Shown piece after piece: positions 1 through 35,561 of a stretch of DNA of 35,561 nucleotides. The stretch lies in assembly GCA_001781915.1 (NCBI GenBank), contig MFMU01000006.1, positions 1 to 35,561 on the forward strand, written 5' to 3'. The notes beneath the pieces are model-generated. The model was not told where the DNA came from. It saw nothing but the letters and a program-made list of their open reading frames with translations, and did no database searches. Made by a program: the position numbers and the translations under genes. This stretch comes from Candidatus Kaiserbacteria bacterium RIFOXYD1_FULL_47_14 (GTDB lineage Bacteria > Patescibacteriota > Minisyncoccia > Phycocordibacterales > Phycocordibacteraceae). Position 1 is the stretch's first letter. Each line of letters starts with the position of its first letter.

Positions 1-698
1 ATAAGCGCGTGCACCTGTTCCTGTCGTGGCGCACCAGTCACTATTTCCACTTCCGCGCGCGTGAGCTTCTTATCAGCCGAAGCGGCAAACACTTTCTGCA
101 ATACCGAGAGTGCATCGCGATATGAGCCATCACCGAGCATCGCGATAAGCTCGGCGGCGTCGGGCGCGAGTGTGTATCCTTCTTTCTTGGCGACATTCGC
201 GGTCATTTTCGCGAGTACCGCGCGCGTTGGTTTTTTAAATTCAAACATTTGGCAACGCGATTGCACTGTCTCGGGCACTTTCTCTAATTCGGTCGTTGCT
301 AGGATAAAAACCGCATGCGCAGGCGGTTCTTCAAGCGTTTTTAAGAATGCGTTCCATGCCGACTTCGAGAGCATATGCACTTCATCGAGAATGTAGACCT
401 TATACGGCGACTCGAATGGCAGGGTGTACACACCTTCGATAAGTGCGCGAATATCCTCGACGCTGTTATTGCTCGCGGCATCAATTTCGTAGAGATCATT
501 TCCTGTGCATCCAATCTCGCTGGCGAAGATGCGCGCGACCGAGGTCTTTCCGAGTCCGCGCGTACCGGCGAAGAGATACGCGTGCCCGATTTTCTTCGTC
601 TTCGCTGCCTCCTCCAAGGGCTTTGTTACCTGCTCCTGCCCCACCACATCCGCGAACGATGCGGGACGGTGTGTTCTGTAGAGGGATTGGTGCGCCAT
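1..698 (-). CDS. dnaX: DNA polymerase III clamp-loader subunit tau/gamma (DnaX), 3' end outside window
   Basis: ATPase subunit of the replicative clamp loader, which opens and loads the sliding clamp. About 232 residues are visible; the C-terminus lies beyond base 1. Visible are Walker A GTRGLGKT (residues 45-52), EIDAASN, Walker B DEVHML, sensor ATTE and the arginine-finger SRC motif (QSRCQMFEF). In most bacteria a four-cysteine zinc module sits between Walker A and EIDAASN; here that stretch is only about 20 residues with a single Cys (GCTGNDLYEIDAASN), so the zinc module is missing. The ORF track missed the gene because it runs off the edge. Start: ATG at 698, 6 nt after a TATACT -10. It follows dus after 24 nt. 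Confidence 0.95.
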   Translation of the reverse strand, partial: MAHQSLYRTHRPASFADVVGQEQVTKPLEEAAKTKKIGHAYLFAGTRGLGKTSVARIFASEIGCTGNDLYEIDAASNNSVEDIRALIEGVYTLPFESPYKVYILDEVHMLSKSAWNAFLKTLEEPPAHAVFILATTELEKVPETVQSRCQMFEFKKPTRAVLAKMTANVAKKEGYTLAPDAAELIAMLGDGSYRDALSVLQKVFAASADKKLTRAEVEIVTGAPRQEQVHAL

Positions 699-704
699 AA
701 GAAC

Positions 705-710
705 AGTATA
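705..710 (-). promoter_or_regulatory. dnaX -10 box (leaderless start)
   Basis: On the minus strand TATACT is followed by GTTCTT and then the dnaX ATG, so transcription should begin at or within a base or two of the start codon. No convincing -35 is seen. No Shine-Dalgarno sequence is present. Confidence 0.5.
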
Positions 711-722
711 AAGGTAAAAGTA

Positions 723-1730
723 TTAAGTATAAAGGCGGATAGTTTTTTCTAAATCGCTTGTATTTTCAGCTCCCATTAATTCCGCGCGGAGGTCGGCAGC
801 GCCGTCGAAGCCGGTAACGAATGCTTTAATGTGTTTTTTTAAAATAGCGAAATGTTTCGGCGGATGTATTTTTTCGAAATTATGTGCGAGTTCAACTAAA
901 GCATCCAATTTCTCCTGAAGCCCATGTGGGGACTTCGTAAGTCCCCAATCTGCAGAGGGCTTACGAAGTCCTGAAATCCCCTGAAAAATCCAAGGGTTGC
1001 CGAACATACCGCGACCAATCATAACGCCATCGCAACCGGTTTCGAGAGCGAGCCGCCTCCCTTCTTCTACACTCTCTACATCACCGTTGCCGATGAGTAA
1101 CACCTCGGGATTTATTCTGTTGCGAATTTCTACTGCTTTTTTCATCAATTCCCAATTCGCCGGTACGAGCGACATTTCTTTCCGTGTGCGCAGATGAATC
1201 GTAATCACGGCGGGCGTCGCTTCGAGAAGAATCGGAAGCCATTCTTCAAGCGATTCTTTGTTGTAACCGACGCGTGTTTTCACCGATACGGGCGTCCGCC
1301 AGCTGGCGGACGCCTCTTTCGCAGCGCGAATAATCTCCACTGCGAGTTTCGGATTTTTCATCAGCGCCGCGCCGGCGCCCTGTTTTTCAATTGCTTTATC
1401 CGGACAGCCCATATTAAGGTCGACACCATCGAAGCCGAGCTCTGCGACCAGTTTTGTTGCATACGCAATCATCTCGGGTTTATTAGAAAAAATTTGTGCA
1501 ACGATAGGATGTTCGTCTTCGCTAAACGCGAGATCGCGCATAAGCGGATTTATTTCATCTGACATTTTTTGAATTTCGCGTGTGTGATACAGACCATCCG
1601 CTGAAACGAATTCGGTCCAAAAGACATCTGGTTTGCCGCATTTTGCAATGAGCGTGCGAAATGCAGCATCCGTGACATCCTTCATCGGCGCCATCACGAA
1701 AAATGGTTTTGGTAGATTATTCCAGAACAT
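723..1730 (-). CDS. dus: tRNA-dihydrouridine synthase (Dus family)
   Basis: FMN-dependent TIM-barrel enzyme that reduces uridines in the tRNA D-loop. Of 335 residues, the barrel shows the PMKDVTDAAFR start, the active-site motif NMGCPDKAIEKQGAGAAL with the catalytic Cys, VKTRVGYN, IGNGDV and CDGVMIGRGMFGNPW (FMN phosphate site). It follows the ftsQ-like gene by 15 nt and precedes dnaX by 24 nt. Two palindromes lie in frame: 1291-1314 encodes ASASWR just before PVSVKTR, and 928-971 encodes GLRKPSADWGLTKSPHG in the C-terminal part. Both stretches look like additions to the family core. The subfamily (DusA/B/C) is not decided. Confidence 0.93.
   Translation of the reverse strand: MFWNNLPKPFFVMAPMKDVTDAAFRTLIAKCGKPDVFWTEFVSADGLYHTREIQKMSDEINPLMRDLAFSEDEHPIVAQIFSNKPEMIAYATKLVAELGFDGVDLNMGCPDKAIEKQGAGAALMKNPKLAVEIIRAAKEASASWRTPVSVKTRVGYNKESLEEWLPILLEATPAVITIHLRTRKEMSLVPANWELMKKAVEIRNRINPEVLLIGNGDVESVEEGRRLALETGCDGVMIGRGMFGNPWIFQGISGLRKPSADWGLTKSPHGLQEKLDALVELAHNFEKIHPPKHFAILKKHIKAFVTGFDGAADLRAELMGAENTSDLEKTIRLYT
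928..971. repeat. Palindromic element inside dus (GACTTCGTAAG class)
   Basis: GGGGACTT-CGT-AAGTCCCC is a perfect 8-bp hairpin, and its GACTTCGTAAG part returns inverted as CTTACGAAGTC 18 nt later, giving nested palindromes. The same arrangement recurs at 27620-27662 in the helicase gene, on the same strand and in the same reading frame (GLRK...KSPH versus GLRKS...RSPH). Confidence 0.85.
1291..1314. repeat. 24-bp perfect palindrome inside dus
   Basis: GGCGTCCGCCAG/CTGGCGGACGCC is fully self-complementary. It is translated in frame on the minus strand as part of ASASWR, just upstream of the conserved PVSVKTR strand. Confidence 0.85.
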
Positions 1731-1745
1731 ATATGCACACTAGCA

Positions 1746-2585
1746 TCACTTCTTCTTCGAATACACTTTGCCGTCAAAGCGCACATCAACATACTCGAGA
1801 GAACCGTCGGCAAGATTCAGATTCGCGCGGGCGGACACGAGCGCTGTAAAAGCGTTTTGTTCATCTCCGAGTACATAGGTAATGCGGGTACCGCTCGCTA
1901 AATAATCATCGACTTCATCATTGCGAAAACTGATGCTGATAACAGGTGAACCGAGCGTCGAGAGCTGTCGTGCAAAATCAAAAGCTGAAGGAAGATCCGT
2001 TGTATTCGGAAGTGTCGAACCAACAGGAGAACTTTCGTTCGCAAAGGACTCGTACACCATAAAAGAATTTAGCGGAGTAGATGAACCTGTCGCAGTATTC
2101 ACTGCCATATAGATAAAGCCCTTCGCATCAAAAAAATAGCACTTCGGCGAAACAAGGTCGGACCTTATTTCGCCACCACACCAACGAGCGATGGGAACAC
2201 GATTGTCCGTTTTAATAGAGAGCCCGGTGAACCCATTTCTGAATACTGAAACCGCAGCAACTTCTGGATGTGCCGCGAGAAGATCAGCACGAATGTGTCC
2301 TTCAGGGAAAAAGAAAATGGAGTCGCGCGGGATGATCCCAAGATAATTTCCCTGCATCGCTTGCATCGTATAAGCAGAAAGTGAATCATCAGAACCGAAA
2401 ATTTGAACACGCGAAATGCGCACAGAACTTTGCCAAAGACCGTACACAATCACCACGAGAATAAGAAAAGCAAGAAAACCAAATGCAAAGGCGATGCGGC
2501 GGCGGCGAAGCCGCCGCCGCCATGCAAGCCGCGCACCCTGACCGAGCGAGCTACTGCGCTCCGCCGATGATGCTCTTACCGACAT
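1746..2585 (-). CDS. ftsQ: FtsQ/DivIB-like cell division protein (POTRA domain)
   Basis: Probable divisome protein with one transmembrane helix. From Met at 2585 (279 residues): a very basic cytoplasmic tail (RRRLRRRRIAF), a TM helix (about 32-52, FGFLAFLILVVIVYGLW), then a POTRA-like region (VRISRVQIFGSDDS, LLAAHPEVAAVSVFRN, LSIKTDNRVPIARW) and a C-terminal beta domain. This order is that of FtsQ/DivIB. The longer ORF (to 2645) runs deeper into serS, so I prefer 2585, which overlaps serS by 35 bp; later non-ATG starts are possible. Palindromes lie at 2496-2520 (the Arg-rich tail) and 2154-2166 (RSDL). No other divisome gene is in the window. Confidence 0.75.
   Translation of the reverse strand: MSVRASSAERSSSLGQGARLAWRRRLRRRRIAFAFGFLAFLILVVIVYGLWQSSVRISRVQIFGSDDSLSAYTMQAMQGNYLGIIPRDSIFFFPEGHIRADLLAAHPEVAAVSVFRNGFTGLSIKTDNRVPIARWCGGEIRSDLVSPKCYFFDAKGFIYMAVNTATGSSTPLNSFMVYESFANESSPVGSTLPNTTDLPSAFDFARQLSTLGSPVISISFRNDEVDDYLASGTRITYVLGDEQNAFTALVSARANLNLADGSLEYVDVRFDGKVYSKKK
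2154..2166. repeat. Short AAGGTC-G-GACCTT palindrome in ftsQ-like gene
   Basis: A 13-bp odd palindrome read as RSDL on the minus strand. The same AAGGTCGGACCTT core, also giving RSDL, forms the arms of the topA element at 7921-7970, so this may be a minimal copy or remnant. Confidence 0.5.
2496..2520. repeat. 25-bp GC-rich hairpin (11-GAA-11) in ftsQ-like gene
   Basis: GCGGCGGCGGC-GAA-GCCGCCGCCGC, perfect 11-bp arms. It codes for the RRRLRRRR segment on the cytoplasmic side of the membrane helix. The geometry (11 bp arms, GAA loop) equals that of the element at 20396-20420 in the cysteine desulfurase gene. Confidence 0.7.
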
Positions 2586-3819
2586 ACGGCACCAAGACAT
2601 CAGGCACTTTAATCGTACCGTCTGCTTGCTGATAATTCTCAACAATAGAAACCAGAATGCGCGGTGTTGGAATCGCGGTTGAATTCAGAGAATGCGGGAA
2701 ACGCATATTCCCTTCAGCATCGCGATACCGGATATTGAGCCGCCGCGTTTGGAAGTCGTGGAAATACGAAGCAGAGCTTATTTCCCGATAAGTTTTTTCG
2801 CCAGGAATCCAGAGTTCAATATCAAATTTCTTAACCTGCCCGAGGCCGAGATCGCCGCCGCAGTTTACCACCGTGTGATACGGAATGTTCAGAAGTTCAA
2901 TAAACTCTTCAGTATTGCGATTCAACCACTCGTGCGTGCGCACTGATTCATCGTGCTCCGCTTTGCAGAGAACGACCTGCTCCCACTTGAAAAATTCGTG
3001 CACGCGGATGAGCCCGCCTACATCCTTCCCGTGCGCACCTGCCTCGCGGCGGAAACAAGGAGAAAAGGCGAGGAACTTTATCGGAAACGCATTCATATCA
3101 ATCGTCTCGTTCATGTGATAGCCCATCGTAGCGACCTCGGCAGTACCAGCAAGATATTCGTTGTCCTGCGTTTTATAAAGATCTTCTTCGCCTTGCGGCA
3201 AGTAGCCAGTTCCCATAAACGGTTCACGGCGCACTAAAGATGGAACCGAAAGAAGCGTCATTCCTTTTGCGGAAAAATGTTTCAGTGCCAACTGCCACAC
3301 TGCATTCGCGAGAAGTACGCCATCGCCTTTCAAAAAATACCCGCGGAAACCGGCGACCTTCACTCCCCGTTCGAAATCGGCGATATCGAGCGCCGTCATA
3401 ATTTCGACATGACTCTTCGGTGCGAATGAAAATTCGGTCGGCGTTCCCCACTTCTTCACCTCGAGATTGTCCGCATCGCTGTCGCCATCGGGCACCGACA
3501 TATCAGGAATGTTCGGCACCATCAGCATAAGATTTTGCCATTCGACCATTACTTTCTTTAATCGCTCTTCGCTCTCGGTCATGCCTTCTTTCAAGTGACG
3601 CATCGCCTCGAGCAATTTTTCGCGTTCCAGATCCTTCGCGCGTGGCATCTCGTTGCTGCGGCGAATCTGTTCATTGCGCTTCGCGTCGAGCTCTTGTCTA
3701 ATCCGTTTGCGTTCATCATCGACTTCAAGCAGATGATCAATATCCACCTCGATGTGCTTCTTCGCCGCACCGGCTTTAATAATCTCCGCATTCTCCCGAA
3801 TAAAATGTATATCCAACAT
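2551..3819 (-). CDS. serS: Seryl-tRNA synthetase
   Basis: Charges tRNA-Ser. At 422 residues it has family length. The N-terminal arm is an antiparallel coiled coil (about 30-105, rich in E, R and K), followed by the class II catalytic core: motif 2 FRREAGAHGKDVGGLIRVHEF and motif 3 in SLNSTAIPTPRILVSIVENYQ, ending PDVLVPYVG. Start MLDIHFIREN is the usual SerS N-terminus. It opens the serS-ftsQ-dus-dnaX run; its own -10 (TGATATACT) lies 9 nt before ATG. No palindromic element is found in this gene. Confidence 0.97.
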   Translation of the reverse strand: MLDIHFIRENAEIIKAGAAKKHIEVDIDHLLEVDDERKRIRQELDAKRNEQIRRSNEMPRAKDLEREKLLEAMRHLKEGMTESEERLKKVMVEWQNLMLMVPNIPDMSVPDGDSDADNLEVKKWGTPTEFSFAPKSHVEIMTALDIADFERGVKVAGFRGYFLKGDGVLLANAVWQLALKHFSAKGMTLLSVPSLVRREPFMGTGYLPQGEEDLYKTQDNEYLAGTAEVATMGYHMNETIDMNAFPIKFLAFSPCFRREAGAHGKDVGGLIRVHEFFKWEQVVLCKAEHDESVRTHEWLNRNTEEFIELLNIPYHTVVNCGGDLGLGQVKKFDIELWIPGEKTYREISSASYFHDFQTRRLNIRYRDAEGNMRFPHSLNSTAIPTPRILVSIVENYQQADGTIKVPDVLVPYVGKSIIGGAQ

Positions 3820-3828
3820 ATGCCGAAT

Positions 3829-3834
3829 AGTATA
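3829..3834 (-). promoter_or_regulatory. serS extended -10
   Basis: TGATATACT on the minus strand (TGn plus TATACT), 9 nt before the serS ATG. It follows directly after the terminator of the upstream small gene, so serS needs its own promoter here. No good -35 is seen. Confidence 0.5.
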
Positions 3835-3858
3835 TCACTCCCTGGGTATGTAAATAGA

Positions 3859-3882
3859 AATCCCGCAATTTCTCGCGGGATT
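3859..3882 (-). terminator. Intrinsic terminator of the 52-residue membrane-protein gene
   Basis: On the minus strand AATCCCGC-8 nt-GCGGGATT is followed by TCTATTTACAT. It lies 20 nt after the small gene's stop codon and before the serS promoter. Confidence 0.55.
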
Positions 3883-3901
3883 ATCTTTGTTTCTTTCGGC
3901 A

Positions 3902-4060
3902 TCATCGTGTGAAGATTGTTAAAAAATGAAGAAAAAAGAAAAAACTAACAATCGCAATAATAACGCCAATAGCGGACAATGCTTTACTCTTTTCGAACCC
4001 ACATATTGCGGTAAACACTCCCGCAAAGAACAAAAACAACGCTATAAGAACATCAAGCAT
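3902..4060 (-). CDS. Small hydrophobic membrane protein, 52 aa
   Basis: Not in the ORF track because of its length. It translates as MLDVLIALFLFFAGVFTAIC, a short polar turn (GFEKSKALS), then AIGVIIAIVSFFFFLHFLTIF and TR: two hydrophobic helices joined by a charged loop. A strong Shine-Dalgarno sequence (AAGGAGG) lies 6 nt before the ATG. The gene has a consensus promoter (4131-4158) and a terminator (3859-3882), so it is a complete unit. Function unknown; two-helix hairpin proteins of this size include toxins, holin-like and stress peptides, but nothing here selects among them. Confidence 0.75.
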   Translation of the reverse strand: MLDVLIALFLFFAGVFTAICGFEKSKALSAIGVIIAIVSFFFFLHFLTIFTR

Positions 4061-4088
4061 GACGAACCTCCTTAATTATTTTGTTTTA

Positions 4089-4111
4089 TGAGTAAGGACT
4101 ACCCTTGCTCA
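4089..4111. repeat. Palindrome in the leader of the 52-aa gene
   Basis: TGAGTAAGG-actac-CCTTGCTCA, 9-bp stem with one G-T wobble. It is an inverted copy of the palindrome at 4212-4234 (GAGCAAGGGTAGTCCTT core). In the minus-strand transcript it forms a hairpin about 20 nt upstream of the Shine-Dalgarno sequence. Confidence 0.7.
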
Positions 4112-4130
4112 CACCTTGACTTCTGTTTCT

Positions 4131-4158
4131 ATATTACCGCAAAAGTGTTCTGTGTCAA
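4131..4158 (-). promoter_or_regulatory. Promoter of the 52-aa gene
   Basis: Minus strand: TTGACA (4153-4158), 16-bp spacer, TAATAT (4131-4136). The predicted start near 4124 gives a leader of about 64 nt holding the hairpin 4089-4111 and an AAGGAGG site. Confidence 0.7.
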
Positions 4159-4198
4159 CTATCAAAGAGTTGTCGCTATAGCTACAAGTTGTTGATAG
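4159..4198. repeat. 40-bp nested palindrome, copy 1 (partner at 35341-35380)
   Basis: Outer arms CTATCAA/TTGATAG, unpaired AGAG/GTTG, inner TTGTCGCTATAGCTACAA. The copy at 35341-35380 has CTATCCA/TGGATAG arms: the change is matched on both sides, so pairing is kept. Its inner core TTGTCGCTATAGCGACAA is a perfect 18-bp palindrome; this copy has one mismatch. Confidence 0.85.
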
Positions 4199-4211
4199 TG
4201 TTTGAGCAATT

Positions 4212-4234
4212 TGAGCAAGGGTAGTCCTTGCTCA
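4212..4234. repeat. Palindrome upstream of dprA
   Basis: TGAGCAAGG-GTAGT-CCTTGCTCA, perfect 9-bp arms, about 30 bp before the dprA -10. It is an inverted copy of the element at 4089-4111, so the 40-bp element at 4159 is bracketed by two copies of another element. Confidence 0.75.
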
Positions 4235-4263
4235 TGCCAATTAATCTTCAGTGGAAGCTCGGG

Positions 4264-4269
4264 TATACT
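4264..4269 (+). promoter_or_regulatory. dprA -10 box (leaderless start)
   Basis: TATACT followed by ACGAGG and then ATG at 4276. The 6-nt gap implies a leaderless mRNA and supports 4276 rather than 4228 as the start. Confidence 0.55.
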
Positions 4270-4275
4270 ACGAGG

Positions 4276-5145
4276 ATGGAGATACGAGAACTGCCACGCG
4301 AGGAGTGGCCTGCACAACTGCTGGAGATACCCCAGCCGCCGAAGCGACTCTGGCTGCGCGGTGCGTTGCCGCCCGAAGGAACAAAACTTCTTACGGTCGT
4401 CGGTTCGCGTGCGATGACTCGCTACGGACAAGAAGCGTGCCAGAAATTGATTACTGGTCTCGCAGGCTATCCGATATCGATTGTGAGCGGACTCGCACTC
4501 GGTGTGGATACTTGTGCGCATAAAGCGGCGCTCGCCGCCGGACTCCACACGCTCGTCCTGCCGGGCTCCGGTCTCGATGATAATGTTCTTTATCCGCGGA
4601 GTAATCGCGCATTCGCAAAAGAAATCTTGGCGGCTGGCGGCGGGATGCTCGCCGAATACGCGCCCGAGACGCCTTCACATGTGCGCTATTTTCCGGAGCG
4701 CAATCGCCTGATGGTCGGCATCTGCGATGCAGTATTGGTTATTGAAGCAGGCGAGAAATCCGGCACGCTCATCACGGCGCGTCTCGCTTCTGAATATAAT
4801 CGCGACCTACTCTGTATTCCCCATCGCATCGGCGACCCACACTCCTTCGGCCCGCATCTCTTCATTCGTCTCGGTGCGGCGCTCATCTGCGAACCGCTTC
4901 ATATTCTCGAGGCGCTCGGAATACCACCGCGCGAGACGAGCTCTTCATGCGCGCCGACCGATCTGGAAGATGTTGAACTCGCGATTTGGACGATGCTTGA
5001 AGAGCCGAAAACACGGGATGAAATTCTCCGTACTTCGACTTCCCTCAGCACAAGCGCAGGCGCTGGCGAAGTATTAACCGCCCTCGTCGCCCTCGAACTC
5101 CGCGGACTTGTCCGCGAAGAATTCGGCGCATGGCACCGCGCATAG
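4276..5145 (+). CDS. dprA: DNA-processing protein DprA (Smf)
   Basis: Binds incoming single-stranded DNA in natural transformation and loads RecA. From MEIRELPREEW (289 residues) it shows the Rossmann-like core: VVGSRAMTRYG, SIVSGLALGVDTCAHKAAL, VLPGSGLDDNVLYP, YFPERNRLMVGICDAVLVIEA, SGTLITARLA. The C-terminal 60 residues resemble the DprA winged helix (VELAIWTMLEEPKTRDEILR...LELRGLVRE). I moved the start from 4228 to 4276 because the earlier Met would lie upstream of the TATACT box and inside a palindrome. The EEP gene follows one base after the stop. Confidence 0.93.
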   Translation: MEIRELPREEWPAQLLEIPQPPKRLWLRGALPPEGTKLLTVVGSRAMTRYGQEACQKLITGLAGYPISIVSGLALGVDTCAHKAALAAGLHTLVLPGSGLDDNVLYPRSNRAFAKEILAAGGGMLAEYAPETPSHVRYFPERNRLMVGICDAVLVIEAGEKSGTLITARLASEYNRDLLCIPHRIGDPHSFGPHLFIRLGAALICEPLHILEALGIPPRETSSSCAPTDLEDVELAIWTMLEEPKTRDEILRTSTSLSTSAGAGEVLTALVALELRGLVREEFGAWHRA

Positions 5146-5146
5146 T

Positions 5147-5926
5147 ATGAACATCTATTCTTGGAACATGAAGTTTTGTAATCGTGAGCTTGATCGTGCA
5201 TTCGCATTCATTGCGCAAAGTGATTTTGATATTTTCTGCCTGCAGGAAGTTCCTGAAGAATTTCTCGGACGGCTCAACACATTGTCGTGTTCTATCATTT
5301 CTGCACCTGATGTTACCCAGAGTTTCAGAGGAACTGTTTCTACCGCATATCTGGCCATCCTTTCTCGCTATCCGATACAAAACACCACCGTTCATGATCT
5401 CCCGTCTCACACATTTCTTCCTTCTACACGCGGTAGAATATTTGCCCGCAGTATGTGCGCAACCGGATTATGGTCTAAGTGGTTAGGGAATCGTCATTGG
5501 ATTGAAGCAGCTGTTTCTGTACCGAAACTCGGCATGATCACCGTTTGTGACCTTCGTCTTCCGCTTATGAGCATCGAAGGGCGTACGGAAGAATTCGAGA
5601 CCATTCTTGCAACTCGAAATAAAAATTATCCGACAATTATGTGCGGCGATTTTAACATTCTTGAGAAGCCGCATATCACCACACTTAATTGGCTTCTTGG
5701 CGGCCGCGTGCGCGATATGCTGTTCTATCGGCGCGAACGGAATCATTTTGAAAAACGATTCGCCACCCACAAATTACTTAATGCTCTGCATGGTAAAATA
5801 ACCCACAATCTTTCCCGTTCACAACTCGATCACATCCTCATATCCAATTTATTTTCAATTAAAAATGCGGAAGTTATTTCTGATCGCGCCGGTTCCGATC
5901 ATTGCCCAATCCACATTAAAATCTAG
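5147..5926 (+). CDS. Endonuclease/exonuclease/phosphatase (EEP) family protein
   Basis: Metal-dependent phosphodiester or phosphate-ester hydrolase of the DNase I-like fold, 259 residues from MNIYSWNMKF. Family landmarks: YSWNMKFCN (Asn site), FDIFCLQEV (catalytic metal-binding Glu), MCGDFNIL (GDFN), SRSQLDHILIS and the terminal GSDHCPI (catalytic His). No signal peptide, so it is likely cytoplasmic. It is co-transcribed with dprA (start one base after the dprA stop), which fits DNA metabolism, but EEP proteins also act on phospholipids and nucleotides, so the substrate is open. The ORF track start (5108) lies inside dprA and is less likely. Confidence 0.8.
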   Translation: MNIYSWNMKFCNRELDRAFAFIAQSDFDIFCLQEVPEEFLGRLNTLSCSIISAPDVTQSFRGTVSTAYLAILSRYPIQNTTVHDLPSHTFLPSTRGRIFARSMCATGLWSKWLGNRHWIEAAVSVPKLGMITVCDLRLPLMSIEGRTEEFETILATRNKNYPTIMCGDFNILEKPHITTLNWLLGGRVRDMLFYRRERNHFEKRFATHKLLNALHGKITHNLSRSQLDHILISNLFSIKNAEVISDRAGSDHCPIHIKI

Positions 5927-5958
5927 TGAGACGACAAAGCGAAAAAAGGTAGCAGGGC

Positions 5959-5987
5959 TTGACCATATATAGGCAGGCGCGTTATGA
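5959..5987 (+). promoter_or_regulatory. topA promoter (leaderless)
   Basis: TTGACC (5959-5964), 17-bp spacer, TTATGA (5982-5987), then 7 nt to the topA ATG at 5995. The transcription start should coincide with the ATG; no Shine-Dalgarno sequence is present. Confidence 0.6.
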
Positions 5988-5994
5988 GTGAAGA

Positions 5995-8463
5995 ATGGCT
6001 AATCGATTGTTAATCGTAGAATCGCCGACCAAGGCGCGCACTATAGGGCATTATCTCGGCAAGGACTACACCGTTCTCGCCTCGGTTGGGCATGTGCGCG
6101 ATCTGCCGAAATCAAATAAAGACGCCGTAGATATTGAAGGCGGTTTTATTCCGCGCTATGTTATTTCCCCTGATAAGCACGAAGTGATCGAGAAGATACA
6201 GCGTGCTGCCGCGAAGGCCGATGAGATCTATCTCGCGACCGACCCCGACCGCGAGGGCGAAGCGATTGCCTGGCATATTAAAGAGGTTGCGAATCTGAAG
6301 AAGCCGAAACGCGTCGTCTTCCATGAAATTACGAAAGATGCTATTGAAGAAGCGCTCGCCCACCCGCGCCTGATTGACGAGAATTTGCGCCGCGCGCAAG
6401 AAGCGCGGCGCGTCTTGGATCGTATTGTCGGCTACGACCTTTCTGGTCTTATCTGGAAAAAAGTGAGGTACGGTTTGTCAGCGGGTCGAGTACAATCGCC
6501 AGCACTGCGCATCCTCGCAGAACGAGAACGAGAGATTAAGGCCTTTCTTCCCGTCACCTATTTCGTACTCAACGCCCTTTTTCAGACAAGGTCGAACCTT
6601 AAATCCAATCCTCAAAGTTCGACCTTAAACACCACTTGCACCGAACAACCCACAACAAAAGAAGAAGCGGAGAGAATAGTACAAGCCGGCAGAAGCGCGA
6701 AGTGGCGTGTCGCTGATGTAGGAGAAAAAGCCGAAGATCGTAATCCACGACCGCCGTTCACGACTTCAACTTTGCAACAGACCGCATCAACACGCCTTGG
6801 CTTCGCTCCATCAAGAACAATGCGTGCCGCACAAAAGCTCTACGAAGCCGGACACATTACCTATATGCGTACCGATTCAGTGAATCTTGCGAAAGAAGCT
6901 GTGGCAAAGATGGCAAGTGTTGTTGAAAAACAATTCGGCAAAGAATATCTCCAGGTTCGTGTCTATAAGACAACAAGCAAGAATGCGCAAGAGGCGCACG
7001 AAGCTGTTCGTCCGACCGATCCAAGTCAAGCACGCGCGGGCTCGACACCAGATGAAACTGCCTTGTACGAACTTATTCGTATTCGTTCGCTCGCCTCGCA
7101 GATGGCTTCTGCAAAAATTTCTCGTACCAACATAAAGATTGAAGCTCGATGCCAATGTCAAGATGACATCTTGACATCGATACCGCCATTCGTTGCGAAT
7201 GGTTCGCGAGTCCTATTCCCCGGATGGCTCGCACTCGACACAAGAGCGCGCGGCGAAGATGTCGAATTACCGAAACTCGCTACAGGCGATGCGCTTACTC
7301 TTCTCTCTCTCGGCAGTGAAGAAAAACAAACTGAACCGCCGAATCGCTACACAGAAGCAGGATTGATTAAAGAACTTGAAAAACGCGATATCGGACGCCC
7401 ATCAACCTACGCGTCTATTATGAAGACGATTCAGGATCGCGGATATGTAGAGAAACTCGCGCGCGCTCTGAAGCCGACTGCAACGGGCATGGTCGTCTCC
7501 GGATGGCTCGAAAAACATTTCCCTGAATATGTAAGTGACACCTTTACTGCTGAAATGGAAAACGAACTTGACGAAATTGCGCGCGGCGAACGCGGGTATA
7601 CCGAAACATTGACCGCATTCTACGGTCCATTCGAGAAGGCAGTACGAGCGAAAGACAAACTTCCGAAAGCGACTTCTCTCGGCGATGTCCCAAAAGAATT
7701 TTCATGTCCGCTTTGTGGAAACTCGATGGAATTCAAACTTGGTCGTGGTGGCATTTTTATGAGTTGCAAAAACTACCCAGATTGTCTTGGTGCGAGAACT
7801 GAAGAAGGTACTGAATTAAAAAGTGATGAACCAATCGGGAATGATCCCAAAACCGGCGCGCCGATTTATATAAAGACCGGAAGATTTGGTCCGTATGTTG
7901 AGATGGCACTGGAAGAACCCGCACCAAGGTCCGACCTTGAGAATTCGGATTTAAGGTCGGACCTTGGTGCGGGGAAAAGCAAAAAGAAAAGCGCAGCGAA
8001 GCGCGGCAAGGGCCGTCCGAAGACTGCAGCGAGACGCGCAAGTATCCCTACTGGTACCAATATCGCGGACATAACGCTCGCCGATGCGTTGAAATATCTC
8101 TCGCTTCCACGCGAGCTTGGAATACATCCTTCAACTGGAAAGAATGTATTCGCTTCGACTGGTCGTTTCGGACCCTATGTTGGAAGCGACGGCGAATTCC
8201 GTTCACTGAAAGCGAAGACCGGCGACCCATATACTATTACGCTTGACGAAGCACTTGCGCTTCTCGCTGAACCGAAAAAACAATCAAAAGGTGTTGAGCT
8301 GGTAAAAGAAATCGGCAAGCATCCGCGCACCGGTAAAATGCTTTCACTGTATAAATCAAAACAAGGGCTCTTCTTAAAGAAAGGTCTGCGCCGTATTTAT
8401 CTGCCCGATTCCATAAAAGCAGATTCCCTTTCTCCCGTCGACGCCGCTGAATATTTGAAATAA
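5995..8463 (+). CDS. topA: DNA topoisomerase I
   Basis: Type IA enzyme that relaxes negative supercoils; 822 residues. Toprim domain at the N-terminus (LLIVESPTKARTIG, YLATDPDREGEAIAWH), active-site Tyr in GHITYMRTDS (about residue 290), core motif RDIGRPSTYASIM, one C4 zinc finger (CPLCGNSMEF...SCKNYPDC, about 565-600), then three glycine-rich C-terminal repeats (TGRFGPYV twice, a TGKMLSLYKSKQGLFL form once) and a Lys-rich linker. Three palindromic elements are translated in frame: 6588-6626 (about residues 198-211), 7155-7177 (about 387-394) and 7921-7970 (about 642-658, PRSDLENSDLRSDL). All fall between conserved motifs, as expected for tolerated insertions. Confidence 0.97.
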   Translation: MANRLLIVESPTKARTIGHYLGKDYTVLASVGHVRDLPKSNKDAVDIEGGFIPRYVISPDKHEVIEKIQRAAAKADEIYLATDPDREGEAIAWHIKEVANLKKPKRVVFHEITKDAIEEALAHPRLIDENLRRAQEARRVLDRIVGYDLSGLIWKKVRYGLSAGRVQSPALRILAEREREIKAFLPVTYFVLNALFQTRSNLKSNPQSSTLNTTCTEQPTTKEEAERIVQAGRSAKWRVADVGEKAEDRNPRPPFTTSTLQQTASTRLGFAPSRTMRAAQKLYEAGHITYMRTDSVNLAKEAVAKMASVVEKQFGKEYLQVRVYKTTSKNAQEAHEAVRPTDPSQARAGSTPDETALYELIRIRSLASQMASAKISRTNIKIEARCQCQDDILTSIPPFVANGSRVLFPGWLALDTRARGEDVELPKLATGDALTLLSLGSEEKQTEPPNRYTEAGLIKELEKRDIGRPSTYASIMKTIQDRGYVEKLARALKPTATGMVVSGWLEKHFPEYVSDTFTAEMENELDEIARGERGYTETLTAFYGPFEKAVRAKDKLPKATSLGDVPKEFSCPLCGNSMEFKLGRGGIFMSCKNYPDCLGARTEEGTELKSDEPIGNDPKTGAPIYIKTGRFGPYVEMALEEPAPRSDLENSDLRSDLGAGKSKKKSAAKRGKGRPKTAARRASIPTGTNIADITLADALKYLSLPRELGIHPSTGKNVFASTGRFGPYVGSDGEFRSLKAKTGDPYTITLDEALALLAEPKKQSKGVELVKEIGKHPRTGKMLSLYKSKQGLFLKKGLRRIYLPDSIKADSLSPVDAAEYLK
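6588..6626. repeat. Palindromic element in topA, site 1
   Basis: AAGGTCGAACCTT, itself near-palindromic, is repeated inverted as AAAGTTCGACCTT after 13 nt, with one mismatch. Translated as RSNLKSNPQSSTLN. Related in core to the element at 7921-7970. Confidence 0.7.
7155..7177. repeat. 23-bp perfect palindrome in topA, site 2
   Basis: ATGTCAAGATG-A-CATCTTGACAT, arms 11 bp. It is followed by a second palindrome CCATTCG-TTG-CGAATGG (7186-7202). Together they encode QCQDDILTSIPPFVANG, inserted just before the conserved LFPGW strand. Confidence 0.8.
7921..7970. repeat. 50-bp nested palindrome in topA, site 3
   Basis: Perfect 18-nt arms GCACCAAGGTCCGACCTT and AAGGTCGGACCTTGGTGC around 14 nt; each arm contains the odd palindrome AAGGTC-N-GACCTT. 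Encodes APRSDLENSDLRSDLGAG in the linker after the zinc finger. Confidence 0.9.
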
Positions 8464-8492
8464 AAACAGCGCATCATGAGTATGATGCGCTG
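8462..8492 (-). terminator. Intrinsic terminator of the 69-aa gene
   Basis: Perfect 11-bp stem CAGCGCATCAT/ATGATGCGCTG with a 4-nt loop, followed on the minus strand by TTTTTATTT. It overlaps the last base or two of topA. The U-tract is only on the minus-strand side, so it ends the small gene's transcript. Confidence 0.75.
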
Positions 8493-8524
8493 GAATGAAA
8501 TCCAGAAAATTATTTTCAAGAAAA

Positions 8525-8734
8525 CTATCGCAGCCGAAATACTTTTTCCATTGTTTCTAAACTCTTCAACCTATTGAGTTCGGTCGAATGCTTTGATATT
8601 TGATTCTTGTGCCAGTTTCGGACTTCCAACAGATGAATGGGATAATTGAAGAATCGGCAGAAATACATCCAAAACTTTCCACTCGCAGGAAAAGAATCTG
8701 CGGCTGAAACTACGATACGAGACCACCAAATCAT
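8525..8734 (-). CDS. Unknown small protein, 69 aa, in its own transcription unit
   Basis: MIWWSRIVVSAADSFPASGK..., aromatic-rich N-terminal half and a basic, helix-prone C-terminal half (KSLETMEKVFRLR). I recognise no family. Evidence that it is real is contextual: AGGAGG 4 nt before the ATG, a near-consensus promoter (TTGACA-17-TATAAC, 8776-8804), and a strong terminator (8462-8492), giving an mRNA of about 310 nt. The unit fills the 327-bp gap between topA and relA. The two Trp and the FWMYFCRFF stretch could be a membrane-associated helix. It could also be a structured small RNA carrying an incidental ORF. Confidence 0.65.
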   Translation of the reverse strand: MIWWSRIVVSAADSFPASGKFWMYFCRFFNYPIHLLEVRNWHKNQISKHSTELNRLKSLETMEKVFRLR

Positions 8735-8774
8735 ATTTCCTCCTTTTGTGAATGAACCGTTTTTCTCCGTAATC

Positions 8775-8783
8775 TGTTATAGT
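8775..8783 (+). promoter_or_regulatory. relA extended -10 (leaderless), overlapping the opposing promoter
   Basis: TGTTATAGT (TGn plus TATAGT at 8778-8783) and 7 nt to the relA ATG at 8791. Its bases are shared with the -10 of the minus-strand promoter (GTTATA, 8776-8781). Confidence 0.6.
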
Positions 8784-8804
8784 ACCCTCTATGACGACTG
8801 TCAA
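8776..8804 (-). promoter_or_regulatory. Promoter of the 69-aa gene
   Basis: Minus strand: TTGACA (8799-8804), 17-bp spacer, TATAAC (8776-8781). The -35 lies inside relA codons 3-5 and the -10 overlaps the relA -10, so RNA polymerase cannot occupy both promoters at once. Confidence 0.75.
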
Positions 8805-10386
8805 GGAGATTATTGGCGAAATGTCCAACCCTTCAGAAGAGGATATCGCTCTGGTCGAGAAGGCATACGAATTTTCTAAAAAAGCGCACGAAGGCCATGT
8901 CCGCTTCTCGAACGAGCCCTATTTCGTCCACCCAGCAGCGACGGCGAAAATTCTCGCCGAATATGGAATGGACGCGACCACTATCGCCGCTGGTCTCCTC
9001 CACGACACTATCGAAGACGGCTGCGTTCCGCGCGAAGAAATCGAGAAAGAGTTCGGGAAGGAATTGCTCTTCATTGTTGAAGGCGTTACCAAGCTTGGCA
9101 AACATAAATACCGCGGCGCCGAACGCCACGCCGAATCGCTCCGCCGACTGCTTGTTGCAACCGCGAGCGATATCCGCGTGCTTATAGTGAAGCTTGCCGA
9201 CCGTAAGCATAATATGCAAACGCTTGAGCATGTGCCCGAACATAAGCGTCAGCGCATCGCACTCGAAACGCTCGAGATCTATGCCCCTATTGCCGATCGT
9301 CTCGGTATGGGCAAAATGAAAAAAATACTTGAAGATCTCTCGTTCCCTTTTGTTGATCCTGATGCTGCTCGCCATACTGCTGAAGTGCGCACCTTAAAAA
9401 GACAAGAGACCGAAGATGGTCTCGCTGAAGTACAAAAAACACTGAAGCATGAGCTCGCGAAAAAAGGTCTGACGACATTCCGTACCGATATTCGTATGAA
9501 AGGACTCTGGAGTTTGCATCAGAAATTGAGACGGAAACGCGATGATATTAGTTTAATTCACGACATTGCCGCGTTGCGCATTATAGTACCAACGGTCGAA
9601 GATTGTTACACCACACTCGGTATTGTACATGCTCTTTTTAGACCGTTGCCGGGAGAATTCAAGGACTATATCGCTTTCCCAAAGCCGAATGGCTATCAAT
9701 CACTTCACACGACCGTCGTAACACCGCACGCAGGTATTGTTGAAATCCAAATCCGCGATGAAGAAATGCACAGAAGTGCGATGTTTGGTATCGCTTCGCA
9801 TATGTCGTATAAGCAATTAGGAAAAGGCGTGGAGAAATTAGGGAAAGAGGCCCAAAAAAGCAAATTTTCAGCGCTCTCTTTTTCATGGTTCCGTTCGCTG
9901 ATTCCTTCACTTATGAAGGTCTCAAAAAATGAAGGCGGGAGAAAGATCCAAGTGAAAGTTCCGCCATGGCTCGCCGAACTAGCCGAAGCACACGCGAATA
10001 TTGCGGGCTCTGAAGAATTCGTCGATGGATTGAAGGAGGACTTCTTCTCGCATCGGGTGTTCGTCTTCACTCCGAAAGGCGATGTTATCGATTTGCCTGC
10101 CGCGTCAACGCCGATTGATTTCGCATATGCGATACATAGCGACCTCGGTAACCACCTCCAAGGAGTGAAGGTGAACGGAAAATTGGTCTCTTTTGATACA
10201 CCGCTTGATAATGGCGCGGTAGTTGAAATACTGTGGCGAGAAGCATCTCACCCTTCGGCAAAATGGCTCGAGATTGCCCGTACTTCACTCGCACGCCGAC
10301 ACATTCGTACGGCACTTGGTATGACTGAACCAGAAAAACCATCACGGAAACGACGCGCGCGTGTTATAAAAACAAAAAATAAATAA
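8791..10386 (+). CDS. rel: RelA/SpoT-type (p)ppGpp synthetase/hydrolase lacking the C-terminal regulatory domains
   Basis: Makes and degrades the alarmone (p)ppGpp. The 531 residues contain an HD hydrolase domain (FVHPAATAKIL, LLHDTIED, KLADRKHNMQ), a synthetase domain (RMKGLWSLHQKL, HDIAALRIIV, KDYIAFPKPNGYQSLHTTV, EIQIRD) and a TGS domain from about 420 (HRVFVFTPKGDVIDLP). The family usually runs beyond 700 residues with helical, zinc-finger and ACT domains; these are absent and the protein ends in a basic tail (KPSRKRRARVIKTKNK). Catalytic residues for both activities appear present, so it may be bifunctional but poorly tied to the ribosome. The start is leaderless. The stop abuts the parB stop with no spacer. 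Confidence 0.93.
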   Translation: MTTVKEIIGEMSNPSEEDIALVEKAYEFSKKAHEGHVRFSNEPYFVHPAATAKILAEYGMDATTIAAGLLHDTIEDGCVPREEIEKEFGKELLFIVEGVTKLGKHKYRGAERHAESLRRLLVATASDIRVLIVKLADRKHNMQTLEHVPEHKRQRIALETLEIYAPIADRLGMGKMKKILEDLSFPFVDPDAARHTAEVRTLKRQETEDGLAEVQKTLKHELAKKGLTTFRTDIRMKGLWSLHQKLRRKRDDISLIHDIAALRIIVPTVEDCYTTLGIVHALFRPLPGEFKDYIAFPKPNGYQSLHTTVVTPHAGIVEIQIRDEEMHRSAMFGIASHMSYKQLGKGVEKLGKEAQKSKFSALSFSWFRSLIPSLMKVSKNEGGRKIQVKVPPWLAELAEAHANIAGSEEFVDGLKEDFFSHRVFVFTPKGDVIDLPAASTPIDFAYAIHSDLGNHLQGVKVNGKLVSFDTPLDNGAVVEILWREASHPSAKWLEIARTSLARRHIRTALGMTEPEKPSRKRRARVIKTKNK

Positions 10387-11355
10387 TTAAACCGTGAAGC
10401 CACTAACCGAATAAAGTTCATCATCAGGCGTTTCTTCGGGCGCAGCAGGCGGAACAGGATCTTCTATAATACTGTTTGTTTCCACTTCATCTATTTGTTT
10501 ATTGGCCTCAATATCGGAGCGTGGTATAAGCGACGCCGCGAGTACTGAGAGATCATCAGGCGAGAAAAAGTCGATGAGAAGACGACCGCCTTCGGCGTTG
10601 GTCTCGATAATAACGCGCGTGCCTAAAGTTTCAGTAAGCGATTTTTCGAGTTCAACCATCTCGGGTGTTTTTCTATGATACTTGCGCACGCGTTCCTGTG
10701 CGATAGATCGCGCGATGCCTTCGGCAGCGCGAACCGAGAGCCGTTTCAGCGTAATTTCTTTAAAAAGGGTCTCGAGTTCTTCTGGTTTATCGCTCAATGC
10801 GAGCAGTGTGCGCGCATGACCTTCACTTATTTCTTTATCGACAACGGAATTTTGTATATGCTCAGGCAATGAAAGGAGGCGAAGCGAGTTAGAGACATAT
10901 TCGCGACTCTTGCCGATCTTCGCTGCGGTCTCGGCATGCGAAATGCCGAAATCTTCAATAAGTTTCTTAAGCGCTTTCGCTCGATCGATAGCGTTGAGAT
11001 CTTCGCGCTGCAAATTTTCAATAATAGCGAGCTCGAGCTTCGTGAGGTTCGTATCGCCTTGACGAATCACGACCGGTACTTGCCTCAGACCAGCAATCTT
11101 CGAAGCACGCAGGCGTCGTTCTCCGGCAATGAGTTCATACAAACTCTCGAGACCTCCTTCCGGTTTCTCGACATCGGTGCGCGTTACAACTAGCGGTTGC
11201 AACACGCCATACTGACGAATACTCTCCGCAAGCGAAGAGAGACCCTCTTCGCTGAAGTTTCGGCGTGGCTGGTAGGGATTCGGTTGTATCCGCTCGACAT
11301 CAATCCAAAAAACCGAATCATATTTTGTCGGCACATACCCAGTGTCCTCATGCAT
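10387..11355 (-). CDS. parB: ParB-family chromosome partitioning protein
   Basis: Binds parS sites and spreads as a CTP-dependent clamp. From MHEDTGYVPTKYDS (322 residues): N-terminal ParB/Srx domain (IQPNPYQPRRNFSEEGLSSL, the CTP-binding IAGERRLRASKIAGL), helix-turn-helix (SHAETAAKIGKSREYVSNSLRLL) and a C-terminal part of alternating acidic and hydrophobic sequence (TRVIIETNAEGGRLLIDFFS, which resembles the dimer domain). The ORF track starts 17 residues earlier at 11406, but a TGG-TAAAAT box 7 nt before 11355 argues for the shorter form. No parA partner is in the window, and I did not spot a parS site. Confidence 0.92.
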   Translation of the reverse strand: MHEDTGYVPTKYDSVFWIDVERIQPNPYQPRRNFSEEGLSSLAESIRQYGVLQPLVVTRTDVEKPEGGLESLYELIAGERRLRASKIAGLRQVPVVIRQGDTNLTKLELAIIENLQREDLNAIDRAKALKKLIEDFGISHAETAAKIGKSREYVSNSLRLLSLPEHIQNSVVDKEISEGHARTLLALSDKPEELETLFKEITLKRLSVRAAEGIARSIAQERVRKYHRKTPEMVELEKSLTETLGTRVIIETNAEGGRLLIDFFSPDDLSVLAASLIPRSDIEANKQIDEVETNSIIEDPVPPAAPEETPDDELYSVSGFTV

Positions 11356-11362
11356 GTGAGTT

Positions 11363-11392
11363 ATTTTACCATGATGAAAATATAGATGTGAA
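11363..11392 (-). promoter_or_regulatory. parB promoter (leaderless)
   Basis: Minus strand: TTCACA (11387-11392), 18-bp spacer, TGG-extended TAAAAT (11363-11368), then 7 nt to the ATG at 11355. Confidence 0.55.
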
Positions 11393-11410
11393 GTGGTATT
11401 GTGCACTTAA

Positions 11411-11448
11411 GCCCTACTTCGTCCTTCAGCTGACGAACTACGAAGGGC
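11411..11448. repeat. 38-bp palindromic repeat upstream of tRNA-Leu
   Basis: GCCC-TAC-TTCGT-CCTTCAGC / TGACGAACT-ACGAA-GGGC. It is a direct copy of 11531-11568 with outer arms GCCC/GGGC in place of GCAC/GTGC, a paired change. The central CAGCTG is conserved. Lies 3 nt before the tRNA. Confidence 0.8.
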
Positions 11449-11451
11449 GTA

Positions 11452-11533
11452 GCCGGGATGGCGGAATTGGCAGACGCGATGGATTCAAGACCCATTGTCG
11501 AAAGACATGAGAGTTCGATTCTCTCTCCCGGCA
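11452..11533 (+). tRNA. tRNA-Leu (anticodon CAA)
   Basis: Acceptor GCCGGGA pairs with TCCCGGC (11526-11532), discriminator A at 11533. Anticodon loop TTCAAGA gives CAA, decoding UUG. A long variable arm (TGTCGAAAGACA) marks a class II tRNA, and the T-arm GAGAG-TTCGATT-CTCTC is intact. The anticodon stem has one A-C mismatch next to the loop. CCA is not encoded. Each end meets a copy of the same 38-bp palindrome. Confidence 0.95.
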
Positions 11534-11568
11534 CTACTTCGTCCGTCAGCTGACGGACTACGAAGTGC
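11531..11568. repeat. 38-bp palindromic repeat overlapping the tRNA-Leu 3' end
   Basis: GCAC-TAC-TTCGT-CCGTCAGC / TGACGGACT-ACGAA-GTGC. The inner CCGTCAGCTGACGG is a perfect 14-bp palindrome. Its first three bases are the last bases of the tRNA, and it ends just before the miaA reading frame, so the hairpin could act on tRNA 3'-end maturation or on miaA initiation. Confidence 0.8.
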
Positions 11569-11577
11569 ATGCACCCT

Positions 11578-12444
11578 ATGACTAAAATTTTATGCATCGC
11601 GGGGCCGACTGCCTCGGGTAAGTCCGCACGCGCGGTTGGAGAAGCACTCACCAGAAATGGCGAGATAATCTCGGTTGATAGCCGGCAGGTATATCGCGGA
11701 CTCGATATCGGCACAGAAAAAATAACCTGCGAAGAAATGCATGGAGTTCCCCACCATCTTATCGATATTCGCGAGGTGAACGAGATTTATTCTGCCGGCG
11801 ACTTCGTCTCTGACGCGACGCACCTCATTGAAGAAATTTCAACGCGCGGAAAACTGCCGATTCTCGTCGGCGGAACGCATTTTTATTTTGATGCACTTCT
11901 GAAAGGTCTTCCGACAGGAGCTGACGCGAATCCGGCACTTCGCGCAGAATTAGAGAAACTCTCGACCGAAGAATTGTATGCGCGTGTCGTGCGAGCAGAT
12001 GCGCGTCGCGCAAGCGAGATTGACCCTCACAATCGCCGCCGACTTATTCGTGCTCTTGAAATTATCAAGTCGCTCGGCTCTGTCCCGCCTCGCAACCTCG
12101 TGGACGCCAGGCGTCCACAGTTGCTGTGGACGCCTGGCGTCCACACAGAATGGATTGTGATTGACCCGCCGAAAGAAGAATTGCGAACGAGAATTGATGC
12201 GCGCTTAAGAAAAGCTCTCGAACGCGGACTTATAGAAGAAGTCCACAAAGTACACGAAAAAGTTGGCGATGCACGACTCAACGAACTCGGCCTTGAATAT
12301 CGCGTCATCGGCGAATTTCTGAACTTGGAAGCGAAACACCCAAGTGGGTGTTTCGCTTCCAAGTTGCTCCCTGCGCTCTCAGCGAAACTCTGGCAATATG
12401 CACGGCACCAAAAATCGTGGCTGCGGAAATTAGGGGAAAGATGA
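11578..12444 (+). CDS. miaA: tRNA dimethylallyltransferase (MiaA)
   Basis: Adds a dimethylallyl group to A37 of tRNAs reading UNN codons. MTKILCIAGPTASGKSARAV begins with the P-loop; then ISVDSRQVYRGLDIGTEK, PHHLIDI and VGGTHFYFDALLKGL, typical of MiaA. 288 residues. An upstream in-frame ATG at 11569 sits at the edge of a palindrome; 11578 places the P-loop at the usual distance. Two palindromes are translated in frame: 12100-12144 is exactly 15 codons (VDARRPQLLWTPGVH), inserted before TEWIVIDPPKEEL, and 12322-12365 encodes the LEAKHPSGCFASK stretch in the C-terminal part. The tRNA-Leu(CAA) just upstream reads a UNN codon and so could be a MiaA substrate. Confidence 0.95.
   Translation: MTKILCIAGPTASGKSARAVGEALTRNGEIISVDSRQVYRGLDIGTEKITCEEMHGVPHHLIDIREVNEIYSAGDFVSDATHLIEEISTRGKLPILVGGTHFYFDALLKGLPTGADANPALRAELEKLSTEELYARVVRADARRASEIDPHNRRRLIRALEIIKSLGSVPPRNLVDARRPQLLWTPGVHTEWIVIDPPKEELRTRIDARLRKALERGLIEEVHKVHEKVGDARLNELGLEYRVIGEFLNLEAKHPSGCFASKLLPALSAKLWQYARHQKSWLRKLGER
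12100..12144. repeat. 45-bp perfect nested palindrome in miaA (21-TTG-21)
   Basis: Two perfect 21-nt arms around TTG. The arm GTGGACGCCAGGCGTCCAC is itself palindromic apart from its centre. Exactly 15 codons, so the reading frame is kept. Same class as 25458-25502, 16526-16572, 20654-20698 and 29038-29084. Confidence 0.95.
12322..12365. repeat. 44-bp perfect palindrome in miaA (21-AG-21)
   Basis: AACTTGGAAGCGAAACACCC pairs fully with GGGTGTTTCGCTTCCAAGTT; the stem reaches 21 bp with a 2-nt centre. Translated in frame. Its GACACCCAAG-like inner arm resembles the intergenic element at 29038-29084 (ACACCCAAG). Confidence 0.9.
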
Positions 12445-13446
12445 TTAAAACGGTTTGGTGCAATATCCTTTAACGGTAATATCCCAGTGAGCTGGATTTG
12501 ATTCAAGTACATATTCATTTCCATTCATCTGTCCGCATTTATCCGTATAGGCAGATCCTCCGTTATCACCAGTTCGTTGTCCAATACTTGAATTATTTGT
12601 AGTAATCATTTTACTAAGTGCTTCTGTTACACCAAGATCAACTTTATAGCCATTCTGGTGACTATAGATGCCACAGGCATGCCCTGGCTCGGTACCGCCA
12701 GTTATAACGACATATTTATTCTCGATGGTACTTTTAACTGCCCTCGCAAGAGCGATTACTTGATTGATGGTATCTTCTTTCATATTGCTTAAATTCGTAC
12801 AACCCTGTTTCGGTGTACCATCACATGAGGAAACAATCGGAACGCAATAATCGTTATTTACATCAACACCAGCAGCTGCAAATCTTTGCCGTATACTACT
12901 TTCTTGCAAAGTATCTGAAGGCGGAGAAGACGAGGCCACTTCGATATTACTCACATCTTTCTGATTCAATGTACCGTCAGGGAGCGCACCTGCTTGTTCA
13001 AGGCAGGAGCCAATGCCGCCTGAAGTGATGAGTTTCGACCAAGTGGTAGTCCATCCCGTATTCGCATCGGGCTTATAGAGCACCGCCATAATTGCATCGA
13101 CAATGAGCCACGCAGCAAGCATCACTACAATACCGACGACAACTTGAGTAATGAGTCCTTTCGCCTTAGTAACCGCTCCTGGATTCCCTGTACCAGTAAC
13201 CAGAAGAAACCCGGCATACGCAATCACAATCGGCGCAATGAAAACAATCGAGATCGTAATAACGAAGCTGATAATATTATTGATGACATCAATGAGCATT
13301 CCCCAACTCGCAGGACATACCGCCTGATTAGTTCCTTGTGGAATAATAGGACCGAAAAACGGTATTCCTCCCGCGTATACTGCACTCGGCAATGCGAGAA
13401 AGACGGATATAAGCAAAAGCGCAGACCAAGAGATGCGAGAATTCAT
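12445..13446 (-). CDS. VirB2-like two-helix pilin domain fused to an M15-like peptidase domain
   Basis: Secreted or membrane protein of 333 residues from MNSRISWS. Signal peptide (LLLISVFLALPSAVYAGG), then two long hydrophobic helices (about 50-75 and 90-115: IISFVITISIVFIAPIVIAYAGFLL and LITQVVVGIVVMLAAWLIVDAIM), the layout of VirB2/TrbC-type pilins common in CPR genomes. After a Ser/Pro linker comes a Cys-containing domain with GHACGIYSHQNGYKVDLG and NPAHWDITV, which fits the SxHxxGxAxD ... H metal site of M15/VanY-type D-Ala-D-Ala peptidases. So a membrane-anchored peptidoglycan peptidase is inferred. The fusion is unusual; the peptidase call rests on short motifs. Convergent with miaA with zero spacer. 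Confidence 0.65.
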   Translation of the reverse strand: MNSRISWSALLLISVFLALPSAVYAGGIPFFGPIIPQGTNQAVCPASWGMLIDVINNIISFVITISIVFIAPIVIAYAGFLLVTGTGNPGAVTKAKGLITQVVVGIVVMLAAWLIVDAIMAVLYKPDANTGWTTTWSKLITSGGIGSCLEQAGALPDGTLNQKDVSNIEVASSSPPSDTLQESSIRQRFAAAGVDVNNDYCVPIVSSCDGTPKQGCTNLSNMKEDTINQVIALARAVKSTIENKYVVITGGTEPGHACGIYSHQNGYKVDLGVTEALSKMITTNNSSIGQRTGDNGGSAYTDKCGQMNGNEYVLESNPAHWDITVKGYCTKPF

Positions 13447-13452
13447 ATCCAT

Positions 13453-13458
13453 ATCATA
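13453..13458 (-). promoter_or_regulatory. -10 box of the pilin/peptidase fusion gene
   Basis: TATGAT, 6 nt before the ATG at 13446. It favours 13446 over the ORF-track start at 13452, which would lie directly against the box. No clear -35. Confidence 0.4.
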
Positions 13459-13521
13459 CCGCTCTTTGACAAGTTCAAATCGACTTTCCCCACTGCCTCG
13501 GGTCTGCTACCCTGTCTTTAA

Positions 13522-13592
13522 GGGCCTATAGTTTAGCGGTAAAACAGTGGTCTCCAAAACCACCGTCCCAGGTTCGAGTCCTGGTGGGCCCG
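13522..13592 (+). tRNA. tRNA-Trp (anticodon CCA)
   Basis: Acceptor GGGCCTA pairs with TGGGCCC (13585-13591, one G-T), discriminator G at 13592. Anticodon stem GTGGT/ACCAC with loop CTCCAAA gives CCA. T-arm CCAGG-TTCGAGT-CCTGG. The genome continues with CA, so CCA is not fully encoded. Six bases separate it from the convergent ATPase gene. Confidence 0.96.
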
Positions 13593-13593
13593 C

Positions 13594-13622
13594 AAAATTA
13601 AAGAATCGCGAAGGCGGTTCTT
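13594..13622 (-). terminator. Probable intrinsic terminator of the P-type ATPase gene
   Basis: AAGAACCGC-CTTC-GCGATTCTT hairpin (one G-T) on the minus strand followed by TTAATTTTG. It lies inside the last codons of the ATPase and its tail contains the stop codon. Confidence 0.45.
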
Positions 13623-16288
13623 CGTTTGCGATAGAAAAACTTGCGTATCTCTTCTACCAAAATGATAGAGGTGGCCACCACTATAATCATCACCCATTCA
13701 GAAAGATTGAGCGGTACCGTACGCAAGAATTGCTGGAAGAACGGCGTGTACACGGCAAGCATCTGGAAAGATATGGTTATCGCTGTTGCGCCAATCAAGT
13801 ACTTGTTAGAAAAGAAATTCATCTGGAAGAACGACTTGCTCTCGGAGCGACAGTTCCATGCATTGAACCACTGGAATACGGCTAGTGCAGTGAGAGAAAC
13901 CGTCCATGCTTTTCCAATGTCAGTTTCAAAGTATTTTTGGAACAAGAAGAGTGTTCCGAACATCATAGGAAGCGCCATAAAAATCATTCGCCGCGCCATA
14001 AGACCGTCAACGAGATATTTTTTCGGTCGTTCGAAAGTGCCTGAGAGCAGTCCGCTCTCTTTCGGCTCCATCGCCAGCGCCACATCGAGGAATCCATCCG
14101 TGACGAAGTTGAGCCAGATGATTTGGGCCGCGAGAAGCGGAAGCGGATATCCAATTATAAGCGCTCCTGTAATCGTTAATACCTCGCCAAGACTGGTCGA
14201 GAAGAGATACAAAATAACTTTCTTAATAGTCTTATAAATACTCCTGCCCTCCTCAACCGCGGAGACGATGCTCCCGAAATTGTCATCCAGAAGTACGATA
14301 TCCGCTGCTTCTTTGGCAACTTCAGTACCTATCTTACCCATCGCCACGCCAAGATCAGCGGCCGCCAGAGACGGAGCGTCATTAACGCCATCACCGGTCA
14401 TTGCGACAATCTCGCCACGCTTTTTGTAGGCATTAATGATTCGCAACTTATGCTCCGGCGTAACGCGCGCATAAACAGAAACATTCGCGACTCGCACATT
14501 AAGTTCATCATCTGACATTTCATCTATCTCCGCTCCAGTTAACAGTTCATCGCCCTCTTGCCAGATGCCCGCTTCTTTTGCGATAGCACGAGCAGTAGGA
14601 GTATAGTCGCCCGTAATCATTACAACTCTGATTCCGGCAGCTGTCGCTCGCGCCATCGCTTCAGCGACTTCCGGACGCAGAATATCTTGCATACCAAAAA
14701 AACCGACGAAAACGAGGTTTTGAATTGTCTCTGACGCAAGAACTTCCGAAAATTCCTCCCGCATTGCTATCGCCACTACTCGCAGTCCTCGATTGGACAT
14801 TTCTACAAGCATATCCTCAATTTTCTTTCGGTCTGCGCGTTCAATCAATTCATTATGACCGTTATGTCGAATGTGAGTACTAAGCGCGAGTAGCGTCTCA
14901 GGCGCACCGCTCACAATCAGAAAATTGCTTCCTTCCGCCCCCGAAACGGCAGCATGATACTTGAGCCGATAGTCAAAAGGTATCTCGGAGACGAGTGGCG
15001 ACTCATGCAACATATCGCCTCTCTTAAAACCGACTTTTTCTCCAAATACTCGTATCGCTGCCTCGGTCGGATCGCCAATCACGCGCCAACGCTTCTCAAC
15101 TTCAGAGAAAAATACTCGAGCGCTCGCGCTAAGCGCCGCCATTTTCCCAATAAGAAGCAATTCTGGATGATTGGCAGCGTCTACCACCGAGCCGCCAAAT
15201 GACACAATGCCTTCCGGCTCGTAGCCGATACCGCCAATCGAAAATGTTTTTCCTTCCGTCCAAATTTCACGAACGACAAGTTCGTTCTTCGTTATAGTGC
15301 CAGTTTTGTCGACAGCGATAATTCGTGCCTGTCCGAGTGCCTCAACCGCCTGCAATTTCTTCACGAGCGCATTCCGTTTACTCATACGCCACACACCAGT
15401 CGCGAGCACGAGCGTGATTACGATAGGTAAACCTTCCGGAATAACCGACACGGCAAGTGAAATAACCGTCGCGAAGATTGTGATTATTTTCTCACCTTTG
15501 AGTAATCCGAGTATAAAAAGTAGCACGCTAATTATTCCAACCACAGCGATAATGGCCCGAGAGAGATAACGAATGTTCGCTTTGAGCGGTATTTCTGTAT
15601 CAATAACGGAGATCTCTTTCGCAATCGTCCCGATGGCGGTGTATACTCCCGTCTTTACGACCACCGCCTGGCCATTACCGATAACGATGTTCGTACCTTT
15701 AAACACCATATTCTTTTGTTCTGCGGCTGGAAGATTCTCCTTATGTATCATGACCTCAGCAGTTTTGCCGACTGGTTCAGATTCTCCTGTGAGCGACGCC
15801 TCGTCGAGCTTCAATCCGTTCGAGAGGATAATGCGGGCGTCTGAAGAAACCTTTTCTCCTTCTCGCAACACGAGGATGTCGCCTCGCACCACTTCATAAT
15901 CTGGAATTGATATTTCCGTCCCGTCGCGCATGACAGTCGCCATCGTTTCCACATATCGTTTGAGTGCGCGAAGTGTATTCTGCGCTTTGCCTTCCTGTAT
16001 AGTGCCGACTACTGCATTGAATAAAAGTACTGCGAGGATAATCGATCCATCAGCTACTTCCCCTAAAAGAAACACTGCTACGCTTGCGGCAAACAGAAGA
16101 TAGATGAGCGGACTCTGAAATTGCCGCAGAAAAATAATTAGGTAGCCATCGGGCTTCGTCTCTGGCAGAGTGTTTGGTCCGTCTTCTTTCAGTCGTCGTA
16201 CAGCATCATCAGCACGCAATCCCGCTTCGTTCGTTTGAAGTTCTTTATAAATGACAGGCAAACTCTCGGCATGCCAAAAAAGTTCCAT
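13598..16288 (-). CDS. Cation-transporting P-type ATPase, Ca2+ (IIA/IIB-like) type
   Basis: Membrane pump of 896 residues. N-terminal cation-ATPase domain (LQTNEAGLRADDAVRRL), TM pairs, actuator loop TGESEPVG, phosphorylation site DKTGTITKN (about 326), hinge TGDGVNDAPSLAAADLGVAMG (about 629) and six C-terminal TM helices. The Ca2+ site II signature of SERCA pumps is visible: VIPEGLP in TM4, TSLGEVL in TM5, NFVTD in TM6. It therefore most likely exports Ca2+, though some relatives move Mn2+ or Na+. Monocistronic, with a -10 (TGGTATTCT) about 10 nt before the ATG. No palindromic element interrupts it. Confidence 0.93.
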   Translation of the reverse strand: MELFWHAESLPVIYKELQTNEAGLRADDAVRRLKEDGPNTLPETKPDGYLIIFLRQFQSPLIYLLFAASVAVFLLGEVADGSIILAVLLFNAVVGTIQEGKAQNTLRALKRYVETMATVMRDGTEISIPDYEVVRGDILVLREGEKVSSDARIILSNGLKLDEASLTGESEPVGKTAEVMIHKENLPAAEQKNMVFKGTNIVIGNGQAVVVKTGVYTAIGTIAKEISVIDTEIPLKANIRYLSRAIIAVVGIISVLLFILGLLKGEKIITIFATVISLAVSVIPEGLPIVITLVLATGVWRMSKRNALVKKLQAVEALGQARIIAVDKTGTITKNELVVREIWTEGKTFSIGGIGYEPEGIVSFGGSVVDAANHPELLLIGKMAALSASARVFFSEVEKRWRVIGDPTEAAIRVFGEKVGFKRGDMLHESPLVSEIPFDYRLKYHAAVSGAEGSNFLIVSGAPETLLALSTHIRHNGHNELIERADRKKIEDMLVEMSNRGLRVVAIAMREEFSEVLASETIQNLVFVGFFGMQDILRPEVAEAMARATAAGIRVVMITGDYTPTARAIAKEAGIWQEGDELLTGAEIDEMSDDELNVRVANVSVYARVTPEHKLRIINAYKKRGEIVAMTGDGVNDAPSLAAADLGVAMGKIGTEVAKEAADIVLLDDNFGSIVSAVEEGRSIYKTIKKVILYLFSTSLGEVLTITGALIIGYPLPLLAAQIIWLNFVTDGFLDVALAMEPKESGLLSGTFERPKKYLVDGLMARRMIFMALPMMFGTLFLFQKYFETDIGKAWTVSLTALAVFQWFNAWNCRSESKSFFQMNFFSNKYLIGATAITISFQMLAVYTPFFQQFLRTVPLNLSEWVMIIVVATSIILVEEIRKFFYRKRRTAFAIL

Positions 16289-16329
16289 ATATAGATATAG
16301 AATACCATTCCAGGCAGTTATTTTATTAT

Positions 16330-16485
16330 TTATTTCTTTGTCTCTTTGAAAACAACGCGCTTGCGGAGCGTGGGGTCAAATTTTGTCAACTCAATTTTGC
16401 GCTGTACGGTCTTTTTATTCTTACGCGTCCAAATAACATGGTTGGACTTCGTTGATTTGAGCCGAAGAAGGCGGTCTTGTGACAT
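16330..16485 (-). CDS. rpmG: 50S ribosomal protein L33 (bL33)
   Basis: Too short for the ORF track. 51 residues, MSQDRLLRLKSTKSNHVIWT then RKNKKTVQRKIELTKFDP..RKRVVFKETKK, matches bL33: the NKK...KIELTKFDP...RKHVxxKE pattern. It lacks the CxxC zinc pairs, so it is the C-minus form. Own leaderless promoter (16492-16520) just downstream of the clpB palindrome. Confidence 0.93.
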   Translation of the reverse strand: MSQDRLLRLKSTKSNHVIWTRKNKKTVQRKIELTKFDPTLRKRVVFKETKK

Positions 16486-16491
16486 ACAAAG

Positions 16492-16520
16492 AATCTAGCA
16501 GAAATAGCTTATTTAGGCAA
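16492..16520 (-). promoter_or_regulatory. rpmG promoter (leaderless)
   Basis: Minus strand: TTGCCT (16515-16520), 17-bp spacer, TGC-extended TAGATT (16492-16497), 6 nt to the ATG at 16485. No Shine-Dalgarno sequence. Confidence 0.6.
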
Positions 16521-16525
16521 CGGCT

Positions 16526-16572
16526 CGTGGAAGTCAGACATCCACAGCAACTGTGGATGTCTGACTTCCACG
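16526..16572. repeat. 47-bp perfect palindrome forming the clpB 3' end (22-CAA-22)
   Basis: Perfect 22-nt arms (CGTGGAAGTCAGACATCCAC core) around CAA. Read on the minus strand it supplies the last 12 clpB residues ([12 protein letters not shown]) and the stop codon. Differs from the GH130 copy at three arm positions, all compensated in the opposite arm. Confidence 0.95.
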
Positions 16573-19221
16573 GATACGCGTCAGGCGCTTCTTCACCTCA
16601 AAATGTGGCGCATCATTTTTAATGGAGACCGTCACAGTGCCACCTTCTAACACGCCTTGCGAAACCATCATTGAAGCAAGCGGGGTGAGTATTTTATCTT
16701 GAATGGTACGGCGCAACGGGCGTGCGCCATACTGCGGATTGTAGCCAATCTGTGCGAGCCAGGTGCGCGCCTCTGGTTCTATCACGAGCGCAATGCGCTT
16801 TTGTGCGAGACGCTTTACCACTTCCTCGACTTGAAGATCGATAATCTTCATCAGTGCATCCTTCGCAAGTACATCGAAGATGATTATGTCATCCAAACGA
16901 TTAAGGAACTCTGGACGGAAATGTTCCTTCAGAGCGTCCATCACTTTTGCTTTTGTTTCTTCATAACGAGTTATCTCAGTCGCGCCCGCAGTGCCGAAGC
17001 CGATATGCGCGAGACGATCGATAAACTCTCCGCCGATGTTGCTGGTCAGCACAACAATGGTGTTCTTGAAGTTCACTTTGCGTCCTTTACTGTCAGTCAG
17101 GTGGCCAGAGTCCAGCACTTGGAGCAAAATATTAAACACTTCAGGATGCGCCTTTTCAATTTCGTCGAAAAGCACAACGGCATACGGGCGGTGTCGGATA
17201 CTCTCGGTTAGAGAGCCGGATTCTTCATAGCCGACATACCCCGGCGGTGCGCCGATAAGCTTTGCGACTGAATGCTTCTCCATAAATTCGCTCATATCGA
17301 CGCGTATAAGCGCGTCTGAATCATTGAACATAAATTCCGCGAGTTTCTTCGAGAGTTCGGTCTTTCCAACGCCGCTCGGGCCGAGAAAGAGGAATGAGCC
17401 AATCGGGCGATTCGGATCACTGATGCCGACGCGCGAGCGCTTCACGGCATCCGCTACTTTCTGTACTGCATCATCTTGACCGACAATGCCGTGTTTCAAT
17501 GACTCTTCCATACGGGAGAGTTTAGCCGCTTCTTCTTCCAACATTCGTGCGACCGGAATACCCGTCCAGTTTGAGACCACTGCGGCAATGTCTTGTTCGG
17601 CCACTTCTTCATTCAGCACGCGACGCGATTTTTGCAGTGTTTTTAGACGCTTTAGTTTTATTTCCAACTCTTTTTGAAGATGGGGGATTTTGCCATAACG
17701 AATCTCCGCAACGATTCCGAGATCGGCAGCGGCTTCAGCATTGTCCGCCTGAATCTTCAACGCTTCGAGTTCTGTTTTATCAGAGCGGATGCCGACGAGC
17801 ACTTCTTTTTCGTTTTTCCATTTAAGTTCTAGTTCGTTGGTCTTCTCTTTCAAATCAGCGACTTCAATATCAATAACTTTAATACGCTCTTTAATTTCTT
17901 TACTTCGTTCTCCTTCCAAATCCTTCTGAAGCGCCTGTTTTTCGATTTCGAGTCGGCGAATCTTTCGGTCAGTTTCTTCCAAGAGTGGTGGTTTATTTTC
18001 AAGTGCTATGCGCAACCCTGATGCTGCTTCATCGATAAGATCGATAGCTTTATCGGGTAGGAAACGGTCGCTGATATAACGCGAAGAGAGTTCGACTGCA
18101 GCGACGATTGCGCCATCGGTAATGCGTACTCCATGAAAGAGTTCATACTTGTCGCGCAACCCGCGCAAGATGGCGATGCCGTCTTCAATCGATGGCTCTT
18201 GGACAAATACCGACTGGAAGCGGCGAGTGAGCGCAGCATCTTTTTCAATATATTTCTGATATTCCTTAATAGTCGTCGCACCAATAATGCGGATATCGCC
18301 GCGCGAGAGTGCTGGCTTTAGCATATTCGATGCATCGAGAGAGCCCTCTGCACCTCCAGCACCCACTAGAGTATGAAGTTCGTCGACGAAGAGAATTACT
18401 TTCCCTTCGGCGCGTTCAACTTCTTTCATCACATTCTTCATCCGTTCTTCGAATTCTCCGCGATACTTCGTACCTGCAATCATAAGCCCAAGGTCGAGCG
18501 AGAGAAGCTCTTTGCCTTTTAACGACTCAGGAACATCGCCGCTCGCCATACGCGCAGCGAGTCCTTCGGCAATTGCGGTCTTCCCGACGCCGGCCTCGCC
18601 GATAAGCACAGGATTATTTTTGGTGCGACGCGATAGAATCTGAATCACTCGATTAATCTCCGAATCGCGACCGATGACCGGATCGAGCTTATTCTCTGCT
18701 GCAAACTTCGTGAGATTGCGCGCATACTTCGTCAATGCGCGAAACTGCTTCGGCTCGCTGATATGACCATCCTTAGAATTTCTCAATTCTTTAAGAATTG
18801 CGACTGCCGCTTGTTGTGTTATTGAAAAACGCGCGAGAATATCTGCCGCTCCGCCTGGATATTCAATGACGGCAAGAAAGAGATGCTCTGTACCTACAAA
18901 AGTGTCGTTCATACGCGCTGCAATTTTCCCTGAGGTTTCGAGCGCTTGTGCGAGATCGGGCGTGAGATAAATCTGATAGGCAGGCGAGAGTACCGTCGAA
19001 CTCTCTGGCGATTCAAGATGCTCAAGCACTGTATCAGCCAGAAGTACTGCATCAATCTCCATACGGTCGAGTATCGAGAAAACGAGCGATTCTTCTTGAA
19101 GCACGAGGGCAGCAAGCAAATGGAGCGGCGACACATGATTCTGTCCGCGTTCTATCGCAAGTTCGTGTGCACGGCGTACCGCTTCTTTTGCTTTTGCAGT
19201 GAAATTATTGAATGGTGGCAT
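16534..19221 (-). CDS. clpB: ClpB-type AAA+ disaggregase
   Basis: Hexameric ATPase that, with DnaK, pulls proteins out of aggregates. 895 residues: Clp N domain ([20 protein letters not shown]), AAA1 with GEAGVGKTA (about 207) and VDELHTLVG, a long coiled-coil middle domain (about 400-520, ending [16 protein letters not shown]) that distinguishes ClpB from ClpC/ClpA, AAA2 with GPSGVGKTE (about 613) and [14 protein letters not shown], then the small domain ([14 protein letters not shown]). No ClpP-binding tripeptide was seen. The C-terminal tail comes from a palindromic element. It follows the HtrA-like gene by 14 nt, forming a protein-quality-control pair. Confidence 0.95.
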
Positions 19222-19235
19222 AGAAATTACTTATC

Positions 19236-19994
19236 TTATGAGCCCTTCGGAGCTGTTGTGGTCGCCGAGAGAAGTGTGTTTATTTTACTTGCGGATATAA
19301 GAAGTCCTGGAGTCACTCCCGCACCAATACCAATGAGATTCCCGGACAGATCGACTGCAGCACTTCCTGCACCAATATCTGGCAAGGTAGTATAAATTCC
19401 TTTTTCATTCACCCGCGCTATAATGCCCGTCGCAGCAGAACCATCTGCTCCTATAGCGAGAACGGTTTGACCGAGTTTCAGTTTACTTGGGTCAATCAGC
19501 GTCGCGGCTCCCAATTTCGGTAACACAGCATTATCCGCGAACCCATAGACCGCAACACCGCCGTCCTCGCGTGCGAGTGAAGCGACCACATACGATCCGT
19601 CTGAAAATCCGATAAGCGCCTGTTTCGGTAGAGCTTCCTGTGCCGCGGTTGCGACGACACGCGACTTCGCAAGATATGTGCCAACCGATACTGCAGGCGT
19701 TGAAGTTCCAGTTTCAAATGTGTAGATAAAAACCGCACGAGTCGCACTTTCCCCAAGAGCCGTTGTAACAAGATCCTGATTAGACGGTGCTGGGGCTTGG
19801 ATAATTGCTGCAGGTGCCGCCTGAGCAACGGTCTCAATCGTGCGTTCGACCACGCGATTTACCGTCTGCGTAACAAAGGCCGGCGAATGGTCAAGGAGCG
19901 AAACCGTCAAAATACCGGTCGCGACCGATGTCACGAAATTCACAAGAATCGTGAGTAATATAAGCTGTGATTTTGATAGTTCTTCTATATTCAT
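19236..19994 (-). CDS. Membrane-anchored HtrA/trypsin-like fold protein, apparently without protease triad
   Basis: 252 residues: short cytoplasmic N-terminus, one TM helix (about 11-33, ILLTILVNFVTSVATGILTVSLL), then an extracytoplasmic region resembling a DegP-type protease domain (VGTYLAKSRVVATAAQEAL, KLKLGQTVLAIGADGSAATGIIARVNE, LPDIGAGSAAVDLSGNLIGIG). The loop matching TNAHVV has no His (VVATAA), and GNSGGP is replaced by GAGSAA; the Ser may remain but the triad is not complete. I infer a pseudoprotease or peptide-binding scaffold. First gene of an operon with clpB. Confidence 0.6.
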   Translation of the reverse strand: MNIEELSKSQLILLTILVNFVTSVATGILTVSLLDHSPAFVTQTVNRVVERTIETVAQAAPAAIIQAPAPSNQDLVTTALGESATRAVFIYTFETGTSTPAVSVGTYLAKSRVVATAAQEALPKQALIGFSDGSYVVASLAREDGGVAVYGFADNAVLPKLGAATLIDPSKLKLGQTVLAIGADGSAATGIIARVNEKGIYTTLPDIGAGSAAVDLSGNLIGIGAGVTPGLLISASKINTLLSATTTAPKGS

Positions 19995-20002
19995 ATATGC
20001 CT

Positions 20003-20031
20003 ATAATGCTACCCTTGACCGTTCCTGTCAA
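20003..20031 (-). promoter_or_regulatory. Promoter of the HtrA-like/clpB operon
   Basis: Minus strand: TTGACA (20026-20031), 17-bp spacer, CATTAT (20003-20008), 8 nt to the ATG. Lies within the 3' end of the cysteine desulfurase gene. No CIRCE-type inverted repeat was noticed near it. Confidence 0.6.
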
Positions 20032-21136
20032 TAAACTGTATTGCTCGCACCAGTGCCTTAGTAAAGCGTACTAATCCACTGGAATGAGTACGCGGACCCC
20101 ACGAAATACGCAGAGTTGAACGAGCGCGTTCATAATCGCCAGTAAGAGCAAAAACCGCTCGCGAGCCCTCTTCGGAGTCCGTCTCACAAGCGCTCCTAGT
20201 CGAGACAGCAAAACCTGCTTCGTCGAGAAGCGCCACCAGATAATCAGTGTCACGGCCTGGAAATGAGAGATTGATGATGTTTGGCGCTTGAACACGGCCT
20301 CCATTTATATATACCTTGGGAATTGTTTCTAAAATAATCTTCACTATTTTCGTTCTATCTTTTTCAGCAGACATACAGAATTTCTCGCGACCAAGCGCGG
20401 CGGCGCGAAGCGCCGCCGCGAATGCTTTCGCAAGTTCAGGTGATTCGCTTCCCGGCCGCAATCCTCTTTCTTGTCCGCCGCCGCGATACAACGGTTCAAG
20501 GGGAATAGTTCGATGTGCAATAAGAGCGCCCATACCACGCCCAACACTCACTTTGGAACTATCAAACGAGAGCATATCCGCGCCGAAATGTGCGCGAGTT
20601 ATTTTTTCTGTAAGCGGAGCTTGACTGGCATCGATATGCAACAAAGCTCTGTTGTTGAAGTTCGACTTCAACAGTTGCTGTTGAAGTCGAACTTCAACTA
20701 ATATCTGTGCCACCTCTCTCGTATTCCAAATAATCCCCGTCTCTCCGCAAACGGCATCCATAGTAACTAGTTTTGTCTCTGGTCGCAGCATTTTCTTTAG
20801 TTTTTCACAATCAACACGCCCTTCTTTAATCGGAAGTTCTTCAACTTTAATTCCTCGTTCGCTTAGTAATTTTATGTTCTCAATGATTGACGCATGCGCG
20901 CTTGGCAAATAGAAAATGTGATCTCCTTTTTTGGTTACACCAATAATCGCGAGCGCATTCGCTTCAGTCGCACCGCTGGTGAAGATAATATCGTCCGATT
21001 GCACTTCAACGAGACGCGCAATTTCTCTTCTCGCTTCTTCAAGCTGTTCTCGGGATTTTCGACCTTCCGTGTGCGGAGACGAAGGATTCCCACTCATACC
21101 CGCCGCAAAATCAAAATTGACTCGTCTCGTGAACAT
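20009..21136 (-). CDS. iscS: Cysteine desulfurase (NifS/IscS-like) with shortened N-terminus
   Basis: PLP enzyme that takes sulfur from cysteine for tRNA thiolation or Fe-S clusters. 375 residues. Visible: NPSSPHTEGRKSREQLEEAR, FTSGATEANALAI, HIDASQAP, the PLP-lysine region SFDSSKVSVGRGMGALIAH and the catalytic Cys in STRSACETDSEEGSRAV. The N-terminus is odd: VNFDFAAG joins straight to MSGNPSSPH, whereas relatives have about 20 more residues between YLDNAATT and GNPSS. The frame upstream reaches a stop with no better start. Two palindromes are in frame: 20654-20698 (VEVRLQQQLLKSNFN, exactly 15 codons) and 20396-20420 (Ala-rich helix). Confidence 0.88.
   Translation of the reverse strand: MFTRRVNFDFAAGMSGNPSSPHTEGRKSREQLEEARREIARLVEVQSDDIIFTSGATEANALAIIGVTKKGDHIFYLPSAHASIIENIKLLSERGIKVEELPIKEGRVDCEKLKKMLRPETKLVTMDAVCGETGIIWNTREVAQILVEVRLQQQLLKSNFNNRALLHIDASQAPLTEKITRAHFGADMLSFDSSKVSVGRGMGALIAHRTIPLEPLYRGGGQERGLRPGSESPELAKAFAAALRAAALGREKFCMSAEKDRTKIVKIILETIPKVYINGGRVQAPNIINLSFPGRDTDYLVALLDEAGFAVSTRSACETDSEEGSRAVFALTGDYERARSTLRISWGPRTHSSGLVRFTKALVRAIQFIDRNGQG
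20396..20420. repeat. 25-bp GC-rich hairpin (11-GAA-11) in iscS
   Basis: CGCGGCGGCGC-GAA-GCGCCGCCGCG. Same geometry and loop as 2496-2520. Encodes part of AFAAALRAAALGRE, a helix where alanine substitutions would be tolerated. Confidence 0.7.
20654..20698. repeat. 45-bp perfect nested palindrome in iscS (21-TTG-21)
   Basis: Arms GTTGAAGTTCGACTTCAAC plus AG around TTG, all 21 pairs intact. Same length, loop and CAGTTGCTG core as the miaA copy, but most of the arm sequence differs. In frame as 15 codons before NNRALLHIDASQ. Confidence 0.95.
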
Positions 21137-21202
21137 AGCTACGCGCAGGTAAAGGCATCTCGATGTCGATGTGGCATATTAATAGTAGCAGTGTACCAGA
21201 TA

Positions 21203-21231
21203 TTGACAGCACAAGGTATGTTTGCTATCAT
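21203..21231 (+). promoter_or_regulatory. Consensus promoter of the cold-shock gene
   Basis: TTGACA (21203-21208), 17-bp spacer, TATCAT (21226-21231). Predicted start near 21238 leaves a leader of about 95 nt before the ATG at 21333, unlike the leaderless genes around it. Confidence 0.75.
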
Positions 21232-21237
21232 AGATAT

Positions 21238-21332
21238 ATCAACCAGCGCTGGATCCAGAGAAGTGGGATCGAGCTTCTAACTTCGGCTACTGATTTGATA
21301 CCTTAGTCACACACAATCTATCATTCACTAGT
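21238..21332 (+). promoter_or_regulatory. Long 5' leader of the cold-shock mRNA
   Basis: About 95 nt with several short self-complementary stretches (CAGCGCTGGATCCAG, GATCGAGCTTC, ACTTCGGCT) and no Shine-Dalgarno sequence before the ATG. Long structured leaders act as temperature-responsive elements in cspA-type genes; that role here is inference. Confidence 0.4.
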
Positions 21333-21542
21333 ATGAAAGAAGGAACAGTCATCAAGAAGAACGAGAAGGGATTCGGCTTCATCAAAGTTGCCGGAGAACC
21401 GGATGGTTCTAAGGATCTTTTCTTCCATTCCAATGAGCTTAAGAACATTTCGTTCGACGAGCTTCAGGAAGGAGACAAGGTCTCGTTCGAGGTCGGCGAC
21501 AGCCCAAAAGGTCCGAATGCCGTCAATGTTAACAAGATCTAA
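21333..21542 (+). CDS. csp: Cold-shock domain protein
   Basis: 69-residue single-domain RNA chaperone that melts RNA structure. RNP1 KGFGFIKV and RNP2 DLFFHSNEL are intact, with the usual ending FEVGDSPKGPNAVNVNKI. A four-residue GEPDGSK loop precedes RNP2. Strong promoter, long leader and a strong terminator, so it is likely highly expressed. Divergent from the cysteine desulfurase across a 196-bp gap. Confidence 0.96.
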   Translation: MKEGTVIKKNEKGFGFIKVAGEPDGSKDLFFHSNELKNISFDELQEGDKVSFEVGDSPKGPNAVNVNKI

Positions 21543-21556
21543 TTCGTAGATCTTCA

Positions 21557-21588
21557 AGAAAAAGCCCCGCTTCGTCGGGGCTTTTTCT
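21557..21588. terminator. Bidirectional intrinsic terminator between csp and cupin
   Basis: AGAAAAAGCCCCG-CTTCGT-CGGGGCTTTTTCT, 13-bp perfect stem, with T-runs at the 3' side on both strands. The cupin stop codon lies at its right edge. Confidence 0.9.
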
Positions 21589-21973
21589 ATTCAGTTGTTA
21601 CGCCATCGAAATGCTCTTCGTGTTCGTCCTCTTTCGTCGCTTCCACCACGCCATCTTTGTGATTCGGCGGAGTATAAACGGTATACAGTTTCAGTGCTTC
21701 TGTGCCCGTATTAATAACATTATGTCGTGCACCCTCCGGCACAACGACAGCATCACCGTCTTTCACTTCGTGCTCGACGCCATCAATAATCACTTTCCCT
21801 TGACCTGATTCAAAACGAAAAAACTGGTCAAGATGGTGCATCTCTTCGCCGATCTCGTCGCCTACCGCAATACTCATCAGCACCAGCTGGCTATTCTTCG
21901 TGGTATACAGCACCCGCCGATAATCGTTGTTCTCTTTCGTAGCATCTTCAATATGTGTTATGTATCCTTTCAT
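21587..21973 (-). CDS. Small cupin-domain protein
   Basis: 128 residues from MKGYITHIED. A single beta-barrel cupin: IGEEMHHLDQFFRFESGQGKVIIDG (motif 1 with two His) and GDAVVVPEGARHNVINTG (motif 2 His). The acidic, His-rich tail (KEDEHEEHFDG) may bind metal. Relatives include sugar-binding and metal-dependent isomerase-like cupins; the substrate is unknown. The ORF track starts 16 residues earlier, but TGCTATACT lies 7 nt before 21973. Confidence 0.88.
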   Translation of the reverse strand: MKGYITHIEDATKENNDYRRVLYTTKNSQLVLMSIAVGDEIGEEMHHLDQFFRFESGQGKVIIDGVEHEVKDGDAVVVPEGARHNVINTGTEALKLYTVYTPPNHKDGVVEATKEDEHEEHFDGVTTE

Positions 21974-21980
21974 ATTTAAA

Positions 21981-21986
21981 AGTATA
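21981..21986 (-). promoter_or_regulatory. cupin extended -10 (leaderless)
   Basis: TGC-extended TATACT, 7 nt before the ATG at 21973, lying in the 20-bp gap after the transglutaminase-like gene. Confidence 0.6.
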
Positions 21987-21993
21987 GCACGCG

Positions 21994-22671
21994 TCAAGTC
22001 CGGCGGCCGAACTTTTGCCACTCGATAAATGAGCCGGCTTTGAGTTCCATATCATCGGCGGGGCGAACGAAACGCCAATTCCCTTTCGGGACGAGATTAT
22101 AATACGGAAGCTCATCCAGCGTGTCGGCAATATTCCAGAGGTCTTTTTCTGCGGTTATCCAGTCGGTATCGAAGCGGCGCATATCGAGCGGTTTCGAGTA
22201 CTGTTCGAGCACTTTTTCCCGCGTCTCGTTGATAAACCATTCATGAAAATAAGAGAGCGCGAGTTCGCGCGGCGTGCGGTAGATCGGATCGCGAAACCGA
22301 AGGCAGGCGTGATTCGTCTTACTGATTGCGCCGAATCGCCCGCCACGCTTATAGAGTGCGACGACATGATCGAAATCGCCTCGTCCCCAGCGCGGCGAGA
22401 GATTCATAATGAGCGGCGGTTCTCCCGCTATCCAGAGTGCAGCTGCCGCGAGAAGCGCGCCTTCAATACAGTGCGCTTTCTTTTCTTTCAAAACGCGCCT
22501 CGGAGAACGATGGGTGTCGCCTTCTTCTTCCCAATTCATCGGGAGTGTATCGAGAAAGTCCTGAATCTTGATCGGCGTCGAGAGACGCGCAAGCGTCTCA
22601 TATTCATTCAATGTTAATCCGGATGATATGCGAGAGAGGTGTTTTATGGTGAGTGAGGTCGAACCATTCAT
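21994..22671 (-). CDS. Transglutaminase-like cysteine-protease-fold protein
   Basis: 225 residues, no signal peptide. HCIEGALLAAAALW carries a Cys at the start of a helix, followed by DFDHVVALY (His) and ISKTNHACLRFRDPIYR (Asn/Asp), the order of a transglutaminase or papain-like Cys-His-Asp site. The middle part (SYFHEWFINETREKVL) and the acidic C-terminus are unfamiliar. It resembles an uncharacterised bacterial family I recall only as hypothetical; function unknown. It starts 18 nt after the 3D-domain gene and is probably co-transcribed with it. Confidence 0.6.
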   Translation of the reverse strand: MNGSTSLTIKHLSRISSGLTLNEYETLARLSTPIKIQDFLDTLPMNWEEEGDTHRSPRRVLKEKKAHCIEGALLAAAALWIAGEPPLIMNLSPRWGRGDFDHVVALYKRGGRFGAISKTNHACLRFRDPIYRTPRELALSYFHEWFINETREKVLEQYSKPLDMRRFDTDWITAEKDLWNIADTLDELPYYNLVPKGNWRFVRPADDMELKAGSFIEWQKFGRRT

Positions 22672-22689
22672 ACGCCTCTCTAGGATACA

Positions 22690-23241
22690 TTATTTGAGCG
22701 CGAGGTCGCTACCACCCTTAACGAGCGCAACGAGATCCTCCTGCGTCTTTGGGAGACGGCTCGGACGAGAGATATCGACGAATCCGACTACGCGGACAGT
22801 CGCACCAGTACAAACACCGAGCACCGAGCTCGCATTTCTAGTCGTGCCGTTCGTCCTCGTATAGTTCGACTTCGTACTGAAGAGAATATCGATATAACCA
22901 GTATAACGCGCATTCATCGTATCAGCGATGACGCGATACCCAATGATTGGTTCTACGGTTTTATAGCCACAAGAACCGCCTGATTCTGCAGGGGCATCAA
23001 TTTCGATAATCGTACCGAATGGAAGTTTTTCCGCGAGATCGCGCGAACGCGCCGCGACAATCTCCGGATTTGAGTATGCGCCAGAGGCGGTCTCAAAAGG
23101 GTTTCCGTCGGTCTGTGAAGACACCGCATTATACGCAGTGATTGTCACTGGATAACTCGGCAATACCGGCGCCGATGCGGATAACGCAAGAGAGGCGCTT
23201 GGTAAAAGGAAAAAGCCCATAAGGGCTCCTAGGGTTGTCAT
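22690..23241 (-). CDS. Secreted 3D-domain (double-psi beta-barrel) protein
   Basis: 183 residues with a signal peptide (LGALMGFFLLPSASLALSAS). The 3D fold is indicated by VTITAYNAVSSQTDGNPFETASGA, LPFGTIIEID and YRVIADTMNARYTGYIDILF with its Asp residues, as in the MltA/Rpf-type murein lytic domain. The pair of Cys (GGSCGYK, GVCTGA) could form a disulfide. Likely acts on or binds peptidoglycan outside the cell. Promoter at 23286-23314, leader of about 38 nt. Confidence 0.75.
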   Translation of the reverse strand: MTTLGALMGFFLLPSASLALSASAPVLPSYPVTITAYNAVSSQTDGNPFETASGAYSNPEIVAARSRDLAEKLPFGTIIEIDAPAESGGSCGYKTVEPIIGYRVIADTMNARYTGYIDILFSTKSNYTRTNGTTRNASSVLGVCTGATVRVVGFVDISRPSRLPKTQEDLVALVKGGSDLALK

Positions 23242-23285
23242 AGAATGTAATTACCGAAATAGCGAGTAGCTACCTCGTTATTTGT

Positions 23286-23314
23286 ATACTAGCATATTGA
23301 CAATCTTCTGTCAA
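23286..23314 (-). promoter_or_regulatory. Promoter of the 3D-domain gene, with an operator-like palindrome
   Basis: Minus strand: TTGACA (23309-23314), 17-bp spacer, TGC-extended TAGTAT (23286-23291). The -35 is one arm of ATTGACA-ATCTTC-TGTCAAT (23296-23315), which lies between this gene and the divergent GH130 operon and could be a shared operator. Confidence 0.6.
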
Positions 23315-23316
23315 TA

Positions 23317-24588
23317 GTGCGAAGAATGAACTTTTGTACCGATTCATACGCCCGAAAAAGCTTGTGTATTATCGCATTTTTCTGTGTTGCAGGAATGGTA
23401 TTATTACGAGAGTTGCTTCCTATGAACTTCCATTTCTTAGTGAATATTATCGCATTGCTCTTTTCCTTCTTTGTTGCAGGAGTGCTTCTGGGTGCAATTT
23501 TCTCTGAGTCCATTCAACTTAGGATCGCAAAACTTCTCCATCTTCAACATCTCTTGCTCGACCGGTATGCACGCAATCCGATTCTGAGACCGGGAACACG
23601 CCCCTGGAATGCGGAAGCTGTTCTTAACCCGGCGGCCGCCGTACTCGGCGGCCGGACGCATCTTATCTATCGCGCTGTCGGTACGGACGGCGTCTCGCGT
23701 CTCGGCTATGCGAGCAGTGCTGACGGCATTGTTTTTGATAAATTACTACCATATCCCATTTATGCAGCACAAAATCCGGGCGGTACGCTTCCCAGCTCGC
23801 AACGCCGTTATTCTCCGGTTATGTATCCTTCTGGTGGTAGTTGTGGCGGTTGTGAAGATCCGAGAATGGTTCTCCTTGACGAGCGCATCTATGTCACCTT
23901 TAATATGTTTGACGGTTGGAATTCCATTTGCGTCGCGGTTATTTCAATTGCACAAGATGATTTTCTCGCCGGACGATTTGGAGAATGGAACGGACCGCAT
24001 ATTTTATCGAAACCGCACGAAATCCAAAAAAATTGGGTGCTCTTCCCAGAAAAAATCGACGGCCGATTTGCAATTCTACACAGCATCGCGCCTGAAATAG
24101 AAATCGCCTATCGCGATTCTCTCGAAGAGGTCGGCACGACCGAACCATTCATTACCAGCTGGATCGGTTCGCGCAACGACTTGCCAGCGCGAGATGGTTG
24201 GGACAGTTTTGTCCGCGGTGCAGGGCCGCCGCCCGTGCGAACCGATATCGGGTGGCTTCTTCTTTATCACGCATTCAACGAATATGATAAAGGAACGACA
24301 GTTGGCTATCGGGTCGGCGCGATGTTGCTCGATCTCGTTGACCCGACCAAGGTTCTATATCGCGCCGTCGCACCAATTCTCTCGCCAGACGAAACATACG
24401 AGAATGAGGGCAAGCCCGGAGTCGTCTATGCCTGCGGCGCGGTCGTCCGAGACGAAAAACTTTTCGTTTATTATGGCGGAGCGGACAAGGTTGTTTGCGT
24501 CGCAACTGCCTCCCTTCAATCTTTTCTTGATGCTCTAACAGAAGGAGGTCGTCCTACTCTTACCCCCCAGAAAACTCAAACTATGTAA
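23317..24588 (+). CDS. Membrane-anchored GH130-family glycoside phosphorylase
   Basis: 423 residues. Two TM helices at the N-terminus (about 13-31 and 36-60), then a five-bladed propeller domain of the GH130 type: NPILRPGTRPWNAEAVLNPAA, IYRAVG, GCEDPRMVLL (about 178), LFPEKIDGRFAILH, GWLLLYHAFNEYD and YYGGADKVV. GH130 enzymes mostly split beta-mannosides with phosphate to give mannose-1-phosphate; the EDPR motif and YH are family hallmarks. Both TM helices place the domain on the cytoplasmic side if the N-terminus is inside. Start is GTG 23317 or ATG 23326. One base before the next gene. Confidence 0.85.
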   Translation: MRRMNFCTDSYARKSLCIIAFFCVAGMVLLRELLPMNFHFLVNIIALLFSFFVAGVLLGAIFSESIQLRIAKLLHLQHLLLDRYARNPILRPGTRPWNAEAVLNPAAAVLGGRTHLIYRAVGTDGVSRLGYASSADGIVFDKLLPYPIYAAQNPGGTLPSSQRRYSPVMYPSGGSCGGCEDPRMVLLDERIYVTFNMFDGWNSICVAVISIAQDDFLAGRFGEWNGPHILSKPHEIQKNWVLFPEKIDGRFAILHSIAPEIEIAYRDSLEEVGTTEPFITSWIGSRNDLPARDGWDSFVRGAGPPPVRTDIGWLLLYHAFNEYDKGTTVGYRVGAMLLDLVDPTKVLYRAVAPILSPDETYENEGKPGVVYACGAVVRDEKLFVYYGGADKVVCVATASLQSFLDALTEGGRPTLTPQKTQTM

Positions 24589-24589
24589 C

Positions 24590-26536
24590 ATGTTTGTCAT
24601 TCGCCGAGATCTTGACAACCCGATTCTCTCGCCTCGCCGCGAACATCCGTGGGAGGCACTTGCTGTATTTAATCCGTCTGTTATTCGCGAGAAGAACGGT
24701 TGGAAGATGTATTATCGAGCACTCTCAAATCCATCGGCACTGGTCTCTTCGTACGCAGGACAATCAACCATTGGCGAAGCATTTTCCGAAGACGGCACTC
24801 ACTTTAATGTACGACGACAAATACTTGTTCCGGAACAATCATGGGAATCATTCGGTTGCGAAGATCCGAGAGTTACTATCTTTGAAGGCGTTTCGTACCT
24901 CTCCTACACAGCACTCGGCGGATATCCCTTTTCAAAAGATACGATAAAAGTCGGTATCGCCGTCGCACGAGATGGAAAAAATTTTACTGAACGGCATCTC
25001 GTCACGCCTTTTAATGCAAAAGCATTCGCTCTATTCCCCGAACGCATCGATGGCAAAGTTGCAGCACTTTTGACTATTCATACTGACGAACCACCTGCCG
25101 AAATATGTTTGGCATATGCCGACCATATCAATGACTTCTGGTCACCAGATTTCTGGAACGAGTGGTACACAAGTTGGCAATCACACAAACTCTCATTCAA
25201 ACGCAATAACAACGACCATATTGAAGTTGGGAGCGTTCCGATACTCACCAAGGATGGTTGGCTCATCTTCTATTCCTATATAGAAAATTATTTCGGTGGC
25301 AGCGAACGGGTCTTTTCGGTTGAAGCGGCACTTCTCGATCGCGACGATCCGTCAAAAATCATCAATCGCACTGAATCAATTTTCGTCCCTGAAGAAATCT
25401 ATGAACTGTATGGTCTCGTACCTAATATAGTTTTCCCCACCAGCGCAACCATTCTTCGTGGAAGCCAGGCGTCCACAGCAACTGTGGACGCCTGGCTTCC
25501 ACAGCAAGACATGCTTGAAATATGGTATGGAGCAGCGGACACCGTTTGCGCAAAAGCAAGTGTGAAATTAAACGATTTGTTGCGGGACTTGGATCCAGAA
25601 AAACCAGCGCGCACCTTCACGCGTTCCGAAAAAAATCCAATTCTTGCTCCTCATGGCGATGGATTCGAGAGCCACGAGGTGCTGAATGCTGCCGCGATTG
25701 ATATCGACGGCTCGGTCTATATTCTCTATCGCGCGATGGATGCCGCGAATACTTCTACCATCGGACTCGCGATTTCTCATGACGGCATCACTATTAATGA
25801 GCGCCTGCCAGAACCAATTTATGCGCCGCGCGCCGATTTCGAAATGAAGAAAGGCAGCGCCACTGGCAATTCCGGCTGCGAGGATCCGCGCATCGTGTGC
25901 ATTGGCGACACACTTCATATGACCTACACTGCCTATGATGGAGTGCATGTGCCGGCAGGAGCTATCTCCTCTATCAGCGTTGAGGACTTTCTTGCACGAC
26001 GATGGGAAAAGTGGAGCGTACCTTTCATCCTCACTCCCGAGGGCGTTGATGATAAAGACCTCGCTCTCTTGCCTGAAAAAATCGGCGAAAATTATCTACT
26101 CTATCATCGTATCAATAACCAGATTTGTGCTGATCTCCTTCCTGATCTCTCCTCGGGTAAATGCGCGAGCCGTTGTATCGAAGTTATCGCGCCGCGACTT
26201 GGTATGTGGGATGGACTGAAGGTCGGCAGTACGGCACCGCCGATTAAAGTCGGCAATAATTGGCTGATGATTTACCATGGCGTCTCGCGCCACGGAACCT
26301 ATCGCCTTGGCGCCGTACTCTTGGATGCTTCAGGTACTTCTGTCCTTGCTCGTACTGCTGACCCGATCTTCGAACCAATAGAAAAATACGAGCACGAGGG
26401 AGCAGTCGCGAATGTTGTCTTTTCCTGCGGTACAGTTGTCCGCGGCGACACTATCTTTCTCTACTACGGCGCCGCCGATAAAGTGCTTGGCGTCGCGACC
26501 GCTTCGCTAGCGCACATTGTTGATGCACTGACATGA
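24590..26536 (+). CDS. Tandem GH130 protein (two propeller domains)
   Basis: 648 residues made of two GH130 domains. Domain A (about 1-335): NPILSPRREHPWEALAVFNP, GCEDPRVTIF (89), LFPERIDGKVAAL; its YH-type site reads IFYSYIENYF, so the His is lost. Domain B (about 340-648): NPILAPHGDGFESHEVLNAA, GCEDPRIVCI (429), LPEKIGENYLLYHRI, WLMIYHGVSRHGTY, complete. I infer domain B is active and domain A degenerate or binding-only. A 45-bp palindrome (25458-25502) is translated as GSQASTATVDAWLPQ in domain A. The stop overlaps the HAD start by 4 bp (ATGA). Confidence 0.85.
   Translation: MFVIRRDLDNPILSPRREHPWEALAVFNPSVIREKNGWKMYYRALSNPSALVSSYAGQSTIGEAFSEDGTHFNVRRQILVPEQSWESFGCEDPRVTIFEGVSYLSYTALGGYPFSKDTIKVGIAVARDGKNFTERHLVTPFNAKAFALFPERIDGKVAALLTIHTDEPPAEICLAYADHINDFWSPDFWNEWYTSWQSHKLSFKRNNNDHIEVGSVPILTKDGWLIFYSYIENYFGGSERVFSVEAALLDRDDPSKIINRTESIFVPEEIYELYGLVPNIVFPTSATILRGSQASTATVDAWLPQQDMLEIWYGAADTVCAKASVKLNDLLRDLDPEKPARTFTRSEKNPILAPHGDGFESHEVLNAAAIDIDGSVYILYRAMDAANTSTIGLAISHDGITINERLPEPIYAPRADFEMKKGSATGNSGCEDPRIVCIGDTLHMTYTAYDGVHVPAGAISSISVEDFLARRWEKWSVPFILTPEGVDDKDLALLPEKIGENYLLYHRINNQICADLLPDLSSGKCASRCIEVIAPRLGMWDGLKVGSTAPPIKVGNNWLMIYHGVSRHGTYRLGAVLLDASGTSVLARTADPIFEPIEKYEHEGAVANVVFSCGTVVRGDTIFLYYGAADKVLGVATASLAHIVDALT
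25458..25502. repeat. 45-bp perfect nested palindrome in tandem GH130 (21-CAA-21)
   Basis: Arms GTGGAAGCCAGGCGTCCAC plus AG around CAA, all 21 pairs intact. Differs from the miaA copy at one arm position (C to A) with the matching G to T in the other arm. Read in the same frame as the clpB copy (RGSQxST). Confidence 0.95.
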
Positions 26537-27306
26537 AGCTTATTATTTTCGATTTAGACGGGACACTCGCCGAGAGTAAACAACCGCTCACCAGTGAGAT
26601 GGCAGCGATCGTCGCGAAACTTCTTACTCATACCAAAGTCGCGGTCGCTTCAGGTGGCGCTCTTCCACAATTTATAAAACAAGTAGTTGACCGATTGCCG
26701 AGTGATACTAATCTCGCAAATCTCTATTTCCTGCCCACCTCCGGTGCCGCACTCTATGAATTCCACCCCTCGACTTCGCTCGGGGCAGGAAATAGCAATT
26801 GGAATAAGATTTATGAAGAACGCCTTTCAGAAAAAGAAGCTCACACTATTGAAACGGCAATGCGCGAAGCAGCCGCCGAGACCGGACTTATCGATTTTTC
26901 AGAACCTGCGTACGGAGAACGCATTGAATATCGCGGCGGCCAAGTAACTTTATCAGCACTCGGGCAAGAAGCACCTCTCGCAGAGAAAAAAATGTGGGAT
27001 CCTGAACATATCAAACGACATCTGCTCCAAGCAAATATTTCAGCACGACTGCCGGAATTCTCGGTCGGTATTGGCGGCTCCACGAGTATTGATATTTCTA
27101 AACGCAATATCGATAAGGCCTACGGCATTCGACAGCTCTGTAATCGTCTAGACATCGATGAATCAGATGTACTCTATATCGGCGACGAACTTGAAGCGGG
27201 AGGTAATGATGAAGCCGTCTACAAAACTAATGCGGAAACGAAAAGTGTCACTGGTCCCACAGAGACCGCACAATTTATCGAAAATCTCCTAAGTAAAGAT
27301 GTCTGA
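26533..27306 (+). CDS. HAD-IIB protein resembling eukaryotic-type phosphomannomutase
   Basis: 257 residues. Catalytic FDLDGTLAES (nucleophile D7, acid D9), SGGALPQF, a cap region, and YIGDELEAGGNDEAVY. The cap RIEYRGGQVTLSALGQEAPLAEK lines up with human PMM2 IEFRNGMLNVSPIGR...EER, and FSVGIGGSTSIDISKRNIDKAY with its FSIGGQISFDVFP..WDKRY. Two of the three PMM2 substrate-binding arginines are changed here (to Q and K), so it may be a sugar-phosphate phosphatase rather than a mutase. In operon with GH130 genes, mannose-1-phosphate is the obvious candidate substrate. A palindrome-bearing insert (HPSTSLGAGNS) lies at about 77-87. Confidence 0.75.
   Translation: MKLIIFDLDGTLAESKQPLTSEMAAIVAKLLTHTKVAVASGGALPQFIKQVVDRLPSDTNLANLYFLPTSGAALYEFHPSTSLGAGNSNWNKIYEERLSEKEAHTIETAMREAAAETGLIDFSEPAYGERIEYRGGQVTLSALGQEAPLAEKKMWDPEHIKRHLLQANISARLPEFSVGIGGSTSIDISKRNIDKAYGIRQLCNRLDIDESDVLYIGDELEAGGNDEAVYKTNAETKSVTGPTETAQFIENLLSKDV
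26724..26795. repeat. 13-bp inverted repeat bracketing a small hairpin in the HAD gene
   Basis: CTATTTCCTGCCC (26724-26736) returns inverted as GGGCAGGAAATAG (26783-26795). Just before the second copy is a hairpin CCTCGA-CTTCGC-TCGGGG (26768-26785). The first copy encodes conserved LYFLPTS; the second lies in the apparent insert. Confidence 0.7.
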
Positions 27307-27311
27307 CCTCT

Positions 27312-29018
27312 TTATTGGCGCATAAGACGCACGAGGCGGATGATTTCAAAAGAGTGGCGACCGCCAAGCGAATGAAAGACGGGAGAAAGTTTATCGCCGC
27401 TTGTCGCAGCGAGCGCTTCGTGAATCTCGCCGACACTATCAAATGGCACGAGATGCGCGAAGTCGGTGCGGGTTAACTTCCCTATTTCGGCGAGTTCTTC
27501 CAGATGCTTTACGATAGTTGACGCAGTGAGCCCGCGCGCTTTTGCGACCTCTTTTAATGTTTTTGAATCTCGTGCGGCCTGGAGTGTTTCTGCCAATCTT
27601 CCCGGCAATCCTGTTATGTGGGGACTTCGTAAGTCCCCATTTGATGTTGACTTACGAAGTCCTAACTTCGATTCGGATTTCGTGCTTGTATCAAACCACG
27701 CCCCGCCCATCGCTTTCACAAATTTTTTCTGCATACTCGTTACTTCTGTTTCTGACATCTCTGCGAATGCATCCCGCGCCGCGTCTGACGCGGCGCGAAA
27801 ATCCCGATCCTTCTCGAGAATCTCCGGATGTACTTCGAGTGCGCGCTGATTCAATCCAGTAAGATACACTCCAGAAAGCCGCCGCACGCGCGAAAGCGCG
27901 ACATATCCCTGCCCATATTCAAACGCTTTCGATAGATCCATAATCGCGGCATCCATACTCATTCCTTGGCTTTTATGCACCGTCATCGCATAGGCGAGCC
28001 GAAGCGGATACTGTGAGACACTTGCTTTTACCTTACCCTGTTCTTCAAGCTGCCACTCCATCGGCTCAGTCGTTATCCTCAAACCATCTTTTGTTTTAAT
28101 AATCGGCGAGCCATCAGCATCCCATCCAATGACGACACCAAGCGTCCCGTTCACGAATCTCCCTTGCGGAGAATTTTTGGTAAACATCACTGTCGCGCCA
28201 TCTTTTAATTCCAAAATTTCTGGTGAGAGGCATCCGCGTTTTAATCCTTCGACAAATGAGTCCTTCCCTTTCGAATTCATAGTAAATTTCTTTGACTTGC
28301 CGGAAAGCTTTTCGAGTTCACTCGCATTAATACGGTCGACATCGGCGTTATGCGAAAATAATTTTGGTACGGAGGTTTCCAAGGTCCGACCTTGGAAATC
28401 TATTCGACGCTTCATTAAAAGTTCGTAATGCATCTCTTCAACATTCCCTGAGCGAATCGCCGAGAGCACGCCGAGAAACTCATTGTCATCTTGCCGGTAT
28501 TGCTCCGTGAGATAACAGGTCAACAAATTCAGCTCGCGCCACACTTTCGATTCATAGGCGAATTTCACTTCGCGATCTCTTGAAATAGGCGGCAGTTGGA
28601 AGAAGTCGCCGACGAGAATAACCGAGAGCCCGCCAAAGGGCGCATCCATACGCCGTACCTCGCGACATATCTTGTCAGCCATTTCGAAGGTTGCCGCTGA
28701 GAGCATCGAGATTTCCTCTATAATGAGCACTTTCGCTTTCATTATGCGTTTCGCGATATGCTCTTTACTCGCGATGCGATCCACATCAGCTGGCGAAAGC
28801 GAGTCGCTAATGCCAATACCGCTCCAAGAGTGGAGCGTCATACCAGCGACATGCGTCGCCGCGATGCCCGTCGCCGCGGTTACCGAGGGTTCAATACCCG
28901 AAGCGCGCAGCCACGCAACAAATTCATTTATCGTGTGCGTTTTCCCGCTCCCCGGCTCGCCGGTGAGGAATACATTCGCGCCTGTCTTCAGTATAGTGAG
29001 CGCCTCGCATTGTGTCAT
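27312..29018 (-). CDS. Pif1/RecD2-like superfamily 1 helicase with C-terminal HTH
   Basis: 568 residues. ATP-dependent 5'-3' helicase: Walker A FLTGEPGSGKTHT (about 16-28), Walker B VLIIEEISML, motif III LVGDFFQLPPI, TEQYRQ, and the late motifs YAMTVHKSQGMSMD and GYVALSRVR. After about 400 the protein carries a region unlike Pif1 cores and ends with a helix-turn-helix (TLKEVAKARGLTASTIVKHLEELAEIG). Three palindromes are in frame: 28376-28398 (DFQGRTLET), 27775-27797 (RAASDAARDAF) and 27620-27662 (LGLRKSTSNGDLRSPHI). Likely roles are G-quadruplex or stalled-fork processing. Confidence 0.88.
   Translation of the reverse strand: MTQCEALTILKTGANVFLTGEPGSGKTHTINEFVAWLRASGIEPSVTAATGIAATHVAGMTLHSWSGIGISDSLSPADVDRIASKEHIAKRIMKAKVLIIEEISMLSAATFEMADKICREVRRMDAPFGGLSVILVGDFFQLPPISRDREVKFAYESKVWRELNLLTCYLTEQYRQDDNEFLGVLSAIRSGNVEEMHYELLMKRRIDFQGRTLETSVPKLFSHNADVDRINASELEKLSGKSKKFTMNSKGKDSFVEGLKRGCLSPEILELKDGATVMFTKNSPQGRFVNGTLGVVIGWDADGSPIIKTKDGLRITTEPMEWQLEEQGKVKASVSQYPLRLAYAMTVHKSQGMSMDAAIMDLSKAFEYGQGYVALSRVRRLSGVYLTGLNQRALEVHPEILEKDRDFRAASDAARDAFAEMSETEVTSMQKKFVKAMGGAWFDTSTKSESKLGLRKSTSNGDLRSPHITGLPGRLAETLQAARDSKTLKEVAKARGLTASTIVKHLEELAEIGKLTRTDFAHLVPFDSVGEIHEALAATSGDKLSPVFHSLGGRHSFEIIRLVRLMRQ
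27620..27662. repeat. Palindromic element inside helicase (GACTTCGTAAG class)
   Basis: GGGGACTT-CGT-AAGTCCCC, then CTTACGAAGTCC after 14 nt. Matches 928-971 in dus base for base across both arms including the ATGTGGGG lead-in; only the interior differs. Same strand and frame in both hosts. Confidence 0.85.
27775..27797. repeat. 23-bp perfect palindrome in helicase (11-T-11)
   Basis: CGCGCCGCGTC-T-GACGCGGCGCG, encoding RAASDAARDA. Same length and single-base centre as 28376-28398 and 7155-7177. Confidence 0.75.
28376..28398. repeat. 23-bp perfect palindrome in helicase (11-C-11)
   Basis: TTTCCAAGGTC-C-GACCTTGGAAA, sharing the AAGGTC-N-GACCTT core with the topA and ftsQ elements. Encodes FQGRTLET. 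Confidence 0.8.
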
Positions 29019-29024
29019 TCAGAC

Positions 29025-29030
29025 ACTTTA
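29025..29030 (-). promoter_or_regulatory. helicase extended -10 (leaderless)
   Basis: TGA-extended TAAAGT, 6 nt before the ATG at 29018. The palindrome 29038-29084 begins 8 bp upstream and covers the place where a -35 would be. Confidence 0.5.
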
Positions 29031-29037
29031 TCAGAAA

Positions 29038-29084
29038 ACTTGTAGGTGAGACACCCAAGTTGCTTGGGTGTCTCACCTACAAGT
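29038..29084. repeat. 47-bp perfect palindrome between helicase and 4-TM gene (22-TTG-22)
   Basis: ACTTGTAGGTGAGACACCCA plus AG around TTG with all 22 pairs intact. Non-coding copy of the 45/47-bp class. It starts 5 bp after the 4-TM stop codon and may also work as a transcript 3' end, though no U-tract follows. Confidence 0.9.
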
Positions 29085-29088
29085 AAAA

Positions 29089-29460
29089 TTATCCGATATA
29101 GAAGAGCGACAAACCGGCAACAATCGCGACAAGACCGTAGATGTTGAGCGCACCGAGAATCTTCTTGTTGACCATCTTATGAAGCGTTTCCGGAATGAAG
29201 ATGTAGGCAATGCCTTTCAACAAAACCAGCCATGCGAAGATGGTGATAGCGGTGCGCCACGAGCCGTCCCAAACATTATTCTGGATAATCAAGAGCGACG
29301 ACAAGAAGATTAGAATAACACCGGTGAGATACACGATTGCCGGATGGCCGAAGAAATCCTTGAGCAAATTCGGAATTGTCTTTCCGCGGAAGATAAGGAA
29401 CAGACCGCTGATAACTAGATAGGTTCCTAATATCTTTGCCGCAACGAGTGAAATATCCAT
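29089..29460 (-). CDS. Unknown 4-TM membrane protein, 123 aa
   Basis: Four hydrophobic helices (about 6-24, 40-61, 69-88, 103-121) with short charged loops; MDISLVAAKILGTYLVISGL at the start and LNIYGLVAIVAGLSLFYIG at the end. No catalytic motif and no family I can name with confidence. A TGCTATACT -10 (29492-29497) lies 31 nt upstream, so unlike its neighbours it has a short leader (about 25 nt), AT-rich and without a Shine-Dalgarno sequence. Confidence 0.75.
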   Translation of the reverse strand: MDISLVAAKILGTYLVISGLFLIFRGKTIPNLLKDFFGHPAIVYLTGVILIFLSSLLIIQNNVWDGSWRTAITIFAWLVLLKGIAYIFIPETLHKMVNKKILGALNIYGLVAIVAGLSLFYIG

Positions 29461-29491
29461 AACGAAAATATCAATAATGGTTAATGTTTAT

Positions 29492-29497
29492 AGTATA
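29492..29497 (-). promoter_or_regulatory. -10 box of the 4-TM gene
   Basis: TGC-extended TATACT on the minus strand, in the 42-bp gap after the CAP gene; predicted start near 29485. Confidence 0.5.
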
Positions 29498-29502
29498 GCA
29501 TC

Positions 29503-30423
29503 TTAATTTAACTGAACAGCACCAGATACCACAGAGCTTATCAGAAGTGCTCCTATAATACACATGAGTAACAGAGCCCCGCCAATAATGACATTTCGAT
29601 GTTGATTTCTACCTCGCACAAAGAAGACCGTTATAAATGAAATCGCGATAACAGCGAGAAGAATCGTGAGGATATTTGCGAGCGTTCGTTGCGGCGAAGC
29701 GAGCATTCTCGCGAACCAGTTTGGCGAAGCGGGAGTTTGTGTACTAATTTGGCTACCAAGCACTTGCGCGGGAATTGCGGAGGTCTGACCTCCGCTGACT
29801 TGTTCCTGTGGAGGTTTAACCTCCGCAGGAACAGCAGCGATTTCAGCAGGCGTCGCGAAGAATTCAACCACGAATGTTGTCTCTTTCCCTTCATAGATGC
29901 CATTCGCCGTACCGAAACCGACCTGCGTATAGTGTGGCTTCACGATATTCGCGCGATGCGTCGGCGAATTCATCCACGCGGTCTCGACATTCTCTGAATC
30001 GGTGAAGTTCACTGCGAGATTCTGCCCTGCATAGCTATATTTGTAGCCAGATTGGTCGAGCCAATACCAAGGGGTCTTCCCATCTGGAGAATTGTGAGCG
30101 AAGTACCCGTTCGCCGCCATATCTTCTGCGGCCGCCTGGGCCGCTTTATCGAGAAGCGGATTCTCAGTAACGCCAGACAGGCCTAGTGCCACACGATCCT
30201 GATTCGTGAGCGCGACGAGCGCACCTGGCAGGACCGACGCGAGGAAATCGGTCTTCAAGAAAACAACCTTCGTCTGCACCAAATACCCTGCTTCGAACAC
30301 GATAATCGCGAGTGCGAGCGCTACGACTGAAGTAACACTGAAAAGATTTGGGCAATGATTATTGCGCGAATGCGGGAAGAAATAGTCGCAGAGATGATGC
30401 GTCAGCGGTTTCCTTTGAGCCAT
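29503..30423 (-). CDS. CAP-domain (SCP/PR1-like) membrane protein
   Basis: 306 residues: TM helix (about 29-48), extracytoplasmic CAP domain (about 70-190) with LLDKAAQAAAEDMAANGYFAH, GQNLAVNFTD, VETAWMNSPTHRANIV and the HYTQVGFG turn; the His and Glu residues of the CAP cavity are present. Then a Pro/Gln linker that carries palindromes (29777-29832, SGGQTSAIPAQ) and two TM helices near the C-terminus (about 245-265, 275-298). CAP proteins of CPR cells are thought to act at the surface; the ligand is unknown. Leaderless start: TATCGT then 6 nt to ATG. Confidence 0.88.
   Translation of the reverse strand: MAQRKPLTHHLCDYFFPHSRNNHCPNLFSVTSVVALALAIIVFEAGYLVQTKVVFLKTDFLASVLPGALVALTNQDRVALGLSGVTENPLLDKAAQAAAEDMAANGYFAHNSPDGKTPWYWLDQSGYKYSYAGQNLAVNFTDSENVETAWMNSPTHRANIVKPHYTQVGFGTANGIYEGKETTFVVEFFATPAEIAAVPAEVKPPQEQVSGGQTSAIPAQVLGSQISTQTPASPNWFARMLASPQRTLANILTILLAVIAISFITVFFVRGRNQHRNVIIGGALLLMCIIGALLISSVVSGAVQLN
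29777..29832. repeat. Two linked palindromes in the CAP gene linker
   Basis: GCGGAGGTC-T-GACCTCCGC (29777-29795), then GTTCCTG-t-GGAGGTT-t-AACCTCC-g-CAGGAAC (29802-29832). Both contain GGAGGT/ACCTCC, so the second looks like a diverged copy. Translated in frame in the linker after the CAP domain. Confidence 0.8.
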
Positions 30424-30429
30424 GTTCTA

Positions 30430-30435
30430 ACGATA
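30430..30435 (-). promoter_or_regulatory. CAP gene extended -10 (leaderless)
   Basis: TGC-extended TATCGT, TAGAAC, then ATG at 30423. Lies in the 16-bp gap after the large surface-protein gene. Confidence 0.5.
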
Positions 30436-30439
30436 GCAC

Positions 30440-33400
30440 TTATTTCGTGAGGATTGCGCGAACTTTATTGATAATCGCTTCATCAGCATTAAAGGCATGA
30501 AGCGCTGTGGCAACTGAATTTATTTCCGAGATGGTAAGGTCTGAACTGGAAGAACCTTTATTGAGTTCTGCGCGTGTGAGCTGGCCAACGAATCCTGTAT
30601 TCGCTACACCTTTCGCCTTTTGAAATGCTCGTACGGCTTCTTTCGTCTGCATTCCAAAATATCCTGTCGCGCCAGCTGGAATAGCATATCCGCCGTCAAT
30701 TAGGAACTGCTGGAGCGCCATCACATCAGCTCCGCGCGAGCCGACTGCGAGATTATTCACGAAATTATACACCGCAACACCGAGCACTTGACCTTGTGCA
30801 TGAGTCGGTGTCACGGCAGTTGCAACGGCTTGAGAGCAAGACATCTTGTCAGGATTCCAGACGAAACCATAACCGCAGGCATTTCCTCCGCTGCTTCCGG
30901 CAAGAATATTTGTCGTTTGTGTGTAAGAAGCAAACTTCGTGAAGTGTTTCGTCCAGATCACAAGATCTGATCCGACATCGATTTTACATTCGCTGTCTGC
31001 AGCGAGAGTGTTACCAGTCGCCTGATTATCAGCGGTACAGGTGTTCGTAATTTCAGTGAAGTCAGTTCCCGGTCTCGAATACCCTGCTCTCTTACCTGCC
31101 TGATTCGGAAGAAGAATTCGTACTGCTTCGTCGAACGACAATTTAGCACTGGCAAATCCAACTTCAATAGCTGCGCCCAAGGTCTTCGTCTCTCCTGAAG
31201 TTACCGGCAAATCTACCGTCGTTACTGTCGGAGCGGAGATAACACCGTTCCAAGTAGCGTCCGCGCTCGTGACCTTCGTCGCCGGGATCTCTATCGTTGC
31301 GGCTGCAGCATTCCCCGAACCGGCAGTAGAAGTAATCGTTATCTTCGGAATATCGCCCATTCCGCTACTAATGAACGAACTTACATCGATTTTTGCATCG
31401 GTCGTTCCGCTGCTGATCGTAACCGCTACATCCTGAGTCGGGTTGGTGATAACTACCTGTGGCTTTGTGGAATCAACATTCGCAGAACCGGTATTATCCG
31501 GAGCAACTTGCGTCGCCGCCAAAACAGTAACGGTTACTATGTAGCCCTGTGTCGTTCCGTTCGCCGCTGTAACTCGATATGTTTTTGTTGTGGCGAAATT
31601 ATTTGCCGTCGTTGCGCTTATCTGTGTCGTCTCGCCAATTGATACTCCAGCTCCCGTAGTGACGAATGTCGCAATAAGTACTGTAACATCTGTACCGTTC
31701 GGCACATTTACCGAGATTGTGTGGTTGATCTCATTGATAACTCCTGTGGCTGCCGGAGTTGCGAAGTTGAAAGCTGTAATTGCTTTGGCTGGATTAAGAG
31801 CTACTGTTACAGTAACATCATATGTTTGAGTTGTTCCGTCAACAGCAGTGACCGTGTAAGTTACTAGGTTAGTGAAATCTTGCGCGACTCCAAAAGATGG
31901 ACTCACCGATACTCCAGTCATTGTGATTGTTGGAATAAGGGCAGTAACATTTGTTCCAAACGGAACAGTTATTGCGACTGTTTTTGCGGTTTCATTAACG
32001 ATGCCTGTAGCGGCCGGAGTAGCGAAATTGAAAACAGTAATCGCTTTAATGTCGCTCAGCGTTGTCTTTGTGTCATCAATGTAATACGGCTTATAGGTCA
32101 CATTACCGTTCGCAGAAATCTTTGCTATAACATCTGCTACTACCGCAGTGCCCCACCAGTTATTCGTCGCATCGATCAAAACTCCGTTTCTGTTATCTAA
32201 CGCTTGTCCAGAATCTAAAAACTTGTTTTCGCGTATACCCGATACGGTAACGCCGGCTTTGTGAATAAGTAACGCTCTGCTGTCCCAGTTGTTGAAAGTG
32301 TTACCGCTAATAGTAACGGCTCCCATAGTTGCTGTCCCTGAGGTTTTTAAGTTGGTTGTGAACACGACCATAGAACCGCCGCCAGCACCATTACCTTGCA
32401 CATCGTTATTATTGAAGGTGACTGCGCCAGTTAACGCGTTGTCGAGTTCAGCTCCGATAAATACACTGCCACTGCCGCCAGAACCGGATGGTTCAAAGAT
32501 GTTATTGCTTATATCAACACCATCAACATTGTAGAGTTCAAGATTCGTTCCGACAGGTGAGTTGAATGTGTTGTGGGTAATGCTCCAGTTTGAATGAACA
32601 GTGGCAACCCAAGATGCATACATCGCCGTGGAGTCACCACTCAATGTAATAGTATTGTGGGTTACGGTCAGACCTGTGGAATTTGGGTATCCGGGTCCAT
32701 TAGTGCTCACGCCCCGTACTAAGATACCCATATTTTGACCTGCGGTAGTGATAGTGTTGTTGCTAATCGTTATATTGTGAGTCGCAACGGGGCTACCAAC
32801 ACTGCCGATAACTATGCCTTGAGCAGAATCCAAAGCACTGCCTTGGGGAGTAATGGTAAAACTGTCAACAGTAACCGGATGATCTGCTGGCGACGCATCT
32901 ATTTCTACACCAGGGCCTGTTGTTGGAGCGATGGTGGCTCCGGCAGTGCCCTGCAAGGTTAGACCTTTATCAATAACTACATTTTCAGCATAAGTACCCG
33001 CAGCAACATTAATTGTGTCCCCAGCAGACGCGGCAGTAACAGCCGCCTGAATAGTGTCATAGCCCACACCGGTCGTTACATTGAGGACCTTCTTGGTCTC
33101 AAAAGTAGTGAAGTGGCTCGCATCGAAAGTAAGAGTACCGTCATGAGTCGCCGCGTCGTAAGTAATACCTGAAAGTGTTGGATAATTTGTGCCGTCTGTC
33201 GAGGGAATTACTGTGCCAGCATCATTTTTAACAACAATGTTCGGCACATCAGTAAAGCCGAGTGCGTTAAGACCGTATATCTTGATTTGTGCTCCGGCGT
33301 TCTTCAAGAGATAAGCCGTCTGAGCATCGAACTTCATACTGCCTGCCGATGCTTCCATTTTGCTACCAAGTCCCTGCAGAAAAGTATTTGTTGACGAAGC

Positions 33401-34093
33401 AGTAAGGTCCATAGATGCACTGAATGTTACGCGTCCCTTGTCTGTCTTCTCAAAATAGAGTCCCGAACAGCCAGTCGGGACAGAAGCACAGGTGTCGATA
33501 TTAGTATCAATCTCCTGTCCTGCGAGAGTCGTCTTAATATCACCAAATATCGCCGTATAATCAGGACCATTTCCTCCTCCGCCTCCTTCGCCATTAGACG
33601 CATTTTTGGTAGGGCTACTAGAAATTGACCAATTTGTCCCATCAAACGAGCCCGATTGTACGGCCGTAGGTACCGTTCCGAGTCCTGTTGTGGTTGGATA
33701 GTTATCACCAGCTACAGTACCGTAGATTATCCTATGTATAAGAACTGGTGTACCACTATTATCGTAAAGCCCGATGGAATCGCCTGAGTTATTTAATTTG
33801 TCAGTTCCAACATCAAAAGCTAAGACACCGCCAGCTGAAATTGTACCCGATAGCAAAAGTAGATCCGCTTGAACTGGCGTTCCTGATGGGTTAGTAAGTT
33901 CAGTTAATTTCCACCCAGCAAGATCTATTGAACTTCCTGTTGTATTTAAGAGCTCAACCCACTCTGTGGCCGATGCCGAAGAAAATTCATTAATGATAAT
34001 CGACGGAGCGTCAGCAAATACGCTCGGAGCAGCGATACCAAAAACAAGAATAGAGAAAAGAAGAGGTACAGAAAAACGCAAGACCTTATTCAT
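30440..34093 (-). CDS. Giant surface protein: LTD, beta-helix, repeat and peptidoglycan-binding domains
   Basis: 1217 residues, secreted (signal peptide FSVPLLFSILVFGIAAPSVFADA). In order: lamin-tail domain (about 30-125, IIINEFSSASATEWVELLNTTG...DLAGWKL); a Gly-rich hinge (about 170); a beta-sandwich; a right-handed beta-helix (about 336-670, starting YDTIQAAVTAASAGDTINVAAGTY, with repeated N-N-T/I turns); two tandem copies of an AIT(V/A)FNFATPAATG...TYDVTVTV module (about 684 and 769, DUF5018-like); further beta domains; and a PG_binding_1 domain (about 1110-1180, VGSRGADVMALQQFLIDGGY...AVRAFQKAKG). It probably decorates the cell wall and binds sugars or host surface. Thr/Ser/Val-rich composition and no palindromes. 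Confidence 0.85.
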   Translation of the reverse strand: MNKVLRFSVPLLFSILVFGIAAPSVFADAPSIIINEFSSASATEWVELLNTTGSSIDLAGWKLTELTNPSGTPVQADLLLLSGTISAGGVLAFDVGTDKLNNSGDSIGLYDNSGTPVLIHRIIYGTVAGDNYPTTTGLGTVPTAVQSGSFDGTNWSISSSPTKNASNGEGGGGGNGPDYTAIFGDIKTTLAGQEIDTNIDTCASVPTGCSGLYFEKTDKGRVTFSASMDLTASSTNTFLQGLGSKMEASAGSMKFDAQTAYLLKNAGAQIKIYGLNALGFTDVPNIVVKNDAGTVIPSTDGTNYPTLSGITYDAATHDGTLTFDASHFTTFETKKVLNVTTGVGYDTIQAAVTAASAGDTINVAAGTYAENVVIDKGLTLQGTAGATIAPTTGPGVEIDASPADHPVTVDSFTITPQGSALDSAQGIVIGSVGSPVATHNITISNNTITTAGQNMGILVRGVSTNGPGYPNSTGLTVTHNTITLSGDSTAMYASWVATVHSNWSITHNTFNSPVGTNLELYNVDGVDISNNIFEPSGSGGSGSVFIGAELDNALTGAVTFNNNDVQGNGAGGGSMVVFTTNLKTSGTATMGAVTISGNTFNNWDSRALLIHKAGVTVSGIRENKFLDSGQALDNRNGVLIDATNNWWGTAVVADVIAKISANGNVTYKPYYIDDTKTTLSDIKAITVFNFATPAATGIVNETAKTVAITVPFGTNVTALIPTITMTGVSVSPSFGVAQDFTNLVTYTVTAVDGTTQTYDVTVTVALNPAKAITAFNFATPAATGVINEINHTISVNVPNGTDVTVLIATFVTTGAGVSIGETTQISATTANNFATTKTYRVTAANGTTQGYIVTVTVLAATQVAPDNTGSANVDSTKPQVVITNPTQDVAVTISSGTTDAKIDVSSFISSGMGDIPKITITSTAGSGNAAAATIEIPATKVTSADATWNGVISAPTVTTVDLPVTSGETKTLGAAIEVGFASAKLSFDEAVRILLPNQAGKRAGYSRPGTDFTEITNTCTADNQATGNTLAADSECKIDVGSDLVIWTKHFTKFASYTQTTNILAGSSGGNACGYGFVWNPDKMSCSQAVATAVTPTHAQGQVLGVAVYNFVNNLAVGSRGADVMALQQFLIDGGYAIPAGATGYFGMQTKEAVRAFQKAKGVANTGFVGQLTRAELNKGSSSSDLTISEINSVATALHAFNADEAIINKVRAILTK

Positions 34094-34377
34094 AAGTATG
34101 AGTTACATATCACAATTAATAACCTCGCTGACGCCCGTCAACGGATATTAGAATAATCTTCTTGCCCAGACACCTTGTCAACATATAGACACAGATTATC
34201 TTTGTGCCGTAACTCTTTAAAAATATAAAATGCCAAAAGTATACCACTTTTAATTTGCAATGATATGCCTAAAGCGCGGCGCCAATTATTCGCTTATTCG
34301 CGCGAATTAGAGAACATCAAACACATCACTTGCGGATAGAGCGAAAACGCGGCAGTTCTTCTTCAGACATATGAATT
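34094..34377. other. Intergenic region upstream of the giant surface protein gene
   Basis: 284 bp, AT-rich in its middle (TAAAAATATAAAATG). A minus-strand TTGACG lies about 50 bp before the surface-protein ATG but has no convincing -10 at the right distance. I see no small gene with a ribosome site, no RNA gene and none of the palindromic elements. Confidence 0.5.
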
Positions 34378-35274
34378 TCATTGTCTGTACTCCAATAACT
34401 TTTCTTCAGGCGAAAAGCCGTCTAAGATTTTATGGGGAAAATAATTCCATGCATCATTAACGGTTTCTAGAATATTTTCTAATTCACCTGCGCCTTTCCC
34501 CGTATCAAATAGCATAACAATATCGGTTAAATCATCTGTTCCATCTTCGTTATAAATAATCTGTTTTATATCTTCCACATCAAAATTACTTTTAACCTCT
34601 TTCAGTTTATTTTCCAGTTCGTTTTCAATTTCTTTTCTTCTCATGAAAATTTCGATCGGAATCGGACGCGATTGTTCGACAATTCTGCGATACACCGGTG
34701 AATCCGTAAACCGACACCAGAATAATTGGAGTGTTTTGTTCACCGACGGTTTTAATTCATCGACATATTCCGAAGAATCGTCAAAATCATCATAGTAATC
34801 AATCAGCGCTTCAATTTCTGCGACAAAATCAGCATATTGTTTACGCGCAAGCGTCTGTTCACTTTTTTGTTTCTCAGTAAGAGGAGTATCTTTTGGGTGC
34901 ACAAACGGTTCAGCCCGGCTTGTGAGCGACATATAGAGCCATTCGCCCGTCTTCCGTGCCGCCTCGCGCACGCGCCCATCGGAATCCTGGAGATTTTTAA
35001 CGATAAATTTTTTAAACTCATCAAAATGCTCATCTGCCAATACGATGAGGAAAATGCCCATTCCTGAAATGACAGCGGCTTTATGTTCGGCATCTGGAAT
35101 ACCGTCAAAATCGCCGATAACTTTCAGAACAATATCGCTGGTTCGTTTAAATATCTTGTCATCCTCCCGCCACATCTTTTCAATCAGCTTTTTGGCATTC
35201 TTTATCTCATCTTTCGTGCCTGTCGCCAATACAGCAAAAAGCTCTTTGAATTCTCTCATTCTTTCTTTAGACAT
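34378..35274 (-). CDS. Unknown acidic alpha-helical protein
   Basis: 298 residues from MSKERMREFKELF. Almost entirely helical; the first half (KELFAVLATGTKDEIKNAKK, VISGMGIFLIVLADEHFDEF, NLQDSDGRVREAARKTGEWL) resembles HEAT-like repeats, so a protein-binding scaffold is possible. The second half has an acidic stretch (DYYDDFDDSSEYVDEL). No signal peptide, TM or catalytic motif. The ORF track adds 21 residues upstream, but TGG-TATTCT lies 6 nt before the ATG at 35274. Confidence 0.7.
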   Translation of the reverse strand: MSKERMREFKELFAVLATGTKDEIKNAKKLIEKMWREDDKIFKRTSDIVLKVIGDFDGIPDAEHKAAVISGMGIFLIVLADEHFDEFKKFIVKNLQDSDGRVREAARKTGEWLYMSLTSRAEPFVHPKDTPLTEKQKSEQTLARKQYADFVAEIEALIDYYDDFDDSSEYVDELKPSVNKTLQLFWCRFTDSPVYRRIVEQSRPIPIEIFMRRKEIENELENKLKEVKSNFDVEDIKQIIYNEDGTDDLTDIVMLFDTGKGAGELENILETVNDAWNYFPHKILDGFSPEEKLLEYRQ

Positions 35275-35280
35275 TGCTAT

Positions 35281-35286
35281 AGAATA
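35281..35286 (-). promoter_or_regulatory. -10 of the acidic helical protein gene (leaderless)
   Basis: TGG-extended TATTCT followed by ATAGCA and the ATG at 35274. It decides the start codon. Confidence 0.55.
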
Positions 35287-35340
35287 CCAGAAAATACTTC
35301 TCGGCGAATTGCTTGAAGGATGTCTGACTTCCCTCACCTG

Positions 35341-35380
35341 CTATCCAAGAGTTGTCGCTATAGCGACAAGTTGTGGATAG
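35341..35380. repeat. 40-bp nested palindrome, copy 2 (partner at 4159-4198)
   Basis: Outer arms CTATCCA/TGGATAG, inner perfect palindrome TTGTCGCTATAGCGACAA. Sits directly after the stop codon of the partial zinc-ribbon gene. Same orientation-symmetric design as the 4159 copy with a compensated arm difference. Confidence 0.85.
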
Positions 35381-35561
35381 CTAAATTAGTTCTTCTTTTT
35401 TCGCATGATGCGCGCAAAAAAGCTCGCCTATTATATCTGTTTCCATTACCTGAAAATCACTTGCATCGGCGGCATACGCTCCGTCTTTGCCTAATTTCCA
35501 TACCATAAATCCCGGCTGTATGCCGTACCGAGCTGGTTTGCCACAAATGTTGCATACCGCC
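35381..35561 (-). CDS. Zinc-ribbon protein, C-terminal 60 residues (5' part outside window)
   Basis: Partial gene not in the ORF track. The visible C-terminus reads AVCNICGKPARYGIQPGFMV, then WKLGKDGAYAADASDF and ends GELFCAHHAKKEELI. CNIC and CAHH could form one zinc site. No assignment is possible without the rest; the open frame reaches the window edge with no start in it that is clearly right. Confidence 0.6.
   Translation of the reverse strand, partial: AVCNICGKPARYGIQPGFMVWKLGKDGAYAADASDFQVMETDIIGELFCAHHAKKEELI

Follow-up and report, generated by a model that had tools for sequence, protein, structure and literature searches.

Rickettsia palindromic elements (RPEs), about 105–146 bp in length (PMC2229807), are found in-frame in conserved protein genes as well as in tmRNA and M1 RNA, and their occurrence is sporadic among close species (PMC2229807, PMC4316617). 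The passages of these two papers on which we draw do not describe a concentration at exact tRNA ends. GTAG-tagged REPs, the palindromes of the RAYT system, measure 20–40 bp and carry a GTAG tag beside a stem that varies in sequence and length (PMC3733652, PMC2817692). CGTC-tagged REPs, for which no dedicated transposase is known, are not linked to tRNA ends in the parts of PMC3733652 considered here. In sponge mitochondria, repetitive hairpin-forming elements are located on the 5′ side of many tRNA genes and also within rRNA genes, according to excerpts of PMC2800124. Among open-access papers, we found none on a Patescibacteria palindrome with a tRNA link and no match for base-precise targeting of tRNA ends by palindromes.

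Here we describe two palindromic repeats at a tRNA-Leu(CAA) gene in the window, by which we mean the whole stretch of 35,561 nucleotides analysed from a Candidatus Kaiserbacteria genome. The two repeats belong to a wider family with the frame CTACTTCG–(variable stem)–CTNCGAAG. Each is probably (with a probability of roughly 0.68) a copy of a small mobile palindrome that is non-autonomous and REP/RPE-like, with one copy inserted exactly at either end of an older tRNA-Leu gene.

Results

Two palindromes at the ends of tRNA-Leu(CAA)

The locus comprises the following features.

10387–11406, − strand: parB-like gene, the divergent upstream neighbour, conserved with tRNA-Leu(CAA)
11397–11402, + strand: presumed −10 box TATTGT of the tRNA-Leu promoter, inferred from orthologous loci, with no scan hit
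11411–11448, + strand: 5′ palindrome proper, 38 nt, defined by repeat comparison and folding
11411–11451, + strand: 5′ inserted segment, 41 bp, GCC-CTACTTCG...CGAAG-GGC plus GTA, directly before tRNA position 1
11452–11534, + strand: tRNA-Leu(CAA) (Rfam: 11452–11533, 51 bits), no CCA encoded
11531–11568, + strand: 3′ palindrome, its left arm GCA being the tRNA's own last bases (71–73)
11535–11574, + strand: 3′ inserted segment, 40 bp, TACTTCG...CGAAGTGCAT plus GCAC
11578–12444, + strand: miaA (tRNA dimethylallyltransferase), with matches in 53 of 59 same-genus genomes

A preliminary description of this DNA had noted the repeat pair, and direct comparison confirmed its positions, length, orientation, 120-bp spacing and overlap with the tRNA: the two 38-nt copies are 89% identical and in direct orientation, and the second covers the last bases of tRNA-Leu(CAA) (GCA/C). 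Their outer arms differ in the paired manner reported there, with GCC/GGC in the 5′ copy and GCA/TGC in the 3′ copy. Both palindromes are imperfect, sharing the frame xx-CTA-CTTCG-stem-CTA-CGAAG-x′x′ with a CTA bulge on each side, and their single-strand folds are better than those of shuffled sequences (z about −2.5 to −3.8). In the window, the seed word CTACTTCGTC occurs nine times when one mismatch is allowed, versus 2.0 expected; in Rfam, the repeat matches no family at gathering score. The GCC that starts the 5′ insert recurs at 11452–11454, placing GCC on both sides of it, while the 3′ insert is bounded by GCAC direct repeats (11531–11534 and 11571–11574). These border repeats are short and not constant, and would at best be candidates for a target duplication.

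tRNA-Leu(CAA) is the sole tRNA with a CAA anticodon among the 42 tRNAs found in the genome. The conserved start of miaA, ATGACTAAAATT, lies 9 nt past the 3′ palindrome and was assigned by comparison with L147 and L120; in some relatives, the miaA ATG follows the tRNA end by 2–3 nt, with no leader of its own. The block TGGTAYTGTGCA recurs 8–10 nt upstream of the tRNA in several relatives (for example, L135, L140 and L143). Together with tRNA-Trp, the tRNA-Leu(CAA) and miaA genes form a close cluster (window positions 11452–12444 and 13522–13593; L120, L146 and L147), in which both tRNAs are expected MiaA substrates.

No third copy of the 38-nt repeat was found in the 628-kb source genome with up to three mismatches allowed. 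Four other tRNAs of this genome have a degenerate relative of the frame, at the 5′ end in tRNA-Met and tRNA-Leu(TAG), and at the 3′ end in tRNA-Ala(GGC) and tRNA-Ala(TGC). The search of other tRNA genes for flanking copies, proposed in the preliminary description, yielded 5 tRNAs out of 42 with the frame, tRNA-Leu(CAA) alone having it on both sides. The strict family pattern has four matches in this genome, all at tRNA ends. Elsewhere in the same genome, a group II intron D1–D4 domain match lies between 16S rRNA and tRNA-Ile (L149:429–507).

Insertion beside an old tRNA gene

The parB/tRNA-Leu(CAA) neighbourhood, with miaA nearby, is old and was found in relatives that lack the palindromes; most orthologous tRNA-Leu(CAA) genes are palindrome-free on both sides (22 same-genus loci). 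Empty sites are observed directly, the 5′ site of L140 reading GTGCACTCTAA/GCCGGG and the 3′ sites reading GGCAC/TATATG in L147 and GCAC/AGTATG in L146. The presence of the same locus without palindromes in relatives identifies the palindromes as insertions next to an old tRNA. The tRNA as cargo brought in between two repeats was ruled out, since the parB/tRNA-Leu/miaA neighbourhood is old and occurs repeat-free. The same 5′ site is occupied in genome G057 by an element whose inner stem is different; this element is identical to the one at tRNA-Met of the source genome. The loss of the tRNA by recombination between the copies, raised in the preliminary description, was not observed in any instance. 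A second piece resembling a tRNA 3′ end (for example, gttcgcgcgggttcgcgctcccccggcac) lies downstream of tRNA-Leu(CAA) in L121, L122 and L127, hinting at older insertions there.

A palindrome family across the genus

A near-exact motif of the repeat was absent from 98 relatives. For the wider family, we scanned 93 same-genus genomes with the pattern CTACTTCGN{3,33}CTNCGAAG, which contains no tRNA part. This gave 46 matches in 17 of the 93 genomes, which are MAGs and may miss genes, at 1–8 copies per genome; since copies linked to tRNAs served to define the pattern, it may miss other subfamilies. A reversed-pattern control gave about 10 scattered matches. Outer arms of at least two pairs are present in 42 of the 46 matches (hereafter referred to as the structured copies), and inner stems of at least three pairs in 20 of the 46, compared with 1.5 on average, and at most 6, in shuffles. 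The frame reads CTACTTCG–(freely changing stem)–CT(A/T)CGAAG, with an outer arm formed by GCC/GGC or by the tRNA's CA paired with TG. At our locus the core measures 32 nt, or 38 nt with arms; across the genus, cores span about 21–48 nt and elements about 25–50 bp.

Of the 42 structured copies, 18 sit precisely at the end of a tRNA, 11 of them on the 3′ side and 7 on the 5′ side, and all 18 are in the sense orientation of the tRNA. A generous random expectation for this location is 0.12 of 42, uncorrected for shared ancestry; the tRNA-Phe copies, orthologous in three genomes, are not independent, and counting them once changes nothing of substance. The register is exact at both ends. Copies at 5′ ends read GCC...GGC plus 3 nt (2 nt in one copy), followed by G1 of the tRNA. 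Copies at 3′ ends begin right after the discriminator base, as tRNA-CA/CTACTTCG...CGAAG/TGC, and the sequence behind them is usually TGC-R-N(N)-GCAC.

Across the order, we searched 397 genomes with the 3′ subtype pattern CACTACTTCGN{3,33}CGAAGTGC and obtained six matches outside the source genome. Four directly follow the 3′ end of a complete tRNA (L277, L279, L281 and L282; Leu-CAG, Arg-TCG, Arg-CCG and Ile-TAT), and the other two (L276 and L280) follow sequence resembling a tRNA 3′ half that was not called as tRNA. A 3′-type element behind such a fragment also occurs in G057 (L128/L261), as if tRNA end and element had been copied together or a tRNA had been interrupted.

The tie between palindrome and tRNA proposed in the preliminary description is thus borne out by the 18 exact tRNA-end copies, but it is not exclusive, as members of the wider frame occur in 23S rRNA, RNase P RNA and protein open frames, which goes part of the way towards the refutation named in that description, repeats with no link to tRNA genes. 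Specifically, copies were found within 23S rRNA (L236 and L255), antisense within RNase P RNA (L247), between 23S and 5S (L246) and near tmRNA (L227). Further copies lie in open frames of protein genes, among them, with translations judged by eye, those for ribosomal protein L22, UvrA, endonuclease III, DusB and a tRNA synthetase. In DusB of G041, the insert is clean and in-frame, and the extra peptide NPTSLGSSEGHG is absent from the homologue in the window. Two tandem 51-bp element copies lie in-frame within one long open reading frame of G017 (L226/L252). In other phyla (Deltaproteobacteria, Verrucomicrobia and others), roughly 45 palindromic copies of a related frame were recovered, none of them at tRNA ends.

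Search for a mobiliser

The source genome (G000) has eleven Y1_Tnp (RAYT-like) matches in 628 kb (L003–L012). Several of these RAYT genes have a perfect palindrome of their own on either side, which differs in sequence from gene to gene and is unlike the family. Perfect palindromes with 2–3-nt loops also occur in the window, at 12100–12144, 12322–12365, 16526–16572, 20654–20698, 25458–25502 and 29038–29084; the first two are in-frame in miaA, and all six are of the same kind as those flanking RAYT genes. At the RAYT loci examined, 10 own and 13 related, the full frame was absent, with one partial look-alike in L267, and no Y1_Tnp match was found in G057, a genome with eight family copies. RAYT was rejected as the resident mobiliser on the basis of these private palindromes, the RAYT loci and G057. 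In other phyla, an HMM built from these RAYTs, which is insensitive to distant RAYTs, detected no RAYT next to the frame. The mobile-element reading is weakened by the low copy number and by the lack of a resident transposase tied to the family.

The palindromes might instead be ordinary GTAG-type REPs mobilised by RAYT, with tRNA ends merely tolerated through a selection filter rather than targeted. Read on the other strand, the core gives GTAG plus palindrome, as in GTAG REPs (PMC3733652, PMC2817692), and both the dispersal of a related frame in other phyla with no tRNA link and the Y1_Tnp matches of the source genome fit this explanation. It is unlikely, however, given that copies at tRNA ends keep register to the single base and are always in sense, that the source-genome RAYTs carry different palindromes and that G057 has elements but no RAYT match. 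The GTAG lies on the strand opposite to the tRNA at both bulges here, and part of it is paired; copies with CTTCGAAG have GAAG instead.

Folding and tRNA processing

A transcript starting at the presumed promoter would have a hairpin on each side of the tRNA, as the preliminary description envisaged. The further suggestion that these hairpins guide 5′ and 3′ processing or shield miaA is unsupported as a general role, as most orthologous tRNA-Leu(CAA) genes have no palindrome, only 5 of 42 own tRNAs have one, and the 3′ hairpin has no terminator signal behind it. We found neither a + strand terminator-like site nor a T run at the 3′ hairpin, and an intrinsic terminator was rejected because no T run follows it.

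A functional role would make the hairpins signals for processing or stabilising the tRNA precursor, acting as local hairpins or as a leader–trailer duplex cut by RNase III, and aiding RNase P/Z or shielding miaA. The sense orientation and exact register of every tRNA copy would agree with this, as would the predicted minimum-energy fold, which pairs the two palindromes around tRNA-Leu at −66.9 kcal/mol versus −60.6 kcal/mol for the three parts apart (z −4.1). In the other double-sided case, tRNA-Gly of G049, the duplex is nevertheless not favoured (−58.8 versus −59.0), and no part in tRNA processing is possible for the copies that lie within protein genes. The frame is sporadic (17 of 93 genomes) and absent from most orthologous tRNA-Leu(CAA) genes and from 37 of 42 own tRNAs. 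With copies sporadic and most orthologous tRNAs hairpin-free, a required processing role is unlikely, and we regard processing signals overall as quite improbable.

Chance or unrelated hairpins beside the tRNA are hardly credible: other kinds of short palindrome are common in the window, but recurrence across genomes and the family statistics (46 matches, with 18 of 42 at tRNA ends versus 0.12 expected) refute this.

Discussion

We favour a small mobile palindrome inserted at both ends of an older tRNA-Leu gene. Such an element would insert in sense orientation at the base of structured RNA genes, with tRNA ends as its main sites, and its mobility may depend on a transposase acting in trans on single-stranded hairpin DNA. 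Maturation of tRNA by RNase P and RNase Z is established. By this route, the 5′ hairpin would leave with the leader through RNase P, and the 3′ hairpin with the trailer through RNase Z or exonucleases, before CCA addition. Insertions at tRNA ends would survive because the hairpins fall outside the mature tRNA. More tentatively, and with considerable doubt, Patescibacteria might possess a class of mobile hairpins that specifically recognises the folded base of tRNA genes (and other structured RNA genes) or of the corresponding transcripts, and inserts one way, right at the points where RNase P and RNase Z cut, to be erased by tRNA maturation. If true, this would let a mobile hairpin persist in essential RNA genes without splicing.

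tRNA genes are frequent targets of integrating elements, which are usually large and carry a recombinase. By contrast, the elements here are gene-less, about 40 bp long and base-exact at both tRNA ends, in strongly reduced genomes. They provide a natural setting in which to test the tolerance of tRNA processing towards a hairpin on either side, as well as the site choice of REP/RPE-like palindromes; for CGTC repeats no dedicated transposase is known (PMC3733652), and none is assignable here. A palindrome family without a dedicated transposase is the feature shared with CGTC-tagged REPs, the tag being different. The sponge hairpins differ in being mitochondrial and, in the excerpts of PMC2800124, are described as intergenic with no fixed register reported.

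GTAG REPs resemble our family in being short palindromes, the 32-nt core (38 nt with arms) falling within 20–40 bp. They are high-copy and mainly extragenic, however, whereas the family has low copy numbers (1–8 per genome) and many copies inside genes; it also has two bulges with an outer clamp, sense orientation at tRNA ends and no RAYT flanked by its members. As in RPEs, insertion occurs in-frame in open reading frames (aligned for DusB of G041, the other frames not one by one) and in structured RNA genes (23S rRNA, RNase P RNA and tRNA ends). In a comparison by description rather than by sequence, the family differs from RPEs in its size of about 25–50 bp, its occurrence in Patescibacteria and its concentration at exact tRNA ends. 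In all, the evidence favours a mobile palindrome of REP/RPE kind placed precisely at tRNA ends, with a tRNA link stronger than the preliminary description could see.

Follow-up and report, generated by a model that had tools for sequence, protein, structure and literature searches.

The best described relatives of the locus analyzed here are the beta-1,2-mannoside phosphorylases Teth514_1788 and Teth514_1789 of Thermoanaerobacter, for which a route from mannose-1-phosphate (Man-1-P) to GDP-mannose was proposed (PMC4264767), and the beta-1,2-mannosidase BT3780 of Bacteroides. In BT3780, Lys199 is the determinant of beta-1,2 specificity and Glu268 one of two proposed base residues (PMC4599007). 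According to Cuskin et al. (PMC4599007), carboxylates in place of the phosphate ligands turn GH130 enzymes into hydrolases. Two intracellular GH130 proteins of a Microgenomates genome are mentioned, without detail, in PMC7143001. A literature search for GH130 together with GT108 gave no result, and no description of this form in Patescibacteria was found in the open-licence literature; covering open-licence papers only, the search is weak evidence of novelty.

The window, a stretch of 35,561 nucleotides from Candidatus Kaiserbacteria bacterium RIFOXYD1_FULL_47_14, belongs to a 628-kb genome which is 93.9% complete. Three consecutive genes on its forward strand, P1 to P3 (Table 1), are separated by a gap of 1 bp (P1/P2) and an overlap of 4 bp (P2/P3). 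The GH130 profile PF04041 matches P1 with one domain (E 4.9e-33) and P2 with two domains (E 9.9e-85), all three above the gathering score, and no other GH130 domain was found in a profile search of the genome. A sequence-only reading had described a three-gene operon for a one-domain GH130 protein, a two-domain GH130 protein and a phosphomannomutase (PMM)-type HAD protein, which was borne out by the coordinates and the Pfam matches. The same gene order is repeated in relatives (L005-L009, L041, L045). A promoter and terminator scan revealed nothing above chance.

Table 1. Features of the GH130/HAD operon, with positions in the window
Feature	Position	Strand	Basis or remark
P1, GH130 protein	23317..24588	+	PF04041; 423 aa from GTG, likely start ATG 23422 giving 388 aa
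P1 transmembrane helix, one, conserved	23434..23502	+	hydropathy and conservation in L005-L008
P1 GH130 domain (D2)	23545..24540	+	residue alignment
P2, tandem GH130 protein, 648 aa	24590..26536	+	PF04041, two domains
P2 domain A (D3), putatively hydrolase-like	24590..25594	+	alignment, AF2, Foldseek, tree
P2 domain B (D4), phosphorylase site complete	25601..26533	+	residue alignment
P3, PMM/alpha-PGM-type HAD-IIB protein, 257 aa, putative phosphomannomutase/phosphoglucomutase	26533..27306	+	4bnd match, fold, residues

Several genes on the minus strand flank the operon. The convergent neighbour (27312-29018), which is kept in Kaiserbacteria, encodes a PIF1-like helicase carrying an HTH_40 domain at its C-terminus; a functional tie to the operon is not evident. 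The genes at 21994-22671 and 22690-23241 encode two small proteins that are conserved in Kaiserbacteria and match no Pfam family; the second of these looks secreted and 3D/RlpA-like as judged by eye. The product of 30440-34093 (1217 aa) combines a Lamin Tail Domain with a peptidoglycan-binding domain.

For comparison of the active sites, D2, D3 and D4, represented by 27 copies per domain, were aligned with BT3780, BACOVA_03624, 4onz, Teth514_1788 and Teth514_1789, after the published BT3780 residue numbers had been confirmed to fall on the correct letters. The best solved relatives of all three domains are the Thermoanaerobacter beta-1,2-mannoside phosphorylases, and Asp142 (the acid), Lys199 and Asp363 in BT3780 numbering are invariant in 81/81 domains. 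Domain B possesses the full phosphorylase site (D432, K489, H506-R507, K544, H563, Y571-R572). The D, H, R, K/R, H and Y of the Teth514_1788/1789 site are present in domain B of 27/27 loci, as is a lysine at the Lys199 position. Judged by these residues, a phosphorylase can be predicted with confidence for domain B alone among the three GH130 domains.

Domain A differs from this pattern. The loss of the YH site, pointed out before, was confirmed (S229 takes this position), but described the change incompletely, as the phosphate-site R and K are also lost and an invariant glutamate, E212 (codon 25223-25225), is present. The three basic phosphate ligands of a phosphorylase are absent from domain A, and among the 27 loci the corresponding positions of D3 are occupied mostly by T, by H or Q, and by S or A. 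E212 falls into the Glu268 column of BT3780 in three MAFFT modes, with Glu in 27/27 loci and Gly in all D4 domains. An earlier placement of E212 opposite the phosphate-site Lys was discarded once real hydrolase chains were included in the alignment. The acid D92 (24863-24865) is retained, and D92, K144, D166 and E212 are invariant over the 27 loci. Since the phosphate ligands are lost and a Glu occupies the Glu268 column, and considering the findings of Cuskin et al. (PMC4599007), domain A is read as hydrolase-like. Confidence in this reading is only moderate, because Tyr302 of BT3780 is replaced by Phe and the second carboxylate, D166, which lies near Glu227 of BT3780, is aligned imprecisely (the loop alignment is about two residues off). 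The AF2 model of domain A (pTM 0.80) has the GH130 fold (Foldseek E 1e-20), with phosphorylases closest overall. In a quick tree, D3 forms its own clade (SH-aLRT 100) and does not group with the Bacteroides hydrolases, by which descent from Bacteroides-type hydrolases was ruled out; the hydrolase-type residue thus appears to have arisen independently, that is, by convergence. P2 would therefore be a GH130 fusion of a phosphorylase domain and a hydrolase-like domain whose hydrolase-type residue is of independent origin.

P1 was expected to be anchored by two transmembrane helices, of which one did not hold. The first hydrophobic stretch requires translation from GTG 23317. In L005, L007 and L008, a stop codon precedes the conserved Met by a few codons, so that only one helix is conserved (from M36, ATG 23422, onward). 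The homologues of L009 and L041 carry a comparable single helix. A basic flank on the C-terminal side of the helix places the enzyme domain on the cytoplasmic face, as predicted by the positive-inside rule. In P2 and P3, the catalytic domains begin at the N-terminus, leaving no space for a signal peptide. The best PDB matches of P1 are 9fj8 and 7fip, the Teth514 beta-1,2-mannoside phosphorylases. D2 keeps the acid of the EDPR motif (D181), K238 and the mannose-binding residues; none of the mannose-site residues Asp (acid), Lys, Asn, Arg and Asp varies among the 27 loci. In the phosphate site, S replaces R and V-R replaces K-V, so that the Arg is shifted by one position, while YH is kept; P1 therefore lacks the full set of three basic phosphate ligands of a phosphorylase (S for R, V for K). 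This exchange is correlated among the D2 domains. Deep lineages contain R and K and mostly Q instead of H; the group of the window contains S, N, T or A instead of R and retains H, and its K is replaced by a different residue, in most cases Thr or a hydrophobic one, with an adjacent Arg. In six P1 homologues (L042, L043, L044, L048, L049, L050), the helix is replaced by a histone-like, Lys/Arg-rich tail of 40-70 aa, which may bind the membrane or a polyanion.

P3 matches PF03332 (PMM, E 1e-10) and HAD-IIB. Its best PDB match is the alpha-phosphoglucomutase (alpha-PGM) of Lactococcus lactis (4bnd, E 1.8e-34), followed by PMMs with 3e-13 and weaker. The same order was obtained for its AF2 model (pLDDT 90.9; 4bnd at the top of Foldseek with E 6e-28 and TM 0.86, then PMMs). 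Structure prediction, which the sequence-only reading had named as a check of the active sites, points to an alpha-PGM/PMM fold for P3 and to a GH130 fold for domain A. The HAD DxD and the C-terminal GxGGND-type motif (D7, D9, D218, N225, D226) are present in 37/37 Patescibacterial homologues. The positions of Arg134 and Arg141 of PMM2 are occupied by Q145 and K152 (Q in 36/37, K in 37/37 homologues). The absence of these two PMM arginines had been correctly recorded as a peculiarity, but does not require a special explanation, as Gln and Lys are also found in 4bnd; it is therefore no argument against mutase activity of P3. A defective PMM was ruled out as well, the substitutions being clade-wide and common to 4bnd. 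On the sugar side, D187 corresponds to the Asp of PMMs in 35/37 homologues, whereas 4bnd has Asn.

The distribution of the HAD protein was compared with that of the classical enzyme (PF02878) in 380 genomes. The HAD was found in 57 and PF02878 in 281 of them, 48 having only the HAD, 272 only PF02878 and 9 both, compared to about 42 co-occurrences expected if both were independent (Fisher p 4e-24, which is overstated since the genomes are related). Genomes having the HAD without PF02878 are included in 21 of the 24 families with the HAD. The 22 genomes with a GH130 array are divided into 8 with the HAD only, 11 with PF02878 only, one with both and two with neither (G132, G251); in the window's genome, PF02878 was not detected at 93.9% completeness. 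In five array-less genomes, the HAD homologue adjoins a gene for a TIGR01479-type mannose-1-phosphate guanylyltransferase (ManC-like). Homology, fold, operon linkage, the mutual exclusion with PF02878 and the ManC-like linkage provide good evidence for P3 being a phosphomannomutase/phosphoglucomutase, with either substrate possible. The mutual exclusion also speaks, indirectly, for a mutase and not a phosphatase. Across the phylum, the HAD is likely a non-orthologous replacement of PGM/PMM, which, if true, would correct many 'missing PGM' calls. Two array operons contain a heptose-1-phosphate adenylyltransferase-like gene (RfaE domain II), in one case between cupin and HAD and in the other as a fusion with the HAD (L081:2262-3084 in G366; L049:10211-11458 in G043). 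Its product might activate Man-1-P to NDP-mannose.

A stand-alone type-II mannose-6-phosphate (Man-6-P) isomerase cupin (PF01050-type) adjoins the array in the loci of eight relatives. The window's genome encodes one copy outside the operon; a LAGLIDADG endonuclease-like ORF is found near it (L105:8804-9484, contig C3). The cupin match lies above the cut-off in only 11 of the 22 array genomes. Pfam searches of the window's genome did not detect a ROK kinase, phosphoglucose isomerase (PGI, PF00342), glycogen phosphorylase or a PF00483-type GDP-mannose pyrophosphorylase, absences which are provisional at 93.9% completeness. Its sole PF00483 gene is RfbA-like and located beside an RfbC-like gene. 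Since neither PF02878, PGI, a ROK kinase nor glycogen phosphorylase was detected and the only PF00483 gene is RfbA-like, a GDP-mannose route fits poorly and a route to fructose-6-phosphate (Fru-6-P) fits best. No mannoside importer was identified, and no import or secretion genes were found beside the array.

Phosphorolysis of mannosides to Man-1-P and its conversion to Man-6-P without ATP, as suggested at the outset, can be upheld with regard to the site of domain B, the mutase candidate P3 and the isomerase gene in the genome, but not for all domains as phosphorylases, given the hydrolase-like domain A and the altered phosphate site of P1. On balance, it is fairly probable that the operon represents a cytoplasmic, reversible beta-1,2-mannoside phosphorolysis module connecting Man-1-P via Man-6-P to Fru-6-P. 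Domain B would cleave terminal beta-1,2-mannosyl residues reversibly with phosphate, yielding alpha-mannose-1-phosphate. P3 would interconvert Man-1-P and Man-6-P and probably also glucose-1-phosphate (Glc-1-P) and glucose-6-phosphate (Glc-6-P), and the cupin encoded elsewhere would link Man-6-P to Fru-6-P, no ATP being spent. For domain A, the most likely role is that of a non-phosphorolytic partner, such as an inverting mannosidase-like one, which would trim or bind the same chain, and P1 might tether the proteins that handle mannan to the cytoplasmic side of the membrane. Speaking against the module are the location of the cupin gene outside the operon, the cupin match in only half of the array genomes, the two array genomes with neither mutase, the failure to identify a mannoside importer, the need of RfbA for Glc-1-P, and the Phe and the imprecisely aligned D166 of domain A. 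Like the activities, the linkage, the direction, any complex and the source of the substrate are predicted from sequence. The operon and one cupin gene would form a complete ATP-free link between beta-mannosides and Fru-6-P, which predicts a specific substrate or polymer and bears on hexose acquisition or storage in Patescibacteria without recognisable upper glycolysis.

Phosphorylases are reversible, and the array could also build and mobilise an internal, mannogen-like beta-1,2-mannan reserve without nucleotide sugars, from Fru-6-P via Man-6-P and Man-1-P by cupin and HAD, with domain B extending the chain by reverse phosphorolysis. We regard this as unlikely, even though Teth514_1788/1789, running in reverse, make 1,2-beta-oligomannan from Man-1-P (PMC4264767) and Leishmania stores beta-1,2-mannan (PMC3290622). 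The lack of detected glycogen phosphorylase and PF00483-type GDP-mannose pyrophosphorylase, and of adjacent genes for import or secretion, is in line with a reserve, and the membrane or polybasic tethers of P1 would be suitable for synthesis at an organised site. However, such a polymer is not known in these cells, a primer is not known either, reverse phosphorolysis requires a high Man-1-P/Pi ratio, and no ROK-type hexose kinase for precursor supply was found in the genome. With neither an importer nor a mannose nucleotide-sugar enzyme identified in the genome, a mannogen-like reserve would explain an intracellular, partly membrane-tethered array about as economically as catabolism of scavenged mannosides; catabolism or general interconversion is put ahead of storage only because it can do without two unknown parts, a primer and a polymer. 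An extension of the storage idea, in which an ancient Patescibacterial multi-propeller GH130 machine, with three or four domains (phosphorylase, hydrolase-like, tethered, decayed) that are fused or lie side by side, makes and mobilises intracellular beta-1,2-mannan without nucleotide sugars as a bacterial counterpart of Leishmania mannogen, is speculative and quite unlikely.

It is somewhat doubtful that P3 serves mainly as a general phosphoglucomutase for dTDP-rhamnose or envelope sugars, its location in a mannoside operon being secondary. The alpha-PGM as best relative, the RfbA-like gene beside the RfbC-like gene, by which the genome needs Glc-1-P, an array-less HAD gene near a Glc-1-P thymidylyltransferase gene (L095) and the presence of the HAD in many genomes without arrays would fit such a role, but the 4-bp overlap with P2, a linkage that recurs in several genera, the five ManC-like neighbours and the PMM-like D187 argue against it, and without a detected PGI the source of Glc-6-P is in doubt. 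Similarly tentative is the view of domain A and P1 as catalytically dead modules that bind mannan and feed domain B: both have lost phosphate ligands and D1 of the ancestral array is clearly decayed, yet D92, D166, E212 and K144 of domain A and the mannose-site residues of P1 are invariant, and a pure binding module would need neither the acid nor E212. GDP-mannose transfer of the GT108 type is very improbable. Leishmania MPT-2 and MPT-4 share the fold of the domain A model (Foldseek E 3e-8 to 7e-7), but the similarity to GH130 is far greater for every domain (for the domain A model, Foldseek E around 1e-7 for GT108 versus 1e-20 for GH130), a PF00483-type GDP-mannose pyrophosphorylase was not found in the genome and domain B keeps its phosphate site; a GT108 identity was rejected on these scores and on sequence hits that did not include MPT-2 or MPT-4.

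GH130 was found in 55 of 380 genomes of the phylum, and a multi-domain array in 21 besides that of the window. Outside the class, several lineages have a tandem in the first protein as well, resulting in four GH130 domains in two genes; in L062:7636-11481 (G370), all four are contained in a single protein of 1281 aa. D1, the most N-terminal of the four, has degenerated in every case seen, and its place is taken by the transmembrane helix in Kaiserbacteria and by the Lys/Arg-rich tail in several sister lineages (L042-L044, L048-L050). D2, D3 and D4 cluster by position in the quick tree (SH-aLRT 98, 100 and 83, respectively), with the exception of the D4 of L054, which is placed beside D2. The array therefore most likely originated once by duplication and was then kept as a unit. 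It is a new architecture built from known enzyme families. In L052:11320-12675 (G067), an MGH1-like glycoside hydrolase of the mannosylglycerate hydrolase type directly follows the array.

Compared to known systems, the Leishmania mannogen enzymes MPT-2 and MPT-4 (GT108) share the beta-1,2-mannan chemistry and a GH130-related propeller fold, but are eukaryotic and remote in sequence and fold score, and MPT-2 depends on GDP-mannose. Teth514_1788 and Teth514_1789 (PDB 9fj8, 7fip) match all three domains best in sequence and domain A best in fold, and domain B has all active-site residues compared, including the beta-1,2 lysine. In contrast to the tandem domains with a HAD mutase described here, for which no transporter or PF00483-type GDP-mannose pyrophosphorylase was found, they are single-domain enzymes from a cluster for GDP-mannose salvage that includes an ABC transporter. 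With BT3780 and BACOVA_03624 (PDB 5a7v, 3qc2), domain A has in common the Glu of the Glu268 column, the absence of phosphate-binding basic residues, the acid and the specificity Lys; unlike these secreted single-domain Bacteroides enzymes, it belongs to another clade, carries Phe for Tyr302, is fused to a phosphorylase domain and is apparently cytoplasmic. The alpha-PGM of L. lactis (PDB 4bnd), a member of the eukaryotic-type PMM family, is the top sequence and fold match of P3 and shares Gln and Lys in place of the two PMM arginines, whereas P3 keeps the PMM-type Asp where 4bnd has Asn and belongs to a family tied to mannose genes.
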